Shown here piece after piece: positions 1 through 64,000 of a stretch of DNA of 64,000 bases (position 1 is the first letter of the stretch; the number at the start of each line of letters is the position of its first letter). The translations under genes and the position numbers were made by a program. Source of the stretch: Bifidobacteriaceae bacterium (GTDB lineage: Bacteria; Actinomycetota; Actinomycetes; Actinomycetales; Bifidobacteriaceae). The stretch spans positions 62,001 through 126,000 of the forward strand of contig JALCQD010000003.1 of assembly GCA_022651005.1 (NCBI GenBank). The letters run 5' to 3'. Below the pieces are notes generated by a model, which made no database searches, was not told the origin of the DNA, and saw nothing but the letters and a program-made list of their open reading frames with translations.

Positions 1-172
1 CGTGCCTTCCAAGAGACGAGTTCGATCGCACCGTAGGATCCCTCATTCTGTTTTCATTTCTGCAGTTCTATGAGATTCCATTGCAAGAATGCCGTGCCGC
101 CATCCTCAAGAATCCGCGCAGACCAGGCTTCGCCAATGGCTTATGCGTTCTCAATGAAAAGGGGACCCTCTG

Positions 173-577
173 ATGCCGCACCTCCTTCACGCACTGCAGA
201 TGCTCTTTCGGACACCGAGAGAGCATCGCCGCCGCCACCGGAACCCAAAGGGAACAGGGATGACGCTGTCGTCACAGCAACGTTTGTTCCGAATGCAGAG
301 ACGTGTCGAGGAAGACCACACCGCATATCCCTCGCAAAGGCACCGTGCTGGCGCCCTGTTGCCTCCTCGCCCACCGCTTCTTCTGACGCCAGCGCTTGCG
401 CTCGATCCTGCCGTCTCACAAGAGACACTCTGGACCATTGCCGCAGAAAAGCCAGAGCTGCGTCATTGGCTCATCGCAAACCCAGCGGCGAGTCCCGAGC
501 TTCTTGAATTCGTCGCTCAAAAAGGAGGCCCCGGCGTTCGTGAAGGCTTCGATGTGCTCTTCGACGATTCCGGGTAA
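173..577 (+). pseudogene. Variant leucine-rich-repeat protein, C-terminal remnant
   Basis: The last 60 or so residues, from about position 395, read like the variant leucine-rich repeat found in bifidobacterial proteins: ETLWTIAAEKPELRHWLIA, then NPAASPELLEFVAQKGGPGV. The part before it (173-390) is arginine- and proline-rich and does not look like a folded protein. Meanwhile the +1 frame across 170-300 reads as an acidic, proline-rich linker (DDAVVTATFVPNAE). That pattern suggests one frameshift joining an upstream linker to the repeat, so I call a broken or partial gene. A possible in-frame ATG lies at 260 without a convincing ribosome binding site. Sequence before 173 shows no gene I can support. 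It could instead be a short intact gene. Confidence 0.4.
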
Positions 578-650
578 GAACAGCCGAATGCAGACAAATC
601 CGCGCCGTCACGGTCTTGTTTCAAATACAAGCCTTACTGCAACGCAGGTC

Positions 651-1601
651 TCACTTCAGCGCGAGCGCGGCGTTGTATACCTCTTTTTTATTGGGGAGGC
701 TGCCGTCGGGAAGCGGATGCTCCGCAATGACCTCCGCGATGGCGTCCTTGATGCGCACATTCTCGGCCTGCGCGCGAGCCTGCGCCAACGCCGCCAAGTC
801 CTCGACGCCAAGGCTCGCCATGGCACCCACGCCATGACGCAGCTCTTCGTCGGAAGCTCCCTGCAGAACGAGAACAAGCTCGCCGCGAGGGGGATCATTC
901 ACCACGGAGTCGCGGATGCCCTCGACGGTAGAACGACGCACTTCCTCGTAGTCTTTGGTGAGTTCCCGAGCCAGGGCCATAGGACGGTCAGGCGGAAATA
1001 TGCTGGCAAGGTCGTCCATAGCCTCGGCGATGCGGTGAGGCGTCTCGTAGAACACAATGGTTCGCGGCTCGGAGAGGAGCGAGCGGAAGTGCTGCAGGCG
1101 CTCGGAATGCTTGCGAGGAACAAACCCCTCGTAGCAGAATCGATCCGTTGGCAAGCCAGACAATGCCAAAGCGTCCAGTACTGCGGAAGGGCCAGGAGCA
1201 CAGGTCACCGGAATGCCCCGATCAATGGCCCTGCGCACCATTGTGAGACCGGGATCGTTGATAGTGGGCATGCCGGCATCGGACACGAGCAGAACGGTGG
1301 CCCCTTTCTCCACCTCGTCGAGAATGCCGTCCGCCTTCAGGTGCTCATTGTGGTCGTGGTAGGCCACAACGTGGCCGCCCACGCGCACACCCAGTCTGTT
1401 GGCAAGGTCGTAGAGACGGCGCGTATCTTCCGCGGCGACGATGTCTGCCGTTTCCAGAAGATGCACCAAGCGCGCCGAGGCATCCCCCACGTTGCCAATG
1501 GGGGTAGCTGCAAGAACAACTCTGCCTTCGCGCGGGGCAACCACGGACTCACCTTCGCCAGAAGCGTCTTTTTGCGCATCATTCTCAAGATCTGTTGTCA
1601 T
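651..1601 (-). CDS. rsmI: 16S rRNA (cytidine(1402)-2'-O)-methyltransferase RsmI
   Basis: A 316-residue protein of the SAM-dependent tetrapyrrole-methylase fold that methylates the 2'-hydroxyl of C1402 in the decoding centre of 16S rRNA. Visible family motifs are AATPIGN near residue 31, AAEDTRR near 55, VSDAGMPTINDPG near 105 and CAPGPSAV near 135, in the family order and at about the usual length. The ATG at 1601 is preceded by GAGG only one base away. A GTG at 1544 has better spacing from AAGGTGAG, so the first 19 residues are uncertain. It stands alone on the minus strand and is a housekeeping gene, marking the edge of the accessory region that follows. Confidence 0.95.
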   Translation of the reverse strand: MTTDLENDAQKDASGEGESVVAPREGRVVLAATPIGNVGDASARLVHLLETADIVAAEDTRRLYDLANRLGVRVGGHVVAYHDHNEHLKADGILDEVEKGATVLLVSDAGMPTINDPGLTMVRRAIDRGIPVTCAPGPSAVLDALALSGLPTDRFCYEGFVPRKHSERLQHFRSLLSEPRTIVFYETPHRIAEAMDDLASIFPPDRPMALARELTKDYEEVRRSTVEGIRDSVVNDPPRGELVLVLQGASDEELRHGVGAMASLGVEDLAALAQARAQAENVRIKDAIAEVIAEHPLPDGSLPNKKEVYNAALALK

Positions 1602-1659
1602 ACCTCAAGTATCCCCCACGGCTCAACAAAGATAATTTTGCTTCCATTGCCCAAAAGAA

Positions 1660-1679
1660 ATTTAGCATATATGCTAAAT
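1660..1679. promoter_or_regulatory. 20-bp perfect palindrome, probable toxin-antitoxin operator
   Basis: ATTTAGCATATATGCTAAAT is a perfect inverted repeat that ends 22 bases before the toxin ATG. It contains a TATGCTAAAT-like -10 region, so a bound repressor would cover the promoter. Type II toxin-antitoxin operons are usually repressed through such palindromes by the helix-turn-helix antitoxin; that this antitoxin binds here is inference. Confidence 0.7.
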
Positions 1680-1701
1680 ATAGAAAGCGAGGACGGAGAC
1701 A

Positions 1702-2064
1702 ATGACTCCGTATCAAGTGGAATTCTACGAGACTCCTAACGGAACGGTTCCGATCGCAGAATTCCTTGACTCAATCACCGATGCGAAACTGGCAGCAAAG
1801 GTTTCTCTAGATCTGAAACTACTCGGGGAATATGGACCACAATTACGCACGCCCCTATCAAAAGCGGTGAAGAAAGGAATCTTCGAACTACGAATAAAAC
1901 AATCAAGCAATATTGTGAGGTGCCTTTATTTTTTCTTTCGCGGGAGGCACATCGTTGTCACAAATGGTTTTATCAAGAAAACTCAAAAAATACCCTCCCG
2001 AGAAATAAGGATGGCTCTCAAACGAAAGAGCGATTGGGAAAGAAGGCAAAATGACAACTCTTGA
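1702..2064 (+). CDS. HigB/RelE-like toxin (phage Gp49-type family)
   Basis: This 120-residue basic protein starts MTPYQVEFYETPNGTVPIAE and contains ELRIKQSSNIVRCLYFFFRG followed by GFIKKTQKIPSREI, the layout of the Gp49/HigB group of RelE-fold mRNA-interferase toxins (PF05973 type). The family cleaves translated mRNA and arrests growth until antitoxin returns. The start is supported by GGAGACA just upstream. It comes first in its operon, before the antitoxin gene, the order typical of HigBA-like systems, and overlaps it by 14 bases so the two are translationally coupled. The pair is flanked by rsmI and a carbohydrate gene with no other mobile signatures, so chromosomal acquisition is plausible but unproven. 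Confidence 0.85.
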   Translation: MTPYQVEFYETPNGTVPIAEFLDSITDAKLAAKVSLDLKLLGEYGPQLRTPLSKAVKKGIFELRIKQSSNIVRCLYFFFRGRHIVVTNGFIKKTQKIPSREIRMALKRKSDWERRQNDNS

Positions 2065-2323
2065 TGAATATGTCGAGAAAAGGATGAAAGACCCCGCTTT
2101 TGCGCAAGCATATGCGGACCTCGAACCAGAACATGAAGCTCAGCGCCTCATCATCGAGGCACGCATTAAAGAGGGACTCAGCCAAAAAGAACTCGCAGAA
2201 AAGGCAGGACTTACCTCTAGCAGCCTTAGTCGCATCGAGCACGGGAAGACCAGCCCTACTATCTCCATGCTTCAACGTCTCGCTCGCGGAATGGGGAAAA
2301 CCCTTAAAATCGAATTTGTCTGA
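2051..2323 (+). CDS. XRE-family antitoxin, helix-turn-helix
   Basis: This 90-residue protein has a single Cro/C1-type helix-turn-helix at about residues 38-75 (EGLSQKELAEKAGLTSSSLS, then RIEHGK). The N-terminal 35 residues are acidic and probably form the toxin-neutralising segment. Its ATG lies within the end of the toxin gene with GAAGG upstream, so both come from one transcript. By family analogy it neutralises the toxin encoded immediately before it and represses the operon at the palindrome at 1660-1679. Confidence 0.85.
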   Translation: MTTLDEYVEKRMKDPAFAQAYADLEPEHEAQRLIIEARIKEGLSQKELAEKAGLTSSSLSRIEHGKTSPTISMLQRLARGMGKTLKIEFV

Positions 2324-2392
2324 ATCAACGCTCTTTGGCGTCGCGCAAGCCTAACCGAACGCAAAAACTCACAAACTCGTAGTCCCACAAAA

Positions 2393-2432
2393 AATGGTCT
2401 CTTGCACGGATTTCTCAGTGCAAGAGACCATT
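2393..2432 (-). terminator. Rho-independent terminator after the first alpha-xylosidase gene
   Basis: Perfect 15-bp stem (2393-2407 pairs with 2418-2432) with a 10-base loop. On the minus strand it is followed by a run of T, which fits an intrinsic terminator for the operon ending at 2453. Confidence 0.85.
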
Positions 2433-2452
2433 ACGAGACAGGTCGAATAACC

Positions 2453-4867
2453 CTACTTCAGCACAACGGAACCATCCTGTGATTCAACGACCGAACCGTT
2501 GATGCCCAGGCGAGCGCGGAAGTCGCGCCCATCGGAGCTGGCCACGGTCACGGAACCATCAGCAGCGCGCGACGCCGAGAATTCAACGGAGGAACCGTCC
2601 ATCTCAGTGACAGTCGCGGTTGCAGAGGTCACGTCTGCCCCATTCACGAATACGGACACAACCGCGTCCGAGCCCGCATAGGTGTACTCGGGGGTGTCAT
2701 GGCCGGGATTGGTCACAACGATGCTGCCATCGCGCACCCAGAGCGGCACGGTATCAAACCCGAGCGTCTCCTTGCGCCACGCGCCGCCGTTCACGACCTC
2801 GCCGGTGAAGAAGTTCGTCCACGTGCCAGCCGGCAGGTAGTAGCTCACTTCGCCGGAGCGGGAGAACACTGGCGCCACCAAAAGTGACGGCCCGAACATG
2901 TACTGGCGATCCAGCGTGTAGGTGGCGGGATCCTCGGGGAACTCCATCACCATCGAGCGCATCACAGGAGTACCGTTGGCGTGCGGCTCCAGGCCCGTCT
3001 GGTACAGGTACGGCATGAGGTCGAGCTTCAGGTGCGTGAACTTGCGAGCCACCTCGACGGCCGATTGGCCGGCAGGGTTCACCACGCCATTCTTGGCATC
3101 TTCCTCGTCGAACAGCCACGGCACGCGGTACACGGTGGAGCCGTGGTACCTCGAGTGCGAGCCGAGAAGGCCGAACGCCGTCCAGCGCTTGTACAGAGCG
3201 GGATCGGGGTACTTGCCTTCGAAGCCACCGATGTCATGGCTCCAGAAGCCGAAGCCGGAACTCACCAGAGAGAGGCCGCCGCGCAGGGTCTGCGCCATGC
3301 CGTTGAACGTCGACTCGCAGTCGCCGCCCCAGTGCACGGGCTCTTGCTGGCCACCCACGGTTGCCGAGCGCGCGTACAGAACCGCTTCACCCTTGCCGCG
3401 TGCCTCTTCGAGCACCTCGAACACCGCGGAGTTGTACAGCTGGGTGTACCAGTTGTGCATGATCTGCGGATCGGTGCCGTCGAACCACTCGACGCCGTCA
3501 ACGGGGATGCGCTCACCGAAATCGGTCTTGATGGCGTCGATACCCATGGTCAACAGGGTGCGGATCTTGCCTTGGAACCACGTGCGCGCCTCGGGGTTGG
3601 TGAAGTCCACGATTCCCATGCCGGCCTGCCAGAGGTCGGTCTGGTACACGGAGCCATCGGTGTTGCGCAGCAGGTACCCCTTGCGAGCAGCCTCGGCGAA
3701 CGTCGCGCCGCGCTGGCCCACGTACGGGTTGATCCAAGCGCACAGATGCAGACCCTTCTCGTCGTGCAGCTTCTTCAGCGTCGACGCGGGATCTTTGAAG
3801 TTGCGGGAGTCCCATTCGAAGTCGCACCAGCGGAACTCGCGCATCCAGAAGGAGTCGTAGTGGAAGGCGGAGAGCGGAATTCCCCGCTCACTCATGCCGT
3901 CCACCATGGAGGCGATGGTCTTCTCGTCGTACTTCGTGGTGAAGCTCGTGGTGAGCCACAGGCCATACGACCACGCGGGAACATTGGCGGCGCGGCCCAC
4001 GAGAGCCGTGTACCGACGCAGAATCTCCTTTGGCGTGGGGCCGTAGAACACGAAGAAGTCGAGATATTCTCCAGGAACGGAGAACTGTACCGTCTCAACG
4101 TTTTCGGAGCCAACCTCGAACGAGACGTGGCCGCGGTTGTTCACCAGAACGCCGTAGCCGCCCGTGGTCATGTAGAACGGGATGTCCTTGTATCCCTGTT
4201 CGGACGACGTGCCGCCATCCATGTTCCACGTGTCGACCGACTGTCCGTTCTTGACGAAGGCGCCGAAACGCTCGCCAAAGCCATAGACGTAGTCGCCAAC
4301 GGTCAGCCCCAGCGAGGCCGCGGAGAAGACGCGGGACTCGTCGATGGCGCGGCCGGAGTCCGTCGGCGCAAACTCGCCGGAGGGCTCAGACGAGATGGGA
4401 GACAGGTCGGTGAGCGCATACCGTGCCACCGACTTGTTGCCGAGCTGTGTGATCGCTGCACCATCCGGGCCGCGGAACTCGAGGTTCCACGCCTCCGAAT
4501 TGGTGATCACGGCGCTCAACGGGCCCGAGGTGAAGGTGCCGACGCCGTCAGCGGAGACGCTGGCAGATCCCACAGAGGCGGGTGCGCCGGAAGCGTCCGT
4601 CGCGGCGCCCGGGAGTGGGAAGCCGGCGTCCTCGTGCGCGCCGTCCCAGTGACGGGCCTGCACGCGGATGACGCCCTCGGCCGGGCTGCTCAACCGCACG
4701 TCGAACGTGGGGAGGTTGAGCGTATCAGCGCGGTCGTTGATGAACTTTGACGTGGCGAGAATGTCCAGCGCCGAGCCGTCCTCGCTCGCGTCCACCTCAT
4801 AGGCTTCCCGGGCGAAAAGGGCGTCGGTATTGGGCTTGTTCAGCCAGTATCCATTGGTAAATTTCAT
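2453..4867 (-). CDS. GH31 alpha-xylosidase (YicI/XylS type), copy 1
   Basis: An 804-residue family 31 glycosidase resembling YicI-type alpha-xylosidases, which remove alpha-1,6-xylose from the non-reducing glucose of xyloglucan oligosaccharides. The nucleophile aspartate lies in AIKTDFGERIP near residue 449 and the acid/base aspartate in HWGGDCESTF near 516, with SYGLWLTTSF and GFGFWSHDIGGFEGK also present. There is no signal peptide, so it acts in the cytoplasm on imported substrate. It starts two bases after the upstream permease stop, making it the last gene of a binding-protein/permease/permease/glycosidase operon. A close paralogue lies at 22542-24935. Alpha-glucosidase activity cannot be excluded by sequence alone. 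Confidence 0.9.
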   Translation of the reverse strand: MKFTNGYWLNKPNTDALFAREAYEVDASEDGSALDILATSKFINDRADTLNLPTFDVRLSSPAEGVIRVQARHWDGAHEDAGFPLPGAATDASGAPASVGSASVSADGVGTFTSGPLSAVITNSEAWNLEFRGPDGAAITQLGNKSVARYALTDLSPISSEPSGEFAPTDSGRAIDESRVFSAASLGLTVGDYVYGFGERFGAFVKNGQSVDTWNMDGGTSSEQGYKDIPFYMTTGGYGVLVNNRGHVSFEVGSENVETVQFSVPGEYLDFFVFYGPTPKEILRRYTALVGRAANVPAWSYGLWLTTSFTTKYDEKTIASMVDGMSERGIPLSAFHYDSFWMREFRWCDFEWDSRNFKDPASTLKKLHDEKGLHLCAWINPYVGQRGATFAEAARKGYLLRNTDGSVYQTDLWQAGMGIVDFTNPEARTWFQGKIRTLLTMGIDAIKTDFGERIPVDGVEWFDGTDPQIMHNWYTQLYNSAVFEVLEEARGKGEAVLYARSATVGGQQEPVHWGGDCESTFNGMAQTLRGGLSLVSSGFGFWSHDIGGFEGKYPDPALYKRWTAFGLLGSHSRYHGSTVYRVPWLFDEEDAKNGVVNPAGQSAVEVARKFTHLKLDLMPYLYQTGLEPHANGTPVMRSMVMEFPEDPATYTLDRQYMFGPSLLVAPVFSRSGEVSYYLPAGTWTNFFTGEVVNGGAWRKETLGFDTVPLWVRDGSIVVTNPGHDTPEYTYAGSDAVVSVFVNGADVTSATATVTEMDGSSVEFSASRAADGSVTVASSDGRDFRARLGINGSVVESQDGSVVLK

Positions 4868-4869
4868 GG

Positions 4870-5775
4870 TTACTTAACAGCTCCTGCGGTGATGCCGCGA
4901 GACAGGGTGCGCTGGAAGATCAAGTAGAAGATCAGGGTCGGGATGATGCTGAGCAGCGAAGCAGCGGCCGTCGTGGTGACGTCCATGAGCTTATCGCCGG
5001 ACAGCGCCGACACTGCGATCGGGACAGTCTGGGTGGAGTTGTCCACCAGGAAGGCCATCGGGTACATGTACTCGTTCCAGGTCCAGATGAAGAAGAACAC
5101 CAACATGACGGAGAGCGTGGGACGCGACACCGGGAACACAACGTCCTTGAGGATTTTCCAGCGGCTGGCGCCATCAAGCGCAGCTGCCTCCAGAATGGCC
5201 TTGGGGAAGGTTCCGTACACCGAACTCAGCAGGTAAGTACCGAAAGCGGACTGAATCACCGTAAAGATGACGACGATGGCCCAACCGGAGTTGTACAGGC
5301 CGATTGCCTTGAACATGATGTAGAGCGGGTACAGCATGGCTTCCTGCGGCATCATGTTGGCGAGCATGATGAGCAGAATGATCCAGCGGCGACCCTTCAC
5401 TCGGCCGATGCCGAGTGCGAAGGAGTTGAAGATGGACAGGATCACGGCGAAGATTGCCACAAGACCTGAAGTCCAGACCGAGTTCCACACCTTTTGCGGG
5501 AACGCGGAGGTGGTCCAGAACTTGATGACTCCCGTGAGGCTGAATTCCTTCGGCCAGCTCAGAGGGCCAGTGGAGTTGTAATCTGCGGAGCTCTTGAAGG
5601 CGTTGAGCAGAATGATGATCAGCGGGAAGAGCATTGCAAGGCCGCCGATAACGAGGATGGCGATAATGACCCAATCCCCTGCCGAACGGTTCTTCTTGAC
5701 CTTGGCGATCTTTTTGTAGTCTTCCTTGGTTGGCTTCGCGCTGGAAGTGGCAGAAGTAGTAGTTGCACTTGTCAT
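4870..5775 (-). CDS. Sugar ABC transporter permease, MalG type (set 1)
   Basis: A 301-residue inner-membrane component of a CUT1-type carbohydrate importer. The N-terminus is a Ser/Thr-rich cytoplasmic tail, followed by repeated hydrophobic segments. The EAA loop (EAAALDGASRWKILKDVVFP) near residue 200 is the contact site for the ATPase, and the C-terminus ends RTLSRGITAGAVK, typical of MalG-like permeases. It starts five bases after the stop of the partner permease, with GAGGAG overlapping that stop. No ATPase gene is in the window; systems of this kind in bifidobacteria and firmicutes commonly share an MsmK-like ATPase encoded elsewhere. Confidence 0.93.
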   Translation of the reverse strand: MTSATTTSATSSAKPTKEDYKKIAKVKKNRSAGDWVIIAILVIGGLAMLFPLIIILLNAFKSSADYNSTGPLSWPKEFSLTGVIKFWTTSAFPQKVWNSVWTSGLVAIFAVILSIFNSFALGIGRVKGRRWIILLIMLANMMPQEAMLYPLYIMFKAIGLYNSGWAIVVIFTVIQSAFGTYLLSSVYGTFPKAILEAAALDGASRWKILKDVVFPVSRPTLSVMLVFFFIWTWNEYMYPMAFLVDNSTQTVPIAVSALSGDKLMDVTTTAAASLLSIIPTLIFYLIFQRTLSRGITAGAVK

Positions 5776-5780
5776 GGCGA

Positions 5781-6779
5781 TTACTCCTCATCCTCGCGCT
5801 CAGCCTTTTGCTGAACGTTGGTGAATATGATCGAGACGATGATGATGACCACGGTCAGTGCCGTCGAGATGGCAGCACCGTAACCCACCTGCTGCGTCTG
5901 GAAGAACTGGCTGTAGGAGTAGTACGACGGAACCATGGTGGAGGTACCGGGGCCGCCCTTGGTCAGCATCTGCACAGGTGCGAACACCTTGAGTGCTGCA
6001 ATGGTGCAGGTCAACGCCACGACGAAGATTTCAGGCTTGATGGACGGCAGCGTGATGGCGCGGAAGCGCTGGAACCAGTTGGCACCGTCGAGATCGGCGG
6101 CTTCGTAGAGTTCGGGGTCCACGCGCTGCAGACCGGACATGAAGATGACGACCGGGTAGCCGAGCTGAATCCAGATCATGATGATCATGAGGAAGATCAG
6201 TGACGTGTCGGGGCTGCCGAGCCAGTTGTGTTGCAGCTTGCCTAGGCCGATGGCCTTGAACACTGCGTTGAGTGCGCCGTCCGTTGGGCGCAGAATCCAG
6301 CCCATTGCCAGCGAGGCCACAGCGATAGGAAGCAGCTGAGGAATGTAGTAGACGCCACGCAGAACCGAGGCCGTCTTGGGACCAAACTTCTTCTGCACCA
6401 CATCGAAGATGAGGGAGGAGATGAGCAGACCGAGGATGATTGGAATGACCACCATAGCGATGATCATCCAGATGGAGTTTCTGAAGGAGATCCAGAACGT
6501 TGTATCGTGAATCAGCTTGTTCCAGTTATACAGTCCCGCCCATTCTGGCGGCTTGATGCCACGGTAACGGGTGAAGCTCAGGTAGAGGTTCCAGAACGTC
6601 GGAACGAGAATGATCCAAGCGAGCATGAAGAAACCGGGGATCAGATAGATCCAGAACCTATTGGAGGGATTTCCAGGAATACGAGACATCGACTTCCTGT
6701 CAGGACGGAAACCGTCCTTATCCTTCGCCTTCTTTGCTGCCCTTGAACCCGCCGACTTTGCCGAAGTATGAGAAGTCAT
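5781..6779 (-). CDS. Sugar ABC transporter permease, MalF type (set 1)
   Basis: Carbohydrate importer permease of about 333 residues, MalF/UgpA-like, with several membrane spans and the EAA loop LYEAADLDGANWFQRFRAIT near residue 225. It pairs with the permease encoded directly downstream and the lipoprotein encoded upstream. The ATG at 6779 is my choice; a TTG at 6794 would add five residues and neither site has a strong Shine-Dalgarno sequence. The 260 bases separating it from the binding-protein gene hold two stem-loops rather than a terminator with a T run, so the genes are probably cotranscribed with reduced readthrough. Confidence 0.92.
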   Translation of the reverse strand: MTSHTSAKSAGSRAAKKAKDKDGFRPDRKSMSRIPGNPSNRFWIYLIPGFFMLAWIILVPTFWNLYLSFTRYRGIKPPEWAGLYNWNKLIHDTTFWISFRNSIWMIIAMVVIPIILGLLISSLIFDVVQKKFGPKTASVLRGVYYIPQLLPIAVASLAMGWILRPTDGALNAVFKAIGLGKLQHNWLGSPDTSLIFLMIIMIWIQLGYPVVIFMSGLQRVDPELYEAADLDGANWFQRFRAITLPSIKPEIFVVALTCTIAALKVFAPVQMLTKGGPGTSTMVPSYYSYSQFFQTQQVGYGAAISTALTVVIIIVSIIFTNVQQKAEREDEE

Positions 6780-6870
6780 TGAGATCAAATCCAATCATCT
6801 TAAAAATTCATGGCATCCAATGTGCACCGCGGCACTTGTAAAGGGACCACACTGCAGTGTGTGAGATGCG

Positions 6871-6954
6871 TCCGGGGTGCCACCTGTGTACACGCAGCAC
6901 CCCGGAACTTTGAGGAGGAATGCCCTCGCTGAGTGGTGTGTGCCGCCCAGCGAG
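6871..6954 (-). promoter_or_regulatory. Two intercistronic stem-loops between binding protein and permease genes
   Basis: The first hairpin read on the minus strand pairs 6948-6954 with 6925-6931 (CTCGCTG arms). The second pairs 6897-6906 with 6871-6880 around CCGGGGTGC. Neither has a T run. In periplasmic-type importer operons such hairpins often stabilise the binding-protein mRNA and lower permease expression; that role here is inferred. Confidence 0.55.
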
Positions 6955-7039
6955 AACGGGAGAGTTTCTTTTGACTGACGAACTCTGAACGTCAGTATTG
7001 CTATTGAGTCACTGCCGAACCGACGAAAGTCGGATCAGA

Positions 7040-8356
7040 TCACTCCTTGACACCGGCGTCTGCAACGCCCGAGTCATACTTCGACTTGAGAGTCTGCAGG
7101 GTCTTGTCGACACTCGACGTTCCATTGACGAGCTCCTGGAGCGCGCCGTTGAGATCGTCGTAGAAGGTGGAGGTCGGCCAATCCGGGTAGAAGCCCAGAC
7201 CGTCGTTCTTCAGAATGTCAGAGAACTCGGAGAGCAGCTTCGCGTTCTTCTTGTCGGTGATCTTCGTGGTATCAGCGTTGATCGGGACGCCACCGGAGTT
7301 ACCCAGCAGAGTCTGGATGTCCTTGCCCATGGTCACGTTGATGAACTGTGCAGCGGCATCCTTCTTGGTGGACTTCTCAGGAATGACCCAGACGTTACCG
7401 GAGGATCCAACAACCTTCTTGGTGTCAGGCCACTTGGACTCAGACCAAGCGAATTTCTTGACTTCGTTCTGGAAGCGACCGAACCACCAGGTGCCGGAGA
7501 AGAAGATCGGGTTGGTGCCGTTTTCGAACGCCTGACCGGTTTCCTCAGCCTTCATACCAGTGGAATCCTTGGAGATGTAGCCCTTGTCGACCCAATCCTT
7601 GATGGTCTGAGTGGCGTACTTCATAGCAGGCGAGCTCCAGTTCACGTCGCCCTTGTACATCTGGTAGTTGTCAATCTCGGTATCCGTAGCCTTGGAGAGG
7701 AACAGCTGGTACCACAGGTGCTGCAGCGGGTACTCCTGAACGCCCTCAGCGAGAGGCGTGATGCCGTGCGACTTGAAGGCAGCGAGCGCAGACTCGAATT
7801 CCTTCATGTTCGTAGGAACCTTGATGTTGTACTTCTTGAACATGTCGGTGTTGTAGTAGTTGATGACGTCCTCACCGTAGTTGGTGATGCCGTACCAATC
7901 GCCGGAGCCCATAACGCCCTTGTCGTTATACTTTCCGGTTGCGGCCAGCGAACCCGTGATGATCTTGTCCCAGCCGTACTTGGACACGTAGCTGTTGAGG
8001 TTGCTCAGCAGGCCCTGGCTTGCGAGCAGGCCAGCGGTTGCGTTGCCCTTGTTGTATTCCATGACGTCAGGAGCGTCGTCAGAGTTGAGAATCTGGCTGG
8101 CGTTCTGGCGAATCTGCTCGAAGGACTTCTTCTCGAAGTTGACCTTGATGCCGGTCTTCTTCGTGAATTCGGACATGGCCTTCTTCCACGCAATTCCCAT
8201 TGCGCTGGTGTCCTCTTCGTAGTACCAAACCTTGATGGAGGTGGGCTTTTCTTCCTGCGTCGAGCTGGAGGAAGATCCGCATCCTGCAAGGCCCAGGGTT
8301 CCCAGTGTGCTGATAGCAGCAACTGTGGCAACCACAAGCTTCTTCGATAACTTCAT
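7040..8356 (-). CDS. Sugar ABC transporter substrate-binding lipoprotein (set 1)
   Basis: A 438-residue extracellular solute-binding protein of the family 1 carbohydrate type. A basic, hydrophobic N-terminus leads to lipobox LAGCGSSSS, with the acylated cysteine near residue 26 and a serine-rich linker, so the mature protein is membrane-anchored outside the cell. The body contains the usual WWFGRFQNEV and SGNVWVIPEKS segments of this family. AAAGGGGATAATA precedes the ATG. It is first in an operon with two permeases and an alpha-xylosidase, suggesting that it binds xylose-decorated oligosaccharides. Another binding protein, only distantly similar, is encoded at 19102-20499, so the two may differ in preferred chain length or decoration. 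Confidence 0.93.
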   Translation of the reverse strand: MKLSKKLVVATVAAISTLGTLGLAGCGSSSSSTQEEKPTSIKVWYYEEDTSAMGIAWKKAMSEFTKKTGIKVNFEKKSFEQIRQNASQILNSDDAPDVMEYNKGNATAGLLASQGLLSNLNSYVSKYGWDKIITGSLAATGKYNDKGVMGSGDWYGITNYGEDVINYYNTDMFKKYNIKVPTNMKEFESALAAFKSHGITPLAEGVQEYPLQHLWYQLFLSKATDTEIDNYQMYKGDVNWSSPAMKYATQTIKDWVDKGYISKDSTGMKAEETGQAFENGTNPIFFSGTWWFGRFQNEVKKFAWSESKWPDTKKVVGSSGNVWVIPEKSTKKDAAAQFINVTMGKDIQTLLGNSGGVPINADTTKITDKKNAKLLSEFSDILKNDGLGFYPDWPTSTFYDDLNGALQELVNGTSSVDKTLQTLKSKYDSGVADAGVKE

Positions 8357-8422
8357 TATTATCCCCTTTGTTGAGCAAGCATCTTTGCTTTTTAATTCAG
8401 CATCTTTGCTTCCACAGAACTG

Positions 8423-8436
8423 TCGAAACGGTTCGA
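8423..8436. promoter_or_regulatory. Candidate LacI-type operator upstream of importer set 1
   Basis: TCGAAACGGTTCGA, a near-perfect dyad about 67 bases upstream of the binding-protein start. It resembles but does not match the CTAAACGTTTCG sites elsewhere in the locus, so a different LacI-family protein could use it. Confidence 0.45.
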
Positions 8437-8540
8437 AGTTCTATGTATGACTATATAAACTCACGTGACAAAGTCAAGTCCGAATTTCACCAAGTGGTTC
8501 AAAGCCATCACAAAAGTCAACACGCGATGTGCCGAAACAA

Positions 8541-8574
8541 AGAATCCGCTCAGCCTTGCAGCTGGGCGGATTCT
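8541..8574 (-). terminator. Terminator after the GH94 gene
   Basis: A 14-bp stem (AGAATCCGCTCAGC with GCTGGGCGGATTCT, one G-T pair) and a 6-base loop, followed on the minus strand by TTTGTTT. It lies 50 bases beyond the GH94 stop and separates it from importer set 1. Confidence 0.75.
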
Positions 8575-8623
8575 AATGTTAACGGAATGAAGTAATCCCG
8601 GAGACGCTACAGCTCAGTGCGTC

Positions 8624-11122
8624 TCAGAAAGTCACCTCGACGCTGACGCGCTCATCCGACGAAACGTTTGGAGAAACGATGTTACCGCTCACACTTTCTC
8701 CGTTCACCGTCATCGATGAAACTCCCGTACGCTTCAAGCTAATGTCGTACCAGTGTCCACGGAACAGGCGCGTGATGCTCAGGTCAGTGAACTGCGCTGG
8801 CAGATGCGGCTCAATCTGGAGTCCCTCGAAGGTGGGCTTGATGCCCAGCAGGTACTGAGACACATCCACGAACGTCCACGCCGCCGTGCCTGTGAGCCAG
8901 GAGTTCTTGCCCTCGCCCGTCACGGCTGCCTCTGGGCCGGAGACCATCTGGCAGTACACGTAGGGTTCGGTCTTGCGCACGTCGGACTTGTCTTCAACGT
9001 AGGCGGGCGCTGTGCGCTTGTAGACGTTGAAGGCCTCCTCGTCGTTGCCCACAACCGCATTGGCAATGGAGATCCACGGGTTGTTATGGCAGAAGATGCC
9101 ACCGTTCTCCTTGTATCCGCGCGGATACGTGGAGATCTCGCCCAACTCAATCTTGTATGTGGAGTACGCGGGAGCAAGAATTGCGGTTCCCCAATCCGTG
9201 GTGAGCTTGTCCTTCACCGACGCCAACGCCTTCTTGGCCTGGCCGTTCTCCGTGCCAATGCCCGCCATGACGCACATGCCCTGCGGCTCGATGTAGATCT
9301 TGCCCTCGTCGTTGGTGTGCGAGCCGACGGGACGCGAGTACGCGTCATAGGCACGCACGAACCAGTCGCCGTCCCAGCCTGCAGTTTCGGCAGCCTGACG
9401 CACCGTGTCAATCGCCTCGCGCACGGCAGTGGCCTGCGCGATGGTGCGGGAGCGATCCACTCCCAAAACCGGCGCATACTTCTCGAGGATCTCGACATAC
9501 TGATCGCCGTAAAGCACGAACATGCCGGCGATGAACACGGATTCCGCCACGTTCTCGTCCTTGCTGGACTTCACCGTCTGGAAGCTCTCGCCAGGCGTGT
9601 TCGTGAAGGCGTTGAGGTTGAGGCAATCGTTCCAGTCAGCGCGTCCGATGAGAGGCAGCTTGTGCGGTCCCAGGTGCGTCATGGTGAAGTTCACCGAGCG
9701 GCGCAAGTGCTCCAGCAGCGAGACCTCTGTGCCCGCGGTGGAGTCAAAGGGAACGTGTTCCGCAAGAATCGAGGTGTCCCCCGTCTCAGCGAGGTATGCA
9801 TGCACTGCGGCGACCAGCCACAGCGGATCGTCGTTGAAGCCACCACCGATGTCGGCGTTGCCCTTCTTGGTGAGGGGCTGGTACTGGTGCCACGCCGAGC
9901 CATCGGGCAGCTGCGTGGAAGCGATGTCCAGAATGCGCTGGCGAGCGCGGTCCGGAATGAGGTGCACGAAGCCCAGCAGATCCTGATTGGAATCGCGGAA
10001 GCCCATGCCACGGCCCGTGCCGGATTCAAAGTACGAGGCCGAACGCGAGAGATTGAAGGTGACCATGCACTGGTATTGGTTCCAGATGTTGACCATGCGA
10101 TCGAGCTTCTCGTCGCCGGACTTGACGACGAAGCGGGACAGCAGCTCGTCCCAGTACTGCTTGAGCTCGGCGAGCTTGGTCTCCACGCGTGCGTTGGTGG
10201 AGAGCCCCTCGAACAGCTCGTGCGCAGGCTTCTTGTTGATGATGCCGACCTTGGCCGGGTCTTCGGCGTCTTCCCACTTATCCGCAGGAGCGACCTCGAT
10301 GTAACCCAACACGAAGATCAGTGAGGTCTTCTGACCGGGAGCCAGCTCCAGGCGAATGTGCTCTGCGGCAATGGGGGACCAGCCGTGCGCCACGGAGTCC
10401 TTGGAAGTTGCCGTGCTGATGACGTCGGGGGTGTCCCAGCCGTTGAACTTTCCGAGGAAGGTGTCGCGGTCGGTGTCGAAGCCCACTGTTGAGTGGTTGA
10501 CGGCGAAGAATGCGTAGTGGTTGCGACGTTCCTTGAACTCGGTCTTGTGGTACACGGTCGTTGCGGCATCGTCGCGCTCCACCTCCACCTCCCCGGTGGA
10601 GAAGTTGCGCTGGAAGTTGGAGCCGTCGTCCACGGCGTTCCACAGGCACCATTCCACGGCCCCGGTGACGTCAAGCGTCACGGGCTCGGACGTGGTGTTC
10701 TCCAACTCCAAGCGGTTGACCTCGGCTGTGGTGTGGAGAGGCACGAAGGCAGTCAGCTTTGAGGCGATGCCATTCTTGGCGGCCTCAAAAACGGTATAGC
10801 CAATGCCGTGGCGGCACTTGTACTCGTCAAGCTCTTCGCGGGCCGGCAGGAAGGTTGGCGACCAGGTTGCCGTGGGCTTCCCGTCCGCTCCGATAGTGGA
10901 CAGATAGTACGAGCGCGCACCGTTGTCTCCGGGAACGCCGTTGTAACGGTAGCGGGTGATGCGGCGCAGCTTTGCGTCGCGGTAGAAGTCGTAACCGCCA
11001 CCTGTGTTGGAAATCAGACCGAAGAAGTCCTCATTGCCAAGATAGTTAATCCACGGAAGCGGGGTTGCCGGAGTATCGATGACGTACTCGCACGCCTCAT
11101 CGTCGAAATGACCGTATTTCAT
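8624..11122 (-). CDS. GH94 phosphorylase, cellobiose phosphorylase type
   Basis: An 832-residue cytoplasmic phosphorylase. Family GH94 cleaves beta-glucosides with phosphate to give glucose 1-phosphate, saving ATP. The N-terminal beta-sandwich begins YGHFDDEACEYVIDTPATPL. The (alpha/alpha)6 barrel holds GFRDSNQDLLGFVHLIPDRA and the catalytic-acid motif IGRADWNDCLNLN (aspartate near residue 494), both characteristic of cellobiose phosphorylases rather than chitobiose or cyclic-glucan enzymes. Length fits the family. AAGGAGAAAC precedes the ATG. It lies 156 bases after the GH1 gene on the same strand and ends at a terminator. In this context it would degrade the beta-1,4-glucan backbone left after alpha-xylosidase action. 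Activity on longer cellodextrins is not excluded. Confidence 0.92.
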   Translation of the reverse strand: MKYGHFDDEACEYVIDTPATPLPWINYLGNEDFFGLISNTGGGYDFYRDAKLRRITRYRYNGVPGDNGARSYYLSTIGADGKPTATWSPTFLPAREELDEYKCRHGIGYTVFEAAKNGIASKLTAFVPLHTTAEVNRLELENTTSEPVTLDVTGAVEWCLWNAVDDGSNFQRNFSTGEVEVERDDAATTVYHKTEFKERRNHYAFFAVNHSTVGFDTDRDTFLGKFNGWDTPDVISTATSKDSVAHGWSPIAAEHIRLELAPGQKTSLIFVLGYIEVAPADKWEDAEDPAKVGIINKKPAHELFEGLSTNARVETKLAELKQYWDELLSRFVVKSGDEKLDRMVNIWNQYQCMVTFNLSRSASYFESGTGRGMGFRDSNQDLLGFVHLIPDRARQRILDIASTQLPDGSAWHQYQPLTKKGNADIGGGFNDDPLWLVAAVHAYLAETGDTSILAEHVPFDSTAGTEVSLLEHLRRSVNFTMTHLGPHKLPLIGRADWNDCLNLNAFTNTPGESFQTVKSSKDENVAESVFIAGMFVLYGDQYVEILEKYAPVLGVDRSRTIAQATAVREAIDTVRQAAETAGWDGDWFVRAYDAYSRPVGSHTNDEGKIYIEPQGMCVMAGIGTENGQAKKALASVKDKLTTDWGTAILAPAYSTYKIELGEISTYPRGYKENGGIFCHNNPWISIANAVVGNDEEAFNVYKRTAPAYVEDKSDVRKTEPYVYCQMVSGPEAAVTGEGKNSWLTGTAAWTFVDVSQYLLGIKPTFEGLQIEPHLPAQFTDLSITRLFRGHWYDISLKRTGVSSMTVNGESVSGNIVSPNVSSDERVSVEVTF

Positions 11123-11277
11123 GTTTCTCCTTGATATAAAAAGCTATTGCCAGTCTATTGCAGAGCATGGCCCATTTGCACGTTCATATTGGTATGTCTA
11201 CAGCGCTCACAACGCTGCTCTTCCTGGTGGGCAGTCGTTCGCCGTGGCGATCTCAAAGGTGCGGTAGCCGGGGGGAA

Positions 11278-13736
<2,459 letters not shown>

Positions 13737-13807
13737 GAGTGTCCGTCTCCTTCGCGTTCCCGTGCGGCCACGATGTCCTGCGTTACCGCGTGGCCGCACC
13801 TCACCTT

Positions 13808-14650
13808 TCAGTCCTTTACCAACACGTCTTCCATGGGGAAGTTGCGGCGCATCCACAGCTCGAACAGGTGCATCCAGCTCGCGGCGCCGGGCTCGTCGCC
13901 GTAGCCGTTAGGAATGGAGCTTTCTGGCGTTGCCAGCGCAAGACCGTGGCCGCCCTTGGGATAGAGATGAACCTCGACGGGCACATTGTGGTTCTTGCAG
14001 GCCAGTGCGAACAAAGTGGAATTCTCAACGGGCACGAGATCGTCGGTCATGGTGTGCCAGATGAAGGTCTTTGGGGTGTCTTTATCCACCTGCAATTCGA
14101 GCGACACCTCACGCAGAGCCTCCGGGTCCTTGGCCTTGGGGCCCAGGAGCTCGTCGAAGGAGTCTCGGTGGGCGAACTTTCCGGAGGTGAGCACTGAATA
14201 GCCCAGCATGAGGCCGTTGGGGCGAATCTGCTGTTCGTCAAAGCCAGCGGCTCGCAGCCGATCCTTGTTCCACATGGTGGCGAGACTGGCCGCTACATGA
14301 CCTCCAGCGGAGAATCCGGCAATCACAATCTTGGTGACGTCGATGTTCCACTCGCGCGAATGTTCGCGCAGGAGGGCCATGGAGGCCGCCGCCTGTTCGA
14401 GCGCCACGGGGAAGCGTGCCGGCGAGCAGGTGTAGCGCAGAACGAAGGCGTTGTACCCCAAGCCGATCATGCGCTCTGCGATGGGCTCTGCCTCGCGGTC
14501 CGTTACCCAGGAGTAGCCGCCGCCGGGGCAGATGAGCACCGTGGGACGCACGCGGTCGGGGTGCATTTCCTTCGAGTTCTCGATGACGTAACCGCTGAGG
14601 CGCGCGGCCTCACCGGTGGTGGACTTCACAGTTTCCGAAACGAGGAACAT
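13808..14650 (-). CDS. Alpha/beta-hydrolase, probable carbohydrate acetylesterase
   Basis: About 280 residues of the BD-FAE/acetylxylan-esterase-like hydrolase group. The oxyanion region reads CPGGGYSWVTDREAEP, the nucleophile serine lies in VIAGFSAGGHVAAS near residue 113, the acid aspartate in WHTMTDDLVPVENS and the histidine in YPKGGHGLAL. There is no signal peptide. The ATG at 14650 has GGAAAGGGAAAG upstream; ATG 14665 and TTG 14680 are alternatives. It lies between GH42 and the ROK kinase in one transcription unit. Xyloglucan galactose is often O-acetylated, so deacetylation before galactosidase action is a reasonable role, though esterase substrate cannot be read from sequence. Confidence 0.8.
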   Translation of the reverse strand: MFLVSETVKSTTGEAARLSGYVIENSKEMHPDRVRPTVLICPGGGYSWVTDREAEPIAERMIGLGYNAFVLRYTCSPARFPVALEQAAASMALLREHSREWNIDVTKIVIAGFSAGGHVAASLATMWNKDRLRAAGFDEQQIRPNGLMLGYSVLTSGKFAHRDSFDELLGPKAKDPEALREVSLELQVDKDTPKTFIWHTMTDDLVPVENSTLFALACKNHNVPVEVHLYPKGGHGLALATPESSIPNGYGDEPGAASWMHLFELWMRRNFPMEDVLVKD

Positions 14651-14687
14651 GCTTTCCCTTTCCATTGTGCTCACTGCCAAACGCCGA

Positions 14688-16811
14688 CTACTGAAGAATC
14701 AGGACTCCAAACTTTTCCAGAGTCAATGGGGACTCGGAAGCTGTCGGGCCACCGATTGTGCGGCCAGTCAGCACATCGGTGCGCGGCTCGCTTAGCCGCA
14801 CCTCGCCGCCCTTGCCCGCCATGTCGATGACGAAAGTGAGCGCCGTGCCATCGTCTGCTGTGCGAGTGGAGACCTCGAGACCCTCGCTCGCCGACTCGAC
14901 AACGGCATTGCCGCCCTCGAGGACTGCCGCATCAAGCCCAGAAAGCACTGCGCTGACTACTGTTGCAAGTGCCGCGCTGTTCGGCATCGTGGCAACGTAG
15001 AATCCTTGACCTTTGCCAAATTCATTCACGGTGACCGCGGGCGCGCCTGCGTAATAATCATCACCGCCGTAGGTGGCGAGGATCGTCGCCGTAGACTGCG
15101 TAGAATCACCAGCCTCTGCTGGGGTATCCGTACGCACAATGTCGCACAGAAGCGATCCAGCAGGTGCGACGGAGCCAGCCACGTCCTCTGCAAACTCCAG
15201 CGGCACGGAGGTGCCGGGAGCCAAGGCATCGGTTTCCTCCGCCCACACCCCGAAAACATCGCGCAGCGGTGAGGGCGCACCACCCAAATGACACCTGTCG
15301 TTTTCATTGGCAATCGAGCTCATTGTGGTGACAACCAGACGGCCGCCCCCACGCACATAGGTACGCAGATTGGCGGCGGTCGGCTCGTCCACCATGTACA
15401 AGCAGGGAGCGAAAACGGCATCGTACCCGCTGAGATCGGAGGTCTTGCTCACCATATCCACCGGAATGTGACGGCGGTAAAGCTCGGAATAGTATCGGTC
15501 AATTTCAGTCAGGTAATCGAGACTCACGGAGGGACCCACGCTGCCGAGCATGCCCCACCACGACTGCCAATCAAAGATCACGGCCACACGAGCGTGGACC
15601 GTGCTTCCCGCAACGCTGGTGCCGAGCTTCTTGAGTTCCTCCCCCAGTGCCGCCGTTTCGCGGAAGACGCGGGTATCGCTGGTGCCGTCGTTCTCGATCA
15701 CGGCGCCGTGGAACTTTTCGCAACCCGCCTGCGAGCGGCGCATTTGGAAGAACTGAATGGTATCTGCACCGTGCGCCATGGCCTGGTAACTCTGGGCGCG
15801 CATCTGGCCGGGCTTCTTCATGGAGTTGAAGGGCTGCCAATTGGCGCGGCTTGGGGTCTGTTCCATGAGCATGAAGGGGCCGCCCTTGAGACCGCGCATG
15901 AGATCGTGCCACATGGCGATGTGACTTGGCGCGGTGTCATAGCTCGGGTAGCAGTCCCATGCCACCACATCGAGATCCTTGGCCCAGGTGAAGTAGTCGT
16001 AGTCCTTGAAGTCGAGCATGAAGTTGGTGGTGACGGGGATCGTATGCGTGGCCGTCGAACTGTTCTCGCGGACCGCCGAGACCTCGAGATTGTAAATGCC
16101 GCGCGCCGCGTCGCTCATGAAGCGGCGGTAATCCAGTGTGAGCGCGGGCAGCAGGGAACGGTTCTCGTCCACTGCGTCGCCGAGCTCGTTCGGTGGGAAG
16201 ATCTCCTTGAAGGAGTGATAGGTGTGACCCCAGAAGTTGGTGGTCCACGCCGCGTTGAGTGCCTCGACCGAGCCGTAGCGGTTCTTGAGCCAGACTCGGA
16301 AGGCTGCGGCGCAGTTGTCGCAGTAGCAGTAACCGCTCATCTCATTGGAGATGTGCCAGCACACAAGGTTGTCGAGGTGGGCGTAGCGCTTGGCGATGAG
16401 GCCAGCGAGCTTCGGCGCAAACTCGCGGTAAGTGGGGCTTGAGGGGCACGGGTTGTGACGGCCGCCGTGGCGGTGGCGCCGGCCTTGGAAGTCCACGCGA
16501 TTGATATCGGGGTGCCGGAGCGTCATCCAGGCAGGAAGCGCACCTGTGGAGGTGGCCATCACGATGGTGAGGCCCGCTTTTGTGACCGTGTCGACGATGT
16601 CGTCGAGCATCGAGAAGTCGTAGGTCTCTTCATCCGGGGTCCCCGGCTGCAGCAGAGCCCACGAGAACACGTTGAGCGTGACAGAGGTAACGTGCGCCTG
16701 CTTGAGGAGACGCATATCCTCATCCCATGTTTCGCGGGGCCATTGCTCGGGATTGTAATCGCCGCCGAAAAGAATCGATTCGCCCGCGGTCGGCATCGTG
16801 ATGTTCTGCAT
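14688..16811 (-). CDS. GH42 beta-galactosidase
   Basis: A 707-residue GH42 enzyme with the N-terminal signature FGGDYNPEQWPRETWDEDM. The acid/base glutamate lies in CWHISNEMSG near residue 155, the nucleophile in FMLMEQTPSRANWQP near 315, and the middle holds the trimerisation domain of the family. The cysteine cluster CYCDNC follows the acid/base glutamate, as in zinc-binding GH42 proteins. There is no signal peptide. The ATG is preceded by GGGGG. It is followed by esterase, ROK kinase and GH1 genes. Removal of terminal beta-galactose from imported oligosaccharides is expected; beta-1,2-galactosyl-xylose as in xyloglucan is inferred from context only. Confidence 0.93.
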   Translation of the reverse strand: MQNITMPTAGESILFGGDYNPEQWPRETWDEDMRLLKQAHVTSVTLNVFSWALLQPGTPDEETYDFSMLDDIVDTVTKAGLTIVMATSTGALPAWMTLRHPDINRVDFQGRRHRHGGRHNPCPSSPTYREFAPKLAGLIAKRYAHLDNLVCWHISNEMSGYCYCDNCAAAFRVWLKNRYGSVEALNAAWTTNFWGHTYHSFKEIFPPNELGDAVDENRSLLPALTLDYRRFMSDAARGIYNLEVSAVRENSSTATHTIPVTTNFMLDFKDYDYFTWAKDLDVVAWDCYPSYDTAPSHIAMWHDLMRGLKGGPFMLMEQTPSRANWQPFNSMKKPGQMRAQSYQAMAHGADTIQFFQMRRSQAGCEKFHGAVIENDGTSDTRVFRETAALGEELKKLGTSVAGSTVHARVAVIFDWQSWWGMLGSVGPSVSLDYLTEIDRYYSELYRRHIPVDMVSKTSDLSGYDAVFAPCLYMVDEPTAANLRTYVRGGGRLVVTTMSSIANENDRCHLGGAPSPLRDVFGVWAEETDALAPGTSVPLEFAEDVAGSVAPAGSLLCDIVRTDTPAEAGDSTQSTATILATYGGDDYYAGAPAVTVNEFGKGQGFYVATMPNSAALATVVSAVLSGLDAAVLEGGNAVVESASEGLEVSTRTADDGTALTFVIDMAGKGGEVRLSEPRTDVLTGRTIGGPTASESPLTLEKFGVLILQ

Positions 16812-16866
16812 GAAACCCCCAATAAATCAAATTCCATTAAATGTGTGCGGAAAACTCTCTTCATGC

Positions 16867-16974
16867 GAAAATCGCGATGAATGCGGAATCGGCGAGAGGA
16901 TCGTGCCGTACAGCACCATCTCAGTCGCGGATGAGTTACCTCGGTAACTGACTTCCGCATTCATCGCGATTTTC
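16867..16974. repeat. Long inverted repeat with 22-bp perfect arms
   Basis: The 22 bases at 16867-16888 are the exact reverse complement of 16953-16974; the arms begin GAAAATCGCGATG. The 64-base interior contains another hairpin, GTTACC-TC-GGTAAC at 16935-16948. The element fills the space between the permease gene ending at 17003 and GH42 starting at 16811. It lacks a T run and may be a processing hairpin, a cruciform, or a short non-autonomous element. I saw no second copy in the window. Confidence 0.75.
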
Positions 16975-17002
16975 CGCGCATCTCACCTCTGCAAAAGAGG
17001 CT

Positions 17003-18013
17003 CTACTTCACTGCGCCAGCCGAGAGGCCGGACTGCCAGTACCGCTGCAGGAAGAAGAACGAGATGATCAGCGGAACAACCGCCACCAGCGAACCGGTGA
17101 TGATGTACGAATCCGGAAGGCCGCCACCCACCGAGGGATCACCGCTCATCTTGAGCCACAGGTTCAGGCCCACGGTCAGCGGGTAGTTCGAGCGGTCGGA
17201 GAGCATGATCAATGGCAGGAAGTAGTTATTCCACGCGCCCACCAGCGAGAACAGCAGCACGGTGACGAATCCCGGAGACAACAGCGGAAGAGCGATCTTC
17301 CAGAAGATGGTCCAGTGATTTGCGCCGTCCAGCTTTGCCGCCTCGACCAGCGAGATCGGGATGGACTGTTGTGCGTAGATGATCATCAGGTACAGGCCGA
17401 ACGGGAACGACAGCTGCGGAAGGATCACCGACCACATCGTGTCGACCAGGCCGATCTTCGAGTACATGAGGAACAAAGGAATCGTGATGATGGTGGTCGG
17501 AATGGACATGAAGGCCAACGTGACCGCCAGCAAAGCCTTGCGGCCCGGGAACTTCATGACGGCGACGGCGTACCCCGCGAAGGCGGCGATCACCGTGGAA
17601 CCGAAGCCCACCACGACTGCGTAGATGATGGTGTTGAGCAGCCAGCGGCCATAGATGGCGCCGGAATAGCTGAAGGTTCCCACCAGATTCTGCCACAGCT
17701 GGAATCCGCCGTTCTTAGAGTTGGCGAACCACAAACCGAAGGAGTTGTACAGACCACCGTTTGACTTGGTGGCGCTGAACAGCAGCCAGCATAGCGGGAT
17801 GATGCAGTAGGCGGCCATCACGAACATGATGAAGTGCAGAGCCCATGAAGAGGCGTGCTGACCGCGCGTCATCTTCGGACCCTTTTCCTGCTTCAGCCTG
17901 TTCTTGTAGTTCCTCTGTGAGGCTTTTGCGTTGCGCTTGTCGCGACGACTCAGGCTTCTTGAAGAGGCAGAGGCGTTTGATGCGCTTGTCGGCGTTGCAG
18001 TTGTATCAGTCAT
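17003..18013 (-). CDS. Sugar ABC transporter permease, MalG type (set 2)
   Basis: A permease of about 336 residues with a long basic, Ser/Thr-rich N-terminal tail, several membrane spans, the EAA loop (LVEAAKLDGANHWTIFWKIA) near residue 240 and a C-terminus ending RYWQSGLSAGAVK. The ATG at 18013 has TGGAGTGAC upstream and overlaps the end of its partner permease gene by eight bases, implying coupled translation; a GTG at 18019 would add two residues. It belongs to the second importer of the locus and is followed, after the long inverted repeat, by GH42. No cognate ATPase is encoded here. Confidence 0.93.
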   Translation of the reverse strand: MTDTTATPTSASNASASSRSLSRRDKRNAKASQRNYKNRLKQEKGPKMTRGQHASSWALHFIMFVMAAYCIIPLCWLLFSATKSNGGLYNSFGLWFANSKNGGFQLWQNLVGTFSYSGAIYGRWLLNTIIYAVVVGFGSTVIAAFAGYAVAVMKFPGRKALLAVTLAFMSIPTTIITIPLFLMYSKIGLVDTMWSVILPQLSFPFGLYLMIIYAQQSIPISLVEAAKLDGANHWTIFWKIALPLLSPGFVTVLLFSLVGAWNNYFLPLIMLSDRSNYPLTVGLNLWLKMSGDPSVGGGLPDSYIITGSLVAVVPLIISFFFLQRYWQSGLSAGAVK

Positions 18014-18956
18014 TGTCACTCCACTTGTCTCCGATGAACTTCACGATGCCGATGACAACCATCGTCACGAGGCCCGCGACCAGCGACACAGCGGCCGCAT
18101 AGTTCATGTTTTGACCCTTGAAGGCCAAGGTGTAGGTGTACATATTCGGCGTGTACGACGAAGGAATGGCGTCAGGCGCAATGGACTGCAACAGATTCGG
18201 TTCGTTGAACAGCTGGAAGGCACCGATGAGGCAGAAGACCAAGGTCATCACAACAGAACCCTTGATGGCCGGAATCTTGATGGACCATGCGATGCGGAAT
18301 TCGCTTGCGCCGTCGAGGCGAGCTGCTTCGTAGAGCTCGTCAGGAATGGTGCGCAGCGAGGAGTAATAGATGAGCATGTTGTAGCCCATGAAGCCCCAAA
18401 TCACGATGTTCATGATGGCGAACATGATGAACTTGGAACTCAGCAGATCCGGAGACTTGCCACCGAAGAGCTTGAAGACCTGACCCACGAGGCCGTAGTC
18501 CTGGCCGTAGATGTAGCTCCACATCAGTGCCGCCACCACGGACGGAACTGCGTAGGGCAGGAACACGAGGATGCGCGGAACGGCGATGTGCTTGATGCGT
18601 CCGGAGTCCAGAATCAGAGCGGCGCACAGGGCCAGGATCACCAGCAGCGGTGCCTGGATCACGGCGTAGAGGCTCACTCGCTTGAAGCCGGCCCAGAACA
18701 GTGGGTCAGTAAAAGCCTGAATGTAATTAGAGAATCCGGCGAAGGACTCTCCACCAATCATCTTGGTCTGGAAGAAGCCCAAGTACAGAGCGTACAAGAG
18801 CGGCAAAATGGTGCCAAACAGGAACATCACAACGTAAGGGGCAGAGAAGGCGAGGCCACTCCACTCCCACTTTTCCTTCCTTCCCCTATCCTTCTTACGA
18901 CGGTTGGTGCGTGCTGGATGCACCTTCCCGGCGTCTACTGTCGCACTGTGTGCCAC
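18006..18956 (-). CDS. Sugar ABC transporter permease, MalF type (set 2)
   Basis: An inner-membrane importer subunit of about 316 residues with a very basic N-terminus (NRRKKDRGRKEKWEW), several hydrophobic helices and the EAA loop LYEAARLDGASEFRIAWSIK near residue 215. I prefer the GTG at 18956 because TTGAGG lies about eight bases upstream; a TTG at 18968 is in frame. The gene follows the binding-protein gene and overlaps the second permease. By context it carries oligosaccharides for the GH42/GH1/GH94 enzymes encoded downstream. Confidence 0.92.
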   Translation of the reverse strand: MAHSATVDAGKVHPARTNRRKKDRGRKEKWEWSGLAFSAPYVVMFLFGTILPLLYALYLGFFQTKMIGGESFAGFSNYIQAFTDPLFWAGFKRVSLYAVIQAPLLVILALCAALILDSGRIKHIAVPRILVFLPYAVPSVVAALMWSYIYGQDYGLVGQVFKLFGGKSPDLLSSKFIMFAIMNIVIWGFMGYNMLIYYSSLRTIPDELYEAARLDGASEFRIAWSIKIPAIKGSVVMTLVFCLIGAFQLFNEPNLLQSIAPDAIPSSYTPNMYTYTLAFKGQNMNYAAAVSLVAGLVTMVVIGIVKFIGDKWSDND

Positions 18957-19000
18957 GACATGCCTCAATTCCTAAAGTTTCAAAAATCAAAAGGGAGTAC

Positions 19001-19057
19001 GGGCGCCGGCGGCTCTGCGAGAGGCGAAACCTCTGCTCGGACCGCAACCGGCACCCC
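19001..19057 (-). promoter_or_regulatory. Intercistronic stem-loop between binding protein and permease genes (set 2)
   Basis: Nested complementarity around GCCGG (19005) with CCGGC (19048), and GAGAGG with CCTCT inside. No T run follows. It occupies the same place as the hairpins in importer set 1, which suggests conserved control of binding-protein to permease ratio. Confidence 0.45.
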
Positions 19058-19101
19058 ACTCATTCATTTACTGCTTCACTACTAAACCGCAGGTTTCCCG
19101 C

Positions 19102-20499
19102 TTACTTGTTTTCCGTAACGGTGAAGCCCTGGTTCTTTGCATAGGACACCAACTTGGTCTCCCACTTGCCCACGGCGTCGAAGATCGAATCGCCAGAGGT
19201 GTAGGTAGGAACCACGATGTCGTTGTACTCGTTCACGAACTCCTGGTTGAAGGGGAGCACGGACCAGTTGGTGTTGACGATCTTTGCAGCGTCGAAGTAG
19301 ACCTTGTTCACAGCCTGTCCGCCGAAGTACTTATCGGTGATGGCAGCCTGCTTCTCGTCGTTCTGGTACACATTCGCCGCGGAGAACAGACCGCCGGTGG
19401 TCACCAGCGTGTTCACTGCAGTCTTGTTGGAGCTGATGTAGTTCATGAATGCAACAGCTGCGGCCTGCTTGGTCTTCGAGGTGACGTTCTTGGTGAGCGC
19501 CAGCATCGAACCACCGGAGGTGGAGGAGCGAGCAGAATCGGAACCCCAGGACGGAGGAACCTCAACCTTCCACTTGCCCGAAAGGCTCGGGTACATGGAC
19601 TTGAGGAGCGCTCCGCGCCATGCACCGTCGAGGTAGGTGGCGTAACGGCTCTTGTTCATAGCCTGGTTGAATTCGGAACCGGCGGAAGAGATCGGCTGAA
19701 GAACGCCTTCCTTGATGCAGCGCTGGATGAAGGTCGAGACTTCCTTGACCTTGGAGTTCTGCATGTCGAAGGAAAGGTTCTGAACGTCCTTGACGGTCCA
19801 CGGCTTGGAGTCCGCGTAGTCAAGGAAGTTGGTGAGGTTACGAGGATCTGCGAGATCCACGAAGCCCATGTACTTGCTGGAATCGGCCTTGTGCAGCTTG
19901 ATTCCCTCTTCCTCAAATTCCTTCCACGTGGTAGGAGTCTTGAGGTTGTACTTCTTCAGGATGTCGTTGCGGTAGTAGAGAACCGTAGGACCCTGATCTG
20001 TAGGAATGCCGTAGAGACCGTCGGAGACGTGCGCTGCGGTCCAGGCTGCGGTGTTGTAGTTAGCGCCGACTTCCTTCTCGATGGAATCGGAGCTGAAGTT
20101 GGTGAGATCGCCCTTCACGGCGAACTGCGGCATCGAATCGTATTCCATCTGGATGATGTCCGGAATGCCCTTGTTCGCAGACACAACGTTCTGGAACTTG
20201 GTGTATTCGTCGGTGCTCACAGGGCTGAGAACGAACTTGATCTTGATGTTCGGGTACTTCTTCTCAAACTGCTGGATGACGGGCTTGTACTGAGTCTCAG
20301 ACCATGCCCACATTGTAAGATTGACTGTCTTCTTCGACTTCAACGCATTGTTGAGATCGGTTGTGGTCAAGCCGGAGTCGCTCGAGCTTGAGCTCGACGA
20401 CGACGTGCCGCCACATCCAGACAACGCGAATACCACCGCAGAAACTCCGGCGACTACCGAAGCAATGCGACGAGCCATCTTCCCCTTAGATGAACCCAA
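19102..20499 (-). CDS. Sugar ABC transporter substrate-binding lipoprotein (set 2)
   Basis: About 465 residues from a TTG at 20499 that has a perfect AAGGAGG six bases upstream; ATG 20478 is the alternative. A basic hydrophobic segment leads to the lipobox ALSGCGG, then a run of serines. The mature part is a family 1 solute-binding protein with NLTMWAWSETQYKPVIQQFE at its start. It follows GH5 by about 150 bases containing one hairpin and precedes two permeases. Its sequence differs clearly from the set 1 binding protein. Ligand specificity cannot be read directly; decorated beta-glucan oligosaccharides fit the neighbouring enzymes. Confidence 0.92.
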   Translation of the reverse strand: MGSSKGKMARRIASVVAGVSAVVFALSGCGGTSSSSSSSSDSGLTTTDLNNALKSKKTVNLTMWAWSETQYKPVIQQFEKKYPNIKIKFVLSPVSTDEYTKFQNVVSANKGIPDIIQMEYDSMPQFAVKGDLTNFSSDSIEKEVGANYNTAAWTAAHVSDGLYGIPTDQGPTVLYYRNDILKKYNLKTPTTWKEFEEEGIKLHKADSSKYMGFVDLADPRNLTNFLDYADSKPWTVKDVQNLSFDMQNSKVKEVSTFIQRCIKEGVLQPISSAGSEFNQAMNKSRYATYLDGAWRGALLKSMYPSLSGKWKVEVPPSWGSDSARSSTSGGSMLALTKNVTSKTKQAAAVAFMNYISSNKTAVNTLVTTGGLFSAANVYQNDEKQAAITDKYFGGQAVNKVYFDAAKIVNTNWSVLPFNQEFVNEYNDIVVPTYTSGDSIFDAVGKWETKLVSYAKNQGFTVTENK

Positions 20500-20525
20500 T
20501 TTATTCCTCCTTGAACAACGCCGCC

Positions 20526-20550
20526 CAGAATTCCGACTTTCGGAGTTCTG
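20526..20550 (-). promoter_or_regulatory. Hairpin upstream of binding protein gene (set 2)
   Basis: CAGAATTCCG pairs with CGGAGTTCTG (one mismatch) around a 5-base loop, 27 bases before the TTG start. It may be an mRNA-processing or stabilising hairpin between the GH5 and binding-protein genes. Confidence 0.4.
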
Positions 20551-20651
20551 CTGCATTTTGCTGCTGGCAGCGTGGACTCAAATTTTTAATGCACCCGCGC
20601 CGGCTCAAGAGATCCACACCTTTTTGCGCTCTCCCACGCCCGTGCAAGTCC

Positions 20652-22025
20652 TCAGTTTCCGTGTGCAGCGGTCTTGCTGTGCACACCACGCACGCCACGT
20701 GCGTACTCGGAAATCACCTCCGCGTACTCCTTGTGCACATTGCACTGGGAGAAGCGGAAGGAAGCGGGCATTTTCTCAACACGGTCCCAACCCCATCGCT
20801 GGAGTTGCGGCTTGAGAATCTGCTCTTTCTGGAGCACGAACATCAGCGCACGCTGACGGAATTGAAGCTCATATTTTGTGGTGTCAGACGTGGTCCCAGG
20901 GAACATGTGGCTCACTGCGGCCACGATGTCCTTGCCTTCGTCCATTTCGAGATGGTGATTCCAGCGCTCGTGGATCTCGTCCACGAAAGCCATCCACGGC
21001 GTCTCGCTCTTGGGGTACACAAGTCCCATGAATTGCGCGTCCTTGTAGGACCACAGGGTCCAGGACACGTGATTCTTCTCGAACACGTCGAGGGTGTCCT
21101 CGGTCATGGCAATAACGTGGCTCATCTCGTCACCCGCGATTTCGTAACCGGCCTCGCCGCAGAGCAGCGGGCGGCCGAAAGCACGCATTTTGGCGATCAT
21201 GGTGTCGAAGCCATCCTCGCAATCGCGCTTCCACTGCTCTCGCGGGTAGTCGCGCGCCACCATTTCGGGGTGCCATACCGTCGGGTAATAGTGGAAGGTG
21301 ATGGCCGTGTTCTTGTCCGCGATGCTTTTGATCGCCGAGAAGTCCATGGCGAAGAAGTCGCCTTCAAGCAGGATCACGTGATTGGTATCGACCTCGCGGA
21401 TTGCCGCGGTGACCTTTTCGTAGAACGACTGCAGCGCGCCCGGACGACTCGGCATGAGGTACGGCTCGTTGAGCAGGTCATATCCCATGAGATATGGCTC
21501 GTTGGCATAGTGCCGGGCGATTGTCTTCCATAGGGAGACAATCTGGCTCTGAAAGACGTCGAAATGCCAGAACTGAGGAACGCCCGTCATGTTGTCGGAA
21601 TGCCAGTCCGGGTTCTGGCCACCGGGGACCGCGTGCAAATCGGGCATGCAGAAGATCTCATACTTGCGGCACAGCGCGAAGAGGCGGTCAAAGTAGCGGA
21701 AGCCCGTTTCCTTGAGAACTTCTGGGTTCTCGTCGTCGATGAACAGGCGATAGTTGAACGGCACACGGATGAAGTTGATGCCGAGCGACTTGAGATAGGC
21801 GAAATCATCGTCGCTTGCAAAGGATTCGACGAAATCGTCAAAGAATGCCTGCGATTGTTTCTCGCTAAACGTTTCGCTGAAGGCCTCACGGATCTGATGA
21901 TCCGTACCGGGCATGCCCACCATGAAGTGCTCCATGTTGAGCCAGGAGCCGATGCCGAGGCCACGGAAGGTTATAGGAGTGCCACGGTAAGTGAATTCGT
22001 CACCCTCTACCGTCACAAAGTCCAT
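20652..22025 (-). CDS. GH5 glycoside hydrolase, intracellular
   Basis: A 457-residue clan GH-A family 5 enzyme without signal peptide. RGLGIGSWLNMEHFM opens the barrel, GINFIRVPFNYR follows, DLHAVPGGQNPDWH lies near residue 130, the acid/base glutamate is in YDLLNEPYLM near 186 and the nucleophile in LLCGEAGYEIAG near 290. A C-terminal extension of about 100 residues follows the barrel. GGAAGGA supports the ATG at 22025. The DLHAxPGxQN motif is also seen in GH5 exo-glucanases and related glucosidases, so action on beta-1,3 bonds is possible. It is the first gene of a unit continuing into importer set 2 and has LacI-type operators upstream and inside the coding region. Confidence 0.88.
   Translation of the reverse strand: MDFVTVEGDEFTYRGTPITFRGLGIGSWLNMEHFMVGMPGTDHQIREAFSETFSEKQSQAFFDDFVESFASDDDFAYLKSLGINFIRVPFNYRLFIDDENPEVLKETGFRYFDRLFALCRKYEIFCMPDLHAVPGGQNPDWHSDNMTGVPQFWHFDVFQSQIVSLWKTIARHYANEPYLMGYDLLNEPYLMPSRPGALQSFYEKVTAAIREVDTNHVILLEGDFFAMDFSAIKSIADKNTAITFHYYPTVWHPEMVARDYPREQWKRDCEDGFDTMIAKMRAFGRPLLCGEAGYEIAGDEMSHVIAMTEDTLDVFEKNHVSWTLWSYKDAQFMGLVYPKSETPWMAFVDEIHERWNHHLEMDEGKDIVAAVSHMFPGTTSDTTKYELQFRQRALMFVLQKEQILKPQLQRWGWDRVEKMPASFRFSQCNVHKEYAEVISEYARGVRGVHSKTAAHGN
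21865..21878. promoter_or_regulatory. Intragenic LacI-type operator candidate
   Basis: CTAAACGTTTCG inside the 5' part of the GH5 coding sequence matches the upstream site at 22145 across 15 of 16 bases (CTC[G/A]CTAAACGTTTCG). The spacing is exactly 280 bp. Confidence 0.5.
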
Positions 22026-22144
22026 TGCTTTCCTTCCGTTACCCCAGTGACCCGCCATCGGATATGACCACGATGTCTTGGGTTTCGATGAGGCGCCTCG
22101 TTCATTGCTGAGCCATTGTCTCTGCAATAAGTTTATCGGTCTCA

Positions 22145-22158
22145 CTAAACGTTTCGAT
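22145..22158. promoter_or_regulatory. LacI-type operator upstream of GH5
   Basis: CTAAACGTTTCGAT lies 120 bases upstream of the GH5 ATG. The same 14 bases occur upstream of the second alpha-xylosidase gene. The central AAACGTTT dyad is typical for LacI-family repressors; the neighbouring LacI gene at 25204-26247 is the obvious candidate. Confidence 0.7.
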
Positions 22159-22267
22159 AGCATATTATCACAGCAAGTACCTCTGTCAAGAACGGTAAAA
22201 TGGCGTGGTTCCGGGGTTTTATAACCAGTCGTTATTAATCTTCACAGAAGAGACTCAGATGAATCAC

Positions 22268-22281
22268 GCAAACGTTTTGAT
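22268..22281. promoter_or_regulatory. Weaker LacI-type operator-like site
   Basis: GCAAACGTTTTGAT in the 516-base region between the second alpha-xylosidase and GH5 genes. It shares the AAACGTTT core with the stronger site at 22145. Confidence 0.4.
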
Positions 22282-22452
22282 TATTTCTGTTGCTTTATGA
22301 AGCAAAATGCTCGGAATTCGTACGTTTATCATACATAACGTCCTCCTTAACTGAACGTGAACGCACTTATAAATGTACTCCCCGCTCAAATTTCACTGAG
22401 GAATGTGAAAGTTCTCACATTCACGAAATCGTCCCCATTGCCCGTTCACATA

Positions 22453-22466
22453 GCGAAACGTTTGCG
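22453..22466. promoter_or_regulatory. LacI-type operator-like site near the alpha-xylosidase terminator
   Basis: GCGAAACGTTTGCG with an AAACGTTT core. It lies just downstream (minus strand) of the hairpin ending the second alpha-xylosidase unit and could contribute to control of the GH5 operon. Confidence 0.4.
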
Positions 22467-22484
22467 CAAACATGCCTACATCAC

Positions 22485-22524
22485 AAAGGGCCCCCGCGCT
22501 GAATTTTCAGCGCGGGGGCCCTTT
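22485..22524 (-). terminator. Terminator hairpin after the second alpha-xylosidase gene
   Basis: Perfect 19-base arms (22485-22503 with 22506-22524) rich in G and C, ending in a short T run on both strands. It lies 18 bases beyond the stop at 22542. It separates the alpha-xylosidase unit from the GH5 operon, so these are independently started transcripts. Confidence 0.8.
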
Positions 22525-22541
22525 ACTACACCTCACTACGT

Positions 22542-24935
22542 TTACTTCAGAGCGACAGAGCCACCCTGCGACGTCACCATCTCGCCGGAAATCCCAAGGC
22601 GAGCCGAGAACTCACGACCATCGGAACTTGCAACGGTCACAGAACCGTCCGCGGCGCGCTCAGCCGAGAACGTGACGGACGAACCGTCCTCCTCGCTCAC
22701 GGTGAAGGCTGCGGAATTCACGCCGTCACCATTCAGGAACACAGACACCAGCGCATCGGTTCCATACGAGTACACGGCAGAATCGTGCCCCGGATTGGTG
22801 ACCAACAGGGAGCCATCGCGCACCCACAGTGGAATCGAGTCGAAGCCGTGCGTCTCCTTGCGCCATACTCCGCCGCGCACAACCTCGCCCGTGAAGTAGT
22901 TCGTCCACATGCCAGCAGGAAGGTAGTAGCTCACCTCGCCGGAGTACGTGAACACGGGCGCCACCAAAAGCGAGGGCCCAAACATGTACTGGCGATCCAG
23001 CGTACGCGTGGTGGGATCCTCGGGGAACTCCATCACCATCGAGCGCATTACGGGAGTACCCGTCAGGTGCGGCTGAAGGCCCGTCTGATACAGATACGGC
23101 ATCAAATCAAGCTTCAAGTGCGTGAACTTGCGCGTGACGTCGACGGCGGTCTGACCAGCGGGCACAGTCACGCCGTTCTTCTCGTCCTCTTCGTCGAACA
23201 GCCACGGCACACGGTACACAGTGGAACCGTGGTAGCGCGAGTGCGAGCCCAGCAAACCAAAGGCCGTCCAGCGCTTGTACAGCGCCGGATCCGCCTTACG
23301 GCCCTCGAAGCCACCGATGTCGTGGCTCCAGAAGCCGAAGCCGGAACTCACCAGAGAAAGGCCTCCACGCAGTGTCTGCGCCATGCCGTTGAACGTCGAC
23401 TCGCAGTCTCCGCCCCAATGCAGCGGCTCCTGCTGGCCGCCCACGGTTGCCGAGCGCGCGTACAACGTGGCCTGACCCTTACCGTAGGTCTCTTCGATGG
23501 CCTCGAAAACGGTCTTGTTGTACAGCTGTGTGTACCAGTTGTGCATCGAGATGGGGTCGGAGCCGTCGTGCCAAATCACGTCGGTAGGAATGCGCTCACC
23601 GAAATCGGTCTTGATGGCATCCACACCCATGTTGAGTAGCGCCTTGACGTGATCCTTGTACCACTGGCGCGCATCGGGATTGGTGAAGTCCACCAGGCCC
23701 ATGCCCGCCTGCCACAGATCGGACTGCCACACTTCGCCGCTGGGCTTGAGCACCAGGTAGCCCTTGGCCTTGGCCTCCTTGAAGAAGTTGCCGCGCTGGC
23801 CCAAGTACGGGTTGATCCATGCGCACACGTGCAGCTTCTTGTCTTCGTGCAGGCGCTTGAGGGTGTCCTTCTGATTCTTGAAGAAACGCTCGTCCCACTC
23901 GAAGTCGGTCCAGCGGAACTCGCGCATCCAGAAGCAGTCGTAGTGGAAGACGCCGAGCGGAATATCGCGATCGAACATGCCGTCGATCATGGAGTTGACG
24001 GTCTTCTCGTCGTATTTCGTGGTGAAGCTCGTGGTGAGCCACAGGCCGTATGACCACGCCGGAACGTTCGCCGGGCGACCCACAACTGCCGTGTACCGAT
24101 TGAGGATCTCCTTCGGCGTGGGGCCATAGAAGACGAGGAAGTCGAGTGATTCTCCAGGCACCGAGAACTGCACAGCTTCAGTGTTCTCGGAGCCCACTTC
24201 GAAGCTCACGTGGCCGCGGTTATTGACCAGCACGCCGTAGCCCTCAGTGGTGAAGTAGAACGGGATGTTCTTGTATGCCTGGCCGGAGGAAGTGCCTCCG
24301 TCTTGATTCCAGATATCGATGGACTGACCGTTCTTCACGAAGGCACCGAAACGCTCGCCGAAGCCGTAGACGTCCTCGCCCACTGCCAACTTGAGTTGGA
24401 TTCCGGTGAAAGTGTCAGACTCCTCGTAGGCAGCGCCTGTTTCGGAGACGCCGAATTCGCCAACGGTGTCGGTTGTGACGGCGGAGAGCTGATTGAGCAG
24501 GAAGCGGCCGAGTGACTTGCCCTCGGATTGCGTGAGAACCTTGCCGTTTTCGTCCTCGAAGCTCAGATCCCACGGTGCGCCTTTTGCGACGCGCGCGGTG
24601 AGCTTTCCGCTGGTAAGGGTTGCGGAGCCATCTTCTGCAATGGCAGCGCGCGCGGCCGATGCTGCAGCAGGATCCTCGGTGAGGGGGAATCCGGGATCCT
24701 TCTCGGCACCATCCCAATGTGCAGCTTGCACGCGGATGACGCCCTCTGCCGGGCTGGTGATCTTCAGATCAAAGGTAGGCAGGTTGAGGGTATCGGCGCG
24801 ATCGCGAATCTGTTGGGTTGTCGCGAGAACATCGAGACTATTGCCCCCCTTGCCAACCTCGAGTTCATAAGCCTCGCGGGCGTACATTGCATCGACGCCC
24901 GGGCGGTTCAGCCAGAATCCATCAGTGAACTTCAT
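22542..24935 (-). CDS. GH31 alpha-xylosidase (YicI/XylS type), copy 2
   Basis: A 797-residue paralogue of the protein encoded at 2453-4867, nearly identical across the catalytic barrel and more divergent in the N-terminal beta-sandwich. The nucleophile aspartate lies in AIKTDFGERIP near residue 443 and the acid/base aspartate in HWGGDCESTF near 509. No signal peptide. TTGGAGAAGCG precedes the ATG. It is a single-gene unit with an operator 163 bases upstream and a strong hairpin after the stop. Two cytoplasmic alpha-xylosidases would be useful if they differ in which xylosyl position or neighbouring decoration they tolerate; that division is inference. Confidence 0.9.
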   Translation of the reverse strand: MKFTDGFWLNRPGVDAMYAREAYELEVGKGGNSLDVLATTQQIRDRADTLNLPTFDLKITSPAEGVIRVQAAHWDGAEKDPGFPLTEDPAAASAARAAIAEDGSATLTSGKLTARVAKGAPWDLSFEDENGKVLTQSEGKSLGRFLLNQLSAVTTDTVGEFGVSETGAAYEESDTFTGIQLKLAVGEDVYGFGERFGAFVKNGQSIDIWNQDGGTSSGQAYKNIPFYFTTEGYGVLVNNRGHVSFEVGSENTEAVQFSVPGESLDFLVFYGPTPKEILNRYTAVVGRPANVPAWSYGLWLTTSFTTKYDEKTVNSMIDGMFDRDIPLGVFHYDCFWMREFRWTDFEWDERFFKNQKDTLKRLHEDKKLHVCAWINPYLGQRGNFFKEAKAKGYLVLKPSGEVWQSDLWQAGMGLVDFTNPDARQWYKDHVKALLNMGVDAIKTDFGERIPTDVIWHDGSDPISMHNWYTQLYNKTVFEAIEETYGKGQATLYARSATVGGQQEPLHWGGDCESTFNGMAQTLRGGLSLVSSGFGFWSHDIGGFEGRKADPALYKRWTAFGLLGSHSRYHGSTVYRVPWLFDEEDEKNGVTVPAGQTAVDVTRKFTHLKLDLMPYLYQTGLQPHLTGTPVMRSMVMEFPEDPTTRTLDRQYMFGPSLLVAPVFTYSGEVSYYLPAGMWTNYFTGEVVRGGVWRKETHGFDSIPLWVRDGSLLVTNPGHDSAVYSYGTDALVSVFLNGDGVNSAAFTVSEEDGSSVTFSAERAADGSVTVASSDGREFSARLGISGEMVTSQGGSVALK

Positions 24936-25097
24936 CGCTTCTCCAATTATTGTGTGCTCTGCTCATGCAATGCTGCCGATCTTTCACGCCGTCATGATGC
25001 GATTATTCGCGATCTCTTCGAATCATTTCGACGAGAAAATCTCAATCACTGCAATTCCTTGTTTGTTTTGCGGCGAGTGAAATTCTCAGCAACACTG

Positions 25098-25111
25098 CTA
25101 AACGTTTCGAT
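25098..25111. promoter_or_regulatory. LacI-type operator upstream of alpha-xylosidase copy 2
   Basis: CTAAACGTTTCGAT, identical over 14 bases to the site at 22145-22158. It lies between the LacI gene's 3' end (25204) and the alpha-xylosidase start (24935). Confidence 0.7.
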
Positions 25112-25203
25112 TGAATAGTAGCATACGGCACGAGACGGGGCAAGACGAAGTTTCCCTCGCTTCCCGGGCGATTTCTCGGAACCTCTTCGCTCAGGCGGAC
25201 TGC

Positions 25204-26247
25204 CTACACCCGGGGAACGCGCACGTCCCCCTTGCGAGGAGCAGCAACGGATCCACGATCAAAGTACTTCGGCGCCGTCAGCTCGAGAGTTCCCGAGCGC
25301 TGCTGCTTGCCGGCGAGAACGTCCATCATGATGTCAACGCCGCGCTGGCACACGAGTTCCGGCAAGAGAGGCATCGCGTCGACGGGCGTGCTCAGGGTGG
25401 AGGCGTCGCCGCCCACACCCACCGAAATCACGGAGATATCTTCCGGAATCCGAAGCCCCATGCGCATCAGGGCCGTGGTGAGATTGCCCAGCTGTACAAG
25501 GCTTGCTTGCGACACAACCGCCGTGATGTCAGGGTTCTTCGTGAATTCCGTTTCCATTTCACGCTGAATGCCCGCCATATCACCGTCGGGCTGATACGTC
25601 ATGACGACCTCGACTCCCCGACGCGTGGCCTCAGCGAAAAGACCGTCACGCAAGCGCACGAGGAAGTTGGACTCACGCTCATAATCGAGCTTCTTACCAC
25701 CCACGAACAGAATCTTGGTGTGGCCAGCATCCGCCAGCCGGTCGACGGCCTGACGCCCCATGCGCGCGAAGTCGGTATCGACGGCGTTGACGCTGTCGGT
25801 GTCGCCCGGGTCTCCGATGGATACGAAAGGAATAGCCGTATTGCGTGCGAGATCGACACGGGAATCACGCAGGTTGACGTCGAGCATGACGACGCCATCC
25901 ACAAGTCCCGACTCAACGATGCGCGAGAGATCCTGCTCTTCGTCGTCTCCAGCGAGCAGCAGCACGTCGTAATGATAGAGTCGCGCACGCTGCGCCGTCT
26001 TGAGGAAGAAAACCGAATAATTGGTGTAATCCGTAGTCTCATACATTGGCGCACTCAGTGCGATGATGTGCGTACGGTCACCGCGAAGCATGCGAGCGCC
26101 CGCATTGGGAGAATACTGCAGGTCTCGGGCCGCTCTGAGAACCTTCTGCTTAGTTTCCTTGCTCACCGAGCGCTTGCCCGAGAGAACATATGAAACCGTG
26201 CTGATGGAGACGCCAGCGCGCTTCGCCACATCCTTGATTCCCGCCAT
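25204..26247 (-). CDS. LacI-family transcriptional regulator
   Basis: About 347 residues from the ATG at 26247, where AGAAGG lies upstream; the longer reading adds a non-homologous N-terminus. The helix-turn-helix is at residues 2-45 (IKDVAKRAGVSISTVSYVLS, GKRSVSKETK) followed by the hinge region YSPNAGARMLRGDRT and a periplasmic-binding-protein-like effector domain containing DGVVMLDVNLRDSRVDLARN. It lies directly upstream of alpha-xylosidase copy 2 and is oriented the same way. The CTAAACGTTTCG sites at 25098, 22145 and 21865 are its probable operators, making it the likely local regulator; effector is unknown, possibly xylose-containing disaccharide or cellobiose. Confidence 0.9.
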   Translation of the reverse strand: MAGIKDVAKRAGVSISTVSYVLSGKRSVSKETKQKVLRAARDLQYSPNAGARMLRGDRTHIIALSAPMYETTDYTNYSVFFLKTAQRARLYHYDVLLLAGDDEEQDLSRIVESGLVDGVVMLDVNLRDSRVDLARNTAIPFVSIGDPGDTDSVNAVDTDFARMGRQAVDRLADAGHTKILFVGGKKLDYERESNFLVRLRDGLFAEATRRGVEVVMTYQPDGDMAGIQREMETEFTKNPDITAVVSQASLVQLGNLTTALMRMGLRIPEDISVISVGVGGDASTLSTPVDAMPLLPELVCQRGVDIMMDVLAGKQQRSGTLELTAPKYFDRGSVAAPRKGDVRVPRV

Positions 26248-26484
26248 GGAGACCGACCTTCTTATGCGCGTTCTACTTGCAGTCACCTGCTCTAGAACCT
26301 CATTGATCTATGTACCGCACTCGTCGCAGAGCCATTTCGACAGTCTTTGTCGATAGGTTTCGACTGCCTCTAGCATAACCCGAGGCAGGACAGATTGGCA
26401 GAAGGCGTCGAAAAGATATCGCATAGTGGCGAAGAACGGTCGGCAATGGGCATATTATCTACAGTTCCATCGATTACTTGCCTG

Positions 26485-27504
26485 CTACTGGAAAACGGCA
26501 CCTTCGTAGCGATAGAAGTCCACGGGCATCTTGGTGATGGGATTTATTTCGACGTGATCGTCTTCCCACACCGCCTGATACTTCCTCTTGAAATTTTTGC
26601 GGTTAATGGCCTTGTAGTCTTCGTCGAAAAGACTCGCCCGCAACTTGAGCGCATCCGTAACCGTAAAAGGCGTCGGCAGCGTCCAAAAAACCTGCGGCAA
26701 CCACGCGAATTGCGAGCGTAGCCGCGAAATGGCCGTCAGCACAATGCTTTGATGGTCAAAGGCCATCTCTTGTTCCGCCATGTCCAGCAGCGGCTCCCAA
26801 TGGACGCCGTCCGTCTCCGGAATGCAGCTGAGCCCCTGTGACAAATACACGAGGTGCGCGATGGACACCACCTGCCCGCGCGGATCTCGTCGCGAGCCGG
26901 TGAAGGTCTGGAGCTGGCGAATATGCATACTGCCTGAGTCCAGCGGCCCGTTTCCCGGTACGTATGCTTTTCCCGTTTCGTCTTCAAGAGCGGAGTTAAC
27001 ATCAAAATCGAAGCGTTGACGCAGCATGCGGAGGATTACGGACTGAGCATCCGCGTCATCGGGACGCATGAACGTTCCGGGAAGCGCCATGGAGCCCTTG
27101 AAGGGATGTGTCCAGCGGTCCACCACCAAGATTTTCAGGCTTTCCGCGGCGCGCGAACGATCCTTGCCTCGCAGAAGACTCTTATCGGCCGTCAAGATGA
27201 CACAGTCCACCGTGACGTCTGGATGGTGATACCGCGGATACTCCATCTGCCGGTACCACTTGAGCCATTCTGTATACGGCGCATCCCGTTCGTAATAGTC
27301 GTCGTTGTCGTTGTGGTACACGGCCTCGCCACCGTCGTCGCCTGCCGCGGAATTCTCCCCCACTCCAGTCCTGGCATCTGCCATCACGGCATCCGAGGGG
27401 ACAATAGAACGCGGCGGAAAGCCTACTGAGGAATCTTCTGAATCGGCGGCGCTGAACAATGGCCCCCGACGCCGGGCGCCCCCACGTTCTTCTTCTGCCG
27501 CCAT
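26485..27504 (-). CDS. NrtR-like NUDIX-domain protein with C-terminal winged helix
   Basis: About 339 residues from the ATG at 27504 (AAGGG upstream). Residues 1-75 are acidic and low complexity. A NUDIX-like domain follows from VTVDCVILTADKSLL; the segment after MALPGTFMRP lacks the REUxEE glutamates needed for pyrophosphohydrolase activity. The C-terminal 100 residues (LRSQFAWLPQVFWTLPTPFT to KNFKRKYQAVWEDD) resemble the winged helix of NrtR regulators, which sense ADP-ribose and control NAD or sugar genes. I infer a non-catalytic regulatory protein. It is transcribed away from the ribonucleotide reductase gene. The long acidic N-terminus is unusual for the family. Confidence 0.7.
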   Translation of the reverse strand: MAAEEERGGARRRGPLFSAADSEDSSVGFPPRSIVPSDAVMADARTGVGENSAAGDDGGEAVYHNDNDDYYERDAPYTEWLKWYRQMEYPRYHHPDVTVDCVILTADKSLLRGKDRSRAAESLKILVVDRWTHPFKGSMALPGTFMRPDDADAQSVILRMLRQRFDFDVNSALEDETGKAYVPGNGPLDSGSMHIRQLQTFTGSRRDPRGQVVSIAHLVYLSQGLSCIPETDGVHWEPLLDMAEQEMAFDHQSIVLTAISRLRSQFAWLPQVFWTLPTPFTVTDALKLRASLFDEDYKAINRKNFKRKYQAVWEDDHVEINPITKMPVDFYRYEGAVFQ

Positions 27505-27920
27505 GCCATTACCCTTCCACCGCCACGAACGCGCAAGGGCAAACGGGCGAAACGTTTTGACCCCACGCCGTATCTTCAGGAACTGATTTCTCCAGTGTAA
27601 ACACTGTAAACGAGAGTCCATAAACATAGACGCACTCGAGGCGGAAGAAAAATCAACCCCTGTGGACGAATGCAGCTCTTGCAGCTCAGACAATTCATCG
27701 TGAACACCATTTCGTCGTGCTCATTGTGACATCGGACACACTGGCGCACACCACACCTTCCGACACTCCCAACACGCGCACAATGGGCCGCCAGGAAAAA
27801 TCTTCACAATCGGAAAATCGACGAGTTCCCCTGCTCCAATCCGCCAAAATACACGCATGTCGTTTTGCCCCACAAAGGGAGCAAAATCCTCTACCACACG
27901 GGGTCAAAAAATCAACCCTT

Positions 27921-27936
27921 ACTCTATATCTCGTAT
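27921..27936. promoter_or_regulatory. NrdR box 1
   Basis: ACTCTATATCTCGTAT partly matches the NrdR consensus ACACWATATATWGTGT. It lies 31 bp (three helical turns) from box 2, the spacing typical of paired NrdR boxes. Confidence 0.6.
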
Positions 27937-27951
27937 TATCAAATCTTCGTA

Positions 27952-27967
27952 ATACTATATCTAGTGA
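27952..27967. promoter_or_regulatory. NrdR box 2
   Basis: ATACTATATCTAGTGA matches the NrdR consensus well, especially CTATATCTAGTG against CTATATATAGTG. It is about 130 bases upstream of the ribonucleotide reductase ATG. Confidence 0.7.
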
Positions 27968-28098
27968 TTCTTGAGTATGGGACGCAGCAGACGGCTGAAC
28001 GCCAGGGCGCTCACACAAACGCCCGCACAGCACGCCACGCAGCGACCACCCGCACGAAAGCACAGCACGCCAAGCGCAGAGGAATAGGAGAAGAAAGA

Positions 28099-30378
28099 AT
28101 GAGCTCGAACTACGTCATTACGCTGAGCAACGACTTCATCCAGAACACGATTGACACCGTCAATCCGCACTGGGGTCCGCTCGGATGGGTCACCTACAAG
28201 CGCACCTATGCGCGTTTCCTTGACGCGCAGAACCGCACCGAGGAATGGTCGGAGACCGTCAAGCGCGTGGTCGAGGGCAACATCAATCTGGATCCACGCC
28301 TCAAGGGCATGGGCTACGGCGTAGGCGAAGCGCTCCCCGACCCCAAGCTCGTGAAGTCCCTCACCACCGAGGCCCAGAAGCTCTACAAGCTCATCTACGG
28401 CCTGGCCGCCACTCCGTCGGGAAGAAACCTGTGGGTTTCCGGAACCGACTATCAGCGCGCCCACGGTGACTCGCTCAACAATTGTTGGTTCGTCGCCATC
28501 CGCCCGCAGGCTTATGGCGACTCCGCCATCGTTCCGAGCTACCTGGATCAGCGCCAAGAGGCGGTCTCCATGCCCTTCGCCTTCATGTTCGATCAGCTCA
28601 TGAAGGGCGGCGGCGTCGGATTCTCCGTCACCCGCTCCAACATCGACAAGCTGCCAGCGGTAGGCCGCTCGGCAGAGCTCACCATCATCATGGATAAGGA
28701 CAACGGTTCCGCCGAGGAGTCCCGCGAGGCCGGCGCCGTGGATCGCGACGAGTGGCTGGGCGCGCACGGCGGCGCGGTTGCTGCGGCCGTTGCGAACGAT
28801 CACTTCTTCTACGAAGTCCCGGATTCGCGCGAGGGCTGGGTCCACGCGCTGGCGGCCGTCATCGACTCGCACTTCAGCTACTTCCCGCAGGAGAAGAAGT
28901 CCGTCGTGCTCGACATGAGCAAAGTGCGCGCCCGCGGCACGCGCATCCACGGTTTCGGCGGCACCGCATCCGGCGCGGCTCCCCTGATCGAGATGCTGCG
29001 CGACGTAAACGCGATTTTGAACGAGGCCGAGGGCCGCAAGCTCACCTCCGTGGACGGCACCGACATGGGCAACCTCGTCGGCAAGGCAGTGGTGGCCGGC
29101 AACGTGCGCCGTTCCGCGGAGCTCGCCCTGGGCGATTGGGATGACGACGGCTTCGTCACCATGAAGCAGGATCAGGACAAGCTCTATCATCACCGCTGGG
29201 CCTCCAACAACTCCGTGGCGGTATCCGGCGATCCAAAGCAGTACGAGGCCATCGCCGACGCCATCCGCACCAATGGCGAACCCGGCATCGTGGACCTGAG
29301 CCTGTCTCAGAACTACGGTCGCCTTGTGGACGGCGAGAACAAGGACGCCGATCCGTACGCAGAAGGCACCAACCCCTGTGGCGAAATCACGCTGGAAAAC
29401 GGCGAGCCCTGCAACCTCTTCGAGATTTTCCCGAACGTGGCCGAAGAACAGGAGTGGGACCTCGCAGAGGCCTTCGCCCTAGGCACCCGCTACACCAAGC
29501 GCGTCACCTTCGGTTCCTACGACTGGGAAGTCTCCCGCAACGTGATCGAGCGCAACCGCCGCATCGGCATCTCGATGAGCGGCATCCAGGACTGGTTCCT
29601 CTCCCGCTTCGGCCACCGCGTGGTCACCGGATTCGAGGAGTCCACCGCCGCTGACGGAACCACTAAGCGCACGCCGGTATACGACGAGCAGGCAGTTAAA
29701 GCCGTCGACGCCCTGTATCACCACGTGGTTGACGCCGACGCCGAGTATTCCAAGGAACTCGGATGCGCCACCTCCGTCAAGCACACCACCGTGAAGCCTT
29801 CGGGCACCGTGGCCAAGCTCGCGGGCGTCTCCGAGGGCATGCACTTCCATTACGCGCCGTACCTCATCCAGCGCATCCGTTTCCAGGACGACGATCCGTT
29901 GCTCCCAGCTCTGCTGGCATGCGGATACAAGATCGAGCCCGACGTCTACACCGCGCACACCATGTGCGTTGAGTTCCCCGTTAAAGCGGCACACGCAGAA
30001 GCCTCCGACTTCGCGTCGGCCGGAAACGTCTCCGCCGAGGAGCAGCTGGCGACTCAGGCGTTCCTGCAGACTTACTGGTCCGATAACGCCGTGTCCTGCA
30101 CCGTCACCTTCCAGGAAGCCGAGAAGCCGTCACTTCCTGCGGTACTGAGTGCATACGCGGGCTCGATTAAGTCCACGTCGATGCTTCCGTACACCGGCGC
30201 CGGTTTCAAGCAGGCACCGAAGGAGCCGATTAGCGAAGAGGTGTACCTCGAGAAGCTTGGCATGATTCGCGATACCCCGCAGAAGGCCTTCGCCCGCATC
30301 AACGGCAACCGCGACGAATCCAACCTCGAGCTGGTGGACCAGACCGATTGCGTCGGCGGCGCCTGCCCTGTGCGCTGA
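28099..30378 (+). CDS. nrdJ: Adenosylcobalamin-dependent ribonucleoside-triphosphate reductase (class II)
   Basis: A 759-residue monomeric class II reductase like that of Lactobacillus leichmannii, converting ribonucleotides to deoxyribonucleotides with a radical made from adenosylcobalamin. The cysteine pair and thiyl cysteine are visible as SLNNCWFVA near residue 128, GTNPCGEITL near 426 and GEPCNLFEIF near 437. The C-terminus ends CVGGACPVR, carrying the shuttle cysteines near 750 and 755. The thiyl/active-site motif order matches that of RTPR rather than of NrdA or NrdE. AGGAGAAGAAAG supports the ATG. NrdR-like boxes lie upstream and an adenosyltransferase gene follows. Class II enzymes work with or without oxygen. 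Confidence 0.95.
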   Translation: MSSNYVITLSNDFIQNTIDTVNPHWGPLGWVTYKRTYARFLDAQNRTEEWSETVKRVVEGNINLDPRLKGMGYGVGEALPDPKLVKSLTTEAQKLYKLIYGLAATPSGRNLWVSGTDYQRAHGDSLNNCWFVAIRPQAYGDSAIVPSYLDQRQEAVSMPFAFMFDQLMKGGGVGFSVTRSNIDKLPAVGRSAELTIIMDKDNGSAEESREAGAVDRDEWLGAHGGAVAAAVANDHFFYEVPDSREGWVHALAAVIDSHFSYFPQEKKSVVLDMSKVRARGTRIHGFGGTASGAAPLIEMLRDVNAILNEAEGRKLTSVDGTDMGNLVGKAVVAGNVRRSAELALGDWDDDGFVTMKQDQDKLYHHRWASNNSVAVSGDPKQYEAIADAIRTNGEPGIVDLSLSQNYGRLVDGENKDADPYAEGTNPCGEITLENGEPCNLFEIFPNVAEEQEWDLAEAFALGTRYTKRVTFGSYDWEVSRNVIERNRRIGISMSGIQDWFLSRFGHRVVTGFEESTAADGTTKRTPVYDEQAVKAVDALYHHVVDADAEYSKELGCATSVKHTTVKPSGTVAKLAGVSEGMHFHYAPYLIQRIRFQDDDPLLPALLACGYKIEPDVYTAHTMCVEFPVKAAHAEASDFASAGNVSAEEQLATQAFLQTYWSDNAVSCTVTFQEAEKPSLPAVLSAYAGSIKSTSMLPYTGAGFKQAPKEPISEEVYLEKLGMIRDTPQKAFARINGNRDESNLELVDQTDCVGGACPVR

Positions 30379-30394
30379 CCGCGCGAAAATCCCG

Positions 30395-30446
30395 AAAGGT
30401 AGTTGTGCTGCGTGCCGAAAAGCACGACGCGCGGCTACCTTTTTTC
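30395..30446 (+). terminator. Terminator after nrdJ
   Basis: AAAGGTAG (30395-30402) pairs with CTACCTTT (30435-30442), with an inner GTGCT/AGCAC helix, followed by a run of T. It begins 17 bases after the nrdJ stop. Confidence 0.75.
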
Positions 30447-30613
30447 GTCTTCTTCCGTTACCCTCAAACTGCGTGGCCTAACAGACCAGCGAGCACGTGC
30501 ACATCGCGCCTGACTCTTCGGATCAGCCGATTGCTCAGCTGGCCGCCGCGCCGCCTCACTTTCTAAACTTTTAAAATTTCCGCACAGGACCACCGCTACC
30601 GCAAGGAGAAAAT

Positions 30614-31150
30614 ATGCCGATCTATACAAAGCGCGGAGACAAGGGTTCCAGCCGTCAGATGGATGGTAAGTTCATCTCCAAGTCCGCCCCTCAAATTCTG
30701 GCTGTGGGCGCTCTCGACGAGGCGCAGTCGTGGCTCGGTCTCGTTATTGCGGACCTCACGCCCGCGTGCGCTGAATTGCGTCCGGATCTCATTCACGTTC
30801 AGCACAAGCTGTATTACCTGCAGGCGGACATCAGCATCGACGACCGCTCCACCATAGAAGAGGTGGAGGTGACACACATGGAGAAGGAGATTGACCGCAT
30901 GATGAATGCCCTGCCGCCAATTCGCGCCTTCATCCTGCCCGGAGGCGGGCACACCGGAGCGCAGCTGCAATACGCGCGCACGCTGGCACGCCGCGCCGAA
31001 AGGGCCTGCGTGGTGTTCCACGACGAACGCCCAGACCGCGTGAATGCCGTTGGGCTGAAGTACATCAATCGTTTGTCCGATTATCTGTTTGCGATGGCAC
31101 GCTACGCGAACCATCTGGACGGCGTGGAGGAAGTTCTCAGCAAGAAGTAA
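30614..31150 (+). CDS. PduO-type ATP:cob(I)alamin adenosyltransferase
   Basis: A 178-residue protein that transfers adenosyl from ATP to cob(I)alamin, giving coenzyme B12. The N-terminal YTKRGDKGSSRQMDG corresponds to the ATP-binding TxxGDxGxT motif, and the C-terminal half carries HTGAQLQYARTLARRAER and NAVGLKYINRLSDYLFAMAR, both conserved in the PduO group. A perfect AAGGAGA precedes the ATG. It lies 235 bases after the B12-dependent reductase on the same strand and would supply its cofactor. The nrdJ terminator intervenes, so it likely has its own promoter. I find no riboswitch element upstream. Confidence 0.93.
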   Translation: MPIYTKRGDKGSSRQMDGKFISKSAPQILAVGALDEAQSWLGLVIADLTPACAELRPDLIHVQHKLYYLQADISIDDRSTIEEVEVTHMEKEIDRMMNALPPIRAFILPGGGHTGAQLQYARTLARRAERACVVFHDERPDRVNAVGLKYINRLSDYLFAMARYANHLDGVEEVLSKK

Positions 31151-31276
31151 GTAGGGCGTACGCGGGGCACCCGTGGCGCGCACAGGCGCATTGTGCCGCG
31201 GGTGCAGCGGGCGCAGCGGGCGAATTACTTCGCGCTCCTTGAATGAACGCCCCTACTCACACTCCGCGCATTACCA

Positions 31277-31316
31277 AAAGTGGCCCCTGCCGGAATTCCC
31301 GAGCAGAGGCCACTTC
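31277..31316 (-). terminator. Terminator after the oleate hydratase gene
   Basis: AAGTGGCCCCTGC pairs with GCAGAGGCCACTT with one mismatch around a 12-base loop, followed on the minus strand by TTTTGG. Confidence 0.7.
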
Positions 31317-31338
31317 CATGAGAAAGCCGCGATATCGT

Positions 31339-33039
31339 CTACCTGAACATCGTGCGAGTGGCGCGCGCCAGAACGCGCGGATCCTTCTCGTAATGATGCA
31401 TCGGCGTGAGCTTGGAGTCGGGGATGCCCAGGAAGTGATACACCGCCACCTGGGCGCAGCGCACCGAGAATTGCTCGGTGAACACCATGTCGAACGGCAT
31501 CTCGGCAAACTGACTGATGAATGCCAGATTCTTCGAGTGCTTCGGCACCACGAGCGGGCGATCACCCACCGCGCGACGGTTGAACAGCGCAGAGGCATAC
31601 GGCATATGCGCGGGCACCACGTTGACGATGGAATCCATGATGGCTTCGCGCTTGGAGGCGATGCCGTCGACGCGATGGTCGGCCTCCTCCAGGAACCCGA
31701 GTGTCTCCTCGAGCATCTCACGGCCCGTCATCTCAATGAACGGCTTGTCCACGAACCTGCCGTTCTCGCGCGGGTAGAGTGAGTAGCCCCAGAACACACC
31801 CTCGTTCTCCTTTTGCGCCTTGTAGTGCGGCTGGTGATGCACCACGAGGCTCAGCAGTTCGGGAGAATTGATGAACGTATTGAGCGCATTGCCCGGCTGC
31901 TGCTGGGTGATGGCGGCAATCTCGCTGATGAGCAAGTGAGAATTCGTGGTCACAGTGAAGCTGGTCCACTCGCTCTGGCTACGGTCACCAAAGAACTTAT
32001 CCGGATTGCCCAGATCGTAGAAGTGATCCGTCGCTTGCTTCCACAGCGCGGCGCTAGCAGGTTCGCTCATGTCTTCCTCGGCAGGATTGTCAAGATCGCC
32101 CAGAGAACTGGAGTCGGTGATGGAACCGTTGGTATCGAAGACGAGGTCACCTTCAGCGACGTCGATAACACCCCTATCAGGAGCCTTCCCTTCGGTGCCC
32201 GGCCCCACGTTTTCGTAGCGCAGACCGCTCACGATGATCTCGTCACGCAGTGCGGTGTCTTTGAAAATCAGCTCGGTGATCTTGCGGTTGGTGACGAAGT
32301 GGACGCCCTGCTTTTCCAGCCACGTCTTCATCGGCACAATGATGGACTCGTACTGGTTGTAAGGCGTGCGCGTCACGCCCTCGAGCGTGTTGATGCGGCT
32401 GAACTCCAGGATCATACGGTTCATGTAGCGGCGCAGTTCCATGGCGGAGTTGTTGCGCTTGAACGCGAAGGTGGTTTCCCACATGTACCAGAAGTTGGTG
32501 GTAAAGAAATGGGGGCTTGAGGAGAACCACTGCTCGATGCTCACGTCGTTGAGCGTGCGCTCGTGCGATTCTGGCATCGTCATCAACTTTGTGAGCAAGT
32601 AGCGATCGCGATTGTCGAACTGCATGTGACTGTAGTCGTCCGCGTCACCCTTGTTGCGAATGCCCGTGGCCGAGTCGATGAGGCGACCCACGTCATGGGT
32701 TGGGTGAGCGTGGTCAAAGTCGAGGATGTCATCGGTGACTGTTTTGCCTGGACGGTCCAGCGAGGGAATAGTCCGCAAGACGTCCCACACGTTTTCGTAC
32801 GTTTCCTCGTTGAGCATGCGCCCGCCGCGGTTGACGAAGCCCGCCATGTTCTCCATGTTTGATTTAACGTATTCTTTGGCGAAATCGGCGCTCGTGGTGC
32901 CGTCATTGGCCCCATGATCATCCATGCCCATGATGGTGATCTGTTCGCCCTTCCAATGCCCGTCTCTGATGAGATAGACCGCCGCCGCGAGATTTCCGAT
33001 GCCCGCGCCGATCATGTATGCCTTGCGTGTGTTAGCCAT
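31339..33039 (-). CDS. Oleate hydratase (MCRA family)
   Basis: A 566-residue flavoenzyme of the former myosin-cross-reactive-antigen family. It adds water to the cis-9 double bond of oleic or linoleic acid, detoxifying free unsaturated fatty acids. The FAD-binding motif IGAGIGNLAAAVYLIRDG lies at the N-terminus, with ITIMGMDDHGANDGTTSADF next, and GNPDKFFGDRSQSEWTSFTV and PQPHYKAQKENEGVFWGYSL-like blocks later. Length fits the family. AAAGGATG precedes the ATG at 33039. A TetR gene is divergently transcribed, and the shared 246-bp space holds a dyad, so the pair resembles a fatty-acid-responsive regulator and its target. Confidence 0.93.
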   Translation of the reverse strand: MANTRKAYMIGAGIGNLAAAVYLIRDGHWKGEQITIMGMDDHGANDGTTSADFAKEYVKSNMENMAGFVNRGGRMLNEETYENVWDVLRTIPSLDRPGKTVTDDILDFDHAHPTHDVGRLIDSATGIRNKGDADDYSHMQFDNRDRYLLTKLMTMPESHERTLNDVSIEQWFSSSPHFFTTNFWYMWETTFAFKRNNSAMELRRYMNRMILEFSRINTLEGVTRTPYNQYESIIVPMKTWLEKQGVHFVTNRKITELIFKDTALRDEIIVSGLRYENVGPGTEGKAPDRGVIDVAEGDLVFDTNGSITDSSSLGDLDNPAEEDMSEPASAALWKQATDHFYDLGNPDKFFGDRSQSEWTSFTVTTNSHLLISEIAAITQQQPGNALNTFINSPELLSLVVHHQPHYKAQKENEGVFWGYSLYPRENGRFVDKPFIEMTGREMLEETLGFLEEADHRVDGIASKREAIMDSIVNVVPAHMPYASALFNRRAVGDRPLVVPKHSKNLAFISQFAEMPFDMVFTEQFSVRCAQVAVYHFLGIPDSKLTPMHHYEKDPRVLARATRTMFR

Positions 33040-33207
33040 CGCAACCACATCCTTTCGGAATGGATACGCACATGGGATGTATCGCTTAAGGCTCGTGCGT
33101 GAGAATTGCCCGTTCTGCAGCATCAGCCCATGTGCCATTCTTTTGTGTCATCCGCCGTAGTCTCTCTGCATCTCTCTACATCGAACTGAAGCGAATTCCT
33201 AAAACGG

Positions 33208-33231
33208 ACTATACTCCTTTTTGAGTGCAGT
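33208..33231. promoter_or_regulatory. Candidate TetR operator between oleate hydratase and TetR genes
   Basis: ACTnnnCTC and GAGnnnAGT half-sites form a 24-bp dyad. A separate repeat ACTCCTTTT (33213-33221) with AAAAGGAGT (33234-33242) overlaps it. Confidence 0.5.
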
Positions 33232-33285
33232 CCAAAAGGAGTGAGTTAGTATATAGCTGCTAGCCGAAGACCTCAGGGGGCGCAT

Positions 33286-33927
33286 ATGACAGAGAAAAGT
33301 CTTGCTGCAACTGCAGCGAAGCCCGCTCCTTTAGGACTGCGTGAGCGCAATAAGCTCGATAAACGTGAGCGTATCCTCGCAACTGCATCCCGTCTTTTTG
33401 CAGAGAAGGGATATTCCGCAGTTACCACGAGTTCGATCGCAAAAGAAGCCCATGTGGGCAATGGAACACTGTTCCGCTACGCCCGCACTAAAGCAGATCT
33501 CCTTGTTGCCGTCATGAACGAGCTGATGCTCGGCGGCATCCGGAATGGTATTGCGCACGCACACGACACTGGAGATCCTGTAACTTCGATCCTCACCCTT
33601 CTCCAGCCATTGAGCGATGAGGGATTGAATTTCCCGGAAAATATCATCGCTTACGAAAAGGAAGCCCTTTTCGGCGATAAGACGCATCAGGATCTCGTTA
33701 CCACCCGCATCGCGGACGTGGAGCAGGCCATTCTGCAAATTCTCAAAATCACAAAAACTCATCCCCGTGAGGCAACCGCTTCGCAGGAAGATCTCGCGCG
33801 CGCCATCTACGCCACCATCTATATGGATCTCATCAAGGCGAGTGTTGGCCACGACGACGTCGCGACGCTGCCCGCTCGCATCCCCGAAACAATCCGCAGG
33901 CTCATCCGCGCCTTCTGCGAAGGCTGA
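33286..33927 (+). CDS. TetR-family transcriptional regulator
   Basis: A 213-residue regulator with an N-terminal helix-turn-helix at about residues 25-70 (ILATASRLFAEKGYSAVTTS, SIAKEAHVGNGTLFRYARTK) and an all-helical ligand domain. It is divergent from oleate hydratase, whose promoter it probably shares and controls through the dyad at 33208-33242. Free fatty acid or acyl-CoA is a reasonable ligand guess from context only. The gene ends 13 bases before a long hairpin. Confidence 0.88.
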   Translation: MTEKSLAATAAKPAPLGLRERNKLDKRERILATASRLFAEKGYSAVTTSSIAKEAHVGNGTLFRYARTKADLLVAVMNELMLGGIRNGIAHAHDTGDPVTSILTLLQPLSDEGLNFPENIIAYEKEALFGDKTHQDLVTTRIADVEQAILQILKITKTHPREATASQEDLARAIYATIYMDLIKASVGHDDVATLPARIPETIRRLIRAFCEG

Positions 33928-33970
33928 GCTAAACCCGCCATATCTGCACAGCACGCGTCGTTAACCACGC

Positions 33971-34014
33971 CTTTACCCGCATTCACAGGCCAAGCTCTAT
34001 AAATGCGGGTAAAG
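33971..34014. terminator. Bidirectional hairpin between convergent genes
   Basis: CTTTACCCGCATT pairs perfectly with AATGCGGGTAAAG around an 18-base loop. It lies between the convergent TetR and dehydrogenase genes. No long T run flanks it. Confidence 0.6.
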
Positions 34015-34033
34015 CACAGTGAAGCCGCTGGAC

Positions 34034-35068
34034 CTATGCGACCTCGATAACGACCTTGCCGAACTGATCGCCCGTCAGGACGGTTGCGAAAGCGTCATGG
34101 ACGGGAGCGGCAGCGGTCGAATCTTCGGCGCTTGTATCCCAGGTAAACTTTTCTGCAATCACGGGATGCAGGTCAGAATGCTCAACGAAGTGCAGCAGCC
34201 GCGCAAAGTCATCACGCGATCCCATTGTGACGCCCTGGACGCGCAAGTCCTGGAAGAAAATGCGCGTTAGTTCCGCGCCGGGCTGGTCGCCCGAGGTAGC
34301 ACCGCAGATTGCAATCGTGCCACCCGGACGCACCGACTTCACGGAATGGGACCACGTGGCCGATCCCACCGACTCGATCACAGCGTCCACTTTCTTCGGC
34401 AGCCTGGCGCCGGCTTCCACTGCGACATCGGCACCGAGAGCGAGCGCACGATCACGCTTTTCTTCAGAACGCGAAGTCACGAAGACCTCGAGCCCTGCCG
34501 CATGCGCAAGCTGAATGGCCGCAGTCGCTACACCACCGCCTGCGCCCTGCACCAAAACGGAATCCCCAGGAAGGACTCGCGCAGCCGAAAACAGCATTGA
34601 ATACGCCGTGAGCCAGCTAGTGCCAAGTGCAGCCGCTTCGGTCATACTCAGGTTCGCCGGCTTACGGAACACATTCGCGGCGGGAACGCTGGCCTGCTGA
34701 CCCATCGTGCCGGAGTACTTTTCGGAGAGAATCGTGCGCCTCTCATCGGGGCCCACTCCGGCGGAATCACCGCCATGCCCACCAACTAGCGTGTAGAGGA
34801 CCACTTCGTCACCCGCGTGCATCGCAGTACGGCCGGTTCCGATGTCTTCGCGCAAAATTCCCGCTGCATCGGTGCCAAGAATCATGGGGGTCTGCTTCTC
34901 ACTCAGGCCCACGCCCTGCAGGGACCACAGATCGTGATGGTTCACGGTAACCGCGCGCACATCGATGGAGGCCCAATTGGGGCGCACAGGCACATCGGGA
35001 AGCTCCCCGACAGACAAAACAGACAACGGGTCGTCGTAATTGATTCCTGACGCGTAAATCGCCTTCAT
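34034..35068 (-). CDS. Zinc-free MDR-family NAD(P)H:quinone oxidoreductase-like protein
   Basis: A 344-residue medium-chain dehydrogenase/reductase. The N-terminal part has VTVNHHDLWSLQGVG and ILGTDAAGIL; the Rossmann motif VLVQGAGGGVATAAIQLAHA lies mid-protein. The structural cysteine cluster of zinc alcohol dehydrogenases is absent, which points to the quinone-oxidoreductase or enoyl-reductase branch. GAGGAGCAACC supports the ATG. It is a single-gene unit in a region with several other redox enzymes; the substrate is unknown. Confidence 0.85.
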   Translation of the reverse strand: MKAIYASGINYDDPLSVLSVGELPDVPVRPNWASIDVRAVTVNHHDLWSLQGVGLSEKQTPMILGTDAAGILREDIGTGRTAMHAGDEVVLYTLVGGHGGDSAGVGPDERRTILSEKYSGTMGQQASVPAANVFRKPANLSMTEAAALGTSWLTAYSMLFSAARVLPGDSVLVQGAGGGVATAAIQLAHAAGLEVFVTSRSEEKRDRALALGADVAVEAGARLPKKVDAVIESVGSATWSHSVKSVRPGGTIAICGATSGDQPGAELTRIFFQDLRVQGVTMGSRDDFARLLHFVEHSDLHPVIAEKFTWDTSAEDSTAAAPVHDAFATVLTGDQFGKVVIEVA

Positions 35069-35195
35069 GGTTGCTCCTCATCATTGAGTTCGTGCATCTT
35101 ATATTCAAGCGCGCCTTTTCATATGCCGGTCGCGCATGGCCACTTCAACTGTAGCGGAAGTGCCCTTAGACGCGACTGCCGCGGTGGTGCACGCG

Positions 35196-35327
35196 TCACT
35201 TTACGACTTTTGCGGCAATCTCATGCCAATGCTCCCTCTTTCCTTACCAGCGACTACGCAAGATCAAGGATTACGAAGGTCCGAGAAAGGACTCATCGCA
35301 TCCTTTGCCGCAAAAGTACGAAAGTGA
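35196..35327. repeat. TTGCCGCAAAAGT inverted-repeat element, copy A
   Basis: ACTTTTGCGGCAA at 35206-35218 and its exact complement at 35305-35317 bound an 86-base interior. Outer TCACTTT/AAAGTGA arms extend the pairing. It lies in the 379-bp gap between the quinone-oxidoreductase-like and cupin genes. Related elements lie at 38785 and 45070. Confidence 0.7.
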
Positions 35328-35447
35328 TGCTTCTCGCCGGCATCTGGCGACACTCTTGCGCGGCGGCGCGCGCACGCGGCACAATCAAACAGAGCCGAAC
35401 CCGGAATACTGGGGCTTCAGGGCACGAAACGTTAAAGGAGAGCACAC

Positions 35448-35879
35448 ATGAGCGCAAACGCAGGATTCAGGAAGACCGGAGAAGAGAAGAACGCACACGA
35501 TACTGCCTGCGAGAACGCGGAACGCAACGCGGGCGTCGAAGCCGATCCCAACGATTCCCCTGAACTCGTGTTGACCGGGCTCGCCGACATGGGTGAAAAC
35601 ACCGTGGCACCGGGTATGCGCGTACCGATTCCCTTGATCTCGCGCCCCGGCTTCGGCATGCGCGTCATGCAATTTGGCGAGGGCGTGCACATTCCGATTC
35701 ACAAGACGGGCAAGCGCGTCATCGTGCAGGTGGCCGAGGGTTCCATCGAGCTCACGGGCGGCACGAACACGTGGACGCTCAAGCAGGGAGGCATTGCCTA
35801 TCTTCCAAAGGGCACGGACCACGCCTTTCGTTCACTTGAGGGACGTGCGCGGCTCATCGTCACGATGATCGACGACTGA
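35448..35879 (+). CDS. Cupin-domain protein
   Basis: A 143-residue protein with a disordered acidic N-terminus of about 60 residues followed by a single conserved-barrel cupin. Visible elements are HIPIHKTGKRVIVQVAEGS, LKQGGIAYLPKGTDHAFRSL. The first motif lacks the usual HxH, so metal binding is uncertain and a catalytic role is not supported. AAAGGAGAGC precedes the ATG. Its 3' end overlaps the end of the convergent transporter gene by 48 bases. Confidence 0.8.
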   Translation: MSANAGFRKTGEEKNAHDTACENAERNAGVEADPNDSPELVLTGLADMGENTVAPGMRVPIPLISRPGFGMRVMQFGEGVHIPIHKTGKRVIVQVAEGSIELTGGTNTWTLKQGGIAYLPKGTDHAFRSLEGRARLIVTMIDD

Positions 35880-36827
35880 ACCTTTGCTGTTCGCGGCGGT
35901 AAGCGGCGCCGCAGAAGGCTGCGTCTCGTCCGCTCTCCCGAATCGCAACGATACCCAGATGCTGATGGCGATCAGCGCCGTGCCGACCGCGAAACCCCAC
36001 GTGACTTTCTCGCCGAGCACGAGCCAGCCGAGCAGCGTTCCCACTACGGGCTGGAACAGGAAGTAGAGGCCTGAGTCCGCCGGGCCAAGCATCTGCACGC
36101 CGATGGTCCACATCACAAAGGCCGTCGACGTCGAGATGGCTCCCAAGTACAGGAACGATCCCCATACGCGGGGTTCTGAATACGGGATGCCCGTCAATAC
36201 ATCCGGCTTAGAGAGAACGTATGGTGTGAGGCAGATGACGGCCACGAGGGCGGCCAATACCGCAATCTGATAGGCATTGAACCGCGGCGACACGAGCTTG
36301 ATGAGCACCGACATCAGCGCCCATGTGATGGCCGCCACCACAAGAGACAGCGAGCCGAGAAGTGCGTTACGGCCTGCCACGTGGATGCCCACGATGAGGA
36401 TGACGCCGAGGGTCGCGAGCGCAATCGAGATGCCATTACCCAATGTGATGCGCTCCTTGAGAATCCACCATGCGAACACGAGCATGAACGTGGGGGTCGC
36501 GGCGGTGATGACCGAGCCCATCTGCGCCGATGAAAGCCAGGTGCCAGTTTCCTGAGTCACGATGGACACTGCGTCGCCCGTGATGCCGATGAGAATGATG
36601 AGAAGAACGTCATGCTTGTTCCAATCCCATTTCATGCGACGAATAAGCGTGTACGCTCCCAGCACCACGATGGCCACGAGATAGCGGAACCAGACGAGTT
36701 GGACGGGCGGCACCACGTCCACCACGGACTTGACCACCACGAACATTCCGCCCCAAATGCTCGCCGCCACACTGAGCAGCAGTGCACCGATAAGCCTGCG
36801 AGACGGGGTACGGGAAGTTAGTTTCAC
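35832..36827 (-). CDS. EamA/DMT-family transporter
   Basis: A 331-residue inner-membrane protein with two EamA repeats and about ten hydrophobic helices; the first includes SIWGGMFVVVKSVVDVVPPV and the second repeat LSLVVAAITWALMSVLIKLV. The family exports metabolites or amino acids with proton exchange. The GTG at 36827 is used because no ATG lies before the first helix, though its ribosome binding site is weak. The cytoplasmic tail overlaps the cupin gene on the opposite strand, so either transcript could interfere with the other. Confidence 0.88.
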   Translation of the reverse strand: MKLTSRTPSRRLIGALLLSVAASIWGGMFVVVKSVVDVVPPVQLVWFRYLVAIVVLGAYTLIRRMKWDWNKHDVLLIILIGITGDAVSIVTQETGTWLSSAQMGSVITAATPTFMLVFAWWILKERITLGNGISIALATLGVILIVGIHVAGRNALLGSLSLVVAAITWALMSVLIKLVSPRFNAYQIAVLAALVAVICLTPYVLSKPDVLTGIPYSEPRVWGSFLYLGAISTSTAFVMWTIGVQMLGPADSGLYFLFQPVVGTLLGWLVLGEKVTWGFAVGTALIAISIWVSLRFGRADETQPSAAPLTAANSKGSVVDHRDDEPRTSLK

Positions 36828-36882
36828 GAGTGTCTACACAACTCTCCGCTCTCGACCTTGAAAGCGGCGGGGCGTGCTTACC

Positions 36883-37662
36883 TCACCCGAGCGCAGAGAC
36901 TCCCCCGTCAATATGCAACGTCTGACCCGTGAAATACCCACATTCCATGGCAAAGAGATACGCAGCCGCAACTTCTTCCACCCGCGCCACACGTTTCAGC
37001 GGAACTGATGATGCCACGGCCTCGGTCTGGCGCTTGAGTTCGTCTGCAGGAAGATCTCGCCACAAGCCCGTCGGGGTCCAGAAGGGCGCGATGGCATTCA
37101 CGCGTATCTTCGGTGCCATCTCAACCGCGAGCCCCTGCACCAAAAGCTCGACTGCTGTGTTGCCCACCACAGCACCAGAGGCGTCGTAGGGATGCCCGCC
37201 CGAGCCGGCAGTCAGCGTGATGCTGCCACCTTCACGCATATGTCCCGCCGCAGCTTTTGCCACCGATAACCCCGCCTCGAACTTACCGTTCACTGCCCCG
37301 AGAATCGCTGCATCAGAATTATCCATAAAACCGCCACCCATGGCACCACCCAGCGTGGAGATCACATGATCCACGTTGTCGAGATCGGCGAAAAGCGTCC
37401 TGAGTGCACCTGGAGCCGTAGCGTCGAGCGCACGGCCGGAAATCGTGCGATCCGAAGCAGCCCCCGGACTGCGCAAGCCAGCGAGCGCACTTTCCAGACG
37501 AGTCTGCGAGCGCCCCACGATGGTGACGTGTGCACCCCGCGCAAGCGTCTGCTTGGCCACCTCATAACCGAAGCCGGACGTGCCACCGATGACGAGGACT
37601 TCGGCCTCGTCCAGGGAACCAGCATCGTGCGGGCGCGACTCAGAAGCAGCGAAACTCCGCAC
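36883..37662 (-). CDS. SDR-fold protein lacking the YxxxK catalytic motif
   Basis: A 259-residue short-chain dehydrogenase/reductase fold. The cofactor motif VIGGTSGFGYEVAKQ and the NxHV-equivalent VDHVISTLGGAMGG are present, as is RVNAIAPFWTPTG. The active-site Tyr-x3-Lys is replaced: the segment before LVQGLAVEMAPKI reads GAVVGNTAVEL with no tyrosine or lysine. Catalysis by the normal mechanism is therefore unlikely unless other residues substitute. The GTG start overlaps the TAG stop of the upstream OB-fold gene, with GGGGGAG directly before it. Confidence 0.82.
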   Translation of the reverse strand: MRSFAASESRPHDAGSLDEAEVLVIGGTSGFGYEVAKQTLARGAHVTIVGRSQTRLESALAGLRSPGAASDRTISGRALDATAPGALRTLFADLDNVDHVISTLGGAMGGGFMDNSDAAILGAVNGKFEAGLSVAKAAAGHMREGGSITLTAGSGGHPYDASGAVVGNTAVELLVQGLAVEMAPKIRVNAIAPFWTPTGLWRDLPADELKRQTEAVASSVPLKRVARVEEVAAAYLFAMECGYFTGQTLHIDGGVSALG

Positions 37663-38018
37663 TACTCCCCCAACGATTCCGAAGTGTCTGTGCTCACGAT
37701 GCGCAGCAGCAAGTACGGGTCGGAAACAGCGGCGGAGGTAGAAGTGGCAGTAGCAGTACCTGCGACACCTGCGGCGTCATCGGTACGGATGATACCCGCG
37801 GCCATCACGAAGTCGCCCTTTTTTACGTTGTGCGCCTGCAGATATTTCGCCGTGGCTCCGCGCGCCTCGACGGGCTGCTCGACGCTTGCGCCGCCTTTAC
37901 GGTCCACCTTCACGGAGAAGCGAACCACAAGATGGTGCCCATCCTCCGGAGAGTCAATGCTCGGCTGCGTCGCAATCGTACCGGCAATCCACGTGTATTC
38001 ATCTGCAACAAGTGCCAT
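37662..38018 (-). CDS. Small OB-fold-like protein, possibly SSB-related
   Basis: A 118-residue protein. The N-terminal 60 residues (WIAGTIATQPSID, HHLVVRFSVKVDRKG) resemble the first strands of single-stranded-DNA-binding OB folds; the C-terminal third is alanine/threonine-rich. It lacks the acidic SSB tail, so identity as a replication SSB is not supported. AAAGGATCATC precedes the ATG. It is coupled to the SDR gene downstream. Confidence 0.6.
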   Translation of the reverse strand: MALVADEYTWIAGTIATQPSIDSPEDGHHLVVRFSVKVDRKGGASVEQPVEARGATAKYLQAHNVKKGDFVMAAGIIRTDDAAGVAGTATATSTSAAVSDPYLLLRIVSTDTSESLGE

Positions 38019-38133
38019 GATGATCCTTTCGAACCTCGTTCTATCGTCTACTGACGCGCGGCGCCACGCCATTACACGTCCCTACACATCAACCGCGCGG
38101 CGCCGCTTACCTCCCAGTCCTCGCGCCCGTGGC

Positions 38134-38730
38134 TTACTTCAAGAAGTCGCCGAGTCCCAGCACCTCGTCTGACGGAAATAGGTAGACGTTTTTCGCAACG
38201 TCCCCTACAAAGTTTACTGTCGTCAACTTCTCCGGAATGAGCGCACCGCTCTCGTCCACAAGATTCTCGGCAACGTAGCGCGAGCGCACGCGGGCTATGA
38301 AGTTCACGTATCCGTCGAACTCGTTGGTCGCCTCGATTGAGAGATCGAGCACCACGGAGGCGCCGTCGAGATACTTCAGGCCAGGAACATCTGGTGTCGA
38401 GGGCAGCGACGGCAACTGCGCGATCCGTGCACCGCACTGCTCGATTTTGTTGTGAATAGTGTCGCCGCGAGTGCTGCCAAGCCTTTCGGCAACGGGCATG
38501 AGCTCGCGCGGCACCACGCTGAGAGTGCACTCTCCCGCCTCTTTGATGCAATGGGCGCCATTTGTTTTACCCCAGGCGCCGAAGGTGGCGGTCCATCCGA
38601 GAGAATACGAGGAGCTGCCCGTTGACATGCTCCAGCCGCCGCTCGCAGAGGGATCACGGTAGGTGAGCACGTAAACGGGGAATCCGTAGTAGAGCTTGCG
38701 ACTTTCAAAGCGCTTCATTGTGGTAGCCAT
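38134..38730 (-). CDS. Flavin-reductase-like FMN-binding split-barrel protein
   Basis: About 198 residues of the flavoredoxin/flavin-reductase type. The opening ESRKLYYGFPVYVLTYRD and the block SSSYSLGWTATFGAWGKT, where FMN-binding serines occur in the family, are visible, followed by AGECTLSVVPRELMPVAERL. The start is uncertain between ATGs at 38730 and 38718; neither has a strong ribosome binding site. It is a single gene next to an inverted-repeat element. The natural substrate is unknown. Confidence 0.78.
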   Translation of the reverse strand: MATTMKRFESRKLYYGFPVYVLTYRDPSASGGWSMSTGSSSYSLGWTATFGAWGKTNGAHCIKEAGECTLSVVPRELMPVAERLGSTRGDTIHNKIEQCGARIAQLPSLPSTPDVPGLKYLDGASVVLDLSIEATNEFDGYVNFIARVRSRYVAENLVDESGALIPEKLTTVNFVGDVAKNVYLFPSDEVLGLGDFLK

Positions 38731-38784
38731 AAGCCCATTCAAGCGCAAAACTGACGCGGATAACAGAGGTGAGGACACGAGTGT

Positions 38785-38902
38785 GCGACTTTTGCGGCAT
38801 CTTGTCGGAAATAGACTCCGCGAACGCAGCAGGATTGGCCATATTCCTATCTCCGTCCCGTTCGCACACGCCCGCTTTCGGAATACTTGCCGCAAAAGTC
38901 GC
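38785..38902. repeat. TTGCCGCAAAAGT inverted-repeat element, copy B
   Basis: GCGACTTTTGCGGCA at 38785-38799 and its exact complement at 38888-38902 (15-bp perfect arms) enclose 88 bases. It lies in the 416-bp gap between the flavin-reductase-like gene and the LacI gene. Confidence 0.75.
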
Positions 38903-39115
38903 AAACTCACGACTGCACTCATTTACTGTGTGCCCGAGCCCGCTTCCATACCGCCTTCTCCTTGCCCATCCTCGTTCCACGCCACTGCGGCTTCTCTCCG
39001 CCCGCATCGCCTCTCCTGTGCGACTCCTTCCCACATCACTGCAAGCCTCTTCCCGCGGCTCCGTCTCCACGCCACTGCGGCCTGCCCCGCCGTTCTGTTC
39101 CGCGCCACCGATTCA

Positions 39116-39130
39116 CTTTGAAATTCAAAG
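39116..39130. promoter_or_regulatory. LacI operator, autoregulatory
   Basis: CTTTGAA-A-TTCAAAG, a 15-bp dyad with a central A, 16 bases before the LacI ATG. The same core lies upstream of the glycosidase gene at 43381-44748. Confidence 0.65.
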
Positions 39131-39146
39131 AGAATATGATGGAAGA

Positions 39147-40247
39147 ATGAGTCAGGAATCCCATGAGGAACAGAATCTGCAAGACGCGGCGCCCGCTAAA
39201 AGCACGCCAAATCGTCGTATCGGCATCAGCGACGTTGCCAAGCGGGCAAGCGTCTCCATCGGGACGGTCTCAAATTATCTCAACTATCCCGACCGCGTTT
39301 CCGATCGCCTGAAATTGAAAATTCAAACGGCCATCGAAGAACTGGGTTACGCGCGCACCCAAAAGCGTCGCACAGTGGAACATGAGCTGAGCACGCCTGT
39401 CATCGGCTACATCATCGCCGATATCGAGAATTATCTCTTCACCTCCATCTTCGAGGGTATTCAGGAGGTGTGCGACGCCAACGGCATGGAGGTCATCGGC
39501 GTGCACGCACTCCAAGACAAGGAACGTCAATCCGACCTCGTGCACATGCTCTGCCAAATGAACGTGAGCGGCCTGCTCATCAGCTCCGTGGACGATTCAC
39601 AGGACGATCTCGCCTTTGCGAAAGCCGCCGGCATACCCGCCGTCATGGTCGATCATCTCAACCCGCCCATCGCCGACGATCACTGCACCGTACTCAAGAA
39701 TGACGACGCAGCAGGCGAGATCGCCGCGCGCGAACTCATCCGCACCGGCTGCACGCGGCTCGCGTATGTGGCGCACCTTTCAGATTTCCAGCCGATCCGC
39801 AACCGAGAGCGCGGAATTGAAAAGGCTCTCGAGGATACGCGGGGAGGGAACGGCGCCGCTCCCGCAAGCCTTGACATCATCGACTCGGGCGGCGTGCTCT
39901 TCCAGGACGGTTACGAGATCGGCAAGGACATTGAGGCGATGGATCCGAAGGAGCGTCCCGACGGCATCATCGCGGGAACGGACCGCATCGCAACGGGCAT
40001 CATCACCGCGCTCGTGGAGGGCGGCAAAGTGAGGGTTCCCGATGACGTGTCGGTTATCGGCACCGAAGGCGATCATCTCGAGACTCAAAGCCCTCGTTCC
40101 CTCACCGTGGTGAGTTCTCCCGGAATCGACATGGGACGCAAGGCGATGGACCAGCTTGTGGACGAAATCACGAACGCGAGTGGGCATATTCATAGCACAC
40201 AGTTGCTCATGCCCACCTTGGAACGACGCGACTCCACGCGGCACTGA
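39147..40247 (+). CDS. LacI-family transcriptional regulator
   Basis: A 366-residue repressor-type protein with a disordered N-terminal 25 residues, the helix-turn-helix at about residues 27-50 (ISDVAKRASVSIGTVSNYLN, YPDRVSDRLK) and a sugar-binding effector domain with PVIGYIIADIENYLFTSIFE and DGIIAGTDRIATGIITALVE. GATGGAAG precedes the ATG. The dyad at 39116-39130 suggests autoregulation. Matching sites upstream of the MGH1-like glycosidase indicate that it controls the MFS/glycosidase cluster that follows on the opposite strand. Confidence 0.9.
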   Translation: MSQESHEEQNLQDAAPAKSTPNRRIGISDVAKRASVSIGTVSNYLNYPDRVSDRLKLKIQTAIEELGYARTQKRRTVEHELSTPVIGYIIADIENYLFTSIFEGIQEVCDANGMEVIGVHALQDKERQSDLVHMLCQMNVSGLLISSVDDSQDDLAFAKAAGIPAVMVDHLNPPIADDHCTVLKNDDAAGEIAARELIRTGCTRLAYVAHLSDFQPIRNRERGIEKALEDTRGGNGAAPASLDIIDSGGVLFQDGYEIGKDIEAMDPKERPDGIIAGTDRIATGIITALVEGGKVRVPDDVSVIGTEGDHLETQSPRSLTVVSSPGIDMGRKAMDQLVDEITNASGHIHSTQLLMPTLERRDSTRH

Positions 40248-40453
40248 CCGTAGCAGTCGGCACAGCAGCAGTCGGCATACCTGCCGGTGCATCGACAGAC
40301 GCACTTACGGCCAACGCACGCCCTCAGCCGAGAAACAAACAATAAGAAAAGTGGGGCGCGGTCCCACACAAGGTCGCGTCCCACTACCCTCTTTCTTTTC
40401 CGGAATGCCTGGCCGCCGCATGAAGAGAGAAGAGAGCGGCGCCCGGCAAGTAT

Positions 40454-41833
40454 TTATTTACTGCCCGAAGACTGCCCCGAGGGCACCGATTGCCCCGAGG
40501 ATTTCAACTGATCCGAAGACTTCTTCTTGAGCCGCAGGACGTTGACGCCTGCGAGGCACGACACCAGCGCGAAGCCGAAGAAGATGAGCATGGAGCTCTG
40601 AATGGTGTCCGGCATCACCATCTGTGGAGTTACGAGGGCGAGGATGCTGCAGCCCACACGCGACACCGCCAGGATGAAGCCCTGCACGGAGGTGCGCTGA
40701 TCGGCGTCGCGGAACAGGGTCTGAATCCACACCTTGCTCGTGGCCTCACCGGCCAGAACATTGCCGATGTTGAGCACGAAGGTGAGCCCGATGAGCCACC
40801 ACAGCTGACTGCCGGTGAACGCCAGCACCAGCAGAGATCCCATACTGAAGGCGCTGCCGATGAAGAACACGGGCGTCTCGAACTTCGTGCCGCTGGTGGC
40901 GGAGATCACGAAGGTGGACAGGAACGACACAAGGCACACCAGGATGCCGATTCCAGTTGCCAGTGACTGTGACGCATGGGCGTTGACGAAGATGAAGGTC
41001 TGGAACTGGCCCCACGTATTGCCCAGGAAGTTCCAGAACACGTAGAACACCAGGATGGAGAAGAAGAAGGCGTATTCGCGTGGTCCGAAGCTCTTCCAGA
41101 AATTGAAATTCAGTCCGTTGCGCTTGGAGGACGTCTCCCCCGCACCTGCGCCAGCACCTGCAGCAGCACGTCCGCGGCGCCGCGCGTTCTCCACGGCGAG
41201 GTCGTCCGCGCTGAATGCCACGCGGGTCCGCCGGTACAGAGCGGTGCCGGCTGAAATCAGCGCGAGCAGCACGAAAACGAGCCGGCAGCCGAGGTTGCCG
41301 TCGAACCATGAGATCGCAAAGGCCAGAATCATGGTCACCAGGATGCCCAGCTGCCATCCCGACTGGGTCAGCGACACGAAGCGTGCGCTGTTGCCCTTGG
41401 TGTACCGCGGATCCGACACCAGTGACAGCGCCACCGGAAGATCGATGCCCGTGGCGACGCCCGTGACGATATTGCCGACGAGCAGCACCCAGAAGTTCGG
41501 CGCTACGGCACTCACCGCGAATCCGATCGCGGCAATGAACAGCAGATTGCGATAGACGTTGGTGCGTCCGAAAAGGCCGCCCGCCACGTTGGCGAGGAGA
41601 CTGCCGGCCGCGATTGCAAGGCTCAGGAGTCCTGAGAGGATGCCGACTTCCAGCGTGGTCAGGGGAAGCGTGGACTGCCACACGGTAATGGTGGAGGACA
41701 ATCCTACGATCGCCGCGGCGCCCAGGAACGAGCCCGCGCCCGCGCCGAGCGTCAGCGATCTGCCCAGAGCGCTTGACGCGGTGCCACTCGCGCGTGAACC
41801 GGCCACCACCCCGCCCTGCTCACTGCTTTTCAT
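40454..41833 (-). CDS. MFS transporter
   Basis: A 459-residue protein with about twelve membrane helices. TVWQSTLPLTTLEVGILSGL and the A motif-like GGLFGRTNVYRNLLF lie in the first half, and a central loop and C-terminal half follow. The tail is Ser/Gln/Lys-rich. The ATG at 41833 has AAAGGATG upstream. It is downstream of a second MFS gene and an MGH1-like glycosidase, so sugar or glycoside uptake is plausible; drug efflux cannot be excluded. Confidence 0.85.
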   Translation of the reverse strand: MKSSEQGGVVAGSRASGTASSALGRSLTLGAGAGSFLGAAAIVGLSSTITVWQSTLPLTTLEVGILSGLLSLAIAAGSLLANVAGGLFGRTNVYRNLLFIAAIGFAVSAVAPNFWVLLVGNIVTGVATGIDLPVALSLVSDPRYTKGNSARFVSLTQSGWQLGILVTMILAFAISWFDGNLGCRLVFVLLALISAGTALYRRTRVAFSADDLAVENARRRGRAAAGAGAGAGETSSKRNGLNFNFWKSFGPREYAFFFSILVFYVFWNFLGNTWGQFQTFIFVNAHASQSLATGIGILVCLVSFLSTFVISATSGTKFETPVFFIGSAFSMGSLLVLAFTGSQLWWLIGLTFVLNIGNVLAGEATSKVWIQTLFRDADQRTSVQGFILAVSRVGCSILALVTPQMVMPDTIQSSMLIFFGFALVSCLAGVNVLRLKKKSSDQLKSSGQSVPSGQSSGSK

Positions 41834-41991
41834 CGATGCATCCTTTCGCTTGCATATCTGTGCGCGTGGGGCGCGTACCCGCGCAACGGCGGCACACACC
41901 CCACAGCGAACAGCATTTCTCATATGCCACCTAGCAACGTGGCGTCAGCGCTCTCACGCGCTGGTGCCGTGGCATTACCTGACGGCTGAGC

Positions 41992-43302
41992 TCACTTGAC
42001 AACCTTGATGCGCGAGATCGCGAAGGCTCCGATGATCACCATGGCGATGGCGACCGGGAACACGATCATGTATCCGCCCGAGAGCGAGTACAGCGAGGAG
42101 GTCAGCAACGCGCCCGCGGCCATGCCAGCCGTGGTGCCCACGTTGATGAAGCCGAGGTCCTTGCCGGCATCTTCCTTGCTGGGAAGAACGTCGACGTTGA
42201 GAGCCTGATCGATGGCGGTGAAGGTGCCGTAGCCAGCGCCGTAGAGCACAGCGGCGATGATGACGGCGATGGTGGCGCTCATGATGCCGGTTCCGCCCAG
42301 AATCCAGGAGGCGAAGGAGCCGCAGATGAGGATGACGGCGATGTAAGTCGGCAGCTTGCGGCGGCCGAGTTTATCGGAGAGCGGTCCCACGATCAGCGTC
42401 ACGAAGGACGTGATGGTGACGATGAGCGAGTAGGTGCCGATGAGCGCGGCGGCCTGCGTGTTCGGCAGGTGCAGGAAGTCCTGGACGAGGTAGAGCAGGT
42501 AGGAGCTGATCATCTGGACGGCCAGCATGATGAGCGTGCGGCCCACGAAGGCCTTCCAGAAGTCAGGGCAGTGGCGCGGAGGCGTCACCGTGTAGAGCAG
42601 CTGCTGCGGGATGGTGCGCTCGGGGCGCGATGCGGAATTCATGACGGCGACGTCGTTCTTGTTGGGGAACACGAAAGCCGCGACGACACCGCCGAAGCCG
42701 ACGAGGAAAGCGCCGATGAGAAGGCCGGGAACAACGGATCCGATGAACAGCGAGCCGAGCATGGGGCCGATGCCGCAGCCGATGGAGTTGCCCAGGCCGT
42801 TCGCCATGGACACGGTGCCGCGGCGGGACTCGGGGACGTTATCGGAAAGCACGGCGTAGAACGGCGCGTACATAATGTTCATGCCGACTTGTGCCAGCGA
42901 GTAGATGGCGATAACGCCAGCGCCGCTGGACTGCAGGGGCATGAGCGCGAAGGACACGATGGACACGATGCCGCCGATGACCAGCCACGGAGCGCGGCGG
43001 CCGAAGCGGGTGCGAGTGCGGTCGGAGATGGCGCCGAAGACCACGTTGCTCACCATGGCCACGATCATGGCGATGGAGGAGGCCACGCCGATGACGGCCG
43101 CGGGGTTGGAGGCACCGATGTTCTTGACGAACTGCGGCATGAGGACGTTCGCCACCATGGTGACGCCCGTTGCCGTGAAGATCCAGAACGCGATGTAGCC
43201 GGCAATGTAGCGGCCGACCTTGTTCGTCTGGCCGGGCGCAAGCGGCGCCTGCTGCGGCTTTTGGGCCGGCTGCTCCACCGACGCCGATGTTGTTTCACTC
43301 AT
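41992..43302 (-). CDS. MFS/GPH-like sugar transporter
   Basis: A 436-residue protein with about twelve membrane segments. FGAISDRTRTRFGRRAPWLV is the loop seen in GPH and sucrose-type sugar transporters, and GPLSDKLGRRKLPTYIAV the corresponding loop of the second half. TAAGGAAAGATA precedes the ATG. It is directly downstream of the glycosidase gene (78-base gap) and is probably its importer. A degenerate TTGAAATTCAA-like sequence at 43325-43339 lies just upstream. Confidence 0.87.
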   Translation of the reverse strand: MSETTSASVEQPAQKPQQAPLAPGQTNKVGRYIAGYIAFWIFTATGVTMVANVLMPQFVKNIGASNPAAVIGVASSIAMIVAMVSNVVFGAISDRTRTRFGRRAPWLVIGGIVSIVSFALMPLQSSGAGVIAIYSLAQVGMNIMYAPFYAVLSDNVPESRRGTVSMANGLGNSIGCGIGPMLGSLFIGSVVPGLLIGAFLVGFGGVVAAFVFPNKNDVAVMNSASRPERTIPQQLLYTVTPPRHCPDFWKAFVGRTLIMLAVQMISSYLLYLVQDFLHLPNTQAAALIGTYSLIVTITSFVTLIVGPLSDKLGRRKLPTYIAVILICGSFASWILGGTGIMSATIAVIIAAVLYGAGYGTFTAIDQALNVDVLPSKEDAGKDLGFINVGTTAGMAAGALLTSSLYSLSGGYMIVFPVAIAMVIIGAFAISRIKVVK

Positions 43303-43380
43303 TATCTTTCCTTACTCTCAAAAACTTTGGAAAATTCAGAATGCGAGGCTGCTCTGAACGCGAGATAGCTCAGCGCACGC

Positions 43381-44748
43381 TCAGAACTCAAAGCGGACGC
43401 GACGGCCCTCGATGTAGTCCATCATGTTCACGACGAGGAAGTTCCAGTTCTGGAAGCCCGCCGTCATGACGGGTTCACCGGAATCGGGATCGTAATACTC
43501 GTGCAGGCATCCGGTGGCGTTGAAGTCGTTGGCGAACAGGCGGATGGTCTTCTCGGCCATGTCGCGGGCCGCGTCCTCGAATCCGTACTTCACCAGGCCA
43601 CGGAACACCATGTAGTTCGATACGCCCCAGATGGGTCCCAGCCAGCATGACGGATTGTTGGAGGAGCGAATCTGATACTGCTTCTCGAGGCGAGAGAGCG
43701 TGCGCACGCCGTACTTGGCGTTGAAAGTGTCCGGATTGACGAGGCGCGCGAGCATGCGCTCGGCCTGCTTCTGGTCAGGGATGCCGGCCCACATGGGGGC
43801 GAAGCTCGACCAGCTGTCGATGCGCATGATGAGGCACGGCCACGAGCGCGGCGCACCGTGATGCAGCCAGGTCTTGCTGCTCACCTCGCGCAGGTTGAGG
43901 TCGACGGAGTAGTACGTGCCGTCGCGCTCATCCCAGCAGTAGGTGTTGATGGCGTCGCGCAGGGCACGGGCCTTCTCGCGCCATGCGATGGCGTCGTCCA
44001 CCTTGTTGAGCGATTCCAGAATGAAGCCGAAGGCGAGGAGTTCGCGATAGAGCAGGGAGTTGAGGAAGATCGATGCCGTGGACTTATCGGGACGGAAGAA
44101 CACGGACGGATCGTTGTCGACGCCGATGGCGAAGTCGGTCTGCCAGTAGGCAAGTCCCGTTGCCTTGTGGACGTGGTGCTCCAGATAGTTGTTGAGGAAG
44201 CTCTCGAGAACGTCGATCTTGTCGGCGATCCAGCTGGAGTCGTGGTGCTGCTGGATGAGCATCGCGGCCGCCTGGGCAAGGATGGGCTTGTGCATGTTCT
44301 GATCGAAGGGATGGTCAGGATCGTAGAGCGAGGGATCGATCTCTTCGAAGCCGCCTCCAGTGGGGAAGAGCAGCATCGGGGAGATGCCGTCCTTCGTGGT
44401 CTTGTCGAGGAAGTTGAGGATCGAGCCCTCGGTGGCTTCCAGGAACTCGCCGTCGTTGTTGGTGTCGATTTCGACCTGGCTCATGGCCACGGACGCCCAC
44501 CAGGAGTCCCAGTCCCACAGATCGGAACTATAGATGGGGGAATCCGGAGTGCTCGGCACCACGTAGGGGTGGTGAAGGGCCTTCGTGGCCGGTCGCACCA
44601 TCTGCGAGGAGGAGCTTTCAATGTAATCACGCAATGCCTTGGAATCGGCAATCAATTCCTCGGCGCTTCTTTGACCGGCTTGGTTGACCGCACCCTTTGC
44701 GCACTCCGGGCACGACGACGCCGACTGTTCACCTAGTGAAGACCTCAT
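43381..44748 (-). CDS. GH63/MGH1-like (alpha/alpha)6-barrel glycosidase
   Basis: A 455-residue cytoplasmic enzyme resembling MGH1-like/GH63 and GH37 trehalase-type barrels. The catalytic-barrel signature is SSDLWDWDSWWASVAMSQVE near residue 75, where GH37/GH63 have a WDSxx motif, and NPSCWLGPIWGVSNYMVFRG and NATGCLHEYYDPDSGEP lie near the C-terminus. No signal peptide. Known relatives hydrolyse mannosylglycerate, glucosylglycerate or alpha-glucosides; the substrate here is unknown. The ATG at 44748 follows GGAAGATGGAC. It leads an operon with two MFS transporters and has LacI-type dyads upstream. Confidence 0.8.
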   Translation of the reverse strand: MRSSLGEQSASSCPECAKGAVNQAGQRSAEELIADSKALRDYIESSSSQMVRPATKALHHPYVVPSTPDSPIYSSDLWDWDSWWASVAMSQVEIDTNNDGEFLEATEGSILNFLDKTTKDGISPMLLFPTGGGFEEIDPSLYDPDHPFDQNMHKPILAQAAAMLIQQHHDSSWIADKIDVLESFLNNYLEHHVHKATGLAYWQTDFAIGVDNDPSVFFRPDKSTASIFLNSLLYRELLAFGFILESLNKVDDAIAWREKARALRDAINTYCWDERDGTYYSVDLNLREVSSKTWLHHGAPRSWPCLIMRIDSWSSFAPMWAGIPDQKQAERMLARLVNPDTFNAKYGVRTLSRLEKQYQIRSSNNPSCWLGPIWGVSNYMVFRGLVKYGFEDAARDMAEKTIRLFANDFNATGCLHEYYDPDSGEPVMTAGFQNWNFLVVNMMDYIEGRRVRFEF

Positions 44749-44856
44749 TGTCCATCTTCCTTTGTTTTCTTCTTCGTGCCCGTCTCCGGCGCCACGCGAT
44801 CCTTGCGCGGCATCCGATTTCAGGCACAACTGTTTTCGAATCAATCACAGTATAAA

Positions 44857-44867
44857 TTGAAATTCAA
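44857..44867. promoter_or_regulatory. LacI operator upstream of glycosidase operon
   Basis: TTGAA-A-TTCAA about 110 bases upstream of the glycosidase ATG, matching the dyad before the LacI gene at 39147. Confidence 0.65.
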
Positions 44868-45004
44868 AAGATTTCAAATAGAGATTTCAAAATAAGTAAT
44901 AACGCCATTTCTTCAGCGTTTCCAGCATTTCTCTTATGTACTAAATGACATGGACGATACTTAGTCGTTTCAAAATACAATCAGCATTTCATGCAAATGA
45001 GTAC

Positions 45005-45017
45005 ATGAATTTCAAAT
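45005..45017. promoter_or_regulatory. Second LacI operator-like site
   Basis: ATGAATTTCAAAT on the plus strand, complement ATTTGAAATTCAT, 148 bp from the site at 44857. One arm is imperfect. Confidence 0.5.
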
Positions 45018-45069
45018 GACATCGATATTCCCCCATATACGCCGTCCTCACCCCTCCATCCATGAACAT

Positions 45070-45184
45070 GCGAGTTTTGCGGCACACAATCTCATACACC
45101 GCGGCTCGCTTGATTACAGCATTGAAATATCACGCATCTCTGCCCAGCAAAATGACATTGTCTGTTGCCTTGCCGCAAAAGTCG
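45070..45184. repeat. TTGCCGCAAAAGT inverted-repeat element, copy C
   Basis: GCGAGTTTTGCGGCA (45070-45084) and TGCCGCAAAAGTCG (45171-45184) pair with one mismatch and enclose 86 bases. Same size and end sequences as copies A and B; the interior differs. Confidence 0.65.
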
Positions 45185-45323
45185 TGAAATGAGGACCGGA
45201 GCATGCACACCTGGCTGTCAGCCGTGCCAAACTTAACGCCGGAAGTAAGCGCTCTTGCCCCTCCCCGTCGTGCCGTTGCCATGCCGAACGGCCTTGCATC
45301 CGCGCTAATGCCCTCTCCCCGCC

Positions 45324-46904
45324 TTAACGATCGAACTGCGAGCCCCGGCACGCGTACCAAAGCTCGGCTATGTGCTCGGGATTCGAGGGATCCACACTCA
45401 GCCGATCACAAATCTGCGAAATGTATTTACGGACCGTATGCCGGTGAAGACCAAGTTCCCGCCCCGCTTCTTCGTACTTGCATCCGACCGTGAGCCACGC
45501 CCGCAAAACTGCGATTGCTGGCAAGAGCCGCGCCGTCGCATCAGAATTCTCCCCACCATGCGGACCGATCGACACATTGAATGTCATATCGCGAATCGGG
45601 GCGAGCCGCAGGTCTCCGAAAGCTCGCAGCATCGAGGGTTCAATGAGCGCTTCGAGCGTCGCCGAACCCGCTCGCTGCCCATAGCGCACCACTGCTTCAC
45701 CAGATGCAATGGCCTCGGCTGCCGCCTGATATGCCTCATGCCGAGCGCGTGGCGCGTCCGCCCACACGAATCCCGACGAGATTCCCGTTACCAAGCGCGT
45801 ATCATGGCTCACTTGATCCACCCAATCGGCCAGATTCGACCGAGACACAATCGCCCACAAATCACCTTCCACCACCCCGCTCACCGCCACGTTGAGGTTC
45901 TTGGCGAGCGACCTGTGCATCGGCTCGAATACCTCCTGCGCCGACTCGAGCGCATCCTGTTCGCCCGTAATGCGTAGCACGGTCAGCGGCTCGGGCGGCA
46001 ATCCATCCCACAGGTCGCTGGCGTACTCGCGCACCGAACTCACGTCGCCCTCCAGACACTGCCGCATCATCGCAGCCCGTAAACGCTCCAGTGAACGCTC
46101 CGCCGATGCATTACGAGATACGGCTAACGACAACAGTGCGGCCGTCTGCGACACCAACGGATGATTGAGTGATCCCTTCTTTCCGAAACGACCGGCCACA
46201 AGATACCCCAATGACTGCCTCTGCGCCGTGGCAACATGAAAGATCGCGATGTCGTATCCCCTGGAATACAAGAATTTCGCTTGGCCGAGCGCGGTAAAAC
46301 CCATGGCATCATCGACACCGCGCAATTCCAGCGGTAGCGCGGCATGAGAAGATTCCATCACCTTGCCCGAGGGATTGATGAAGGCCGCCCACCCACCGAC
46401 AAGCTCCGCGAGTTTTTTGACGATGGAACTCAAGGGATCCAGCGTCTGGATGGAACGGAAAAGTTGACGTTGCGCATTATAGAGTCGCGTCACCGTGGCG
46501 TTATGAGAATCCGATTGACTGCGCGAAATCAATTTTGCGATGGCAATGAATGGCGTATCGAGCGGTACGCCTAGCAGCGGCATCTCCCACGCTTCGCACT
46601 GCTCCACCAGCCAATGCGGAATGCTCATGTGATGCAACCCCGTACCGAAGCCAATGCCGCGCACACCCACACGCGACAACCGCTCCACATAGTGCCGTTC
46701 CCTGTCAGTTGGAGATTCGAAGGCTGACAACTGCAAACCCGTGGTGAGAATGAGTTCACCGCCATCCAAATAGGCAGTGGGGTCCACCAATTCCGTGGAG
46801 TGCACCCAGGAAATCGGTTCATCAAAGGCCCCGGGGCTTCCCGTCACTTCCACGGAGAGCTTCAGCGATGTCGTCTTCACGAGTTCTTGCAAAGAAATGG
46901 CCAT
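45324..46904 (-). CDS. PucR-family transcriptional regulator
   Basis: A 526-residue regulator with an N-terminal PucR domain (AISLQELVKTTSLKLSVEVT, ELILTTGLQLSAF), a middle GGDEF-like/signal region, and the C-terminal HTH_30 helix-turn-helix (GCKYEEAGRELGLHRHTVRK, YISQICDRL). The ATG at 46904 or 46913 is used; GAGG lies close upstream. It is divergent from the nitrilase/permease/aminotransferase operon. PucR-type proteins usually activate nitrogen or amino acid catabolic genes when their substrate is present; a PucR-type GabR of Corynebacterium controls GABA genes, so GABA or a related amine is a reasonable ligand guess. Confidence 0.9.
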   Translation of the reverse strand: MAISLQELVKTTSLKLSVEVTGSPGAFDEPISWVHSTELVDPTAYLDGGELILTTGLQLSAFESPTDRERHYVERLSRVGVRGIGFGTGLHHMSIPHWLVEQCEAWEMPLLGVPLDTPFIAIAKLISRSQSDSHNATVTRLYNAQRQLFRSIQTLDPLSSIVKKLAELVGGWAAFINPSGKVMESSHAALPLELRGVDDAMGFTALGQAKFLYSRGYDIAIFHVATAQRQSLGYLVAGRFGKKGSLNHPLVSQTAALLSLAVSRNASAERSLERLRAAMMRQCLEGDVSSVREYASDLWDGLPPEPLTVLRITGEQDALESAQEVFEPMHRSLAKNLNVAVSGVVEGDLWAIVSRSNLADWVDQVSHDTRLVTGISSGFVWADAPRARHEAYQAAAEAIASGEAVVRYGQRAGSATLEALIEPSMLRAFGDLRLAPIRDMTFNVSIGPHGGENSDATARLLPAIAVLRAWLTVGCKYEEAGRELGLHRHTVRKYISQICDRLSVDPSNPEHIAELWYACRGSQFDR

Positions 46905-47084
46905 ACGCCACATATACCTCGCATATACGTCACGTCCATTAAATCCCATGATTTTGTACGCAACGGCCTTAGATACTCTGATTGACCCACTTTAGCCTGA
47001 AGGTACTTCGCCACAGATTCCGCCCGAGATCCACAAGATTGCACGGCAGGCAGGCCCAGCATTCTCTCGCTGAAAGGCATGCAC

Positions 47085-48233
47085 ATGACCGAACCACTTT
47101 CGCCGCCACCAGTTCACCCGTCGAGATCGCCGTTGCGCCTCATCATGGTTCAAGCACCGCAACTCCCAGTCGACGCGACAGACGGCACCTTTTATACTTT
47201 CGAATCCAGCGTGCGCCAAGCCGTCGAGGAGGCTCCCACTCCCAGCTCCCCTGATGTCGTCACGCTTGTGATGTTCCCCGAAATGCATCTCTTCGGGACG
47301 GGCGATTTACCTGAGAAAATCGCAGGCGAGGCTCAAGTCGCCGCGGGCATCACGCTCCCCCGTAAGGGAACTCCGGGGGGTCGCTTCTCTCAAGCGGCGC
47401 ACGGGAAGGGCCGCGCGAACAGTTCCGGGCCGCAATCCTACGCCGCCCGTTTCTCACAACTGGCGCATGAACTGAACATCTGGCTCATTCCTGGCACGCT
47501 CTGCGAAAAGATGCGCGACAAGCCCACCGCGATTCATAACACTGCCGCCGTCTGGAGCCCACAAGGCAAGCTTGTGGCGAGCTATCGCAAGATTTGCCCG
47601 TGGAGGCCATACGAGATTTACACGCCTGGAACAACGTTCACCGTTTTCACTATTCCGGGAGTTGGACGCGTCGGCTTCACCATTTGCTACGACGCATGGT
47701 TCCCAGAAATCACACGTCAGGTGGCGTGGAAGGGCGCCGAGCTCATCGTTAATCTCGTGCGCACCACCACACCCGATCGCGAACTCGAACTCACGCTCGC
47801 TCGCAGCAACGCCATCGTCAATCAGGCATTCATCGCCAGTCTCAATGCACCCGCTCCGCGAGGATACGGAAAATCGATTCTCGTGGGGCCCGAGGGTGAG
47901 GTGCTCGATCAGCTCGACAACGACCAACCCGGCATCATCTCTGCGGAAATCGACCTCGGCCATGCACAGAGTATCCGCGACAACGGAACCCTGGGACTCA
48001 ACCGTATGTGGCATCAATTCCGAGACTCCGATCCCACCATTCCTCTGCCCCTCTATGAGGGCTCCATCAGAGCATCCCGATGGCCACCCGCCGCGTTGGG
48101 CCCCAATGGGGAAGAGATTTCACATATCGCAAAAAGCGCCACAGCAAGCAGTGCAAAAGGTGACGCAGAAGACTCGGCGGTTGCCACACCTTCCGCCAAG
48201 AACGCAGTTAGCACGGGAAAGAAGTCAGCATGA
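47085..48233 (+). CDS. Nitrilase-superfamily carbon-nitrogen hydrolase
   Basis: A 382-residue amidase-like enzyme. The Glu-Lys-Cys triad is visible: LVMFPEMHLFG near residue 65, SYRKICPWRPYEIYTPG near 169 and GFTICYDAWFPEITRQ near 200. A C-terminal 60-residue Ala/Ser-rich tail exceeds the family core. AAAGG is seven bases before the ATG at 47085; ATG 47079 is too close. It overlaps the permease gene start by ATGA and so is translated with it. Relatives hydrolyse amides, N-carbamoyl amino acids or carbamoylputrescine. The RKxxPW and YExYTPG segments recall aliphatic amidases. Substrate is unknown. Confidence 0.87.
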   Translation: MTEPLSPPPVHPSRSPLRLIMVQAPQLPVDATDGTFYTFESSVRQAVEEAPTPSSPDVVTLVMFPEMHLFGTGDLPEKIAGEAQVAAGITLPRKGTPGGRFSQAAHGKGRANSSGPQSYAARFSQLAHELNIWLIPGTLCEKMRDKPTAIHNTAAVWSPQGKLVASYRKICPWRPYEIYTPGTTFTVFTIPGVGRVGFTICYDAWFPEITRQVAWKGAELIVNLVRTTTPDRELELTLARSNAIVNQAFIASLNAPAPRGYGKSILVGPEGEVLDQLDNDQPGIISAEIDLGHAQSIRDNGTLGLNRMWHQFRDSDPTIPLPLYEGSIRASRWPPAALGPNGEEISHIAKSATASSAKGDAEDSAVATPSAKNAVSTGKKSA

Positions 48234-49669
48234 GCACGCAAGTAGTCCCCACATCAGCAGCACGCCCAGCTCCGAAAGAAGCCACGCTCTCATCGGCTGC
48301 CGCGTCGATTGCATCATCGACCGAAGCTGCCACACCGCACCTCAAGCGCACACTGAAACTGCACTCCATCGTGTTGATCGGCGTGGCCTACATGGCACCG
48401 CTGATTGTCCTAGGCACTTTCGGCGTCATCGCGACGGCCAGCAAGGGCGCCACGGCGATGTCGTATCTGCTGGCGCTGGTAGTTATGCTGTTCACCGCCT
48501 CCAGCTACGGGCGCATGGCAAGCCTGCACCCGGAATCCGGCTCGGCGTACACCTACGTGGGAAAGGCCATCAGCCCCAAACTCGGCTTCCTTGCCGGCTG
48601 GACAGTGCTTCTCGACTACATCTTCCTTCCGATGGTGATTTGGCTTATCGGAGCCTCATACCTGGAACAGGAGTTCCCAGGCGTGCCGAGCTGGGCCTGG
48701 ATTCTCGGATTTATCGCCATCACCACGGTGCTCAATATTGTGGGCTTGCAAGTGGCCGACAAAGTGACATTTGGCCTTATGCTTTTCCAAGTGGTTGTGC
48801 TCGCCACGTTCCTCTATCTCTCCGCACGAAGCGTGATGAACGGCACGGGCGCAGGGTCCTCGCTCTTCAGCCTCACGCCGTTCCTGGGTAAGGGTTCCTC
48901 ACTGACGAATATCATCGCCGGATCTGCCATCGCCGCTTACTCCTATCTCGGTTTTGACGCTGTGACGACAATGAGTGAAGAAACTCAGCATCCCAGGCGC
49001 GATATTCCCCGTGCCATCATGCTGGTAGCGCTCATCGGCGGAATCGTGTTCGTCACCGCGGCCTACTTCGTGCAATTGGTGCATCCAAGCTTCGTGTTTT
49101 CCGATGAATCCTCGGCTGGTTTCGAAATTGCCATGACTATCGGCGGCAACCTCTTCACAGCGCTGTTCATCGGCGGGCTGTGCGTTTCGCAGTTCACCTC
49201 TGGCATCGCGGCGCAGGCAAGTGCCTCGCGTCTGCTCTACGCAATGGGTCGCGACGGAGTTCTCCTCCGTCGAGTGTTCGGCCGCCTGAGCCGCCACTTC
49301 GCCACTCCTGCCATCAACATCGTGATTATCGGAATCATCGGTCTCATCGCCTTGTTCCTTGACGTTGCGACGTCGACCTCGTTTGTGAACTTCGGCGCTT
49401 TCACCGCGTTCACGCTCGTGAATCTGTCGGTCATCGCGAGCTACCTGCGAATGCCGGCCACAGAGCGCAAAGGAAGGATGCCGGGCGGCATATTGCGCAA
49501 CATCGTGCTGCCGTTGTTGGGTGCAGCGAGCTGCTTCTACCTACTTGTGCATCTCGATATCAACGCGATTGCGCTCGGGCTGAGTTGGCTCGCCATCGGC
49601 ATCGTCATCCTGCTCGTGCTCACACACGGACTGCGGAGGAATCCACCGGAAATGAGTTCACAGGAATAA
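48230..49669 (+). CDS. APC-family amino acid/amine permease
   Basis: A 479-residue membrane protein of the amino acid-polyamine-organocation superfamily, with about twelve hydrophobic helices. The first helix region (IVLIGVAYMAPLIVLGTFGV) holds the unwound substrate-binding segment, and FDAVTTMSEETQHPRRDIPR is the conserved motif of the sixth helix and following loop. The N-terminal 40 residues are Ser/Ala-rich. It overlaps the amidase gene and precedes the aminotransferase gene by 42 bases. The likely cargo is the substrate of those two enzymes. Confidence 0.9.
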   Translation: MSTQVVPTSAARPAPKEATLSSAAASIASSTEAATPHLKRTLKLHSIVLIGVAYMAPLIVLGTFGVIATASKGATAMSYLLALVVMLFTASSYGRMASLHPESGSAYTYVGKAISPKLGFLAGWTVLLDYIFLPMVIWLIGASYLEQEFPGVPSWAWILGFIAITTVLNIVGLQVADKVTFGLMLFQVVVLATFLYLSARSVMNGTGAGSSLFSLTPFLGKGSSLTNIIAGSAIAAYSYLGFDAVTTMSEETQHPRRDIPRAIMLVALIGGIVFVTAAYFVQLVHPSFVFSDESSAGFEIAMTIGGNLFTALFIGGLCVSQFTSGIAAQASASRLLYAMGRDGVLLRRVFGRLSRHFATPAINIVIIGIIGLIALFLDVATSTSFVNFGAFTAFTLVNLSVIASYLRMPATERKGRMPGGILRNIVLPLLGAASCFYLLVHLDINAIALGLSWLAIGIVILLVLTHGLRRNPPEMSSQE

Positions 49670-49711
49670 CCAGGAAACTCAGGAACTAAAGAAAATAATA
49701 AAGGACCAGAA

Positions 49712-51106
49712 ATGACAACCACAGGCACACTGCCAACTACCGCAACCACCTCTATCCCCGTTATCACGCGAATTGAAGACGTTCCTCAGATCGCCCGAAA
49801 GATCGTGACCGCCATCCCAGGACCGCTCACACTCGCACTCCAGAAGGACTACGACCGCTACGTCTCCCCCGGCGTGGGCCAACACGAGCCTATTTTTGCT
49901 GACTCCGCCAGTGGTGCCACCATCACAGACGTGGACGGCAATCGTTACATCGATCTGGCAGCCGGTATCGCCGTCGCCTCCGTCGGCAACACCGCGCCCG
50001 AGGTGAGCACCGCCGTACAGAAGCAAGCTGCCAAACTGCTCCATACGTGTTTCGCAACCACGCCGTACGCGGGTTATGTAGAGGTGTGCAAGAAGCTTGC
50101 CGAACACACTCCAGGTGATTTCCCCAAGAAGAGTCTGCTACTGAACTCAGGAGCTGAGGCCGTCGAGAACGCAGTGAAAATCGCGCGCAAGTACTCCGGA
50201 AAATCAGCTGTCATTGTGATGGAGAACGCCTTTCACGGCCGCACGAACCTCACCATGTCGATGACCACCAAGGCAAATCCTTACAAAGCAGGCTTCGGCG
50301 GATTCGCACCTGACATCTATCGTGTCCCCTTCTCCTACCCGCTGCGCGATCAATTCGGGGCAGACGGTGCCGCTGCCGCCCGTAAAGCTGTTGAAGAGAT
50401 CGCACTGAAGGTTGATCCGAGCGACATCGCCGCCATTATCGCCGAACCAGTTCAGGGCGAAGGCGGCTTCATCGTACCCGCTCCTGGATTCTTGGAGGGT
50501 TTGCTCGACTGGGCACACAAGAATGGCATCATCTACATCTCCGACGAGATTCAGTCCGGATTCTGCCGCACCGGCGAATGGTTCGCGGGCACACATTTTG
50601 GCATCGTTCCCGATCTCATCACTACAGCAAAGGCTCTCGGCGGCGGAATGCCCATTTCTGCAGTGACCGGTCGCGCTGAAATCATGGATAGCGTGCAGGC
50701 TGGCGGACTAGGCGGCACTTATTCCGGCAATCCGGTCTCCTGTGCTGCAGCATTGGCCTCTATCGACATCATGGAGCGTAAGAATCTGCCCGCACGCGCC
50801 GCCCACATCGGAGAATTGGCCACTGAACTTCTCGCACCACTAGCCGCCTCGTCCGTCGTCGCAGAAGTACGCGGTCTCGGCGCTATGATCGGCGTTGAGT
50901 TCGTTCGCCCCGGAACCCTCGAGCCCAATGGCGACCTCGTGAAGCGCATCATGGCACGCGCACCACAGGCGGGACTCATCATTCTGTCGTGCGGTATTTA
51001 TGGAAACGTCATTCGGCTACTGCCACCATTGACCATAAGTGATGCAGAGCTCACGGAAGCGCTCACCACTTTATGTGCCGTAGCCTTCGAGGAAGCAGCA
51101 GAATAA
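49712..51106 (+). CDS. Class III aminotransferase, GabT-like
   Basis: A 464-residue PLP-dependent enzyme of the omega-aminotransferase family. LLNSGAEAVENAVKIARKYS, VMENAFHGRTNLTMSMT, ISDEIQSGFCRTGEWF and the Schiff-base lysine in LITTAKALGGGMPI near residue 306 are all present. The arrangement and length fit 4-aminobutyrate or related aminotransferases. It is the last gene of the regulator-amidase-permease-aminotransferase unit. No succinate-semialdehyde dehydrogenase is in the window, so the pathway would need one elsewhere. Beta-alanine or putrescine transamination is equally possible. Confidence 0.9.
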   Translation: MTTTGTLPTTATTSIPVITRIEDVPQIARKIVTAIPGPLTLALQKDYDRYVSPGVGQHEPIFADSASGATITDVDGNRYIDLAAGIAVASVGNTAPEVSTAVQKQAAKLLHTCFATTPYAGYVEVCKKLAEHTPGDFPKKSLLLNSGAEAVENAVKIARKYSGKSAVIVMENAFHGRTNLTMSMTTKANPYKAGFGGFAPDIYRVPFSYPLRDQFGADGAAAARKAVEEIALKVDPSDIAAIIAEPVQGEGGFIVPAPGFLEGLLDWAHKNGIIYISDEIQSGFCRTGEWFAGTHFGIVPDLITTAKALGGGMPISAVTGRAEIMDSVQAGGLGGTYSGNPVSCAAALASIDIMERKNLPARAAHIGELATELLAPLAASSVVAEVRGLGAMIGVEFVRPGTLEPNGDLVKRIMARAPQAGLIILSCGIYGNVIRLLPPLTISDAELTEALTTLCAVAFEEAAE

Positions 51107-51324
51107 GAGAAGGAGAACTCTTAGGCCTCCTCCCACCTCCACAGATTCTTAAGACTTTGTGCATGTTCATGGGCGTTCGGCGACGTCAAGGGACAATCCC
51201 GCCTCGCAAATGCTACATTCAAGGCGTTCACACAAGATTTGGGTTCAGCAACGCATCGGTTAGCCGATGCGAGATTCAGGCGCAAAACGTCCGATTCTGC
51301 GGGCCCCGAACCGACGGGAAGACC

Positions 51325-52233
51325 ATGAATTTCATTTCGTACCTCATCGGGTTGCTGAAGGACCCGCGCGCTGCTATCGCCGGCTGGATTTCGATGGGCC
51401 TGGCGCCAACCTACGCATTCATCTTCCTGATCGTTTTCATTGAGACCGGCGTGGTGTTCATGCCGTTCCTTCCCGGAGATTCACTCCTGTTCGCGGCGGG
51501 CGTCTTTGCGCACGACCCCTCCAGCGGCCTCACCCTCGCCATCTTGCTGCCGATTGTGTGGGCGGCACCAATTCTGGGCGACGAGTGCAACTACTTCATC
51601 GGCCACTTCTTCGGCAAGCGCATCATCGCGTCCGGCAAGGTCAAGGCGCTCACTCCGGAGCGTCTCAACAAGACCGAAAAAATGATCGACAAGTGGGGCC
51701 CGCTCGCCGTGTTCCTCGGCCGTTTCTTCCCCTTCATCCGTACGTTCATGCCATTCATCTCCGGAATTTCCGGCATGCAGTGGCGTCGTTTCGCACCATT
51801 CAGCGTTCTGGGCGGCCTCGTCTGGTCGTCTCTGTTTACCTTCCTTGGCTACTTCTTTGGTGGAATTCCGGCAGTACAGGATCACTTCGAGCTCGTAATC
51901 GTTCTGATTCTGCTGGTGTCCCTCGCTCCCACGATCATCGGCCTGCTGCGTATGAAATTTGGCAAAGGAAACGTCGCCAAAAAAGGCCGCAAGAAGCGCA
52001 ATGGCCTAGCGGACAACGACGTTGTGGGCGTCGCCGCCGGCAAAACCTTCGCCTCCGAGCATGAGGTGCCGCTCACCACGAAGAGCCTCAACTTCACCGA
52101 CTCCCTGCTAGTGCAGGGAGCGATGGATCGAGATGGTGGCGACGCAGACCCCAACGCGCACTCCGTAGACGACAGCACTCCTCGCCGCCGCAACGATGGC
52201 ATGGGCATGAATCATGACGCGTACGACGCGTAG
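51325..52233 (+). CDS. DedA-family membrane protein
   Basis: A 302-residue inner-membrane protein. IVFIETGVVFMPFLPGDSLL and FLGRFFPFIRTFMPFISGIS are the two DedA signatures; the latter carries the conserved arginines. The family acts in lipid translocation and membrane-potential homeostasis. The C-terminal 100 residues are charged and disordered, longer than usual for DedA proteins. It stands alone, 218 bases after the aminotransferase gene. Confidence 0.92.
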   Translation: MNFISYLIGLLKDPRAAIAGWISMGLAPTYAFIFLIVFIETGVVFMPFLPGDSLLFAAGVFAHDPSSGLTLAILLPIVWAAPILGDECNYFIGHFFGKRIIASGKVKALTPERLNKTEKMIDKWGPLAVFLGRFFPFIRTFMPFISGISGMQWRRFAPFSVLGGLVWSSLFTFLGYFFGGIPAVQDHFELVIVLILLVSLAPTIIGLLRMKFGKGNVAKKGRKKRNGLADNDVVGVAAGKTFASEHEVPLTTKSLNFTDSLLVQGAMDRDGGDADPNAHSVDDSTPRRRNDGMGMNHDAYDA

Positions 52234-52344
52234 CTGGGGGTATTTTTCTCACCGAGTCTGCGACTCATTTCAGTACACAGGCACTCCGCGTCAGTGAAGT
52301 AATTGGCTGACGCCGGCTCTTCAAAATCCTCAGTGAGACTCAGA

Positions 52345-52367
52345 GGTTCGACTCCCCCTAGCTCCAC
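52345..52367 (+). repeat. 23-bp copy of the tRNA-Ala 3' end
   Basis: Identical to 52505-52527, covering part of the T arm, the acceptor 3' strand and two bases past the discriminator. It lies 160 bp upstream of its match. The T stem 5' strand does not pair here, so it is not a functional tRNA. Confidence 0.8.
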
Positions 52368-52453
52368 GAACCTCAAGCCAGCCATCTGCTGCGTACCTCG
52401 TTGCGCTTGGGTAGGGTTTGCGATAAGGTGGCTGACGTTGTTAAGAGTTGTTT

Positions 52454-52526
52454 GGGGCTATAGCGCAGTTGGTAGCGCGTCTCGTTCGCATCGAGAAGGT
52501 CGGGGGTTCGACTCCCCCTAGCTCCA
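52454..52526 (+). tRNA. tRNA-Ala (anticodon CGC)
   Basis: A 73-nt cloverleaf. The acceptor GGGGCTA pairs with TAGCTCC and the discriminator is A. The D arm holds GCGCAGTTGGTAGCGC. The anticodon stem TCTCG/CGAGA has loop TTCGCAT, giving anticodon CGC for GCG. The T arm is GGGGGTTCGACTCCCCC. The 3' CCA is not encoded. It reads GCG codons, common in high-GC genomes. Confidence 0.95.
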
Positions 52527-52531
52527 CAGAT

Positions 52532-52565
52532 AGGGCTTCCAAGGATTCCTCGGGAGCCCTTTTTC
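52532..52565 (+). terminator. Terminator after tRNA-Ala
   Basis: AGGGCTTCC pairs with GGGAGCCCT (one G-T) around an 11-base loop, followed by TTTTT. Confidence 0.75.
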
Positions 52566-52590
52566 ATGCGGTTTTACGCACTCCCTCACC

Positions 52591-54252
52591 TCACAGCGTC
52601 ACGCGCTCCCAATCCGCTGTGTCTGCAAGCAGCTGCCGATCGTGCGTCGCAACTATCACACAGGCTGGCGTCCCCATCAACGCTTCCGTGAGCTTGTCGA
52701 CAAGCGCGATCGAAAGATGATTCGTCGGCTCGTCCAGCAGCAAAATATGCGGCCAGCCAGCGAGAACAAGTGCAAGATCGAGTCGGCGACGCTGGCCCGT
52801 CGACAGCTCCTCCACCCGCTTATTCATCTCTGCAGGGCACAAGAGTCCGAGATCGCGAATGCTGACCGCCTCTCCGGAAGCCCCCACACCCGCTAGAATG
52901 CTTGCCTCACGCCGCGCTTCATACACCTCCGCTGCCCGCTTCCCCTCCGGCAGCGCCGACTCTTGCCGTAGGAAACCTACGCGCGTGCCTTGTCTCACTG
53001 ACACAGTTCCCGTGTCTGGCACCACGTCACCGCTAATGACCGACAACAGCGTTGACTTGCCCGCACCATTGGGACCGGTCAGCACCATACGGCCGCGCCG
53101 AGGCACCGAAAACGATATGGGCCCACGCAGTCGACCTGCCACGCTCACTTTGCTGACGTCGACCACGGGCGAGTCCACACTCTCGGGCAACTCGGGGAAG
53201 CGCAATATCTGCGGTGGCTGCGGCAGGGAGACCGCGTGAGCCGCGAGCGCTTCCTCTCGTCTGCGGACGCTTCTCACTAAGCCTCCCGCTCTCGTGGCAC
53301 GGCCGTGCTTGGGCGTGCCCTTTTCGGGGCGCCACCCCGTTACGAGACGGTTCTGTGCTGCGGAGAGATCTTCCGCCAAACGCTCGTGGTCGCTTTGTTG
53401 CCGCTCATATCCTTCTTCCCATCTCTGGCGTTCTGCGAGGCGTGCTGTGCGATAGCCTTCAAAGCCGCCGCCATACACGCGAGGTCGGCCATCTTTACTG
53501 GGGTCCACGTCAACAATGGTCTGGGCAAAGTCTGCGAGAAATGCGCGATCATGACTCACCACCACTACACCGCCGTGCCACGATCGGAGCCGGTCGGTCA
53601 TGAATTTCAGACCTGCGACATCGAGGTGGTTGGTGGGCTCATCCAGGAGAAGGAAGTAGGCGCTCGACGCAAGGACACATGCAAGGCGCACACGGTAGCG
53701 CTGCCCCACGGAGAGTTCTGACAGTAGCCGGGATTTATCGGTCACCGCTCCGAGCGCTTCCACGGCAATCTGAAGGCGACGTTCCACATCCCACGCGTCA
53801 AGCACCTCAACGGCTCCGAGAGCTGCGACGTATTCGGCGGAGGCGTCTGATAGCGATTGATCAGCTGCTGAATTCGTATCCGTCGCCGAGCCGTCGCCGA
53901 GCTTTGCAGCGGCAACGTCGAGACGTTTCAGTGCGGCGAGCGGTGCGGCCAAAGCTTCCGCGAGAACGTCTCCGACTGTGCGCCGTTCCGTGCTGATGCC
54001 CATCTCCTGCTCTGCGATGGCGAGAGCGCCGACCCTCCGTACGGTGCCGCTAGTTGGGGGAAGACTGCCCGCCATGACGTGGAGCAGCGTGGATTTTCCA
54101 CGGCCGTTTTCCCCTACGATCGCAGTACGCGAAGCGGGCGTCACCGTGAGATCGACGTGGCGGAGAACAGGGGTTGCGCCTCTGGTGACGCAGACGTCGG
54201 AAACTGTAATTTGCGCGTGCTGGCGCGCAGGAAGAGATATGTGGGTACGCAT
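52591..54252 (-). CDS. ABC-F family ATPase, probable ribosome-protection antibiotic resistance factor
   Basis: A 553-residue soluble protein with two ATP-binding cassettes and no membrane segments. Cassette 1 has GENGRGKSTLLHVMAG, LSELSVGQRYRVRLACVLAS and LLLDEPTNHLDVAG; cassette 2 has LTGPNGAGKSTLLSVISG, VEELSTGQRRRLDLALVLAG and LLLDEPTNHLSIAL. The linker between them (near residues 240-330) is rich in Arg and Glu, as in ARE-type ABC-F factors that displace macrolides, lincosamides or streptogramins from the ribosome. AAAGGAATC precedes the ATG. An attenuator-like leader upstream encodes MYLYFL. Antibiotic identity is inferred. Housekeeping ABC-F roles (EttA-like) are possible. Confidence 0.88.
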   Translation of the reverse strand: MRTHISLPARQHAQITVSDVCVTRGATPVLRHVDLTVTPASRTAIVGENGRGKSTLLHVMAGSLPPTSGTVRRVGALAIAEQEMGISTERRTVGDVLAEALAAPLAALKRLDVAAAKLGDGSATDTNSAADQSLSDASAEYVAALGAVEVLDAWDVERRLQIAVEALGAVTDKSRLLSELSVGQRYRVRLACVLASSAYFLLLDEPTNHLDVAGLKFMTDRLRSWHGGVVVVSHDRAFLADFAQTIVDVDPSKDGRPRVYGGGFEGYRTARLAERQRWEEGYERQQSDHERLAEDLSAAQNRLVTGWRPEKGTPKHGRATRAGGLVRSVRRREEALAAHAVSLPQPPQILRFPELPESVDSPVVDVSKVSVAGRLRGPISFSVPRRGRMVLTGPNGAGKSTLLSVISGDVVPDTGTVSVRQGTRVGFLRQESALPEGKRAAEVYEARREASILAGVGASGEAVSIRDLGLLCPAEMNKRVEELSTGQRRRLDLALVLAGWPHILLLDEPTNHLSIALVDKLTEALMGTPACVIVATHDRQLLADTADWERVTL

Positions 54253-54338
54253 TTGATTCCTTTTGAAGTAAACAGATGAATTTGGGCAGGCAAGCCCCAC
54301 GATTGGCGATACGCGCGTGCGCGGGGCCATTCCATCTG

Positions 54339-54359
54339 TCAGAGGAAATACAAATACAT
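54339..54359 (-). CDS. Leader peptide MYLYFL upstream of the ABC-F gene
   Basis: ATG TAT TTG TAT TTC CTC TGA on the minus strand encodes six residues, ending 86 bases before the ABC-F ATG. Between them lies GC-rich sequence with GCCCCGCG/CGTGGGGC complementarity (54276-54330) able to form an attenuator hairpin. As I recall the published leader peptide of streptococcal msrD, it is MYLIFM, which stalls ribosomes with a macrolide; this peptide has the same MYLxF pattern. Its own Shine-Dalgarno (GAAAG) is weak. Function is inference. Confidence 0.6.
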   Translation of the reverse strand: MYLYFL

Positions 54360-54561
54360 GCTTTCAGGCTACTACAGGACGGTGGCTCGGCAGTTCGCCC
54401 AGCGTGGAGGTGGCGGCAACCTCCGGTTTTGAACCGTCGTCCTTTATAGGCAAATCAGGTATATCGAGCACCGGGTTATCTCGATGCTTCGATGCCCTTG
54501 AAAGGCTTTTCTTTCCCAACGGACCGCCATTCGTGGGTCACGATACCTCGCATTCTCGCTC

Positions 54562-54696
54562 GGTGCTGCATTAAAAGCTTTGGTGCTGCATCATTCTCGC
54601 AACCTGAGAAAATAAGCACCTCATTCCATCGCAATAATGCGATTCCCAGAGCTTTCTACTCACATACTGCAGCACCAAAAGCTAATATGCAGCACC
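54562..54696. repeat. Symmetric array of four GGTGCTGCA 9-mers
   Basis: Direct copies at 54562-54570 and 54582-54590 and inverted copies (TGCAGCACC) at 54668-54676 and 54688-54696. Both pairs have exactly 20-bp spacing, and AAAAGCTT-like sequence fills both spacers. The array forms a 135-bp mirror-symmetric inverted repeat. Confidence 0.75.
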
Positions 54697-54833
54697 CAAG
54701 AAATTATGTTCATCAGTGATGTGAATAAGACCAGGTACTACCCTGAATCGAACTTCAAAGAGAATAATATTCAAGCGGCAGCAGACGGGAATACCCACTC
54801 TCATAATTTTCAGCTTCAGTCTGCGCCTCGCCA

Positions 54834-55142
54834 TCACCTAAATAGCACCGCGCTCCCACCGTTCTTGAGATTGAGGAAATACAGGAAGAGCAATACCGCA
54901 TTGACGACGAGCGAGAAGATGATGATGGCGTAGCGCAATGTCATGTACCGCCATCCTTTGAGGTTGTAGTCATGCTGTTGACGATGCGGGCCGCGGCAGG
55001 CAAACGTCATAACGAGCAGCAGCACGGTTATGACGACTTCCACCACGAATCCGGCCACGAATATCGAATGTGTGCGGTTGCCATCCTGCACGAAATAGCC
55101 GCCGAGCGCGATGGCGTCCAGGAGTATTGCAATCAAAGGCAT
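54834..55142 (-). CDS. Small membrane protein
   Basis: A 102-residue hydrophobic protein with three predicted membrane helices: residues 1-18, 28-50 and 68-92. Between the second and third is a basic loop RGPHRQQHDYNLKGWRY. GAGGGGAC supports the ATG. I do not recognise the family. It lies next to a lipoprotein gene on the same strand, 67 bases away, so the two may be cotranscribed. Confidence 0.7.
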   Translation of the reverse strand: MPLIAILLDAIALGGYFVQDGNRTHSIFVAGFVVEVVITVLLLVMTFACRGPHRQQHDYNLKGWRYMTLRYAIIIFSLVVNAVLLFLYFLNLKNGGSAVLFR

Positions 55143-55209
55143 AGCGGTCCCCTCTACTTGATTCCTATAGTGTTATTCAATGTCACCCGGCGGTGCCACA
55201 CAGCCACGA

Positions 55210-55959
55210 TTATTTGGCTTCCGGCAGTTTCGCGCTGGCCGGATAAATCGTGGAATTCCCCGTCTCCGAGATCTCGGACGTCTTGGGATTAATGGCGCAC
55301 GCCGACGGAATATGTTCCTCGAAACCTTGGAACCAAGGGCAGGCGGCGTAATAGTCGTACACGTAATAGTCACCGTCTTGCTTGGCACCGTTGTTGACCA
55401 GCTGCTGCATGCTCTGCCCGTCAGCACCCGCTGTCACCGCCTCGTCCAAAACCGGCCTGAAGCGCAGTCCCTTTTGCTTTTCAACGGTCACATGCACTAT
55501 TTCATACATATAAATTGCCGGTTTGCTGGGCTTTTTCTGTCCGTTGGGCGAGAAGGTGATGGTGTAATAACCGTTGGCATCAGGCTCCTTCGAGACCGAA
55601 TAGTTCACCTTTTTCATATCCCAGCTGTGCGTGCGCATCTGATTATTGGTGAGCACGCCATCCGCAAACGTCAGAGTGGAATTCGAATTCGGGTCAATCG
55701 TGATCTTCTGCCCGAAGCTGTCTTTCATTTTGTACGAGCGCATCTGCCACGAGCCCTCAAGTTCAGGGGCCTTGTCGGGGTGAGCGGCATGATCGGAAGA
55801 CGCTGTGTTGAAATGAATCCCAGAGCTGTCGATGCCCACTCCGCAACCTGCGAGCGGCGCCGTCAGACACACGGCGGCGAGCGCTGCCGTCACTGCGGTC
55901 AGCACTCGCCTCCTGGTCCCATGCGCGCGCTGTTGCATCGGGGGCAACGCGCTGTGCAT
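55210..55959 (-). CDS. Putative secreted lipoprotein
   Basis: About 249 residues. The N-terminus has an RRR cluster, a hydrophobic stretch VLTAVTAALAAVCLTAPLA and lipobox LAGCG, so the mature protein is lipid-anchored at the surface. The body contains ELEGSWQMRSYKMKDSFGQK, resembling lipocalin-like small bacterial lipoproteins (DUF-type), but I do not recognise a function. The ATG at 55959 has GAGAGCGATAACG upstream; ATG 55974 would add five residues. Confidence 0.72.
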   Translation of the reverse strand: MHSALPPMQQRAHGTRRRVLTAVTAALAAVCLTAPLAGCGVGIDSSGIHFNTASSDHAAHPDKAPELEGSWQMRSYKMKDSFGQKITIDPNSNSTLTFADGVLTNNQMRTHSWDMKKVNYSVSKEPDANGYYTITFSPNGQKKPSKPAIYMYEIVHVTVEKQKGLRFRPVLDEAVTAGADGQSMQQLVNNGAKQDGDYYVYDYYAACPWFQGFEEHIPSACAINPKTSEISETGNSTIYPASAKLPEAK

Positions 55960-56034
55960 CGTTATCGCTCTCATCACTCACACGATACCCACGCCCGAGG
56001 ATTCATAGGGGCGTGGGATGGAAGTTGGGTGCAC

Positions 56035-56337
56035 TTACTCGAGCTGGTCGTGGAATTGGCGGTAGAGTCCCAGCCATTGATTGGGATCGTCCTTGTGATG
56101 CAGTTCCGAAATGAACTGCACCATGAACTGGTCCTTGTCCACCTCATGTTCGTTCTCGAGTGCTTCATCGACGGTACGGTAATGCAGTTTTTCGCCGCCG
56201 TTGCTCAGCCATACCTCCCATTTGCCGAACATCACGGGGTGCGCGCGGCCCACCGTGCCCTTGGTAGCGTCGTTTTTGCTCACTTCGTCGACAATTTTGT
56301 TCCAGAACTCGTTGAACTGATTCAACTCATTTCCCAT
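56035..56337 (-). CDS. Small conserved-looking cytoplasmic protein
   Basis: A 100-residue acidic protein starting GNELNQFNEFWNKIVDEVSK, with HPVMFGKWEVWLSNGGEKLH and NQWLGLYRQFHDQLE. It is soluble and aromatic-rich; I do not recognise the family. AAGGGAGTT precedes the ATG. It is the third gene in a row with the lipoprotein and small membrane protein. Confidence 0.65.
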   Translation of the reverse strand: MGNELNQFNEFWNKIVDEVSKNDATKGTVGRAHPVMFGKWEVWLSNGGEKLHYRTVDEALENEHEVDKDQFMVQFISELHHKDDPNQWLGLYRQFHDQLE

Positions 56338-56717
56338 GGCAACTCCCTTGTTGCATTCGTTGTCGCAGCTGCGTTTGTTACTCCAGTTGCGTTTGTTGTT
56401 ACCGTGATTCGCAACACCTCCATTGGCGCTGTGCGGGAGTCGGAAACCTTGCGATTGCAACCCCCGATGAGTGCCAAGGTACATCCCTCCGGAAGATAAA
56501 GCAACACGGCGTTGAGTCGTCGCCGAGCCGAGGACAGGCCGTGTTGAGATTCTGTACTTCATGACTTCCATCGTGAAGACCGGCATAAAAATGCCTGTGC
56601 GAAACCGGGAGCTCATTTTCATGATGCTTCGCACAGGCATAAAAATCATTACCTACTGGCAGACAACCTGCCGCAGGTGTTGGCCCGCCATCGCAAACGA
56701 ACGCGAACCCTTAATCC
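56338..56717. other. 380-bp gap with two long hairpins
   Basis: No gene supported. It contains hairpins CAACACGGC/GCCGTGTTG (56502-56546) and ATGCCTGTGCGAA/TTCGCACAGGCAT (56591-56640). Confidence 0.55.
56591..56640 (-). terminator. Terminator-like hairpin after the MaoC gene
   Basis: Perfect 13-bp arms around a 24-base loop; on the minus strand the stem is followed by TTTTATG. It lies 78 bases beyond the MaoC stop and probably ends the long operon that begins upstream of 63916. Confidence 0.6.
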
Positions 56718-57203
56718 TCATTCTCCGTCCAGCACGGAAGCGGCCTCCGTCACGGCCTCTGCTTCTCGCTTCTGGCACATCAGCAGATGGTCGGCCACCA
56801 TCACCACCTCATCGTTCTGATTCTTGATGGCGAGCCGCTCCACCACCATGCCCTTGTCGGGATGCTTGGTGTCACGCTTGTCGTGAATCGTCACCTCCGT
56901 ATGAATGGTGTCGCCAATGAACACAGGCTTCACGAAGCGCAAATGATCGTATCCGTAGGAGAACGCCACCGGGTTCACGAACGACGCCGTGAGCCCCACG
57001 CCCACGCTGAACGTCAGCGTTCCGTGGGCAATGCGCTTGCCGAACTCCGTCGTCTTGGCGAATTCGGCGTCCATGTGATGGGGGAAGAAGTCGCCGGTCT
57101 GCCCGGCATGGATCACGAAGTCAGCCTCCGTGATGGTGCGCCCGCCCGTCACTCGGACGTCTCCCAGCGTGTAATCCTCGAAATAGCAAGCTTTCGTTTC
57201 CAT
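56718..57203 (-). CDS. MaoC-family (hot-dog) dehydratase
   Basis: About 161 residues with a single hot-dog fold of the MaoC/(R)-specific enoyl-CoA hydratase type. The catalytic-loop region reads [20 protein letters not shown] and GKRIAHGTL; the aspartate and histidine that activate water are visible as D-x4-H. The ATG at 57203 follows AAAGGG. It begins five bases after the CoA-transferase stop, so the two are translated together and the substrate is probably an acyl-CoA made by that transferase. Confidence 0.9.
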
Positions 57204-57208
57204 ATCAA

Positions 57209-59785
57209 TCACCCTTTCGTTGAATGTCGTACAGAATCTGCGGCGAAGCCCAGGCGGGCAAGCACCTCCTCCGTGTCCTGCCCCACCGTGGGTGCTGCGC
57301 GACCCACACCAGCCGCCGTACCACCGCTGTCACTTCCCTGTGCGCCAGGGCCATTGTCGCCGCCGTCCGCGCGCACGCCGTCAAATCGGATCGGACACCT
57401 CATGGCCGCCACCTTCGTGCCGTCCGCCCTCTCCACCGTCTGCGTCATCTCCAACGCTGCGAACGCCTCCGAGTGCATGAGCCGATCCCACGTGTACACG
57501 TCCGCGCACCACACGTCCGCGGGTTCGAGAATCTCCAACCAGTGCGCCGTGGTCTCCTTCACGAGCCAGCAGGCGAGAATGCGCTTGATCTCATCGCGCT
57601 GCGTGTGCCAGCTCTCGGGATTCGTGTATTCCTGCAGCGCCTCGCACCCCAGCAGCTCCCCGAGGCGAGGAATCGGGATCATGGCGAGCGCCAGATATCC
57701 GTCCGCCGTTTCGTAGATTCCGTACGGGGCGTCGATGTAGGCGTTTGCGTTGTTGACGGCGCTGCGCTGCGGCAGGCCACCGCCGTTGAGATAGGTGGTG
57801 AACACCTCGAACTGCGCGTCGAGTATTGCTTCGAGCAGGCTCACGTGGACGTGGGAGCCCGCTCCGCCTCGCCGCACTTGCAGGACGCCGGCGAGGACTC
57901 CCTGCACGAGATCCTGCCCGGCGAAAAGATCTGCTATGGACAGGCCGAAGGGCGTGGGAGGCTGGTCGGCATTGCCGTTGAGCCAGCACGCACCCGAGAG
58001 CGCCTGCACCAAAAGGTCCTGCCCCGGCTTATCTCTCCAAGGGCCCTTGTATCCCCATCCCGTGATCTCGCCGTAGACGAGCGCGGGATTGAGGGCCTTG
58101 AGCTGGTCGTAGCTCACGCCAAGGTGGGCGGCAACGCCGGGGCGGAAGTTGACGAGCGCAATGTCCGCTTCCTTCACCAGCGCTGCCACAATTTTTTGCG
58201 ACTCCGGGGCCTTGAGGTCCAGTGCCAAAGATTTCTTGTTGCGGTTGATGGCATGGAACAGCGAGCTGTCGCCGTCGATCACGCAGTCGGAGATGTACAT
58301 GTGCCGGCAGATGTCGCCGGTACCCGGCCGCTCGATTTTGAGGACGTCGGCACCCATATCTGCAAGGCGCAGAGCCGCCGAAGGCGCGGAGAGGAATTGA
58401 CCAAAGTCGAGGACCTTGAGGCCGGCGAGAGGACGGGACGGCACCCCTCCACCCGTCGATAATATTGGGCCGGAGCCAGGAGTCGGGCGTGGCTCTGATT
58501 TGTGGACAACAGTAGAGCCTTCCTCCGTCCCCTGCTCCAACCCAAATTCTTGAGTGATTTTCTCGGTCTGCTCGCCGAGGCGCGGGGCAGGCCGAGAAAC
58601 CGACCGGGAAGCAGCGCTTCCCAAGAATGAAATGGGGCATCGCGTGGTGTACAGGTGATTCTGGCCGCCATCTCGTGCCACGTCTTGAATGAAATCGAGG
58701 GCCTTGAACGCCTCCGACCCCACAAGCTGCTCCCACGTGTACACGTCAGAGCACCAAACTCCCGCGGGCTCGAGGATTCCCAGCCAGTGCGCCGTAGTGC
58801 CCGTTGCCAAGACGACTGCGATATCACGCTTGATGAGGTCTCGGTCGCTGAACCAGGCGGATTCGTCGGTTCTCGCTGCCACCGCCGGTGAGCCGATGAG
58901 CTTACCGAGTTTCGATACCGACCCCATGGCGAGCGCGATGGAGCCGTCGGCGGTGTCGTAGATTCCGTACGGTGCGGCAAGGTAGGGGTGCGCGTTGCGG
59001 AAGGCGGCGCGTTGGGGTGGCTTGTGACCGTCGTTGAGATAGGTGCTGATGACCTCGAACTGCAAGTCGAGAATGGAGCTGAGCAGACTCACCTCGACAT
59101 GCGCTCCGAGGCCGCTGTTCTGTCTGCGGCCAAGTGCCGCGAGAATGCCTTCTACTGCGTGGACACCTGTGTATGAGTCCGCCAGGGACAGCGCGAACGG
59201 CATGGGCGGCTGGTCGGCGTCGCCGTTGAGCCACGTGAGTCCTGATAGGGATTGCACCAGCAGGTCCTGGCCCGGTTTGCCAACCCAGGGTCCCACTGTT
59301 CCGTAACCCGTGATGCTGGCGTACACCAGTCGTGGATTCAGTTCGTGGACTGCCTCGTATCCCAGTCCCATGCGGTCCATCACGCCGGGGCGGAAGCTCT
59401 CGACGAGCACGTCGGCCTGAGCGATGAGTTTTTGGGCGCGGCGCAAGCCTTCTGGATCCTTGGTGTTGAGTTCAATGCTCTCTTTGTTGCGGTTGATGGT
59501 GTGGAAGTTGACAGCGTCACCGTCGGAGACGAGCCCCTGTAACGCAAGCCTGCGGGAGCCGTCTCCAGATCCCGGCCGTTCCACCTTGATGACTCTGGCT
59601 CCCAGATCCGCCAGGCGCAGCGTCGCAGAGGGGCCCGCCAGATACTGGCAGAAATCCAGAACGACGAGGCCCGCAAGCGGACCAGAATCCGTATTGTCAT
59701 TGTCTTGATTGCCGCGCGCGCCATGCGGAGCACCGGTCTCCGTTTCGGACTGCGCTCCGGAGTGTAGTCCATCTGGGAATGCCAT
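57209..59785 (-). CDS. Tandem two-domain CaiB/BaiF family III CoA-transferase
   Basis: An 858-residue fusion of two complete family III CoA-transferase domains, at about residues 38-400 and 440-830; the usual protein has one domain of about 400 residues. Each opens alike ([40 protein letters not shown]) and each keeps the catalytic aspartate in KPGQDLLVQ. The enzymes move CoA between carboxylic acids, for example succinate, formate or carnitine. GAGG precedes the ATG, after the SBP-like gene stop. Two intact active sites suggest a pseudo-dimeric single chain or two coupled transfer reactions. Substrate is unknown. Confidence 0.92.
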
Positions 59786-59795
59786 GGTCATCGCC

Positions 59796-61097
59796 TCATT
59801 TCGCCTGTTGTGACGATGTGCCCGCTCCATCGCGTGCACCGAACTCCTTGGACTCACGATACAGGGCATCGAGAGCGTCGAGAACCTGCTCGGGATCACC
59901 GCCGTCGCGCACATAATCGCGGATGGGAACGCCCGCGCGATCCTGGAAGTAGAGGTACCCGCTGTAGCGCGGTCGCATCCAGGTGTTGTCGAGGGTCGTA
60001 AGCGTGCCGTCGAAGAAATCAAGTGTCGCTGCGTTGTTGACGGCGTCCACCCACGCGTCGCGGTATCCGGGCTGGCCGCCGCAATCCGTGTACAGCGTCG
60101 TCTGCACGCGGCGTGAGAGCGCGAACTGCACGAAATCCGCTGCAATCTCAGGGCTCTTCGTCCCCGCGGAAATCGCTAATCCGGTGCCTCCGAGCACCCC
60201 TGTCAGCATCTTTCCCTGGTACTTCGGAATCGCGCCCGCTCGCAACCTGTGCGCGGCGTAGCCCCTGCGGGAGTAATTGACGTATCCGTACACGAAGGGG
60301 CAGTATCGCAGCTCCGATGATGTGGCGAGCTCCTCGTGCAGTTGAATCGGGTTCCAGCGGAAAATGTCGGCGGGGCACAGGGACGCAAGCCGCCGCATGT
60401 CTTCCAAAACCTGAACACCTACGTTACGATCCACCACAGTATCCGGCGTATCCGGCATATCTGCTGCCCCTGGCCCCCCGGTCGCGGAGAATGCCGCCGC
60501 CCGTTCGGCAGGTGCCGGCGGCTGCGTGCGCGAAGCGGATCCGGAGGAAAGGCCCGTCTCTGCGTGCCGGGGGAACAGGTTCCCGCCCGCCGTATTGCAG
60601 AACGCGTAGAAATCCATGAGGAGGTACTGGGGGGTGGCCGCATACGCGACGCCGCCTTCCTTCGCCAATTCCAGCACCTCGTCGAAGGAGGCGGGGACGT
60701 CATGGCTGTCAAGCAAATCCGGCCTCCACACCGCGACCGGAGACGCCGCGTCGATGGCGAGTGCACTTTGGAAGCCACCGAAGTTGTAACTGTCAAAAGA
60801 CGCCCCCACGGAATGCGCGCACTGGTCGGCGAGGAAATCGTGGCTCAGCAGGTCCTGCAACGGCAGTAACACATGGTGGCGCGCCGCGAAGCCCGCCCAG
60901 GGATGGTCGATGATGAGCAGGTCGTACTGCGACGCCAGTTCCCCGATGGGAGCGCTCTCGAAGTCGGTGAGCGAGCGCTTCTCCCATTCGATGTCAACAT
61001 CGCTATGAAGCTCGGAATAGCGTTGGCTCACCCCCACGATGGAGGTATACCCGCGGCTGTGATTCCACGTGATGCCCTTGAGATGAGTCTGAGTCAT
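59796..61097 (-). CDS. Solute-binding-protein fold lacking a signal peptide
   Basis: A 433-residue protein of the family 1 extracellular solute-binding type (IEWEKRSLTDFESAPIGELA, DLLIIDHPWAGFAARH, YGYVNYSRRGYAAHRLR). It begins MTQTHLKGITWNHSRGYT with no signal peptide or lipobox, and AAAGGATTTGC directly precedes that ATG; the reading upstream is arginine- and proline-rich and unrelated. It therefore seems to be cytoplasmic. No permease gene is nearby. A 60-residue Ala/Pro/Ser insertion sits mid-protein. It precedes the CoA-transferase gene by ten bases. It may sense or carry the pathway intermediate. Confidence 0.82.
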   Translation of the reverse strand: MTQTHLKGITWNHSRGYTSIVGVSQRYSELHSDVDIEWEKRSLTDFESAPIGELASQYDLLIIDHPWAGFAARHHVLLPLQDLLSHDFLADQCAHSVGASFDSYNFGGFQSALAIDAASPVAVWRPDLLDSHDVPASFDEVLELAKEGGVAYAATPQYLLMDFYAFCNTAGGNLFPRHAETGLSSGSASRTQPPAPAERAAAFSATGGPGAADMPDTPDTVVDRNVGVQVLEDMRRLASLCPADIFRWNPIQLHEELATSSELRYCPFVYGYVNYSRRGYAAHRLRAGAIPKYQGKMLTGVLGGTGLAISAGTKSPEIAADFVQFALSRRVQTTLYTDCGGQPGYRDAWVDAVNNAATLDFFDGTLTTLDNTWMRPRYSGYLYFQDRAGVPIRDYVRDGGDPEQVLDALDALYRESKEFGARDGAGTSSQQAK

Positions 61098-61240
61098 TGC
61101 AAATCCTTTCGAGATTCCTTCTGGGCGCTGAGACGCTGCGCGTGAGGTGGGTTCCGTTCCCGGCACGAGGCAAAGGAGATTGTTGGTCGGGAACGGAAGT
61201 TTTGAGGGACCGGAATGAAGCGCCGTTGCGTTCGGGCCGA

Positions 61241-61576
61241 TCAGTCGAGGTGATAAATCTGCTCCATGTCGACCCACGGGCCGTCGTCGGCGAATGGCTT
61301 CATCTGCGGGACCACGGCCGCCCACCACTTCTGCGTGGTGGGGTCGGCGGCCATCTTCGCCATGTCGGCGTCGTAGTCGTCGCCCGTGTACTCGTAGTAG
61401 CTGAAGAGCAGGCCGTCATAGTAGTAGATCGAGTAATTCTGCAGATTGCATGCCTTGATCATCTCGTTGACGCCCGCGAAGGGTGCGGAATGGTACTTCT
61501 TGTAGGCTTCGTAGCCTTCCGTTCCGTTGGTGCGCGAGACGCTGCCGAACCGCAGCGGCTTCTTTTGATCTGTCAT
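61241..61576 (-). CDS. L-rhamnose/L-fucose mutarotase-like protein (RhaM family)
   Basis: A 111-residue ferredoxin-fold protein of the L-rhamnose mutarotase family (DUF718 type). Conserved elements visible are YEAYKKYHSAPFAGVNEMI, CNLQNYSIYYYDGLLFSYYE and DPTTQKWWAAVVPQMKP. The family interconverts alpha and beta anomers of rhamnose-like sugars. AAGAAGTCC precedes the ATG. It lies between the lactonase-like gene and the SBP-like gene in the same operon. Confidence 0.88.
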   Translation of the reverse strand: MTDQKKPLRFGSVSRTNGTEGYEAYKKYHSAPFAGVNEMIKACNLQNYSIYYYDGLLFSYYEYTGDDYDADMAKMAADPTTQKWWAAVVPQMKPFADDGPWVDMEQIYHLD

Positions 61577-61622
61577 GATGGACTTCTTTCTTTCGTTGTC
61601 ACTTCATTTGTTGTGTTATCCG

Positions 61623-62543
61623 TTATTTCAATCCGTATACTCGCCGCGCATTGCCGGCGAACAGGGCCTCTCTGGCGCTGGGATCCATGCCCTCGTCGGC
61701 GGTGATGGTGAGCATTTCGGTGATCCATTGGTCCAGGCTCATCGAGACGTTGAGAACCGGGAAGTTGCTGGCGAACATCACCTTGTCAGGATCGAACGCC
61801 TCGAGCGCCACGTCCACGGCGCGCGCCAACGACTCCGTACTCCATTCCTTCTGCGGGTTGAGCCCCGACACCTTGCACACCACGTTGGGCAGCGCAGCCA
61901 GTTCTCGCATGTTGTGGCGCCACGCGTCACGGTAGGTGAGCTCTTCGGCCTTGGGATGCGCGAGTCCTACGATGTCGGCGTCCACGATGCCCATGTGATC
62001 GAGCACGATGGTGGTTCCGGGGCATTCCTTCGCCACCGTCACCAGGTCACCCATTTCCTCGCAGCGCAGGCAGGCCTCGTACACAAGTCCCTTCTGCCCC
62101 AGCAGGCGCACGTTGTTCATGAAGGTCTCGGTGAGGCAGGCGTGCGGAGGGGAGCTCGGGACGTGCAGCACCTGGCGCACGCCCTTGATCTGCGGCCACT
62201 CGTCCCATTCGTTGATGTAGCTCGGAAAGTCGGGCGAGGTGAGCGTGCCCGAGATGCAGGCTCCGCCGAACACGGTGTCCATGCTGTCCACGAGCGTGAT
62301 GGCCTTGCGATTCTCCTCGGGGCGTTCCTCATGAGCGCGATCCACCTCGATGTACACCGCCTGCTCCAGCGTGTACCCGTTCTCGGGCCGCAGCTCGGCC
62401 TTGTAATCGCGGGGAAGCCAATTTCTCTTGAGGATCGGCCCCTCGTCGTCGAGCCAGGGAAGCCGCTCGTGGTCGAGATCCCATACGTGAACATGCGTGT
62501 CGACGATATTGATACCGGATCCATCGTCATCGGTGATAGCCAT
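61623..62543 (-). CDS. Amidohydrolase-2 family protein, L-fuconolactonase-like
   Basis: About 306 residues of the TIM-barrel amidohydrolase family that includes sugar lactonases. VDTHVHVWDLDHERLPWLD is the N-terminal metal-binding signature, IVLDHMGIVDAD a second histidine site and VMFASNFPVLNV the C-terminal motif, where an aspartate is normal in GSDxP; here it reads ASNFP. AAAAGAG supports the ATG at 62543. In an operon with an oxidoreductase and mutarotase it would hydrolyse the lactone formed by sugar oxidation. Confidence 0.85.
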   Translation of the reverse strand: MAITDDDGSGINIVDTHVHVWDLDHERLPWLDDEGPILKRNWLPRDYKAELRPENGYTLEQAVYIEVDRAHEERPEENRKAITLVDSMDTVFGGACISGTLTSPDFPSYINEWDEWPQIKGVRQVLHVPSSPPHACLTETFMNNVRLLGQKGLVYEACLRCEEMGDLVTVAKECPGTTIVLDHMGIVDADIVGLAHPKAEELTYRDAWRHNMRELAALPNVVCKVSGLNPQKEWSTESLARAVDVALEAFDPDKVMFASNFPVLNVSMSLDQWITEMLTITADEGMDPSAREALFAGNARRVYGLK

Positions 62544-62570
62544 GTGCACTCTTTTCTACGGATTATTACG

Positions 62571-62626
62571 GATCGGATACCGCTTGGTACCGATCGCTGT
62601 TGATTGGTACGCATAGAAATACGTAC
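62571..62626. promoter_or_regulatory. Pair of GGTAC dyads upstream of the lactonase gene
   Basis: GATCGGATACC-GCTT-GGTACCGATC at 62571-62595 and GTACG...CGTAC at 62607-62626. TTGGTAC occurs in both, 20 bp apart. They lie 28-83 bases before the lactonase ATG, in the gap after the oxidoreductase gene, so an internal promoter with operator is possible. Confidence 0.5.
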
Positions 62627-62812
62627 GAAAGTGGGTGTGGGTGAGAAGCCCTGCAGTGATGCCGGATTCTTTAAGCGGTTGGCGTCTTCTGTCACCAACT
62701 CGCCCCGGGTTCCCCACCCACAGTTTTTAATTGTCAGATTCACGATGGCCGGCCGTCGAGGCCAATGTCATCCCGAATCTGCGGCAGACGCTCATTCAAG
62801 CGCCGTGGGTCG

Positions 62813-63916
62813 TTACTCTTCCACCGCGTAGTCGGCGACGGCGACACCACCGGTTGCGCTGGACTTGTAGGCGGCCTCCACCACGCACATGGTGTGGTAA
62901 GCGTCCTCCACGCTGTTCATGTACTTGTAGTCGGGGTCGTCGAGCTTCTTCATGAGGCCGCCCATGGTGCCGATGAACGCCTCGTTGAACCAGGAGCCGC
63001 GCACGGGCAGTTCCTTCCACGTGGGATCGTCGTAGGTGATGTACTCGACCTTGTCCGGCTCGCCCTCTGGGTAGTTGTACATGAGGCCGAGCTTGATGCG
63101 GATGGCGCCCTCGAGACCCTCGATCTTCAGCGTGGACTCCTGGTACTTCTTGGAGTAGTCGTGGTTGAAGTTGATGTGTAGGTTGACGCGCAGATCCGGG
63201 CCGTAATCCAGGATGATGGAGGTGCGGGTCTGGGCGAGCTTGCGCATCTTGGGGTGCTGCATGGTCTTGCAGTACACGGAGGTGGGGTCGCCCACGAGGC
63301 AACGGATGTTGTCGATGTAGTGGATCGAGTGGTAGTTGATTTCCACGCGGTCCTTCGGGAAGAGGAAGGGCCACAGGTCCCATGGCTGGGTTCCCACGAG
63401 GCGATGGTCGATGTCCACGATCTCTCCGATGGTTCCCTTGGCAATGAGGTCGCGGGCGGCGATCATGTACGGAGCCTGACGCAGCTGGAAGTTGACGCCG
63501 GCAGTGAGATTCTTGGAGTGGCAGGTGTCGAGGATCCTGCGCGCCTCCTCGATGTTCTCGCCCATCGGCTTCTGCATGAGTACTCCCGCTCCGTCGGGCA
63601 GCTGCTCGAGGATGTCGGCGGTGAAGTTCGCAGGGACAGCCACGTCGAAGACGGCGTCGTTCTTCTTGCCGTAGTCCACGATTTCGTCGATGGAATCGAA
63701 GACGTTCTTGGCACCGATCTCGTCGGCCGCCTGTTCCGCCGCGTCGTGGTTGACGTCGTACGTCGCCAGCACCGGATAGCCGGCAAGCTTATATGCCGGA
63801 TAGTGCGAGCCCTGCACGATGCCGCCGGTCCCGATGCTCACAATGGGGCGCGGGGTCGTTGGCATTTCCGGTTTGTAATTCAGTTCGTCGATGGAATCGA
63901 CATTGTCTACAGCCAT
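62813..63916 (-). CDS. Gfo/Idh/MocA-family oxidoreductase
   Basis: A 367-residue NAD(P)-dependent sugar dehydrogenase. The Rossmann motif IVSIGTGGIVQGSHYPAYK is at the N-terminus, the catalytic-loop MQKPMGENIEEARR (the EKP motif reads QKP) lies near residue 120, and the C-terminal beta-sheet domain follows, with VNFQLRQAPYM and EINYHSIHYIDNIRCLVG. AAGAAGGCC precedes the ATG at 63916. As the first gene here of the mutarotase/lactonase operon, it probably oxidises a sugar at C1 to the lactone. The operon may continue upstream beyond the window. Confidence 0.88.
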   Translation of the reverse strand: MAVDNVDSIDELNYKPEMPTTPRPIVSIGTGGIVQGSHYPAYKLAGYPVLATYDVNHDAAEQAADEIGAKNVFDSIDEIVDYGKKNDAVFDVAVPANFTADILEQLPDGAGVLMQKPMGENIEEARRILDTCHSKNLTAGVNFQLRQAPYMIAARDLIAKGTIGEIVDIDHRLVGTQPWDLWPFLFPKDRVEINYHSIHYIDNIRCLVGDPTSVYCKTMQHPKMRKLAQTRTSIILDYGPDLRVNLHINFNHDYSKKYQESTLKIEGLEGAIRIKLGLMYNYPEGEPDKVEYITYDDPTWKELPVRGSWFNEAFIGTMGGLMKKLDDPDYKYMNSVEDAYHTMCVVEAAYKSSATGGVAVADYAVEE

Positions 63917-64000
63917 GATGGCCTTCTTTCTGGGGTTGTTGGGTGCCGCCTGACGCTTGCTCACCGTTGAGCGCACGTCAGACGGAGTTGTTTATTTATT

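Follow-up and report, generated by a model that had tools for sequence, protein, structure and literature searches.

Organization of the locus

The window analysed here comprises 64,000 nucleotides from a Bifidobacteriaceae bacterium (assembly GCA_022651005.1, contig JALCQD010000003.1, positions 62,001 to 126,000 of the forward strand). The host belongs to a small genus of its own (n = 3 genomes), outside the species-richest genera, and its genome was searched family by family. Six genes lie between positions 56718 and 63916 of the window, all on the minus strand. Their presence and coordinates were confirmed, and profile matches bore out the six gene families and the one-strand arrangement named in a first-pass annotation made from the sequence alone. 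The row of genes starts just beyond the window with a RhaT-like symporter (PF06379) on the same strand, and ahead of the symporter lies a divergent LacI-family regulator.

The short gaps that had been noted downstream of 61097 were also found: the SBP and CaiB genes are 4 bp apart, and the CaiB and MaoC genes overlap by 4 bp or are separated by 5 bp, depending on the start codon chosen for MaoC (the alternative start, GTG at 57212, overlaps the CaiB stop codon). The gaps upstream of the SBP gene measure 269 nt (Gfo to amidohydrolase), 46 nt (amidohydrolase to RhaM), and 143 nt (RhaM to SBP), and because of their size, cotranscription of the oxidation half and the CoA half can, from the gene arrangement, be called only likely. 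After the MaoC gene there is a terminator-like hairpin with a U-rich tail (56586..56640, minus strand; -30.4 kcal/mol in 91 nt, z -3.18 against shuffles), which the consensus scan missed because its loop is too long. The consensus promoter and terminator scan gave numbers near the shuffle level, and a simple palindrome scan revealed no LacI operator common to the operon and the fucose cluster of the host.

Sugar-oxidation genes

Members of dehydrogenase, lactonase, and mutarotase families are adjacent in the operon. The Gfo/Idh/MocA oxidoreductase (62813..63916, minus strand), a proposed sugar 1-dehydrogenase, matched PF01408, PF22725, and PF02894 above cut-off and reached no NCBIfam equivalog; it is 80% identical to its orthologues in two operons of Bifidobacterium type, and for those of rhizobial and Bacteroidota loci the identity is 43-46%. 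The amidohydrolase (61623..62543, minus strand; PF04909) is a proposed aldonolactonase with 6uvz and 4dlf as its best PDB matches. Its best NCBIfam match, L-fucono-1,5-lactonase (NF052480), reached 130 of 400 bits, under the equivalog cut-off, and the protein is therefore no equivalog of that enzyme. Likewise, the RhaM-family mutarotase (61241..61576, minus strand) scored above cut-off with PF05336 (74.2 bits) and under the equivalog cut-off with TIGR02625, the L-rhamnose mutarotase YiiL (36.9 of 99.6 bits).

SBP-fold protein, CoA-transferase, and MaoC

The SBP-fold protein (59796..61097, minus strand; PF13416, PF01547) starts at ATG 61097 and lacks an N-terminal hydrophobic segment. Its structural model has a pLDDT of 90.2, and the nearest structures are sugar-binding SBPs. 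The conserved N-terminal motif of the family begins no later than residue 10 in 75 of 85 homologues, and no hydrophobic leader was found in the others, where the motif starts further in. The protein shows neither an export signal peptide nor a lipobox. An SBP fold without a signal, as first proposed, was thus confirmed by the model, the N-terminus, and the family. We infer that the protein is a helper of the CaiB pair, in which it would serve as the sugar-acid binding partner of the CoA-transferase.

The CaiB/BaiF genes described as tandem proved to be a single fused ORF of 860 aa (57209..59791, minus strand), not separate genes; two full class III CoA-transferase domains are indeed present (PF02515 twice, 625 bits against a cut-off of 23.3). 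Both carry the catalytic Asp that corresponds to Asp169 of formyl-CoA transferase, the nearest PDB sequence, and both Asp residues are kept in 73/73 CaiB pairs of other loci. The match to succinyl-CoA:mesaconate CoA-transferase (NF041294; 4.7e-105) is far under the equivalog cut-off.

The MaoC-type hydratase, a proposed aldonyl-CoA dehydratase (56718..57203, minus strand; PF01575, 93.4 bits), carries the Asp-x4-His catalytic motif as GDFFPHH. Among the MaoC cluster members, 37 of 46 have GDxxPxH, and the crotonase motifs of the other loci are also kept, so that domains and active sites are intact. The host protein is close to PDB chain 4ffu, named just 'oxidase', and its nearest named family is PaaZ. 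A crotonase acting as the hydratase in the host was ruled out by the finding of zero ECH_1 proteins in the genome.

Conservation of the gene set

We compared 91 mutually related loci from several phyla, chosen by SBP similarity. The cytoplasmic SBP-fold protein adjoins CaiB in all 91, and two or more CaiB are present in 81. MaoC occurs in 56 loci and crotonase in 29, with one or the other in 82. The two occur together in only 3 loci against 17.8 expected (p 4e-12 if the loci were independent; selection by SBP similarity and mutual relatedness of the loci make this value too strong). Aldonate-forming upstream neighbours (Gfo/Idh and lactonase, or aldehyde dehydrogenase) are present in 77/91 loci. 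Downstream, two sets were observed, one with a DHDPS-family aldolase and the lactaldehyde reductase FucO above the equivalog cut-off, the other with a Zn-ADH and a KduD-like SDR. Both sets use 2-keto-3-deoxy sugar acids; an agar degrader has such a Zn-ADH and KduD pair, assigned there to 2-keto-3-deoxy-L-galactonate (PMC10163077). In the agar-degrader loci, crotonase stands in place of MaoC, and aldehyde dehydrogenase in place of Gfo and lactonase.

The module is rare in Bifidobacteriaceae (4/189 genomes) and common elsewhere. A search for phage carriage of the module gave no match, and the Citrobacter SBP-CaiB-CaiB DNA had no match in E. coli genomes. The two halves co-occur in Actinomycetota, Bacillota, Pseudomonadota, and Bacteroidota with varying order and strand, and since the set recurs across phyla, their union is more than chance.

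Conventional dehydratases in the operon and related loci

The host operon contains neither an enolase-superfamily nor an IlvD/EDD aldonate dehydratase, as is also the case in 83 of the 91 related loci; IlvD/EDD genes occur in none of them and enolase-superfamily genes in eight. The Bifidobacterium-type genome G439, which carries the full cluster and consists of a single contig, yielded no MR_MLE_C protein above cut-off genome-wide and no fuconate dehydratase homologue. The metal-dependent sugar-acid dehydratase seems to be replaced by the CoA-based module. In the eight loci where an enolase-superfamily gene lies beside the module, the module may act otherwise.

Proposed pathway and alternative explanations

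We propose that the operon encodes an oxidative, non-phosphorylating sugar pathway whose dehydration step depends on CoA, and give this reading a probability of roughly 0.58. The first-pass annotation had noted that a CoA-transferase and MaoC would normally activate and hydrate a carboxylic acid. The attachment of the CoA part held, but dehydration of the sugar acid itself is more likely, because the neighbouring genes act on 2-keto-3-deoxy acids and the customary dehydratase is absent. The RhaT-like symporter would take up the sugar, RhaM would exchange its anomers, the Gfo/Idh/MocA enzyme would oxidize C1, and the amidohydrolase would open the lactone. The CaiB pair, aided by the cytoplasmic SBP-fold protein, would then transfer CoA onto the aldonate, and MaoC would remove the 3-oxygen of the aldonyl-CoA by beta-elimination on the thioester, with tautomerisation giving the 2-keto-3-deoxy acyl-CoA.

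In the E. coli cai operon, the class III CoA-transferase CaiB and the hydratase-family enzyme CaiD together remove water from the CoA ester of a hydroxy acid, and the CoA is recycled. By analogy with this carnitine dehydration, the module would pass its CoA on to a further aldonate, and CoA would serve as no more than a catalyst. The free 2-keto-3-deoxy acid would be split by the DHDPS-family aldolase to pyruvate and a short aldehyde, which FucO would reduce; with a 6-deoxyhexose as the sugar, this aldehyde would be lactaldehyde. The aldolase and FucO are present in two related operons, in Clostridia, and in Enterobacterales. Their absence from the host operon counts against the model, and the distinct L-fucose cluster of the host may supply the two activities. 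The need for an SBP fold and two CaiBs has no explanation in the model, and we know of no enzyme of the module loci that makes aldonyl-CoA; both points also weigh against it.

It is possible, if rather unlikely, that the module leaves the primary aldonate alone and acts on some other carboxylic acid in this sugar route, for example an acid with an O-methyl or other modification, or one arising downstream of a conventional dehydratase whose gene lies elsewhere. The eight loci with an enolase-superfamily gene fit such a role, among them rhizobial loci that share the Gfo, RhaM, lactonase, SBP, CaiB, and MaoC of the host operon, as does the frequent presence of a canonical plain-sugar route in the hosts (L-fucose cluster; RhaA). 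PaaZ, the MaoC-type family that comes nearest among those with a name, has a hydratase domain whose substrate is an enol ether, which points the same way. In addition, the second AHG dehydrogenase homologue of Flammeovirga pacifica has no activity on AHG (PMC6581685). However, G439 has the full cluster and lacks the enolase-superfamily dehydratase throughout its genome, and no obvious demethylation genes adjoin the module.

That two unrelated operons lie head to tail, one for deoxy-sugar oxidation (RhaT, Gfo, lactonase, RhaM) and one for a carboxylic acid (SBP, CaiB-CaiB, MaoC), would agree with the 269-nt and 143-nt gaps; given the joint recurrence of the halves in four phyla with varied order and strand, we regard this as very improbable. 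The idea that the CoA part converts the lactaldehyde/propanediol branch, for example lactate to propionyl-CoA, instead of the sugar acid is hardly credible. FucO does adjoin MaoC or lie near the module in some loci, but the agar-type and Zn-ADH/KduD-type loci have the module without FucO. Moreover, MaoC-type hydratases act on 3-hydroxyacyl-CoA, and lactoyl-CoA, which has no 3-hydroxyl, is unsuited to them.

In the widest reading, the module could be a widespread third route of sugar-acid dehydration beside the enolase-superfamily and IlvD/EDD enzymes, in which a CaiB pair, together with a cytoplasmic subunit of SBP fold, processes aldonates in the form of CoA thioesters. Such a route would open anhydro, O-methylated, and unusual-configuration sugars that metal-dependent dehydratases cannot process. 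We consider this wider reading possible but doubtful. If the proposed pathway is right, conserved genes that in bacteria of gut, soil, and sea now carry a transport ('SBP') or acyl-CoA metabolism ('CoA transferase', 'MaoC') annotation would form one sugar-catabolic module, a CoA-thioester route would be added to sugar-acid dehydration, cytoplasmic SBP-fold proteins would gain a function, and there would be a hint of the means by which rare deoxy or algal sugars are consumed by some bacteria.

Substrate of the pathway

The substrate is probably a 6-deoxyhexose, perhaps one other than plain L-rhamnose or L-fucose. The resemblance first seen to oxidative breakdown of these two sugars stands as far as a deoxy-sugar type oxidative pathway is concerned, joined to the CoA part across phyla, but neither sugar is established as the substrate, in view of the separate fucose cluster and RhaA. 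Apart from the operon, the host possesses a canonical L-fucose cluster, including aldolase and FucO, whose LacI is 51% identical to the LacI regulator of the operon. L-Rhamnose isomerase (RhaA) was found in 0/189 Bifidobacteriaceae genomes and in 6 of 11 other module-bearing genomes tested (all four Enterobacterales, Anaerostipes, and one Cohnella). Alpha-L-rhamnosidase was considered as a further clue and is uninformative, because 73/189 genomes of the family have it and the host has none.

Comparison with known systems

A literature search of open-access papers returned no paper on this gene combination, and the CoA-based module is, as far as searchable, undescribed. With the non-phosphorylating L-fucose/L-rhamnose pathway of Xanthomonas and Sphingomonas, which has been proposed for bifidobacteria (PMC5080750), the gene set has in common the families of the dehydrogenase, lactonase, and mutarotase, a related LacI, and, in some of the related loci, the families of the DHDPS-family aldolase and the lactaldehyde reductase. 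The module differs in lacking the metal-dependent aldonate dehydratase, in having Gfo/Idh/MocA instead of an SDR, and in the addition of SBP, two CaiB, and MaoC. The aldehyde dehydrogenase of the agar-type loci, which adjoin GH2 and agarase-CBM genes, is related to the AHG dehydrogenase structure 6j75 of the 3,6-anhydro-L-galactose pathway. Unlike that pathway, these loci lack the enolase-superfamily AHGA cycloisomerase and have crotonase and SBP-CaiB-CaiB in its place.

The haloarchaeal methylaspartate cycle, with its succinyl-CoA:mesaconate CoA-transferase and mesaconyl-CoA hydratase (PMC5592240), likewise combines a CaiB-family transferase with a MaoC-family hydratase; it has a single CaiB and no SBP partner, and the module differs from it in substrate class and context. 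Compared with the carnitine cai system (reviewed in PMC2131755), the host operon is without CaiA, CaiC, and CaiT, has MaoC in place of the crotonase CaiD, and contains two CaiB, the SBP-fold protein, and the surrounding sugar genes. A cai/bai-like gene set is present elsewhere in the host genome (G000:C4).

Operon structure and related clusters in Bifidobacteriaceae

The 2.16-Mb genome of the Bifidobacteriaceae bacterium (G000) contains the window at G000:C3:62001–126000. The operon genes within the window all lie on the minus strand, in the transcription order Gfo/Idh/MocA (63916–62813), amidohydrolase (the putative lactonase of the operon; 62543–61623), RhaM mutarotase (61576–61241), SBP-like protein (61097–59796), fused CaiB-CaiB (59791–57209), and MaoC (57203–56718), with a terminator hairpin 3' of MaoC closing the operon. 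The families, strand, and coordinates agreed with the first-pass annotation, but the tandem CaiB/BaiF that it described turned out to be one CaiB fusion, and past the window edge, beyond its view, come a RhaT-like symporter gene and then a divergent LacI regulator gene. The LacI gene adjoins an arylsulfotransferase gene (PF05935; L004:12690–14642, G000:C3:128690–130642, outside the window) whose product has an N-terminal membrane segment. The Gfo-amidohydrolase gap is 269 nt (62544–62812), compared with about 30 nt in the related genome G462, and may accommodate an additional promoter or regulatory element.

The SBP protein was found in just 4 of 189 Bifidobacteriaceae genomes. The operon order is identical in G558, which belongs to the same genus as G000. 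In G439 and G462, members of a large genus (probably Bifidobacterium), each of the two CaiBs has its own ORF, a DHDPS-family aldolase is placed between RhaM and SBP, and lactaldehyde reductase (FucO; above the curated cut-off in G462) lies behind the LacI gene. In G000, an aldolase and a FucO of this kind sit in a separate canonical L-fucose cluster (L040:7542–15798, G000:C3:165542–173798, outside the window), which also encodes an amidohydrolase resembling fuconolactonase, an MFS permease, an SDR, an enolase-superfamily dehydratase, and a LacI regulator. The LacI of that cluster is 51% identical to the operon LacI, and its FucO 66% identical to that of G462.

Conservation of the module

A profile search of the genome collection with the SBP protein gave at least 535 related stretches, the best 80 of which, plus others from plasmids and genomes, made up a set of 91 loci. 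Gene counts were obtained by tblastn (ORF calls were mechanical); the loci were chosen by SBP similarity, Bacteroidota dominate among them, and they are not independent. CaiB was present in 91/91 loci, with two or more copies in 81, and MaoC (56 loci) or crotonase (29 loci) in 82. The latter two occurred together in 3 loci against 17.8 expected if independent (p 4e-12, a guide only, because the loci are related to one another). Genes forming an aldonate (Gfo, aldehyde dehydrogenase, or lactonase) were found in 77/91 loci. All 23 loci with aldehyde dehydrogenase also contained crotonase; these agar-type loci belong to agar degraders and adjoin genes for GH2 and agarase-CBM proteins. Many Bacteroidota loci have a second, distinct SBP-like protein between CaiB and Gfo (L027:12661–13785, L028:12436–13665, and similar), apparently also without a leader. 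A search of open-access papers found no report of the module, which is weak evidence of novelty since only such papers were covered.

Proposed function

Downstream genes were of two sets. Loci in Actinomycetota, Bacillota, and Pseudomonadota have a DHDPS-family aldolase, which FucO accompanies in several cases. In Flammeovirga, Persicobacter, Carboxylicivirga, and others, the set is instead a Zn-ADH with a KduD-like SDR after it; in one agar degrader, a pair of this type has been assigned to the conversion of 2-keto-3-deoxy-L-galactonate (PMC10163077). The substrates of both sets are 2-keto-3-deoxy sugar acids, and the module is therefore located between aldonate and 2-keto-3-deoxy aldonate, a step that requires dehydration. 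Among the 91 loci, enolase-superfamily genes were found in 8 and IlvD/EDD in none. In G439, whose genome is a single contig and includes the full cluster, the enolase-type search gave zero MR_MLE_C proteins over the cut-off and no fuconate dehydratase homologue was found; the two MR_MLE_C proteins of G462 are on contigs other than that of its cluster. A further sugar-acid cluster on G000:C5 (L041:6243–9223, outside the window), judged from sequence alone, encodes an enolase-superfamily protein, a kinase of the PfkB type, a KDPG-aldolase-like protein, and an MFS permease; a KduD-like SDR is located nearby.

The catalytic Asp is kept in each CaiB copy (73/73 each), MaoC has the GDxxPxH motif, and GGGxE is kept in 22/25 crotonases. 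From family chemistry we infer that the C2 proton would become acidic once CoA has been transferred onto the aldonate, that loss of the C3 oxygen from aldonyl-CoA would give a 2-hydroxy-enoyl-CoA tautomerising to the 2-keto-3-deoxy thioester, and that the transferase would hand CoA on to the next aldonate, so that the net reaction would not need ATP. Carnitine dehydration is alike in that CoA is passed on by a transferase and the net reaction proceeds without ATP. In loci of the agar type, an anhydro ring would be opened by this elimination. The MaoC protein is close to PDB 4ffu (E 8e-62), which is named only 'oxidase'; thus, a solved structure without an assigned function exists for this enzyme type.

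The SBP-like protein has an SBP fold (model pLDDT 90) with sugar-binding SBPs as its closest structures, and no signal peptide was found in members of its family. A conserved site is marked by Trp, His, Arg, and Asp residues that are invariant, and our guess is that the protein is an aldonate-binding partner of CaiB.

The presence of the RhaM, RhaT, and FucO families suggests that the substrate is a 6-deoxyhexose. Since G000 has a separate cluster for plain L-fucose, and RhaA (for plain L-rhamnose) was present in all four Enterobacterales module genomes tested and in the Anaerostipes one, the operon substrate is possibly a rarer or modified sugar. The operon lactonase and mutarotase scored below the equivalog cut-offs.

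G000 also has, outside the window, a cai/bai-like cluster (L005:3622–13042, G000:C4:163622–173042), surprising for a Bifidobacteriaceae genome, which consists of two acyl-CoA dehydrogenases, MFS permease, single CaiB, AMP-dependent acyl-CoA ligase, and double-hotdog MaoC.
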